A stretch of DNA of 25,076 bases from a virus: IMG/VR virus record IMGVR_UViG_3300035698_004012, positions 1 through 25,076 of that record; one strand, 5' to 3'. The notes under the pieces were generated by a model. That model searched no databases, had not been told where the DNA came from, and was given only the letters and a program-made list of their open reading frames with translations. Positions 1 through 25,076 of the stretch are shown piece by piece; within the stretch, counting starts at the first letter, position 1, and every line of letters starts with the position of its first letter. The position numbers and the translations under genes are program-made.

Positions 1-866
1 CATGGGCAGGGCAGAAGCTACCGGACCCGAAAGCGTGGGTGGTCGTGGCCAGCCTGCAATCCATCTACCGGAACGGCGTCTATCCACAATCCGTTTACAA
101 CCGCTTCGCCTGCGTCATGTTCGATGAGGTTCACAGGCTGGGAGCGCCGGAGTTCAACGCCGCCGTGCGCAAGTTCCCCGGATACTTCCGCCTTGGCCTG
201 TCTGCTACCGCCGACCGGCGCGACGGCAAGATGGGCCTGATCCACGCGCATGTGGGGTGGCGTCATGTGGTCGGCCACTCGGATGCAGAACAGCCCGACT
301 ATTATGTGATCCACTCCACCTGGTCAGAGCCTTTCATCAAGGGCAAGCGGTGCCACTTCGACCCCTCGCGCACCAACCCCGCCGAGAAGTCCCTGATAGC
401 TGACCCTGTGCGGAACGCCACCATCGCCGGGGCTGTGCTTCGCGCCCACAAGGCGGGGCGGCGGACCATCGTGTTCATCAAGCAAAAGGCCCATAGCGCC
501 AAGCTGAAACAGGCAATGATAGGCATGGGCATCCCGTCCCCCCGTGTTATCGAATACAATGGGGCCACGGGCGCGGTGGACCGCATCCGGGCCAAAGAGT
601 GCCCCGAGGGTGTGGTGCTGATCGCCACCTACAAGTTCACCGCCGAGGGCACCAACATTCCGCCGCTGGATTGCGCCGTGTTCGCCCACCCCATCTATGA
701 TCCGCGCCAGACCGCCGGTCGCATCACCCGCAAGCTACCGGGCAAGAAAACCCCCATCGTTCTGGACGTGTGGGATACCGGGTCCGGTGTCCTGTCCGGT
801 ATATCGAAAAAGCGGTGGGAGTTCATGCGCCAGCTAGGGTCTAAATGGAAGGGAGAGTTCCGGTGA
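1..866 (+). CDS. Superfamily II DNA/RNA helicase, 5'-truncated
   Basis: This is the C-terminal part of a DEAD/DEAH-type helicase that would unwind or remodel DNA during replication or recombination. The frame is open from base 3 to the TGA at 864-866 with no stop upstream, so the start and the Walker A motif lie outside the window. Visible motifs in order are the DEVH box (motif II), LGLSATADR (motif III), ATYKFTAEGTN (motif V) and QTAGRITR (motif VI, with the arginine finger). The layout resembles the phage UvsW/Rad25-like branch of SF2, which is inference. It is the first gene of a block carrying a RecA-like protein and three nucleases, fitting a recombination-dependent replication role. 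Confidence 0.88.
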   Translation, partial: WAGQKLPDPKAWVVVASLQSIYRNGVYPQSVYNRFACVMFDEVHRLGAPEFNAAVRKFPGYFRLGLSATADRRDGKMGLIHAHVGWRHVVGHSDAEQPDYYVIHSTWSEPFIKGKRCHFDPSRTNPAEKSLIADPVRNATIAGAVLRAHKAGRRTIVFIKQKAHSAKLKQAMIGMGIPSPRVIEYNGATGAVDRIRAKECPEGVVLIATYKFTAEGTNIPPLDCAVFAHPIYDPRQTAGRITRKLPGKKTPIVLDVWDTGSGVLSGISKKRWEFMRQLGSKWKGEFR

Positions 867-874
867 TCAGCGCG

Positions 875-903
875 TTGACAAACCCCTTCATGGCGAATAG
901 CAT
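875..903 (+). promoter_or_regulatory. Promoter P1 (GTTGACAAAC family)
   Basis: TTGACA at 875-880 and TAGCAT at 898-903 are separated by 17 bp. The extended decamer GTTGACAAAC (874-883) is identical in five other places in the window. It lies in the short gap after the helicase stop and would drive the genes from 931 onward. Confidence 0.7.
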
Positions 904-930
904 AGCCTTCGCACAAAGAGGGCGATACTG

Positions 931-1395
931 ATGGGATATACTCCTGAGTGGTGGGAAGCCAACCGCGATAAGGTGAACGCCAAGCGGAACGACAAATACA
1001 ATTCCGACCCTGAATACCGAGAGGCCGCTCAGAAACGGGCGCGGGCCTACCGAGAGAAAAAGAAGGCGGAACGTGACAAGGCCAAGGCCAACCCGACCCT
1101 TGAGGTAGGCGGCAAGACGGTGCCCGCGTTGACCACGGGTGACGTGTGCTACAAGGTGGGTGTTACGGCCTCCCGCATCAAATATATGCAGCGCGCCGGA
1201 TACCTTCCTAACGCGCTTGTGACACGACCCGTGAGGCTTTACACCAAGGCGCAATCCACCCTTATCGGGAAGCTGGAAAAGTTCCTCCGGGAACACCAAG
1301 ACACCCTTCGCGGCCCCACAACCCCGGAGAGTGCGGCGGTGTCCAAGAAGCTGGGCACCCTGACTGCCACCATCGCAAACCAATGGGAGACATGA
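931..1395 (+). CDS. MerR-like winged-helix DNA-binding protein
   Basis: A 154-aa protein with two visible parts. Residues 1-58 are strongly charged, rich in Lys, Arg and Glu, and probably helical. Residues about 66-105 resemble a MerR-type helix-turn-helix and wing (TTGDVCYKVGV, then an R-x-Y wing around RPVRLYTKAQ), followed by a helix. This suggests a sequence-specific DNA-binding protein, possibly a phage regulator. No effector domain or metal-binding cysteines are seen. It is the first gene after promoter P1, and AGAGG lies upstream of the ATG. An excisionase-like role is an alternative; the fold call is by motif resemblance only. Confidence 0.6.
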   Translation: MGYTPEWWEANRDKVNAKRNDKYNSDPEYREAAQKRARAYREKKKAERDKAKANPTLEVGGKTVPALTTGDVCYKVGVTASRIKYMQRAGYLPNALVTRPVRLYTKAQSTLIGKLEKFLREHQDTLRGPTTPESAAVSKKLGTLTATIANQWET

Positions 1396-1398
1396 ACC

Positions 1399-1740
1399 AT
1401 GGCTATCAACGTAGGAAAGAAACCCTCCCCCCACGGGGAAGCTGCACAGGACTTGACCGAAGTGCAGACCAATAAAATCAAGAACGGCGAGGAAGAACTA
1501 ACCGCCCACGAGGCAAAGTCCGTGCCGGTGGCCCTGCCCCCACTCTATGAAACCCTTGAGGTCGGGGTGTCGTTTCGAATGCCTGTGGCACAGTATACGA
1601 TGCTGGAATTCACCGTACGCCGGAACCGCCCCTTTGACCCGGAAAAGACTGATGCCGACAAGTTCTTTGACGAGACGAAAGAGTGGGTGGAGAAAAAGCT
1701 GAACAGCATCATCGCGGAACAGCAAAGCCCCGAAGAATAA
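1399..1740 (+). CDS. Hypothetical phage protein, 113 aa
   Basis: I do not recognise this protein. The N-terminal ~40 residues are polar and look disordered. The middle (residues ~50-80, LEVGVSFRMP... then LEFTVRRNRPF) alternates hydrophobic and polar residues as in beta strands. The C-terminus is an acidic helix. It starts 3 bp after the upstream stop and ends 3 bp before the recA-like gene, so it is almost certainly co-transcribed with recombination genes and could be an accessory factor, though nothing in the sequence proves that. GGGAGA upstream supports the ATG at 1399. Confidence 0.7.
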   Translation: MAINVGKKPSPHGEAAQDLTEVQTNKIKNGEEELTAHEAKSVPVALPPLYETLEVGVSFRMPVAQYTMLEFTVRRNRPFDPEKTDADKFFDETKEWVEKKLNSIIAEQQSPEE

Positions 1741-1743
1741 TAC

Positions 1744-2838
1744 ATGGCCCTGAAAACTCTTAAAGACGCCTCGGAAACCATTGCCGAGGCGTATGGCGAC
1801 AACGCGGGTGGGAAGGGCTTCAAGTTCCCACAAATAAAGCGCCTGCGCACCGGCATCTTTACGCTGGACGTTTCGCTTGGGGGCGGCATTCCCTTGGGTG
1901 CCGTTTCTCTGTTTTATGGCAACGAGAGTTCTGGCAAGACATCGCTGGCGCTGCGCTGCGCCGCCGAGTTTCAACGCAAGTTTCCTGACCGTAAGGTGTG
2001 CTGGATTGACGTTGAAAACTCATGGGATGAAGATTGGGTCAAGCTGCATGGCATCAACCCGGATGAGGTATATCTCTACAAGCCCACCACCGCCGAGGAA
2101 GCCGCCGACATAGCCAAAGAACTGGCTATGTCCGCCGACGCGGGCTTGGTAGTGGTGGACAGTATCGCGGCTCTGGGTAGTATCCAGCAATTCGAAAAGT
2201 CCGCCGAGCAGGTGGTCGTGGCCGGGGCGGCAAAGCCCTCAACCCAACTCCTTCGCAACATAGGCGCGGGCATCACCGAACACACCAAGGCGGGGCAAGC
2301 CTTCACCACCATCTACATCAATCAGCCTCGGATGAAGATCGGGTATGTAATGGGCAATCCTGAGTTCCTGCCCGGTCCCGTGATGCAGAACTTCCAAGCC
2401 TTCCTAAAGCTGCGCTTGTCGGCCCGCCCGGTGTTGAAAGAGAAGATAGCCCCCATCCCTATCTACAACGACACCAGCGCCAAGATCGTGAAAAAGAAGT
2501 TCCCCGCTATCAGACAGGCATCCTCGTGGCAAATGGCACTCTATCCTTATGAGGGTGGCACCGCCAAAAATCCGGTGAAGGTCAAGCCCCTGCAAATCAA
2601 CAATCGCCACCATATGAAAACCATACTGACCGAACAGGGGTGGCTGCATCAGCCCGTGAAGGGCAAGGGCTGGGTTCTGGAAAGCACGGGCGAAGTGTTC
2701 AAGACCCAAGACGAGGGACTGAACGCGGCGCTGGTAGACTATGATGGCACCGTGGACTTTGCTGTGTCCAAGCTGCTGCTGCTTTACGAGGATGAAATCA
2801 AGGATTTTATCGAGGACAAGGCGGAAATGAGTGGGTGA
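1744..2838 (+). CDS. RecA/UvsX-like recombinase
   Basis: A 364-aa RecA-fold ATPase expected to form filaments on single-stranded DNA and promote strand exchange. Walker A is GNESSGKTS at residues 59-67 (Lys65), preceded by the RecA-typical LDVSLGGGIPLGAVSLFYG. Walker B is LVVVDSIAALG, and INQPR follows in the position of the RecA INQ(I/L)R DNA-binding segment. The length is close to RecA (about 350 aa), but the C-terminal ~120 residues look divergent, as in phage UvsX proteins. It shares an operon with a helicase, two PD-(D/E)XK nucleases and a RuvC-like resolvase. Its GTGA end overlaps the next start. Confidence 0.9.
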   Translation: MALKTLKDASETIAEAYGDNAGGKGFKFPQIKRLRTGIFTLDVSLGGGIPLGAVSLFYGNESSGKTSLALRCAAEFQRKFPDRKVCWIDVENSWDEDWVKLHGINPDEVYLYKPTTAEEAADIAKELAMSADAGLVVVDSIAALGSIQQFEKSAEQVVVAGAAKPSTQLLRNIGAGITEHTKAGQAFTTIYINQPRMKIGYVMGNPEFLPGPVMQNFQAFLKLRLSARPVLKEKIAPIPIYNDTSAKIVKKKFPAIRQASSWQMALYPYEGGTAKNPVKVKPLQINNRHHMKTILTEQGWLHQPVKGKGWVLESTGEVFKTQDEGLNAALVDYDGTVDFAVSKLLLLYEDEIKDFIEDKAEMSG

Positions 2839-3161
2839 GACGGCGCGACATTCATTCCAACAACCCCCGCCGGTTCGGGGATGCCGCCGAGGACCGCATA
2901 GCCAAGGGCGGCTATCGCAAGACCCCCGGCTCTGGTTCATCATCCGTCAAAGGTGACTTGCGCCGGGGCGACTTTATGATTGAGGTCAAGGCCACAAAGC
3001 ACGACAGCTTCCGGGTGGACGCCAACATTATGGGCAAGCTGCGCAACGACACGTTGACAAACGGAAAGCGGGGGGCTTTAATAGTGGAAATTGGCGACGG
3101 AACCAAGTTCGCCATCCTACCACTCGCCACGTTTGAACAACTGGTGCCCGACGAGGATTGA
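2835..3161 (+). CDS. Small PD-(D/E)XK-type nuclease / resolvase-like protein
   Basis: A 108-aa protein starting at GTG within the GTGA overlap with the recA-like stop. The core is GDFMIEVKATK, with Asp46, Glu50 and Lys52 forming a compact D-x3-E-x-K active site, preceded by an N-terminal helix carrying Glu19. The size and motif fit small phage Holliday-junction or VRR-like nucleases. Its place among RecA-like, Cas4-like and RuvC-like genes supports a role in processing recombination intermediates. Substrate specificity cannot be read from the sequence. Promoter P2 lies inside its 3' half. Confidence 0.7.
   Translation: MRRRDIHSNNPRRFGDAAEDRIAKGGYRKTPGSGSSSVKGDLRRGDFMIEVKATKHDSFRVDANIMGKLRNDTLTNGKRGALIVEIGDGTKFAILPLATFEQLVPDED
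3054..3082 (+). promoter_or_regulatory. Promoter P2, intragenic (GTTGACAAAC family)
   Basis: TTGACA at 3054-3059 and TTTAAT at 3077-3082 are 17 bp apart inside the small nuclease gene. The decamer GTTGACAAAC (3053-3062) is identical to the intergenic copies. It would drive the Cas4-like and RuvC-like genes starting at 3168. Confidence 0.55.
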
Positions 3162-3167
3162 CCCACC

Positions 3168-4193
3168 GTGCCTATCAAGTTTGTAACCAAGGCTCACATG
3201 AAGGCCGGGCCTAAGTATTCGCTAGGCCCTCACAAGCCTTTGCCCGAAAACCCCACCGCCCCCGACCACGAGCCGATCTTCCAGATCAAGAACTTTCCGC
3301 AGAATTACATCACCTTCCACATACACAAGAAAACTGCTGGGGTGCGCAAGGCACGGCCTCACAACCTGATACACATATCTGATCTGGACCCGGCCCGTCA
3401 GTGGTGCCCCCGTGAGCCTACCCTGCTCACGCTGGCCAATAAGACCCGCCCGGACACGTTCCTGACCACCGCGCAAAAGATGGTGTTCGGCATGGGCAAC
3501 GTGGGCGCGGACCTGCTTATATCCATGATACCCCCGGAGCAGGTGTGGGGGCACTGGAAATGCAAGGCGTGTGACGGCGTGTCTAAGTTCTGCTACACCC
3601 CCGCCGCCTGCCCCCATTGCAAGGCCAAGAGGGCCGCTCTGCGCTACAAGGAAGTCCTGATCCGTGACCCCGCCACCGGCATTGTCGGTTCGGTGGATTG
3701 TTTCGTGGACATCCTGAGCAACGGGCTGCGCACCGGCGTGGAAATAAAGACCGAGGGCAACGAAACCTTCAAGAAGCGCATCAAGCCGGAGTTTGATCAC
3801 GAGTGGCGGAGCAAGGGCTATATGTGGCTAATGTCGCAAGACCCCCTGATCAAGTCCAAGGGCGTGAACCTGAACGAAATGCGGATCATGTATTTCACCA
3901 AAGAGGGCTGGGATTATGCCCCCCATATCAAGGATTGGCCCTTGGCCGATGCGGGCAAATCGGCGGTTAAGGAGTACTGGTGCCCCAAGGATGCCAGCTT
4001 TATCGACAACCAACTGGACCTAGCCAAGTCCTACCGCAACTGGCGAAACCTGCATGATAAAAACGGGGGCTGGAACCTTCATGCCATCCCGCCCCGGATC
4101 AAGCATTGCAAATCCATAGGGTGCGCGAAGGCCAAGTCGTGTCCCGTGCGGAAAGAGTGTTGGGGTGGAAAGTTTGACGAGGTAGCCCCATGA
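3168..4193 (+). CDS. Cas4/RecB-like PD-(D/E)XK nuclease with zinc ribbon and Fe-S-type cysteines
   Basis: A 341-aa nuclease. The active site appears as GSVDCFVDI...GVEIKTEG, with Asp177, Glu192 and Lys194. One cysteine near the N-terminus (Cys80, in QWCPRE) and four at the C-terminus (Cys314, 319, 325, 331) match the split 4Fe-4S arrangement of Cas4/AddB-type nucleases. A second cluster (Cys132, 135, 142, 148, 151) looks like an inserted zinc ribbon. It probably trims DNA ends in recombination. The start is uncertain: GTG at 3168 is followed by an ATG at 3198 with a better-spaced AAGG. The last bases overlap the RuvC-like start (ATGA). Confidence 0.8.
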   Translation: MPIKFVTKAHMKAGPKYSLGPHKPLPENPTAPDHEPIFQIKNFPQNYITFHIHKKTAGVRKARPHNLIHISDLDPARQWCPREPTLLTLANKTRPDTFLTTAQKMVFGMGNVGADLLISMIPPEQVWGHWKCKACDGVSKFCYTPAACPHCKAKRAALRYKEVLIRDPATGIVGSVDCFVDILSNGLRTGVEIKTEGNETFKKRIKPEFDHEWRSKGYMWLMSQDPLIKSKGVNLNEMRIMYFTKEGWDYAPHIKDWPLADAGKSAVKEYWCPKDASFIDNQLDLAKSYRNWRNLHDKNGGWNLHAIPPRIKHCKSIGCAKAKSCPVRKECWGGKFDEVAP

Positions 4194-4687
4194 GACTTTG
4201 TGGCATTGATCCCGATATGAAGGGTGGCATGGTGGCCATCGACACAGAGGCTTCCAAGGTGCTGGACGTGGGCTACATGCCCCTGACGTGGTGCAGGCCC
4301 CCGTTGAACGAACCTGCCCGTGTGGACCCCATCCTGCTCTGGACCTACCTTGTCGGCGCGCGGCGTCTAGGGGTGGACTATGTGATCCTTGAGCGGGCGC
4401 TGGTCATGCAGCAATCGGGCGGAAAGATGATGGGGGGCGTGGACCGTACCCATCAGAACTTTGGAGCCATACGGGCGCTTTGTGAACTTGCGTTCACACC
4501 ATCCCGCGTTATTATCGCAAATCCAAGCGTCTGGAAAAAGGCGATGGGCCTCACCTCTGACAAGCAACTGAGCCGAGATATGGCCTGCAATTTGATCCCC
4601 ACCCACACCAACCTTTTCAAGCTGGTCAAAAACACCGGACTGGCAGAGGCCGCTCTTATGGCCTTATGGGGAAAGTCAGTGGTTTAA
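4190..4687 (+). CDS. RuvC-like Holliday junction resolvase
   Basis: A 165-aa RNase H-fold protein likely to cleave four-way junctions. Motifs in order: GIDPDMKGG with Asp7, YVILERAL with Glu68, and GLAEAALMA with Glu153 in the C-terminal position where RuvC has its last acidic residues. The length matches RuvC (about 170 aa). The start overlaps the upstream stop by ATGA. A copy of the dispersed 16-bp palindrome lies inside the gene at 4482-4497. Having both this and a small PD-(D/E)XK nuclease gives the phage two candidate junction enzymes. Confidence 0.82.
   Translation: MRLCGIDPDMKGGMVAIDTEASKVLDVGYMPLTWCRPPLNEPARVDPILLWTYLVGARRLGVDYVILERALVMQQSGGKMMGGVDRTHQNFGAIRALCELAFTPSRVIIANPSVWKKAMGLTSDKQLSRDMACNLIPTHTNLFKLVKNTGLAEAALMALWGKSVV
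4482..4497. repeat. Dispersed palindrome copy 1 (perfect arms)
   Basis: GTGAACTTGCGTTCAC: 6-bp perfect arms GTGAAC/GTTCAC around a 4-bp centre, within the RuvC-like gene. On the opposite strand it reads GTGAACGCAAGTTCAC, one base from copies 4 and 5. Confidence 0.75.
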
Positions 4688-4699
4688 GTTCACTAACGG

Positions 4700-4728
4700 T
4701 TGACAAACCCTGCTAGGTGTGTTAGCAA
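4700..4728 (+). promoter_or_regulatory. Promoter P3 (GTTGACAAAC family)
   Basis: TTGACA at 4700-4705 and TAGCAA at 4723-4728 are separated by 17 bp. The TTG of the -35 box is in frame with the downstream gene and could be mistaken for its start. A strong AGGAGA (4752-4757) precedes the real ATG at 4763. Confidence 0.72.
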
Positions 4729-4762
4729 GGTGGAGCAACCACGCACCTATCAGGAGAGAACC

Positions 4763-5938
4763 ATGCAATCAAAAATTTACAGCGCCGCCGTGGGCGAACT
4801 TGCGGTCACCAAACTGTCCAAGTTCATCAAGGCCACCACCTTGCCCGATCTGGGCGATTGGGGAAAAATGAAGGCCACCGAAAAGCGCGGGGCGCTGATC
4901 AAGGCGCTGGGCGAAAGTTCCGAAGCCCGCAAGGAATTTGTGGTGTTCTACGGTGATGAAACCGGCTCCGAACAGGACTGGTCCGAGTGGGAAACCGCCG
5001 ATCTGCCATCGGAGGGCTCTGCCCCGGACAGCACCCCCGACGAGGCACCTGAAATTATCGTGGGAACCAGCACCCCCGTCGAAGAAACCACGGCGCTTGA
5101 GGTGGTACACACCCTCCCCGCTGCCGCGCCCCAGTTCGTGGAGGGCAAGTTCGATCAGATGGTGGCCGATGTGGCCGGTCTGAACGCCGAGGACAGCGAC
5201 AACAACCTGCGCGAAATGGAGGAACAGCTTGAGTTCCAACACCTGCGCATGGGGGTGTTGCTTTCCCACATGCAGAGTTCGGAACTCTATCTGACGCTGG
5301 GCTATGCCACGCTACGTGACTACATCGTGGATCGCACCGGGATGCAGTATCGCAAGGCCATGTTCCTGTTGTCCAACGCCAACGCGGTGAAGGAACTGGG
5401 CATCCCCCCGGCGCATCTAAAGGGCGTCTCGTGGTCGGCCCTTCGCTACATCGTACAGGTGATGGACAAGGACAATTACAAGAAGTGGCTGGAAGCTGCA
5501 CAGAACCTGACCCATGTGGCTCTGATCGAAGAAATCCGTCAGGCCAAGGCCGAAGCGGCGGGCGCGCTCCCCAAGCCTCTGGCCGAGGGCGAGGAAAAGC
5601 CGAAGCCGCAGTCCAAACTGTTCAACCTGTTCCCGGACCAGAAGGCCAGCGTCGAGGCGGCAATCGAAAAGGCCAAGGCCGAGGGCCATGTGGAAAGCAC
5701 CGGCGCGGCGCTGGACCTGATCGCGGCGTCTTATACCGGCAAGCCCCCCACCGACAGCAGCGTGTCGTCGGTCATGCCGGACACCACCACCGAGGGCCTG
5801 ATCAACGTGTTCAGCAAGATGAACGCCGACATGGGCTATGACGGACTGATGGTCATTCTAGCGGCTATCGAAGTCGTGTGGCCGGATGTGGATATGTCGG
5901 TGGAACTTCCCACCGATGTGGAAGTCGCCGCTGAATAA
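4763..5938 (+). CDS. Conserved-looking phage protein of unknown function, 391 aa
   Basis: No function is recognised. The ATG at 4763 is preceded by AGGAGA; an upstream in-frame TTG lies in promoter P3 and is rejected. Residues ~1-60 are basic and helical. Residues ~70-130 are acidic and Pro/Ser/Thr-rich, probably a flexible linker. Residues ~140-265 form a helical core with MEEQLEFQHLRMGVLL, a segment around YLTLGYATLRDYIVDRTG, and repeated helices. The rest alternates Lys/Glu/Ala helices with a linker and an acidic C-terminus. Similar core segments seem familiar from other phage proteins of unknown role. Its own promoter suggests it is made in quantity, perhaps as a DNA-bound or scaffolding factor. 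Confidence 0.7.
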   Translation: MQSKIYSAAVGELAVTKLSKFIKATTLPDLGDWGKMKATEKRGALIKALGESSEARKEFVVFYGDETGSEQDWSEWETADLPSEGSAPDSTPDEAPEIIVGTSTPVEETTALEVVHTLPAAAPQFVEGKFDQMVADVAGLNAEDSDNNLREMEEQLEFQHLRMGVLLSHMQSSELYLTLGYATLRDYIVDRTGMQYRKAMFLLSNANAVKELGIPPAHLKGVSWSALRYIVQVMDKDNYKKWLEAAQNLTHVALIEEIRQAKAEAAGALPKPLAEGEEKPKPQSKLFNLFPDQKASVEAAIEKAKAEGHVESTGAALDLIAASYTGKPPTDSSVSSVMPDTTTEGLINVFSKMNADMGYDGLMVILAAIEVVWPDVDMSVELPTDVEVAAE

Positions 5939-5998
5939 TCCCCCAGACGCGGCGATAGAGGGTCGGGCCAGTTACCGGCCCTCAACTTGGAGGCAGGC

Positions 5999-6313
5999 AT
6001 GAACCAGAACGACGCACTCAACAATCTGAACAGGCTGGTGGACGGACAGTCCATCCGGGTCACCACCGCAAGCGGTAGGACCTTTGACGGCATCTATGAC
6101 GGCGAGCAGTCCAGCCTTGAGGACGGCCTTTACTTTGAAACCATGGAGGGCAACCCCTTGCGCGCCGATTGGGATAAGGTGGAAGGCATCAGCTTCCGGT
6201 CAGCCCGGTCCACGGTGGGCAACATGGTGGTGCCCCCTGAGCATCCCCTGTCAGGCCAGCCCCCATCCCGGCGGGCCTATACCAAACGAAACCCCATACC
6301 CGGCGCTGAATGA
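5999..6313 (+). CDS. Small protein with possible Sm/SH3-like barrel
   Basis: A 104-aa protein. The ATG at 5999 has GGAGG (5989-5993) correctly spaced; an in-frame TTG at 5987 overlaps that SD and is rejected. Residues ~20-70 (GQSIRVTTASGRTFDG, then DGLYFETMEGNPLRADW) have the strand-turn-strand look of an LSm/SH3-like small barrel. The C-terminal 30 residues are Pro/Arg-rich and likely disordered. The fold idea is inference; no function is assigned. It overlaps the next start by ATGA. Confidence 0.6.
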   Translation: MNQNDALNNLNRLVDGQSIRVTTASGRTFDGIYDGEQSSLEDGLYFETMEGNPLRADWDKVEGISFRSARSTVGNMVVPPEHPLSGQPPSRRAYTKRNPIPGAE

Positions 6314-6918
6314 TGGTTGTCAAGGTTATAGACCCCATGGCGGTGGGTGGTGACCCCGACCACGCTCCTGCCTCTGAGAAGGGCGCTCCGGGGGCGGACA
6401 AGAACACCATAACGGTCAAGGTGTATACCACCGAGGCACAGAAGCACCTATCTGAACTCGCCAAGGGCATGGAGTCCATGAAAGCGTATGGCGGGCAACC
6501 TTCCAAGCTGGTCATGGTCCATGAAGATGGGGGGCAGGAAGCCCCGGCCCCCGTGGCCTTGAAAGCCTTCAAGATGGGGCCAAAGGGTCCGCAGATTGTC
6601 AGCGCCCCACAAGCACCCGGCCCCATGGGCGGTTACTTGTGGGGCGCTGATATGTCGGCGCTTGAGAAAAAGATCAGCGGCGGCGGTCTGCACCCTGTCT
6701 TTGAAATGGACAAGGACATCGCCAAGCAAGCCTACCTAATCCACATGTCGGTTCCCCCTCATGAGATACACGCTTCGATAACCAAGCACGAGGTCGAGGA
6801 TGCCATAGGCCACCAAGCCCTTGAGCATCTGGCGCAAAAGGTGGCAGATGAATTCACGGCGGACCTGACAGAGAAGATCGTGGGCTACATCATGGCCACA
6901 TTCAGCAAGCCCGTTTAA
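6310..6918 (+). CDS. Hypothetical phage protein, 202 aa
   Basis: Not recognised. Residues 1-30 are Pro/Gly/Ala-rich. Residues ~33-65 look like a strand plus a helix (ITVKVYTTEAQKHLSELAKG). There is a Gly/Pro-rich middle, and the C-terminal half (residues ~110-200) is mostly helical with histidines, including HEIHASITKHEVEDAIGHQ. No catalytic signature or membrane segment is evident. It is translationally coupled to the preceding gene (ATGA overlap; an alternative ATG lies 3 bp later) and ends just before promoter P4. Confidence 0.65.
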   Translation: MMVVKVIDPMAVGGDPDHAPASEKGAPGADKNTITVKVYTTEAQKHLSELAKGMESMKAYGGQPSKLVMVHEDGGQEAPAPVALKAFKMGPKGPQIVSAPQAPGPMGGYLWGADMSALEKKISGGGLHPVFEMDKDIAKQAYLIHMSVPPHEIHASITKHEVEDAIGHQALEHLAQKVADEFTADLTEKIVGYIMATFSKPV

Positions 6919-6924
6919 GCCGGA

Positions 6925-6953
6925 TTGACGAACGCGGCGAAGTCCACAATAAT
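6925..6953 (+). promoter_or_regulatory. Promoter P4 (degenerate family member)
   Basis: ATTGACGAAC at 6924-6933 matches GTTGACAAAC at 8 of 10 positions. TTGACG (6925-6930) is 17 bp from AATAAT (6948-6953). It sits in the gap before the ParB/PAPS-reductase block and would drive genes from 6981 onward. Confidence 0.5.
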
Positions 6954-6980
6954 GGCCAGACACATAATTAGGGAAATGTC

Positions 6981-7601
6981 ATGGCCGTTAAGCTGGGAGC
7001 CAAAGCCTCCACCCCCATCAAAGTCGTTCAGAAAACCATCACTGACCTGATCGAATACAAAAACAACCCACGCAAGAACGACGACGCCGTGCCGGAAATG
7101 GTGGACCTGATCAACAAGTTCGGGTTCCGACAGCCCATCCTTGTGCGCGGGAATGAGGTCGTTGATGGGCACCTGCGCTTGAAAGCCGCCCGCAAGCTCG
7201 GCATGACCAAAATCCCGTCCATCGACGTGGGGGACATGCCCGACGCGGACGTGCGCGCCCTGCGCATTGCCATGAACAAATCGGCGGAGTTCGCGGATTG
7301 GGATAAAGACGCGCTGGCCTTGGAGTTCAAAGACCTTTCTGATGCCGGATTTGAACTTGCGTTCACAGGTTTCGAGACGGGCGTGATCGACAAGATCATC
7401 AAGGAAGCCGCCGGGGAGAAGGCCCCCAAGAAAACCAAGCTGGCAGACGCGGGCAACGAGGCGGACCCAAACTACGTTGCACTCACGTTCCATATGGCAG
7501 ACAAGAGCCGGAACGCCGTGATGAAGAAGCTGGACAAGGTGGCCGAAGAACATGGTCTGGCCAACCGTTCACAGGCGTTGCTTCACCTGTGCAAAGGCTG
7601 A
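6981..7601 (+). CDS. ParB-like nuclease-domain protein (first of three)
   Basis: A 206-aa protein. Residues ~20-100 form a ParB/sulfiredoxin-type domain: LIEYKNNPRKND, then FGFRQPILV, then VDGHLRLKAARKLG with the characteristic G-H-x-R at residues 63-66, and a following I-P-S-I strand. The rest is helical, and no CTP-dependent ParB clamp or centromere-binding helix-turn-helix is obvious. Such stand-alone domains in phages often precede methyltransferases or PAPS-reductase-like proteins, as here. It leads an operon under P4. A copy of the dispersed palindrome (7351-7366) lies inside it. A role in DNA modification or regulation is inference; plasmid-style partition is less likely. Confidence 0.8.
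   Translation: MAVKLGAKASTPIKVVQKTITDLIEYKNNPRKNDDAVPEMVDLINKFGFRQPILVRGNEVVDGHLRLKAARKLGMTKIPSIDVGDMPDADVRALRIAMNKSAEFADWDKDALALEFKDLSDAGFELAFTGFETGVIDKIIKEAAGEKAPKKTKLADAGNEADPNYVALTFHMADKSRNAVMKKLDKVAEEHGLANRSQALLHLCKG
7351..7366. repeat. Dispersed palindrome copy 2 (one arm mismatch)
   Basis: TTGAACTTGCGTTCAC differs from copy 1 only at its first base. It lies in the first ParB-like gene. Confidence 0.65.
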
Positions 7602-7604
7602 CCC

Positions 7605-8246
7605 ATGTATCAGACAGAGACGCGGCCTCTTGAGGCCCTGACCCCCGCCAAACACAACTCCCGCCTGCACTCCGATGATCAGATCAAACAGATCGCCGCG
7701 AGCCTTGAACAGTTCGGGTGGACCATGCCTGTGCTGGTGGATGAAGAAGGGGTGCTGATCGCCGGTCACGCCCGCGTCCGCGCCGCCACCCTTCTGGGCT
7801 GGGCCGAAGCTCCCTGCAAGGTGGCAACCGGGTGGTCTGAGGAACAGAAGATCGCCTACCAGATCGCGGACAACAAGCTGGCAGAGAACTCCACATGGGA
7901 CGACGACATCCTGCGTGAGCAGATCGCCATGCTACAGGCCGGGGACTTTGAACTGGACGTGCTGGCCTTCCCGGACTTCCAGCTTGACGGCATCCTCGGG
8001 GGCAACACCAACGAACTGTTCACCCTCCCGATTGAAGGGGCGGACGACGCGGCCCCCAAGAACTTCATCACCAAGGAACCGAGCAAGACCTCGGACGGCA
8101 TGGTGCAGTTCAGCGTGGTGGTCCCGGCGGCGGCAAAGAAGGCCGCGTTCGCCCACCTGCGCGCCTTGATCAAGGCCGGGGAAGCCAAGAACTATAGTGA
8201 GGCGTTCATCATCGCCATGGGGGTGGCCAGTGGTCAAAATTCGTAA
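7605..8246 (+). CDS. ParB-like nuclease-domain protein (second of three)
   Basis: A 213-aa protein beginning 3 bp after the previous stop. Residues ~7-90 carry the ParB-like core: ALTPAKHNSRLHSDDQI, FGWTMPVLVDEEGVLIAGHARVRAATLLG (G-H-x-R at residues 54-57), and QKIAYQIADNKLAENSTWDDDIL. That stretch closely resembles ParB-like domains fused to phage DNA methyltransferases, but no methyltransferase motifs follow. The C-terminal ~90 residues look like a separate alpha/beta segment ending in helices. It resembles the first ParB-like protein in design but is clearly diverged. The next gene starts within its last codons. Confidence 0.8.
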   Translation: MYQTETRPLEALTPAKHNSRLHSDDQIKQIAASLEQFGWTMPVLVDEEGVLIAGHARVRAATLLGWAEAPCKVATGWSEEQKIAYQIADNKLAENSTWDDDILREQIAMLQAGDFELDVLAFPDFQLDGILGGNTNELFTLPIEGADDAAPKNFITKEPSKTSDGMVQFSVVVPAAAKKAAFAHLRALIKAGEAKNYSEAFIIAMGVASGQNS

Positions 8247-9393
8247 ACGGGAATACACCGATCAGAACGTCTACAAGGCCGCGCTGGACCGCATCCGCCA
8301 TCTGTATGACACGTTCGATGAAGTGGTGGTGTCGTTCTCGGGCGGCAAGGACAGCACGGCGACCCTGCTCTGCACCATCATAGTGGCCGAGGAACGCGGC
8401 AAGCTACCTGTCCGGGCGATCTTCTACGACGAGGAAGCCATCCACCCCCCGACCATCGACTATGTGGATCGGGTGCGACAAGACCCCCGCGTGGCGCTGG
8501 AATGGTATTGCCTGCCCATCATGCACCGGAACGCCTGCTCCAACGAGCAACCCTTCTGGCACCCGTGGCACCCGGATGAAGAACACCTGTGGACCCGCCC
8601 GATGCCGGAGTGTGGCATCAAGGACCACCCGAAGTTCGAGTGGGGCATGTCCATGCAAGACTTCGGCATGGCTCACTTCGAGGGCACCGGCGTGTGCGTC
8701 CTTCAAGGCATCCGCACCCAAGAGAGCCTTCGCCGGTATCGCGTGGTGGCGATGAAGAAGGAAGAAAACTACCTGAGCCAAAGCGACACCTACGCCTTCG
8801 CCTATCCGATCTATGACTGGACCTCCGAGGACGTGTGGCGGCTGGTGGCCAAGCTGGATGCCGACTACAACCACACCTATGACATCCTCAATCGGACCAG
8901 CAAGTTCGAGCAATTCCTGCATCAGCGCGTGTGCCCCCCGTTCGGGGAAGAACCGCTCCGGGGCCTGCATGAATACGCCGAGTGCTTCCCGGAAATGTGG
9001 GAGAAGATGATCCATCGGGTGCCTGGTGCCGCCACCGCCGCCCGGTATGGCAACACGGAACTCTATCTGTCCAAGGATAAGCCGGTGGGGACGGACTGGC
9101 GAACCCATGTGGGCAACGTGATCGAGACATACACCGGGGAGAACCGCCGCAAGGTGCAGGACAACATCAACTCGGTGATCAAGCGGCACGGGCGCATGAC
9201 CAACGACAACATCCCGGCGGACGATCCGCACCCGGTGTCTGGCGTGTCGTGGAGGTTCCTTGCTCAAATGGCTGTGCGCGGGGACTTCAAAGGCAGGGTG
9301 CATCAGAACATGGCACAGAACGCGCAAAAGACGCAGATAAAGCTGGGCCTGACATTAGCAGAGGCCAAGGCCAAGTATGGGAAACAGACATGA
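8230..9393 (+). CDS. PAPS-reductase-like (IbrA-type) N-type ATP pyrophosphatase
   Basis: A ~387-aa PP-loop protein. The loop VVSFSGGKDS lies at about residues 33-42 (Ser37-Ser42), followed by FYDEEAIHPPTIDYV as in PAPS/adenylyl-sulfate reductases and IbrA. Cysteines are scattered (for example PMPECGIKDHP), but the C-terminal CGLH-type reductase motif is not seen, so it is probably not a sulfate-assimilation reductase. GTG at 8230 is preferred (VVKIRKREYTD, with GGGGG upstream); an in-frame ATG at 8197 would give a longer overlap. Together with the next gene it forms an IbrA-IbrB-like pair. In E. coli IbrAB influences gene expression; the function in phages is unclear. Confidence 0.85.
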   Translation: MVKIRKREYTDQNVYKAALDRIRHLYDTFDEVVVSFSGGKDSTATLLCTIIVAEERGKLPVRAIFYDEEAIHPPTIDYVDRVRQDPRVALEWYCLPIMHRNACSNEQPFWHPWHPDEEHLWTRPMPECGIKDHPKFEWGMSMQDFGMAHFEGTGVCVLQGIRTQESLRRYRVVAMKKEENYLSQSDTYAFAYPIYDWTSEDVWRLVAKLDADYNHTYDILNRTSKFEQFLHQRVCPPFGEEPLRGLHEYAECFPEMWEKMIHRVPGAATAARYGNTELYLSKDKPVGTDWRTHVGNVIETYTGENRRKVQDNINSVIKRHGRMTNDNIPADDPHPVSGVSWRFLAQMAVRGDFKGRVHQNMAQNAQKTQIKLGLTLAEAKAKYGKQT

Positions 9394-9923
9394 CCGACAA
9401 GCTACCAATCAAGAAGGTGGGCCTTGAGGCTCAACCACTGAACGAAATCACATGGATGCCCCGTGCTGATCTTCGCCCTAACGGCTACAACCCGAACAAG
9501 GTGGCCTCCCCTGAAATGGCCCTGCTCCGGCTATCCATCATGGAGGACGGCTGGACCCAACCCATAGTGATCAACCCGGACATGGAAATCGTGGACGGCT
9601 TCCACCGCTGGACCTGCTCCGCTGACCCGCGCATCGCGGCCATGACGTGCGGGCTGGTGCCGGTGGTGATGGTTAGGCCCCATGACGGCGAACACCAGAT
9701 GATGTCCACCATCCGGCACAACCGGGCGCGGGGCACTCATGGTGTCCTGAACATGGCAGAAATCATTCAGGAAATGGTCGATCAAGGCCGGTCCGTGGCT
9801 GAAATCATGGTAAGGCTGGGCATGGAGCGCGAAGAAGTCACGCGACTTGCCTTGCGGGTGGGTATCCCGCAAAGTCGTCTTATCGAAAAATCGGAGTTCG
9901 ACAGGGCATGGGTTCCAGAATAA
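9390..9923 (+). CDS. IbrB-like ParB-domain protein (third of three)
   Basis: A 177-aa protein with ATG inside the ATGA overlap with the PAPS-reductase-like gene; an in-frame extension from 9249 lies wholly inside that gene and is rejected. The ParB/sulfiredoxin motif runs from DLRPNGYNPN to VDGFHRW, with GFHRW at residues 70-74 in place of the usual G-H-x-R. HNRARGTHGV follows, then helices including a possible HTH (SVAEIMVRLGMEREEVTRLAL). This matches the IbrB side of IbrA/IbrB pairs. Tight coupling suggests the two proteins act together. Confidence 0.8.
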   Translation: MTDKLPIKKVGLEAQPLNEITWMPRADLRPNGYNPNKVASPEMALLRLSIMEDGWTQPIVINPDMEIVDGFHRWTCSADPRIAAMTCGLVPVVMVRPHDGEHQMMSTIRHNRARGTHGVLNMAEIIQEMVDQGRSVAEIMVRLGMEREEVTRLALRVGIPQSRLIEKSEFDRAWVPE

Positions 9924-10066
9924 CAAAACGCAAGCGCCTTCACCTGTGGTGGAAACGGACATGGGTGGGCTATATCTGGCGGAACTGCCTCGCCTACCCT
10001 GTCCTGCACACAACGCGCCGGATGGACCCCTACGACAAGACCTCCCACAACCACTATTTCTATTGA
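9908..10066 (+). CDS. Small basic Trp/Arg-rich ORF, 52 aa
   Basis: A short ORF fills the gap between the IbrB-like and bicupin genes, overlapping the former by 16 bp. The product is rich in Arg, Lys and Trp at the N-terminus (KRKRLHLWWKRTWVGYIWR) and ends in an aromatic/His-rich tail. It is not hydrophobic enough for a clear membrane helix. The upstream SD is weak (AGGGC). Filling an otherwise empty gap in a compact genome favours reality, but it could be chance. Confidence 0.35.
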   Translation: MGSRITKRKRLHLWWKRTWVGYIWRNCLAYPVLHTTRRMDPYDKTSHNHYFY

Positions 10067-10076
10067 GGAACCAGAC

Positions 10077-10841
10077 ATGGAAGATCAAAGCCCCATCGCA
10101 ATGGTCGAGCCGCTTGCCCATGGGCTTATGGCCGACTTCTCGCACACAACCCACCCGTCCTCTGTCTACGGCATCACCAAGGGCACTCTGCTACTAGACA
10201 AGTCGGCCATCGGGGATCACGACAGCGCCTATGGCGTCTGCTACTCGGGCCGCTTGGAAATCAGCACCGGCGAGCGCATGTTCGTGGTAGGCCCCGGAGA
10301 ATACTTCTCCATCCCGTTCGTGAAATCCTGCATGATCAGTGGCATCAGCGACAACGGCAGGGGCGAGGGCATGGGCTTGATAGTGGTCCGTGAAGGCTTC
10401 AAGTGCCTTATGAATGTGGGTGGCCCGGTGGAGCCGTTCGGGCGTCTGAAATACATCGACGGGTGCAGCGACACGCTCCTGATCGGCCCGCCCCTTAGAG
10501 GTGACCCTTGCCTGAACATGCTACGCTTCCCCAAGGGCATCGACCAGACCGCGCACACCCACCCCACCATCCGGGCGGGCGTTATCTTGTCGGGCCGGGG
10601 AGTGTGTCGGACAGCGCAAGGCGACAAAGACCTTGTGCCGGGGAGCGCGTTTCTCCTATACCCCGACGCTATCCATGCGTTCAGCACCTTGGACACCGAA
10701 GGGATGCAGCTTTCCGTTTTCCACCCGGATACGGACACCGGCCCATCCCATGAGGACCATCCCATGCTGAACCGGACAATCGTGGACGGCGTGTCGGCCA
10801 AGGACATCGACGCAATCCGCACCAAAGAACTGGAACAGTAA
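10077..10841 (+). CDS. Bicupin-like protein
   Basis: A 254-aa protein with two beta-barrel-like halves. The first (residues ~35-85) includes YGVCYSGRLEISTGERMFVVGPGEYFSIP, a cupin-like stretch lacking the metal histidines. The second (residues ~140-220) has THPTIRAGVILSGRG and PGSAFLLYPDAIHAFST, giving the H-x-H and distal His expected to bind a metal. It may be a small-molecule isomerase/oxygenase or a sensor; the substrate is unknown. GAGGA precedes the ATG. It is the last gene of the ParB/PAPS-reductase block, followed by a strong hairpin. Confidence 0.65.
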   Translation: MEDQSPIAMVEPLAHGLMADFSHTTHPSSVYGITKGTLLLDKSAIGDHDSAYGVCYSGRLEISTGERMFVVGPGEYFSIPFVKSCMISGISDNGRGEGMGLIVVREGFKCLMNVGGPVEPFGRLKYIDGCSDTLLIGPPLRGDPCLNMLRFPKGIDQTAHTHPTIRAGVILSGRGVCRTAQGDKDLVPGSAFLLYPDAIHAFSTLDTEGMQLSVFHPDTDTGPSHEDHPMLNRTIVDGVSAKDIDAIRTKELEQ

Positions 10842-10849
10842 CCCGGCCC

Positions 10850-10867
10850 GCGCCCCTTCGGGGGCGC
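10850..10867 (+). terminator. UUCG-capped GC hairpin
   Basis: GCGCCCC-TTCG-GGGGCGC is a perfect 7-bp stem with a C(UUCG)G tetraloop, just after the bicupin stop. No T-run follows, so it may be a weak terminator or an mRNA-stabilising/processing element between the bicupin and terminase genes. Confidence 0.5.
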
Positions 10868-10890
10868 AACGCCCAACCCGTGAGGTCAAG

Positions 10891-11343
10891 ATGGCTATCA
10901 CAGTAAGTGGGGGCAAGAAGCCCCCTTCGCGGTCCACGCCGCCGCGCAAAACAGGCGACGACATGAACCCCGCAAAGTTCGAGGTCTATGGCCGTCTGGA
11001 CCTGACGGTGGTTCAGATTGCACAGCTTGAGAACGTGACGCCTATGCAGATGAACGCTTTGATGCGGAACCCCCACCTTCGCACCGCCTATTACAAGGGC
11101 CGTGCCGAGACGACCGTGGCTCTGCGTCAGAAGCAGATCGCCGTCGCGCTGGCAGGGGACACCCGGATGCTCATCTATGCAGGCGAGAAGTTCGCTGGCC
11201 AATCCGAGGGAACCCTGAGCGGCATCCCGGAGGACTTCAATCCGGGACAGCACTCTTGGGATGGTAAATCGCGGTCCCGCCTTGAGGACTTGCGCGCCAA
11301 GTTCTCGGACGACGACACCGACGAGGATGCGGAGACAGGGTGA
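10891..11343 (+). CDS. Probable small terminase subunit
   Basis: A 150-aa protein directly upstream of TerL and overlapping it by GTGA. Residues 1-25 are basic and Pro/Ser-rich. Residues ~28-75 form helices (DLTVVQIAQLENVTPMQMNALM) that look like the helix-turn-helix DNA-recognition part of TerS, followed by an oligomerisation-like helix and an acidic C-terminus. Position and size fit TerS, which recognises the packaging site and loads TerL; sequence evidence alone is modest. GAGGT precedes the ATG. An alternative is a general HTH protein. Confidence 0.55.
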   Translation: MAITVSGGKKPPSRSTPPRKTGDDMNPAKFEVYGRLDLTVVQIAQLENVTPMQMNALMRNPHLRTAYYKGRAETTVALRQKQIAVALAGDTRMLIYAGEKFAGQSEGTLSGIPEDFNPGQHSWDGKSRSRLEDLRAKFSDDDTDEDAETG

Positions 11344-13214
11344 AAAGTAAGGCAGACCCCCACCTTGCCAAACTTGAGGACATCCTGCTCTACGAACTTG
11401 ACAAGCCGGAGGTAGTTCAAGCGGGGCAGAGCATCGTCTCGCCGCGCAAGCGTGGTCAGTTTTATATCGCCGTTCTGGATGATATGGAAGCGCGTGAGCG
11501 GGCCATGAAGCGGTTCAAGGAACCCCCGGTATCCGCCGAGGTGTTTTTCACGGACCCCTACTTCATGGGCAACACGTTGAGCCTGTGGCCCCGTCTCAAG
11601 GAACAGATCATAGAAGCCTGCTCCGGGCAGTATACGGAAGCCGTCCTGACCGGCGCTATCGGCACGGGCAAAACCACCGGGGCCTTGGCCATACTTGCGA
11701 ACTCGCTCTATCATGTAATGAACCTACGTTCACCCCATGCGGAATATGAGCTGGATCAGAACTCCGAGATTGCCTTCGTGATGCAGTCCGTCACGGGCAA
11801 GACCGCCTATACGGTGGACTATATGCGTTTCCGCCGGATGCTGGAAAACAGCCCGTGGTTCCAGCGCAACGCCCCGCATGACCCGGAGAAGAAGGCGACG
11901 ATCCAGTTCATCGACCCGGACACCCGCCGCCCGGTCCCCATATTCGTCCAGCCCCTCCCCGGCACCGAGACAGCGGCCATCGGTGAGAACGTGTTCGCGG
12001 GCCTGATTGACGAGGTGAACCACATGAAGGTGGTGCAGCAATCCTCCAAGAAGATGAACGGACAAGCGCACGACCAGATGCTAGAAAACTACCGCGCCAT
12101 CAGCCGCCGCCGGGAAAGCCGTTTCCAGCGCACGGGGCAGGTTCCGGGGATGCTATGTCTCGTGGGTTCGGCCAACTATGCAGGGCAGTTCACCGACCGC
12201 AAGAAGCAGGAGCGTGATCGCCAACTTGAGCGCGACGGCAAGACCAGCATCTTCATCTTCGACAAGCGCCCATGGGAGGTCCAGCCCGACGACCGCTTCA
12301 CCCCTGAGCGGTTCAACGTGTTCATGGGTGACGGCACCCGGAAGCCCCGCGTGATCCCGAAACACGAGCGCATCAGCGTGAACGACACCCCCTACATCAT
12401 GGAAGTCCCGGTGGACTATCTGAACGCCTTTGAAAGCGACCTGTCCGGGGCCGTCAAGGACATCGCGGGCGTGGCCCTGCACGGCTTCTCCAACTTCATC
12501 GGAAACTACACCGCCATCAACGCCGCCTTCGGCACCCGGACCAACATCTTTAAACCTGACTGGTGCGACTTTGAAACCCAAGGCGCGGTGATCCCAAAGC
12601 ACAAGATCGAAAACCCGGACCTGCCCCGCTACCTGCACATCGACCTTGCCCTGTCCATGGACAACGCCGCCGTGAGCATGGCCCATTGTCCCGGCTTCCG
12701 GGAGATTGATCGGGGTGGCGGCATGAAAGACCTGATGCCGGTGATCCGGTTCGACGGGATGCTGACCATCCGCCCTACCGGCGGCTCGCAAATCCCTATC
12801 CACAAGATCAAGAAGCTGGTGTTCGCATTGCAGAGCCTTGGCTACAAGATTGAATGGGTTTCGCTGGACGGCTTCCAATCCGCCGACTTCATCCAGACCA
12901 TGAAGCGCAACCGGATCACATCGGGCCTCGTGTCCCTAGACCGCACCCCGGAGCCTTACATGCTGACGCGGCAACTGATCTATGACGGGTGCTGCGAGGG
13001 GCCGTCCTCGGACTTGGCCCGGTCGGAATTGAAAGACCTCGTGTGGGTCGGGCAGAAGCAGAAGGTGGACCACCCCACCGAGGGCAGCAAGGACTTGGCG
13101 GACACCATCGCCGGGTGCTGCTATGGTCTGGCCACGAAACGGGTGGTGTGGGTCCGGTGGGGCATTGACCCGCGCAAATCCAGTGTCATGCTGAAACAGG
13201 GGAAGAACGAATGA
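11340..13214 (+). CDS. terL: Terminase large subunit
   Basis: A 624-aa packaging motor with ATPase and nuclease domains. Walker A is GAIGTGKTT at residues 105-113 (Lys111). Walker B is GLIDE with Asp224 and Glu225. The RNase H-like nuclease shows YLHIDLALS with Asp435, WVSLDGFQS as the second acidic site, and KDLADTIAGC as the third. It cuts concatemeric DNA and pumps it into the procapsid through the portal. GTG start overlaps the TerS stop. The portal gene is not next but about 10.5 kb downstream. A palindrome copy (11718-11733) lies inside the gene. Confidence 0.92.
   Translation: MKSKADPHLAKLEDILLYELDKPEVVQAGQSIVSPRKRGQFYIAVLDDMEARERAMKRFKEPPVSAEVFFTDPYFMGNTLSLWPRLKEQIIEACSGQYTEAVLTGAIGTGKTTGALAILANSLYHVMNLRSPHAEYELDQNSEIAFVMQSVTGKTAYTVDYMRFRRMLENSPWFQRNAPHDPEKKATIQFIDPDTRRPVPIFVQPLPGTETAAIGENVFAGLIDEVNHMKVVQQSSKKMNGQAHDQMLENYRAISRRRESRFQRTGQVPGMLCLVGSANYAGQFTDRKKQERDRQLERDGKTSIFIFDKRPWEVQPDDRFTPERFNVFMGDGTRKPRVIPKHERISVNDTPYIMEVPVDYLNAFESDLSGAVKDIAGVALHGFSNFIGNYTAINAAFGTRTNIFKPDWCDFETQGAVIPKHKIENPDLPRYLHIDLALSMDNAAVSMAHCPGFREIDRGGGMKDLMPVIRFDGMLTIRPTGGSQIPIHKIKKLVFALQSLGYKIEWVSLDGFQSADFIQTMKRNRITSGLVSLDRTPEPYMLTRQLIYDGCCEGPSSDLARSELKDLVWVGQKQKVDHPTEGSKDLADTIAGCCYGLATKRVVWVRWGIDPRKSSVMLKQGKNE
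11718..11733. repeat. Dispersed palindrome copy 3 (one arm mismatch)
   Basis: ATGAACCTACGTTCAC matches copy 4 at 13 of 16 positions, with one mismatch in the arms. It lies in terL just after Walker A. Confidence 0.5.
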
Positions 13215-14023
13215 AGCGCAAACTGGCAGTAGTCACCACCTTCTCGAAGGCCGGGTTCGACCAATACGCCCGCCGCATGATCGACACATGGCTGGCAAAA
13301 TGGCCTGCATCGGTGGACCTGATCCTATACCCCGACGCCCATGTGGACCTGCCATCGGCACCGAACCTCCGCGTCTGCATGGCCCCCATCCGCGACAAGC
13401 TGGCCTTCATCGAAAAGTGGGGGAACATGCCGACCTACAACGGGGGGTCGCCCTATAACTACCGCTTTGATGCGGTGAAGTTCTGCCACAAGCCGTTCTG
13501 TCTGGCAGACTTCGCGGCCCGGAACGCCGCCAACCCCAAGCCCTATGACGGGGTGATATGGCTGGACGCCGACACCATCACCCACCAAGCCGTTGACGAC
13601 CGGGCGCTTCAACAGATAGCGCCCCCCAACGTCAGCCTGCAATACCTCGGACGGTCCTACAAATACACCGAGTGCGGATACCTCTGGTTCAACCTCCAAC
13701 ACCCCGAAGGCCGCAAGGTTCTCAATGCGTGGGTGAGGCTCTACAGGACCGGGCAGTTCAGGAAACAACGGGAGTGGCACGACAGCTTCCTGTTCGATCT
13801 GGCGCGCACGGCCACCAAGCCCCACCATGCCAAGGACTTGACGGGGCACATACCCCGGAGGCAAGGTGGGGGGCACCCCTTTGTAAACTGCTTCCTCGGG
13901 CAGTATATGGATCATCACAAGGGCGAGGCCCGCAAGGCCACCGGCAAGCCCCGCAAGAACGATCTGTTCACCGACCATCAGGCCCCCTACTGGAAAGATC
14001 ATAACCCCCATGCAAAATCCTGA
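13211..14023 (+). CDS. GT-A-type glycosyltransferase-like protein
   Basis: A 270-aa protein overlapping the terL stop by ATGA. The N-terminus (KLAVVTTFSKAGFDQYARRMIDTW) resembles the first strand-helix of a nucleotide-sugar-binding fold. The key signature is VIWLDADT at about residues 116-122, a DXD metal site (Asp119, Asp121), followed by YTECGYLWFNL and a C-terminal WHDSF, both typical of GT-A enzymes. It likely transfers a sugar to a protein or modified base; the acceptor is unknown. A late-gene position next to terL would fit capsid or DNA decoration. Confidence 0.7.
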   Translation: MKRKLAVVTTFSKAGFDQYARRMIDTWLAKWPASVDLILYPDAHVDLPSAPNLRVCMAPIRDKLAFIEKWGNMPTYNGGSPYNYRFDAVKFCHKPFCLADFAARNAANPKPYDGVIWLDADTITHQAVDDRALQQIAPPNVSLQYLGRSYKYTECGYLWFNLQHPEGRKVLNAWVRLYRTGQFRKQREWHDSFLFDLARTATKPHHAKDLTGHIPRRQGGGHPFVNCFLGQYMDHHKGEARKATGKPRKNDLFTDHQAPYWKDHNPHAKS

Positions 14024-14618
14024 CCAAAAGCCCCGCCCCGAAGGCCCCCGTCCGAAACAGCCGCCCCGGTGGCGGGACCGTAGCGACGAGGAACAGTGGT
14101 CGCAAATCTATTCTGACCGGCGCAAGCGCAAGGCCATTGCGGACACCATTAACGTCCCGAAGGCGGCGGCGCTGGGCCTGCCCTCCTATGCCCTGCAAAT
14201 GGCGATTGACGACTGCCACAAGACCTTCGCGGCCTCTATCCGGCATGACGTGCACACGGCCATCTTGTCTTCCATGGCACGGGTGGCTTCCCTGCTCCCC
14301 AACGAGAAGAAGCGGGGGCTGATGCTTACACGGATGCACAGCCACTATGGCAACATCCGGGGCAAGGGGTTCTACCTACACAACCGTGAGTTCCTGTATG
14401 CCAACGCGGCGGCGCTGGTGAAGCTGGTGGACGACTATCGCTTCCCCCCGGACGCCCCGGTGGTCCCCGCCGCCATCATGCTCAAAGAGGATGCAGAGAC
14501 GGATGAAGAAGGAGATTGGGCTTTGGACAAGCTCCATGCCCTCAAGATGATTGATGTGGCCTATGATGGCTATCTGGCCACCGAACTTTATGCTTATCCT
14601 GACCAGAAAGCTGGTTGA
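14010..14618 (+). CDS. Hypothetical phage protein, 202 aa
   Basis: Not recognised. The first ~40 residues are Pro/Arg-rich and disordered-looking. The rest is mainly helical, with a histidine-rich segment LTRMHSHYGNIRGKGFYLHNREFLYANAAALVKLV (described here by its ends only in function: a helix, a turn, then NAAALVKLV). The C-terminus is acidic. It starts inside the glycosyltransferase gene (14-bp overlap), and its TGA (14616-14618) falls within the -35 element of promoter P5. A loosely similar GFY-x-L-H stretch occurs in the 17824 product; homology is unproven. Confidence 0.62.
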   Translation: MQNPDQKPRPEGPRPKQPPRWRDRSDEEQWSQIYSDRRKRKAIADTINVPKAAALGLPSYALQMAIDDCHKTFAASIRHDVHTAILSSMARVASLLPNEKKRGLMLTRMHSHYGNIRGKGFYLHNREFLYANAAALVKLVDDYRFPPDAPVVPAAIMLKEDAETDEEGDWALDKLHALKMIDVAYDGYLATELYAYPDQKAG

Positions 14619-14643
14619 CAAACGGGGTGAAGGGTGGGAGTCT
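14615..14643 (+). promoter_or_regulatory. Promoter P5 (GTTGACAAAC family)
   Basis: TTGACA at 14615-14620 and GAGTCT at 14638-14643 are 17 bp apart. The -35 contains the TGA stop of the upstream gene. The leader that follows is nearly identical to that of P7. Confidence 0.68.
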
Positions 14644-14666
14644 CTCCAAGACCACAACCTTGGAGA
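14643..14666 (+). promoter_or_regulatory. Inverted repeat over the dikinase start region and SD
   Basis: TCTCCAAG (14643-14650) and CTTGGAGA (14659-14666) are perfect 8-bp arms around an 8-nt loop. The right arm contains the GGAGA SD of the dikinase gene. In read-through mRNA it could hide the SD; transcripts starting at P5 (expected near 14650) would lack most of the left arm. It might instead be a DNA operator. Confidence 0.45.
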
Positions 14667-14672
14667 CACCCT

Positions 14673-16565
14673 ATGATCACCCCGTTCGCCTTCACAGAAG
14701 CTGATCAAGCCCCTGACCCAGCCCTTCATGGGGGCAAGGGTGCTGGCCTTCTGGGCATGGCTCAAGCGGGCCTGCCCGTGCCGGAAGCCCTGATACTGAC
14801 CACGGCGGCGTGGAAGCACTATCGCGAAACCGGCGAATTACTGGCCTCGCTTGAGGCGGCGATCAACACCATCCTTGACGATCATACCGAAAGCATGTTC
14901 AGCGTCCGCTCCGGTGCCCCTATCTCCATGCCGGGGATGATGGACACCGTTCTGAACGTGGGCGTCACCGACGAACTGGATGCCATGTATCCGGGGGCGA
15001 TGCGCCGCTATGTGACCTCGTGGCTTGGCATTGTGCACCGGGTGCCCAAAGAGCGCGTTGATGAACTGGTGGAACTTGTGAACGCACGTTCACAGGGGCA
15101 CTCCGGCAAGTTCCGCAAACTCCTGATGGGCGTGGTCCAGCACAGCGAAAACGTCTCCATCCCGGACACCCGCTACGATCAGGTCGTGGCCTGCGTCAAG
15201 TCGGTGTTCGATAGCTGGGATACACCGCGCGCCAAGGCATATCGCGCCATGCACAACATCCCAGACGACATGGGCACCGCCTGCGTCATTCAGCGGATGG
15301 TAATGGGCACCGCCGCTGGCCTGTCCGGTTCGGGCGTCATGTTCAGCCGTGACCCGGCCACCGGCGAGAACAAGGTGCGCGGCGAGTTCGCGGAGCAGGC
15401 ACAGGGTGAGGAAGTGGTGTCGGGCGAAATCACCCCGGCCAACATTGACGACCTCATGGACTTCAACGACAAAGAGAAATGCCAACTGCATCAGGCGTTG
15501 CAGGTGTTGGCCATCAATCTGGAAACCACCTATGGTGATGTTCAGGATGTAGAGTTCACCGTCGAGAGCGGGTTACTATATGTCCTGCAAACGCGGGTCG
15601 CCAAGATGAGCGCCCGCGCCCGCGTAGTGACCGCATGTGAACTGGCCAAGAACAACTTCCCGGAAGAACCGAAGCAACAGCTTCACTACCTCCGACAGCG
15701 CGTGAGCAAGGGCACAGTGGCCAAGACGCGCGTTCCGGTGGTCAAGACCAGCAAGGATGCTGATGGCGCTGGACTGGCCGCGTCTCCGGGCGCTGTGTCG
15801 GGCCGGGTGGTGTTTCGCTCCACCCCCGCGCACAAGGTGGACAAGGATTGCATCCTAGTGGCCGAGGACACACAGCCCGAAGACTTCCCCATCATGGCGA
15901 AGTCCGGGGCGATCTGGACGGCCAAGGGCGGCTTCACCTGTCACTCCGCCGTGGTGGCGCGCGGCATCGGGGTTCCCGCCGTGGTGGGCTGCGAGGGCCT
16001 GACCTTAACCAATCAGGGCAAGCCCGGATACGAACAGGTGATCACTCCAAGCGGTATTATGCTGGTAGAGGGCGACATCATCACACTGGACGGCACGTCC
16101 GGTCAGGTGTGGGTGGGGGAACACGAGGTAGAGGCGGAAAGCCCTACCCGTGAACTCTACAATCTGCTTCACGAACTGGTGCAGTCCGAAGTCGTGGACA
16201 TCCCGGCCACCGTCTATTATCGCGACAGCGGCCTTGGTCAGAACGTGGTTCTTCCCATAGACCCGGCGGATCACGCCGCCCTTGAGCGCCAGCTTTCCCG
16301 CGCCGAGGCCATGAAGGCCAAGGGCAACAACGTGGCGGTGGCCTTTGAGTTCCAAGGGCTTGGAGAGGACATGTTCGCGCCCTCCCTGTCCGCCACCTTT
16401 GCCGAGTTGGCCGAGCATTATAGCGCGGACTTCAAGGGCCTGACGGTCCTGTATGGGGTGCCGATGGAATTGCAAGACAGCGTGTCAGAGGCTCTGGGCT
16501 GCATCATCAACAAAGAGAAGGTAAACGTGCTGGACCTTCTCGACTTGCTTGACCAGCCGTCGTAG
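14673..16565 (+). CDS. Pyruvate-phosphate-dikinase-like protein lacking the PEP/pyruvate domain
   Basis: A 630-aa protein. Residues ~18-40 (GGKGAGLLGMAQAGLPVPE) and ~76-95 (FSVRSGAPISMPGMMDTVLN, with Arg79) are hallmark PPDK ATP-grasp motifs. GTAAGLSGSGVMFSRDPATGE follows. The swivelling phosphohistidine domain holds TAKGGFTCHSAVVARG with His424. PPDK (about 870 aa) continues with a PEP/pyruvate TIM barrel; here the last ~140 residues are unrelated and I do not recognise them. It can plausibly autophosphorylate His from ATP, but the acceptor is unknown. The start is ATG at 14673 behind TTGGAGA; an upstream in-frame GTG (14634) lies in the promoter. Palindrome copy 4 is inside. Confidence 0.85.
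   Translation: MITPFAFTEADQAPDPALHGGKGAGLLGMAQAGLPVPEALILTTAAWKHYRETGELLASLEAAINTILDDHTESMFSVRSGAPISMPGMMDTVLNVGVTDELDAMYPGAMRRYVTSWLGIVHRVPKERVDELVELVNARSQGHSGKFRKLLMGVVQHSENVSIPDTRYDQVVACVKSVFDSWDTPRAKAYRAMHNIPDDMGTACVIQRMVMGTAAGLSGSGVMFSRDPATGENKVRGEFAEQAQGEEVVSGEITPANIDDLMDFNDKEKCQLHQALQVLAINLETTYGDVQDVEFTVESGLLYVLQTRVAKMSARARVVTACELAKNNFPEEPKQQLHYLRQRVSKGTVAKTRVPVVKTSKDADGAGLAASPGAVSGRVVFRSTPAHKVDKDCILVAEDTQPEDFPIMAKSGAIWTAKGGFTCHSAVVARGIGVPAVVGCEGLTLTNQGKPGYEQVITPSGIMLVEGDIITLDGTSGQVWVGEHEVEAESPTRELYNLLHELVQSEVVDIPATVYYRDSGLGQNVVLPIDPADHAALERQLSRAEAMKAKGNNVAVAFEFQGLGEDMFAPSLSATFAELAEHYSADFKGLTVLYGVPMELQDSVSEALGCIINKEKVNVLDLLDLLDQPS
15078..15093. repeat. Dispersed palindrome copy 4 (perfect arms)
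   Basis: GTGAACGCACGTTCAC: 7-bp perfect arms with a CA centre, identical to copy 5, in the dikinase gene. Confidence 0.75.
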
Positions 16566-16583
16566 TGACGGCAATGGGGGTAC

Positions 16584-16856
16584 ATGTTCATAATCACAGC
16601 ATACGAGGGGCAGGTTATCAGAGTGGGCGACCGCCTGCTCCGCGTGGGGCACCTGCGTTCCCCCGGCGTGGTGGAGTTGCAGGCGGACGGGGAAGCCGAT
16701 CATTTTCTGGTAAGCGCAGATCGAAAGACCGAAGTGTTCCCGGAAGTGTTCCTTGCCATAGAGCGCAACCTGCACATGTCCAACCGCGTGAAGTTTTTGT
16801 TCGAGGCACCCCGAATCATTCGCATCCGGGAATTGCCCCATGACCCAAGCCTATGA
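16584..16856 (+). CDS. Small beta-rich protein with CsrA-like features
   Basis: A 90-aa protein behind GGGGG and ATG. The start (MFIITAYEGQVIRVGDRLLRV) resembles CsrA strands 1-2 (LILTRRVGE..IGD). The end (NRVKFLFEAPRIIRIRE) resembles the CsrA signature RVRLGIEAPREVPVHRE, with about 35 extra residues between the two. If real it would be an RNA-binding translational regulator. A chance barrel resemblance is possible. A frame-shifted ORF over the same bases (16565-16843) is rejected because its product is low-complexity. It overlaps the next gene by 17 bp. Confidence 0.6.
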   Translation: MFIITAYEGQVIRVGDRLLRVGHLRSPGVVELQADGEADHFLVSADRKTEVFPEVFLAIERNLHMSNRVKFLFEAPRIIRIRELPHDPSL

Positions 16857-17217
16857 GATAACCGTAAGCGACAACGCTATCCGTCAAGGTCGCGCCTGTG
16901 GCCTGTTCAACGATACAGAGGCAAGGGTCCGGGGCCTTGCCCGCGTGGCCATGCCGACAAAGCATCCCGCCGGGAACCGGGCCTATGGGCCTTTCGTGCT
17001 GCACATGCGGGGCGGACAGGTGGTGTCCATCACAATGGTGGGACCACGCCCTACGGACGCCCGCCCGGTGACTGAGTGCCGCGTGTGCGCGGGCCTGATG
17101 ATCCGCCGGTTCACTACCACGATTGACGGGAAGGAGGGCACAGCCTCCCGACCTTGCCCTCGGGCCTTTGACCCTTCGCAACCCCTGTGCGACACCATCC
17201 TACGGAGACAGCCATGA
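16840..17217 (+). CDS. Four-cysteine, possible zinc-binding protein, 125 aa
   Basis: Not recognised. Cysteines at 80 and 83 (ECRVCAG) and at 106 and 117 could bind one zinc ion. Residues ~45-68 (AYGPFVLHMRGGQVVSITMVG) look like two strands. It may be a small nucleic-acid-binding or regulatory protein. It overlaps the genes on both sides (17 bp upstream, ATGA downstream), so it is probably translated with the phosphatase that follows. Confidence 0.6.
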   Translation: MTQAYEITVSDNAIRQGRACGLFNDTEARVRGLARVAMPTKHPAGNRAYGPFVLHMRGGQVVSITMVGPRPTDARPVTECRVCAGLMIRRFTTTIDGKEGTASRPCPRAFDPSQPLCDTILRRQP

Positions 17218-17768
17218 TCAAGACAATCCCCATCTTCCTGCCCGGTGACCGGGTGGCCTACATCACAGCGGGGCCTACCAAGGAACTCCCCGACGACCAC
17301 ATGCTGATCAGGTGCGCGGCGGAAATCCCGGTGGCACCGGACCGCGTGGCCTTCGACATCAGCACCGGCGACTTCATGCCCTTTGACGAGGACAGGCTGA
17401 TCGAGACAGTCCCGGACATCATCGAGTGGCTTGGCGATGAAACCCGTAAGCCTCTCTATGCCGGGTGCATGGGCGGCACAGGCCGCACCGGAACGATCCT
17501 TGCCATACTGGTGGCACAGCACCCCGGAATGACCAGCGATAACGCCATCAAATACATCCGGCAAATCTACAAGCCCCACGCGGTTGAGACGAGGGAGCAG
17601 GCCGAGCAGGTCTGTCGCCTGACGTATGTGACCCCTGTACCGGAACTGCCCGAACTGGACCTCACGGGGCTTGCGGCGGTGTGGGGCGAACCCGGCGGGC
17701 CTGAGCAACCCATGGAACCTCGCAAGGGGTGGCTCGACCGCATCCGGGAGTGGTTTTTACCCGGTTGA
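17214..17768 (+). CDS. Dual-specificity/tyrosine phosphatase-like protein 1
   Basis: A 184-aa protein with the cysteine-phosphatase loop AGCMGGTGRTG: nucleophile Cys85 and Arg91 in CX5R. The residue before Cys is Gly, not the usual His. An upstream acidic loop (DISTGDFMPFDED, residues ~45-57) may supply the general acid. The helix after the P-loop and IKYIRQIYKPHAVETREQ match the sister protein at 18786, so the two are paralogues. GGAG precedes the ATG at 17214 (ATGA overlap); an in-frame GTG at 17187 is less likely. The TGA lies inside promoter P6. The substrate may be a phosphoprotein or phospho-metabolite. Confidence 0.78.
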   Translation: MIKTIPIFLPGDRVAYITAGPTKELPDDHMLIRCAAEIPVAPDRVAFDISTGDFMPFDEDRLIETVPDIIEWLGDETRKPLYAGCMGGTGRTGTILAILVAQHPGMTSDNAIKYIRQIYKPHAVETREQAEQVCRLTYVTPVPELPELDLTGLAAVWGEPGGPEQPMEPRKGWLDRIREWFLPG

Positions 17769-17793
17769 CAAACGCGGGGCAGGCGTATATTCT
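17765..17793 (+). promoter_or_regulatory. Promoter P6 (GTTGACAAAC family)
   Basis: TTGACA at 17765-17770 and TATTCT at 17788-17793 are 17 bp apart; the upstream TGA stop lies within the -35. The leader contains ACCTTGGAGA as in P5 and P7. Confidence 0.75.
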
Positions 17794-17823
17794 GCCCCTA
17801 GTGACCTACCTTGGAGACGGCCA

Positions 17824-18789
17824 ATGCCCACCACCCTAGACTATTTCAAGAGCCACCCCTTGCGCGTAGCCAAGAACCAGCGCGCCGTCCCTATACACAT
17901 GGTTCGACAGGCCGAGAAGCAATCCGTGATGGAGGATGAGTTGCACCCCACCACCGGAGCCTTCATCCACTATGGCGGCGTCGAACTTGCTGACATGCTG
18001 GTGATCACCGCCCCCGCCCTGTCTCAGTCCGAATTGGATAAGCTGGCGATGCTCTGGTATAAATCCTGTGGCCGGGTGGCGAAGCAACTCCTGTTCTACA
18101 CATGGCAGATCATCGCCAAGGAACTGCGTCACGGGTCGTCCAACATGACCAGCAAGGCGTTCTCCGGGACCAATACCGACCCCGAAATCCTCGCCGCCGT
18201 TCACGCTGTGACCAGTGGGGGTTCCTACATGGGCCACGTCGATGCCATAGGACACAAGCCGGTCGGCCTGTGGGTCGATGCGGTCGAGCGCCACTTCCGG
18301 CACGGGGGATGGGGCGGGGCCTACGGCGGCAAGAAGTGGGCGGACATCGCGGTGGTGTTCCAGCAATACATAGACGGCACGGCCTCCGCCATGCTCGCCG
18401 CCGACCGGGCTTGGACGCTGGTTCACAACACTGGCCCGATCTTCAACAAAGGATTTTACTTCAAGCTGCATGACGGCAACCTTGCGCAAATCCTGAACGC
18501 GCAAGCCGTGTCCAGCGTGTTTGATATGAAGGCCACCATCTACGGCTCTGACAAGTATCAGCATGAGGCTCTGGCAAACTTTATCGCCTTCTCCACTCTG
18601 GCAGAGGCCGCTATCCAGACCGTGAAGCCTGATTACAATATGGGTTCCACCGGCGGCGTGACCAGCGACGGGCAGAAGGGCCTTGCCATGGCCCATTCCA
18701 TAGCTGGGGATGAAGGCCCCGCCGGGACGACCACCAAGACCCTTGGGCCTATCAAGTTTTACTCCACGCAAGAAAGGCCGGCGGAATGA
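17824..18789 (+). CDS. Hypothetical phage protein between two phosphatases, 321 aa
   Basis: Not recognised. ATG at 17824 follows TTGGAGA; an in-frame extension to 17671 crosses promoter P6 and is rejected. The middle is helical (LAMLWYKSCGRVAKQLLFYTWQIIAKELRHG has a hydrophobic helix but no clear membrane span). A glycine-rich stretch HGGWGGAYGGKKWADIAVVFQQY and GFYFKLHDGNLAQILNAQA are distinctive. The C-terminus is Gly/Thr-rich and flexible. It is sandwiched between two paralogous phosphatases, which suggests a linked pathway, but its role is unknown. Confidence 0.65.
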   Translation: MPTTLDYFKSHPLRVAKNQRAVPIHMVRQAEKQSVMEDELHPTTGAFIHYGGVELADMLVITAPALSQSELDKLAMLWYKSCGRVAKQLLFYTWQIIAKELRHGSSNMTSKAFSGTNTDPEILAAVHAVTSGGSYMGHVDAIGHKPVGLWVDAVERHFRHGGWGGAYGGKKWADIAVVFQQYIDGTASAMLAADRAWTLVHNTGPIFNKGFYFKLHDGNLAQILNAQAVSSVFDMKATIYGSDKYQHEALANFIAFSTLAEAAIQTVKPDYNMGSTGGVTSDGQKGLAMAHSIAGDEGPAGTTTKTLGPIKFYSTQERPAE

Positions 18790-19415
18790 CAAAGCGGACA
18801 CGGGATGGGCGTACCAAGAGCGGTTCAATGCACACAACGGGGGCTATCGTGATCAAGGACAACGGAGACGACTTCTGGAACAACGGCGGGCAAGGGCCTG
18901 CACAGCGTTCCTTCACCAGCGAGAAATGCCACGAGAGCCATCCGGCCCTGAGCATCTACAGCGGCACCCTCTTGGGTGGGAATTGCCGGGACCACGAGCG
19001 GCACACGAGCGTGGACCTCTATGTGGCTCTGGATGCTGGTATGCGTCACCCCTACTTTGAGGAAGGGCAGTCGTGGCTCGACGCGCCGGTGTCGATCTAC
19101 TACCCCATCCAGAACATGGACATCCCCAAGAACGCCGACAAGTTCCGGGCGCTGGTCAAGCTGATCGCGGACGCGCTGGAAGGTGGCGCTACGGTGCATG
19201 TCGGCTGCATCGGGGGGCATGGCCGCACGGGGATGGTCCTTGCCGCCGTGGTGGCCTATACGGGCGTCTCAAAGGATGCCATCACCTATGTGCGCCAGAA
19301 CTATTGCAAGAAGGCGGTTGAGAGCCGTGCACAGGAAGGGTTCCTAGCGGCTCACTTCGGGTGCCCTTTGCCAGCGCACAACTCAAGGGTTGACAAACGC
19401 AAAGCGGGGTTCTAG
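18786..19415 (+). CDS. Dual-specificity/tyrosine phosphatase-like protein 2
   Basis: A 209-aa paralogue of the 17214 product. The P-loop is HVGCIGGHGRTG with Cys141 and Arg147 (CX5R); again Gly rather than His precedes Cys. The following segment (DAITYVRQNYCKKAVESRAQE) matches the sister protein residue by residue at many positions. An N-terminal ~60-residue extension has no counterpart there. DLYVALDAGM and QNMDIPKNADKFRALV lie where the general-acid loop would be. It overlaps the previous gene by ATGA, and its stop TAG (19413-19415) is the first half of the -10 box of promoter P7. Confidence 0.77.
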   Translation: MTKRTRDGRTKSGSMHTTGAIVIKDNGDDFWNNGGQGPAQRSFTSEKCHESHPALSIYSGTLLGGNCRDHERHTSVDLYVALDAGMRHPYFEEGQSWLDAPVSIYYPIQNMDIPKNADKFRALVKLIADALEGGATVHVGCIGGHGRTGMVLAAVVAYTGVSKDAITYVRQNYCKKAVESRAQEGFLAAHFGCPLPAHNSRVDKRKAGF

Positions 19416-19418
19416 TCT
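19390..19418 (+). promoter_or_regulatory. Promoter P7 (GTTGACAAAC family)
   Basis: TTGACA at 19390-19395 and TAGTCT at 19413-19418 are separated by 17 bp. Downstream, GACCACAACCTTGGAGA is identical to the P5 leader. The TAG stop of the preceding gene lies in the -10. Confidence 0.75.
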
Positions 19419-19447
19419 AGGAGGACCACAACCTTGGAGAAACCCTG

Positions 19448-20212
19448 ATGCCCATTAAATTTGTTGTCACCGGAGACGGCCCCACCCCTCTGGAAAAGAT
19501 GCAGGGACAGGTGCGCGATGCGTTGCACCTGCCCGCCACATCCATCGTTCTGGTCGCTATGTCCGAAACCTACATCCGGCATGGCGATCTGGAACTTACC
19601 CTCCCCATGGGCGCGGCAAGCGTCAAGAACAGCGCCGACTTCACGGACGTGCGGTCACAGATCATCAGCCTGTTCGCCGGGGTGTTCACTCATGGCACGG
19701 GCGACAAGTATGTGGCCGACACGGGCACCCTGAAAACGGTAGAGGCTGTAAACCCGAAGCCGGTCGGCCCCAAGTCTTACAGCGACATGAACGACGAGGA
19801 ATGGGTTCAGGCGGTGTCCTCCAAACTGTTCCCCGGTGCCCTGCCCCTGCACTCTGCCACTGAAATGCACCAGCCGGTCCTCGGAACCGGGAGCGGTTCG
19901 ATCTACAAGACCTGCTTCATCGGGCCGGAACTCAAGGTGGCGGCGCGGCTCAAGAAGTCCTCTGTATCCTTACGGGTGACCACGAACCTGAACACCGTGC
20001 CAGAGGGGCAGGTCCGGGCCATCTTTGAACGGCTGGGGGTGGTGAACGCTCACGCCGACCGCCTTACTTGCCACGCGCACATGTCAGGATCATACACAGC
20101 GGATACAGCCGGGGAATACCGCGCCCTGTTCGGGGCCTTCTACGCGGCGCTCCGGCCTTGGTTGACCTCGGGCTTCCCGGCTATAGCAAAGCTGGCCGAG
20201 GGTGTGAAATAA
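19448..20212 (+). CDS. Hypothetical phage protein, 254 aa
   Basis: Not recognised. TTGGAGA precedes the ATG. Residues ~1-85 are mixed alpha/beta (MPIKFVVTGDG, then SIVLVAMSETY). Residues ~125-190 include a Gly/Ser stretch GTGSGSIYKTC and FIGPELKVAARL. The C-terminal third has HADRLTCHAHMSGSYTADTAGEYRALFGAF, with clustered histidines around a cysteine that could bind metal. It is the only gene between promoter P7 and the polymerase, 10 bp away, so it may be expressed with replication functions. Confidence 0.65.
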   Translation: MPIKFVVTGDGPTPLEKMQGQVRDALHLPATSIVLVAMSETYIRHGDLELTLPMGAASVKNSADFTDVRSQIISLFAGVFTHGTGDKYVADTGTLKTVEAVNPKPVGPKSYSDMNDEEWVQAVSSKLFPGALPLHSATEMHQPVLGTGSGSIYKTCFIGPELKVAARLKKSSVSLRVTTNLNTVPEGQVRAIFERLGVVNAHADRLTCHAHMSGSYTADTAGEYRALFGAFYAALRPWLTSGFPAIAKLAEGVK

Positions 20213-20222
20213 GGGAGGCCCT

Positions 20223-23200
20223 ATGCGGCTACTGATCTGCGATGCTAAACCCGACGATGTGAAACATGACCTTGGCCACCTGAAAGTGGCCGGGGGCATC
20301 AGTGTCATGGTGAACCCGCAATGGCTGACCCCTGATCCAGATGAACCCCTGTGGATTGCCTGCGGTGCCCCGGCGGTGAAGGTGGTGCAGGCGGCGGGGT
20401 GGATACCGAAGAAGGGTGGGGTTGAGGCCAATCGGGGCAAGCTGTGGCAGAACATCCAGCCTGATGGGTGGTCCCATGCCATCAGCCTTGGCATCACCTA
20501 CGCGCCCCAAGTTAGGCAGATTGAGATTGCCGATTGGGTGAAGTTCGAGACGGACATAGGCCAGTATCGACGCTTTGAAACCACGGGCAGCATGGACGCC
20601 ATCCTCGGGGATTACAGGTGGGTGACCGACCTGTCCGGGGTGGTCGAATACTGCAAGCGGAAACACGCCACCACGGGCAAGCCTGTGGAGTTGTCGCTGG
20701 ACACCGAGACGGAGGGGCTGGACCCCTTCAACCCGGAGAAGAACATCGTGTGCGTCCAAGCCACGGCCAAGGCGGGCATGACTGATCTGGTTTACACCAA
20801 GGGGCTGGACGCCAAGACCCTGAACACCGTCATAATCCAACTGCATTGGCTGGTGACCCAACCTTGGATCAAGGTGATCGGGGCGAACTTCAAATACGAC
20901 ATGCTATGGCTCCGGGTGAAGTGGGGCATCGGGGTGGAGAACTTCGCCTTCGACACCTGCAACGGCGGCTCGCTGGTGGACGAAAACAGACCGAACACCC
21001 TGAACATCCACACCAAGGTCTACACCCCGACGCTCGGGGGCTACGACGACGAGTTCGAGCGCACCCATGACAAGAGCAAGATGGGGGAGGTTCCCCCGGC
21101 TGACCTGCTACCCTATGCCGGGGGCGACACCGACGCCTGCTTCCAGAACTATCCCCGCATCCGGGATGAACTGGTGTCCGACAACAAGACCAAGAACGGA
21201 TTGCCTGCCAAGAACAGTCTGGCGTCCGTTTACCTGAATGTCGTGCACCCCACCCTCCGCGCGCTGCACAAGATGGAATACACCGGCGTCTGCGTCGATA
21301 CCGAGAGGTTCCACGAGTTCGGGGCTGATCTGGAAAACCGCATGGTTGAGGCTACCAAGAGAGCGGTGGCCTACCTGCCCAAGTCGATCCTTGATGCCTC
21401 CGGGGGCCTTGACGACAATGGCGGCGCTCCCCTGTCCAAGCCCGCGATGATCGCCAAGTTCCTGTTCAGCCCCCAAGGTCTGAACTTGAAACCCACGGTG
21501 GTCACCGAAAAGACCGGGGCACCCTCCACCGCTCAATACCATCTGGCACAGTTCAAAGACCACCCGGAAGCGGGGCCGCTGATCGAGCAATATCTGGACT
21601 ACAAATCCACGTCCAAGATGCACGGCACCTATTACAAAGGCTTCCTCAGTCACCTACGCCACGACAACCGCTGGCATGCTTCCTACATAATTCACAAGCA
21701 AGGTGCGGGCAAGAACAACGAACAGGATGCCAGCGGCACGGTGACCGGGCGAGGCTCTGCCACCGCCCCCGCCTTCCAGTGTGTCACCGGCGACACAGAG
21801 ATTGTCACCCCCAACGGGGTCAGGACCGCCGCCTCCCTGATAGACCCCATCATCCCGGACAACGCCTACAACCCGTTCGTCGCCCACGAGACTACCATCT
21901 GGGGGGGCAAAGGATGGGAGCAGACCAGCAACGTGTTCAAGTCGTGGCGGCATGACCTGATCAAGCTTAGACTGCGCTGTGGCAACACCATCACCTGCAC
22001 CCCTGAACACCCGTTAATGGTGCAGGAGTTCAATTTGTCAAAGCGGGATTGGATCAAGGCCAAAGACCTGTTACCCGGACACATCCTGTCCCTACCCGAT
22101 GCCATAGAGCGCCCGGACGGCCCGGACATGCCGGAGGAAGCATTGGTGGCGCTGGGCCTGATTGCCGCCGGGGGTTACCTGTCACAGAGCGGGGACATGA
22201 TCTACATTCAGGTAGCGGTGGATCACGGCTATCTGATCGTGGACGCCTGCAAAGCCCTTGGCATCGCACACGCCCTAGAAACGGTCGAGGACGGCGACAA
22301 GGTTCACGCGGTGGTGCGGATGCACCTGACGGACGACACCCCATCACGGGCCGTTCTGTGGCTTCTCTGGCTCCCCCATCCCTCGGGGCCGGTGGTGCCC
22401 TTGGAAGTGCGCGGGACAAAGGCGTGGTGGTCGGTGCAGCGGGGCATCCTGCTATCGAACTCCACCCCCAAGGTCTACGCCGTGCACTCCCATGGAATAG
22501 TGGTCCGTGTGAACGCACGTTCACTTGCCACGGTCCTTGTGCGCGAAGCCCTGCTCGATGGCATCCGCCCCCCGCACATGGTGGTAAGGAAGGACCACTA
22601 CGTGATGGAGTATCAGGGGTGGATTGCGCGTGAGACGCTGATGAACTCCGGCCTGCCCCCCGGCCCCTGCACCAAGACCCGGCCCACCTATGAGACATTC
22701 CTACGGGGCCGCGCGGTGTCCATGACGGTGGACCATATTGAGATTGCCGGGGCCGGGTGGGTATACGACTTCACCCTGCCAAAGACCCACACCTTCTCCG
22801 CGAACGGCCTGATCAGCCACAACACGGTGCCGAAACACTCCTATTGGGGCAAGCGCCTCCGGGAGTGCATCATCGCACCAGACGGCTATGTGATCGTCGC
22901 GCGAGACTACAGCCAAGGCGAACTCAAGGTGGCCGCTTGCTGGGCTGGCGAGGACAAGATGATCAACGCCTATCAAAACGGAATTGACCTCCACGTTCTT
23001 ACCGCCGCCACGGTGAACGGCATGACTTATGAGGAAGCCATGTTCCTCAAGGAAAACAACCTGCCCGCGTTCAAGACGCTTAGACAGAACGGCAAGGCGG
23101 GCAACTTTGGGCTGATTTATGGCATGACCGCCTATGGCTTTATGATCTATGCCGACAGCCAATACGGGGTGAAGCTTACCCTTGAGGAAGCCGAAGCGAT

Positions 23201-23648
23201 GCGGGATGCCTTCTTTGAACTGTATCCGGGCCTGCCCCATTGGCACGACCTTCAAATCATGGAAGCCCAACAGACGGGCATGGTCCGTTCCCCGCTCGGA
23301 AGGTTGCGACATCTTCCCAACATACACTCCCCCATCATGAAGGTCCGCAAAAAGGCACAGAACCAAGCTATCAACTCACCCATTCAGGCCACGCTGGTGG
23401 ACATGATGTGGTGGTCCATGGGGATCATCGAGCGACAGCGCCCGGAACTTCTCGTGCCCTCCGCACAGGTGCACGATCAGGGGATTTGGTATACCCCCGA
23501 AGATCGCGTAGACGAGGCGCTGGCCTACTCCGCCGAGGTCATGGAGAACCTGCCATTTGAGCAGAAGTTCGGGTGGAAGCCTGAACTCAAGTTCACTTCC
23601 GACGCCGAAGTGGGTCTTAACCTTGCCGAGTTGAAAGAGGTCGCGTAG
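20223..23648 (+). CDS. polA: Family A DNA polymerase with 3'-5' exonuclease, interrupted by an intein
   Basis: A 1141-residue precursor. The N-terminal ~130 residues (IACGAPAVKVV, NRGKLWQ, LGITYAPQ) faintly recall a uracil-DNA-glycosylase-type domain. The exonuclease has LDTETEGLDP (Asp160, Glu162), IGANFKYDMLW and YAGGDTDACF. The polymerase domain has TGRGSATAPAFQ split by the intein (residues 520-867), motif A ARDYSQGELK (Asp895), motif B GKAGNFGLIYG (Lys958) and motif C AQVHDQG (Asp1085). Canonical motif C is HDE; here Glu is replaced by Gln1086. After splicing the enzyme is about 793 aa. It should replicate the phage genome. GGGAGG precedes the ATG. Confidence 0.92.
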   Translation: MRLLICDAKPDDVKHDLGHLKVAGGISVMVNPQWLTPDPDEPLWIACGAPAVKVVQAAGWIPKKGGVEANRGKLWQNIQPDGWSHAISLGITYAPQVRQIEIADWVKFETDIGQYRRFETTGSMDAILGDYRWVTDLSGVVEYCKRKHATTGKPVELSLDTETEGLDPFNPEKNIVCVQATAKAGMTDLVYTKGLDAKTLNTVIIQLHWLVTQPWIKVIGANFKYDMLWLRVKWGIGVENFAFDTCNGGSLVDENRPNTLNIHTKVYTPTLGGYDDEFERTHDKSKMGEVPPADLLPYAGGDTDACFQNYPRIRDELVSDNKTKNGLPAKNSLASVYLNVVHPTLRALHKMEYTGVCVDTERFHEFGADLENRMVEATKRAVAYLPKSILDASGGLDDNGGAPLSKPAMIAKFLFSPQGLNLKPTVVTEKTGAPSTAQYHLAQFKDHPEAGPLIEQYLDYKSTSKMHGTYYKGFLSHLRHDNRWHASYIIHKQGAGKNNEQDASGTVTGRGSATAPAFQCVTGDTEIVTPNGVRTAASLIDPIIPDNAYNPFVAHETTIWGGKGWEQTSNVFKSWRHDLIKLRLRCGNTITCTPEHPLMVQEFNLSKRDWIKAKDLLPGHILSLPDAIERPDGPDMPEEALVALGLIAAGGYLSQSGDMIYIQVAVDHGYLIVDACKALGIAHALETVEDGDKVHAVVRMHLTDDTPSRAVLWLLWLPHPSGPVVPLEVRGTKAWWSVQRGILLSNSTPKVYAVHSHGIVVRVNARSLATVLVREALLDGIRPPHMVVRKDHYVMEYQGWIARETLMNSGLPPGPCTKTRPTYETFLRGRAVSMTVDHIEIAGAGWVYDFTLPKTHTFSANGLISHNTVPKHSYWGKRLRECIIAPDGYVIVARDYSQGELKVAACWAGEDKMINAYQNGIDLHVLTAATVNGMTYEEAMFLKENNLPAFKTLRQNGKAGNFGLIYGMTAYGFMIYADSQYGVKLTLEEAEAMRDAFFELYPGLPHWHDLQIMEAQQTGMVRSPLGRLRHLPNIHSPIMKVRKKAQNQAINSPIQATLVDMMWWSMGIIERQRPELLVPSAQVHDQGIWYTPEDRVDEALAYSAEVMENLPFEQKFGWKPELKFTSDAEVGLNLAELKEVA
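21780..22823 (+). other. Intein within DNA polymerase I (348 aa)
   Basis: The insert starts at Cys520 (CVTGDTEIVTPNG, splicing block A) and ends at His-Asn867, followed by Thr as the +1 nucleophile. Block B is NTITCTPEHPL; blocks F/G are GWVYDFTLPKTHTFSANGLISHN. It splits the motif equivalent to PNLQ/NIP of PolA. The central region has LGLIAAGGYL (precursor residues 644-653), which looks like a LAGLIDADG motif whose acidic residues have become Ala and Gly, so the homing endonuclease is probably inactive. Confidence 0.9.
22509..22524. repeat. Dispersed palindrome copy 5 (perfect arms)
   Basis: GTGAACGCACGTTCAC, identical to copy 4, lies in the intein-coding part of polA. Confidence 0.75.
23581..23596. 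repeat. Dispersed palindrome copy 6 (one arm mismatch)
   Basis: CTGAACTCAAGTTCAC differs in one arm base. It lies near the 3' end of polA. Its first 11 bases recur at 23661-23671 before the portal gene. Confidence 0.55.
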
Positions 23649-23681
23649 GATCACACCAAGCTGAACTCAAGGGGCATCGGC

Positions 23682-25076
23682 ATGACACAGGACGAAAAGC
23701 CGAAAGGCCGGGTGATTACAGGCAGGGGGCAGAATATCTTTGCCAATCCCAACGGGGGCCGGAACGGGTATGGGGCGCTGATACTGAACGCCCTCACGGG
23801 CTTCTCCACCAAGGAACTGGTATCACAGCTTGAGGCCAAGGGTGTGTCCAAAGTAGAGGCGGAACGTCTCCAAAAGGACATAGCGGCTGGGGGCGACGTG
23901 TCCGCCACCCTGCTCGACAGCGAAGATCAGTTCTTCCGGGACTATCTGCGCATCCACGCGGGGCCATCCGTGCTCGCCCCACCCATTGCCCCAGAACGCC
24001 TTGAGCGGCTGGTGTCCGAGAACAACGCGCTGGAACCCTGCATCGAAGCCATGGTGACCAATATCTCGTGCACCGGCTACACGCTGGTTCACAAGGAACG
24101 CACCGAGGCGGACCTGACAGACGTGGACAAGGCCGAGCGCACGGAACTGATGGAGTTCTTGGCAGAGGTCTACCCCCGCAAGTCATTCCAACGGACCCGC
24201 AAGGAACTTCGCCGCGACCTGCACCGGACGGGCAACAGCTACATGGTGCTGGAACGCACCGCGACAGGTGACCTTGCTTTCCTCCGCCGCGCCCCGGCCA
24301 AGTCGATGCGCCTGATCAAGCTGGATGAACCCACCCAAGTCACGGTGACCATGAAGCGCCGGGGCAAGGATGCAGAAATCACCACCATGCGGGCCGAGCG
24401 CCGGTATGTTCAGAAGGTCGGAACCAAGCTGGTATACTACAAAGAGTATGGAGTGGCCCGTGACCTAGACAGGGGCACCGGCGAGTGGGCACCTGATGGC
24501 TCCACCCTGCCCGCGAACAAGCGCGCCCACGAGGTGATCCATGACAAAGATATTGAGGACGTGAAGTCGCCCTACGGTATGCCGCGATGGATCACACAGC
24601 TTCCGTCCGTGCTGGGGAGCCGGATGGCAGAGGAACACAATCTGGCCTATTTCCAGAGTGGGGGTGTCCCCCCCGTCATGGTGTTCATCACCGGCGGCAT
24701 GGTGTCCGAGGAAGTGGCCAAGGCCGTGAACGATTATCTTACCGGTGGCTCCAAGGAAAAGGCGCGGGGCGTGGCCGTGGAAGTGCCGTCATCCGGGAAC
24801 CTAGACAACGAACGCCCTGCACAGGTTACCGTGGAGAGGTTCGGCTCCCAAGATGCAGACAGCACTTTTGAGGTATACGACGAGAAGAACGAACAGCGTG
24901 TCCGCCGCTCCTTCCGTCTACCCGGCATCTTTCTGGGCATGGCGGACAGCTACAACTTCGCGTGCTATGATGCCGAAACGGAGGCCCTTACCGATCAGGG
25001 GTGGATCACTCACGATCAATTCAAGCCCGGTATGAAGGTGGCCTGTTACAACCCGAAAGCCAAGGCTTTGGAATAC
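23682..25076 (+). CDS. Portal protein, intein-interrupted, 3'-truncated by the window
   Basis: The frame is open from ATG 23682 (AAGGGG upstream) to the window end: 465 residues with no stop. Residues 1-427 are portal-like, with segments typical of the PBSX/lambda-type family: LEPCIEAMVTNI, RDLHRTGNSYMVLERT, HEVIHDKDIEDVKSPYGMPRW, AYFQSGGVPPVMVFITGG, and RRSFRLPGIFLGMADSYNFA. At residue 428 the sequence switches to an intein (CYDAETEALTDQGW). The portal forms the dodecameric vertex channel through which TerL pumps DNA. It is separated from terL by about 10.5 kb of other genes. Confidence 0.85.
   Translation, partial: MTQDEKPKGRVITGRGQNIFANPNGGRNGYGALILNALTGFSTKELVSQLEAKGVSKVEAERLQKDIAAGGDVSATLLDSEDQFFRDYLRIHAGPSVLAPPIAPERLERLVSENNALEPCIEAMVTNISCTGYTLVHKERTEADLTDVDKAERTELMEFLAEVYPRKSFQRTRKELRRDLHRTGNSYMVLERTATGDLAFLRRAPAKSMRLIKLDEPTQVTVTMKRRGKDAEITTMRAERRYVQKVGTKLVYYKEYGVARDLDRGTGEWAPDGSTLPANKRAHEVIHDKDIEDVKSPYGMPRWITQLPSVLGSRMAEEHNLAYFQSGGVPPVMVFITGGMVSEEVAKAVNDYLTGGSKEKARGVAVEVPSSGNLDNERPAQVTVERFGSQDADSTFEVYDEKNEQRVRRSFRLPGIFLGMADSYNFACYDAETEALTDQGWITHDQFKPGMKVACYNPKAKALEY
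24963..25076 (+). other. N-terminal part of an intein in the portal gene
   Basis: After YNFA the frame continues with Cys428: CYDAETEALTDQGWITHDQ, then FKPGMKVACYNP. This is the usual intein block A (Cys, acidic/Thr turn, then W-x-x-x-x-x-l-k-x-G-d). The remainder, including any endonuclease and the C-terminal HN, lies beyond the window. The insertion is in the conserved portal motif normally continuing YNFAT. Confidence 0.85.

Follow-up and report, generated by a model that had tools for sequence, protein, structure and literature searches.

Genes at the locus

The window, i.e. the whole stretch of 25,076 nucleotides that was analysed (IMG/VR virus record IMGVR_UViG_3300035698_004012, a 25 kb fragment), carries a dikinase gene related to that of pyruvate phosphate dikinase (PPDK), followed by genes for a small protein (p125), two cysteine phosphatases (PTP1 and PTP2) and a protein designated X372. 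The features are as follows, with the evidence in brackets.

14673–16565, + strand: dikinase gene, 630 amino acids, family phrog_18609 ("kinase"), first gene of the module (ORF, Pfam, PHROGs, PDB, AF2)
14673–15602, + strand: ATP-grasp (PPDK_N-type) domain, residues 1–310 (Pfam, alignment with PPDK, invariant residues)
15759–16112, + strand: phosphohistidine (PEP-utilisers mobile) domain, residues 363–480 (Pfam, alignment with PPDK)
15942–15944, + strand: codon of the catalytic His424 (GGFTCH424SAVVAR), aligned to PPDK His455 (alignment with PPDK)
16113–16562, + strand: C-terminal domain, residues 481–630, predicted alpha/beta, poorly conserved, no family match (Pfam, profile comparison, AF2)
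16840–17217, + strand: p125, a small protein often present between the dikinase and PTP1 (neighbourhood comparison)
17214–17768, + strand: PTP1, PTP/DSP-type cysteine phosphatase with CMGGTGRTG; its start ATG at 17214 overlaps the p125 stop (Pfam, CX5R)
17824–18789, + strand: X372, family phrog_20946, 321 amino acids from ATG 17824 (helical prediction, 12 invariant residues, fusion in contig L130)
18786–19415, + strand: PTP2, PTP/DSP-type cysteine phosphatase with CIGGHGRTG; 4-base overlap with X372 (Pfam, CX5R)

In relatives with sufficient flanking sequence the genes lie on the same strand in the order dikinase, p125 (where present), PTP1, X372, PTP2 and DNA polymerase, and the block sits between the terminase and DNA polymerase genes. 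In the window, the p125/PTP1 and X372/PTP2 pairs each overlap by 4 bases. TTGGAGA precedes the dikinase start ATG at 14673, and a CCTTGGAGA box closely precedes each of the starts of the dikinase (14658–14666), X372 (17809–17817) and the gene after PTP2 (19432–19440); no further exact copy of this box is present within the window.

Several flanking genes were also noted. Two tandem ParB-like genes (6981–8246) lie upstream of a gene (8197–9393) for a PAPS-reductase-like protein (phrog_2302) that is distantly similar to the DNA phosphorothioation protein DndC. The product of 13211–14023, whose gene accompanies the dikinase in close relatives only, has no Pfam match and carries a DxD-like motif (VIWLDADT) reminiscent of glycosyltransferases. 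The DNA polymerase I ORF (20223–23648, 1141 amino acids) seems to be interrupted by an intein, since N- and C-terminal splicing signatures are present (residues ~520–600 and 846–868); its similarity to the aminoadenine-type DpoZ is weak and far below the cut-off.

The dikinase and its catalytic residues

The dikinase ORF runs uninterrupted from ATG 14673 to 16565 on the + strand. Full-length alignments with viral relatives gave 28–68 % identity and, because the frame is kept across viruses, its conservation is far above chance. The ORF is thus real and intact. Pfam matched PPDK_N (E 1.1e-38) and the PEP-utilisers mobile domain (E 4.9e-22) in the protein, with a linker of ~50 residues between the two. 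The AF2 model (mean pLDDT 92.5) resembles PPDK, with 28 % identity in the structural alignment. In the PDB-search alignment, dikinase K22, R79, D292 and E294 correspond to PPDK K22, R92, D321 and E323, while Q306, R308, T422 and H424 correspond to PPDK Q335, R337, T453 and H455. All eight residues are invariant in 54 phage relatives. By analogy with PPDK and VadK, we infer that ATP phosphorylates His424.

Loss of the PEP/pyruvate barrel

PEP-utilizers_C was not found in the 630-residue dikinase by Pfam, and PPDK aligns to residues 15–490 only (E 2.5e-74). The protein scores 360 bits with the PPDK model TIGR01828, far short of the cut-off of 843. It has the ATP-grasp and swivelling His domains of PPDK and lacks the PF02896 barrel in cis. 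PF02896 was not found elsewhere in the window record either and, this record being a fragment of 25 kb, relatives were used in the search for a PEP domain encoded in trans. The complete genomes of five isolates (DLP5, RcZahn, RHph_Y1_11, SIO-2 and KarBoss) and the other long module-bearing viral records (80–118 kb) gave no match apart from a decayed barrel in contig L017, the long phage records with the module numbering 28; the same search found the domain in 14/14 control genomes. Only three of 34 records contained PF02896, namely L018 and L019, each with a full PPDK, and L017.

The ~140 C-terminal residues of the dikinase have no Pfam match, and profile comparison of the tail with the barrel gave no match when L017 was left out. 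A strong match obtained with alignment A6 was discarded as an artefact because L017 was present on both sides of the comparison. AF2 predicts a small alpha/beta domain for residues 481–630, a fold that would suit a remnant of half a barrel, and L017 is an example of a barrel that did decay. Conservation ends at this point: among the 54 sequences, 71 of the 310 columns of the ATP-grasp domain and 25 of the 118 of the His domain are conserved at 90 % or more, against 0 of the 150 of the tail, and the DLLDLL at the very end is kept only in close relatives. As no column of the tail reaches this level, it holds no shared acceptor site. Within the best explanation, which taken as a whole we consider somewhat probable, the tail would be a fast-evolving leftover or a docking piece and not a catalytic acceptor site.

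A preliminary description of this gene stood in part. Its statements that the PPDK signatures and the catalytic His424 are intact, that the TIM barrel is missing and that the C-terminal residues cannot be placed agree with the above, and the separate barrel gene that it named as a counter-case was not encountered in the window record, the five isolates or the long records, L017 excepted. What it missed is that the new function does not reside in the C-terminal region. The conserved features are the neighbours PTP1, X372 and PTP2, and the function lies outside positions 14673–16565.

X372 and the phosphatases

X372 is predicted to be all-helical (pLDDT 89). Twelve residues are invariant in 106 sequences (Y50, Y92, E100, R102, G168, G169, W172, D194, L199, H201, N202 and K209), and H103 is kept in 105 of them. 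The protein has no sequence match in Pfam, NCBIfam, PADLOC or the PDB, phrog_20946 being its sole database family. A Foldseek search with the predicted fold gave no significant match in the PDB and, in BFVD, matches to unnamed viral proteins only. PolF was discarded as a structural relative (weak matches, TM ~0.12). X372 is proposed to be the acceptor, or the acceptor-binding subunit, for phospho-His424; that the two would dock is deduced from their co-conservation and from one gene fusion.

The CX5R catalytic loop is intact in every complete copy of the phosphatases. PTP2 exceeds the Pfam cut-offs for Tc-R-P (28.4 versus 27) and Y_phosphatase3 (25.9 versus 22.2), PTP1 scores 26.7 versus the cut-off of 27, and the family profile matches PDB phosphatases with an E of 2e-12. 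PTP1 and PTP2 share the CX5R(T/S)G loop and the general fold with Pfam PTP-SAK and Tc-R-P and with PDB entries 2i6i and 2img, as judged from profile matches. They differ from PTP/DSP enzymes in that the catalytic Cys is preceded by Gly and not by His (197/199). The name of their family phrog_17568, "thymidylate synthase", was rejected, as Pfam reports phosphatases; neither ThyA nor ThyX (PF00303, PF02511) was matched in the window record. The phrog_17568 genes of DLP5 and DLP3 carry a thymidylate synthase annotation, and the misleading name has spread. The Cys-rich tail of p125 is present only in close relatives.

Co-occurrence of the module genes

When X372 was used as the query, the dikinase and both an upstream and a downstream phosphatase were present at 54/54 loci with enough flanking sequence, some of these contigs being near-duplicates. 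The search that started from the dikinase yielded 106 distinct complete proteins, of which 98 are barrel-less, and X372 adjoins 91 of the latter. As to the other seven, five are on contigs that end too soon, L016 is a genuine exception and L130 has X372 fused to it. Among the 93 distinct barrel-less viral dikinases that are followed by enough sequence, X372 is thus separate in 91 and fused in 1. Neither X372 nor the PTP accompanies any of the seven viral dikinases whose PEP site is intact; with the exception of L017, barrel-containing dikinases are without X372 and PTP. Testing barrel state against the presence of X372 (Fisher) gave p ~5e-10, a value that is not evidence of independent events because the barrel-containing sequences form one branch.

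Six contigs from bacterial genomes with X372 relatives also hold the dikinase and phosphatases, mostly with the terminase and polymerase genes arranged as in the phages. Vibrio SIO-2-like phages have kept PTP1 and X372 and are missing PTP2. PADLOC found no defence-system match among the module proteins. General synteny could also hold the block between terminase and DNA polymerase together, which counts against the best explanation, as do the lack of PTP2 in the SIO-2-like phages, the L016 dikinase without X372 and the single contig behind each of the fusion and the decayed barrel.

Contigs with unusual dikinases

In L130, a single protein of 780 residues combines dikinase homology (residues 1–513) with X372 homology (residues 562–758), X372 occupying the position that the PEP barrel normally has in PPDK; a PTP gene follows 20 bases downstream. 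A gene for an RtcB RNA ligase (L130:13998–15182) is located ~4 kb downstream of the fusion. In L017 the partners are kept in a different gene order (X372, phosphatase, dikinase), and the barrel is still recognisable (84 bits). It carries the substitutions R561K, R617Q, E745D, N768D, D769R and C831S (PPDK numbering), at positions which we take from established PPDK work to be pyruvate-site residues; all six are kept in 7/7 other aligned viral barrels. Judged by these residues, the L017 barrel is decayed and catalytically dead. Fusion and dead barrel are each known from a single contig, and no further relatives of either were found in IMG/VR with the patterns used.

In a tree that is unrooted, was made with a quick method and does not include VadK, L017 and L130 fall among the true PPDKs and not in the main group of barrel-less proteins (clan support 100). 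This branching suggests that the X372 partnership is older than the loss of the barrel, and fits a recruitment of X372 before that loss. L016, a viral record of 192 kb without X372, encodes a dikinase of 540 amino acids that ends soon after the His domain (L016:5935–7557). It represents a second type of barrel-less viral dikinase, one that resembles VadK, and its lack of both barrel and X372 means that a dikinase can exist without X372.

Alternative explanations

A working PPDK, i.e. an auxiliary metabolic gene product interconverting pyruvate and PEP during infection, is suggested by the closest solved structures, which are PPDKs, and by the name used in Vibrio phage papers (PMC12038007, PMC9229204, PMC10671443, PMC10141217). 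This is nevertheless extremely improbable given the TIGR01828 score and the lack of PEP-utilizers_C in the protein and in the long module records, save for the decayed L017 barrel; moreover, those viral dikinases whose PEP site is intact form a separate set that has no X372/phosphatase module. PEP has been docked onto a predicted model, the match of which to PPDK 1GGO was complete for residues 1–527 only (PMC12038007), and the viral ppdK that has been assayed (PMC12615777) is outside the domain comparison made here. As the ATP half is kept, the pyruvate half is lost, and a partner protein and phosphatases are present instead, the label "pyruvate phosphate dikinase", and with it pyruvate/PEP turnover by the phage dikinase, is very probably wrong. 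A regulatory His kinase that acts on host metabolic enzymes in the manner of VadK, with X372 as a cofactor and the phosphatases resetting the dikinase, is unlikely. VadK, which is likewise barrel-less, autophosphorylates and is reported to interact with methylcitrate-cycle enzymes (PMC13400623), and L016 offers a barrel-less viral dikinase without X372. A host target would, however, not explain the near-constant presence of X372 or its fusion in L130 at the place of the acceptor domain. To our knowledge, PTP/DSP enzymes are also not typical phosphohistidine phosphatases.

A small-molecule dikinase of the rifampin phosphotransferase or HpeHI type, in which X372 would be a metabolite-binding subunit, is quite unlikely. 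The two-polypeptide HpeHI (PMC12167813) and rifampin phosphotransferase (PMC4844700) use the same engine with other acceptors, and the invariant polar residues of X372 are enzyme-like, but no consistent association of metabolic genes with the module was seen and X372 resembled no known substrate-binding domain in the PDB fold search. Should X372 bind a metabolite, this reading would overlap with the best explanation. Nucleic-acid chemistry, in which the dikinase and X372 would phosphorylate a base, a nucleotide or an RNA end, as part of DNA hypermodification or of RNA repair, with the phosphatases acting on the product, is very unlikely. It would fit the fixed position of the module beside DNA polymerase and terminase, the RtcB gene near the L130 fusion, the PTP-SAK model among the weak Pfam matches of the PTPs and the resistance of the DNA of the module-bearing phage DLP3 to 15 restriction enzymes (PMC7326821). 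DLP3, however, is a single phage with other modification candidates, e.g. a glycosyltransferase. Known routes of hypermodification were rejected, as thymidylate synthase (1/27), ThyX (5/27 over the cut-off) and QueC (0/27 over the cut-off) are not common, and RNA repair was rejected as RtcB is restricted to two of 34 records, the unusual contigs L130 and L016. A link of the module to DNA modification is possible.

Proposed mechanism and significance

The locus probably encodes a PPDK-derived phage phosphotransfer module, with a His donor, an acceptor side formed by X372 and reversal by cysteine phosphatases. The dikinase would bind ATP in its ATP-grasp domain and phosphorylate His424 on the swivelling domain, by the chemistry of PPDK and VadK. 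With the pyruvate/PEP site lost, the phosphorylated His424 would dock with the separate X372 in place of the PEP domain. X372 would either be phosphorylated itself or hold the acceptor. One or two PTP/DSP-type cysteine phosphatases would then remove the phosphate from X372 or its product, and the phosphotransfer step is therefore proposed to be reversible. A bolder version, which we put forward tentatively, is that of a new ATP-driven phosphorelay of tailed phages, in which the His kinase charges X372, a protein of new fold, possibly on an invariant Tyr or His, the phosphatases serve as an off-switch, and the recruitment of X372 was followed by loss of the barrel.

The gene is carried by Vibrio, Stenotrophomonas, Rhodobacter and Rhizobium phages and by many uncultured ones, and in the literature it is taken for a PPDK that boosts host carbon metabolism. 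The module appears to serve a core function in a large group of phages, and offers a protein family of unknown fold together with a defined candidate phosphotransfer pair. L017 and L130 resemble intermediates in the conversion of a metabolic enzyme into one that signals or modifies.

Comparison with known systems

No description of the module was found in the open-access literature. The N-terminal ATP-grasp and swivelling His domains have the same order in PPDK (TIGR01828; PDB 1kbl) and in the phage dikinase, while the barrel is present only in PPDK. Rifampin phosphotransferase (RPH; PMC4844700) likewise has an ATP-grasp domain, a swivelling His and a non-pyruvate acceptor, as is proposed for the phage protein, in keeping with the view in the preliminary description of an acceptor other than pyruvate with RPH as an analogue of different domain order. 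In RPH the acceptor domain is inserted between the other two. The dikinase has no rifampin-binding insert (NF041857, 72 versus 999 bits), and the PDB fold search revealed no resemblance of X372 to the rifampin-binding domain. We know of no phosphatase partners of RPH.

HpeHI (PMC12167813) is a phosphohistidine dikinase split over two polypeptides, as is proposed here. The split differs, the ATP-grasp domain of HpeHI standing alone and its His being joined to the acceptor in the other subunit, whereas ATP-grasp and His are together in the phage protein. VadK and HpeHI support the proposed engine by analogy. The abstracts and consulted passages of both papers mention neither X372-like proteins nor phosphatase partners, and the VadK paper makes no mention of phages (PMC13400623). 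With the bacterial model NF004531 (534 positions), the dikinase scores 305 bits versus a cut-off of 456.

The nearest precedent is VadK (Rv1127c) of M. tuberculosis, reported in 2026. It was shown experimentally to be a barrel-less PPDK derivative that autophosphorylates its catalytic His (PMC13400623) and, like the phage dikinase, it has kept the PPDK-derived ATP-grasp and phosphohistidine domains and lost the PEP domain. The module would be its viral counterpart, from which it differs by the extra C-terminal domain of the dikinase and by its fixed partners, X372 and the PTP/DSP-type phosphatases.
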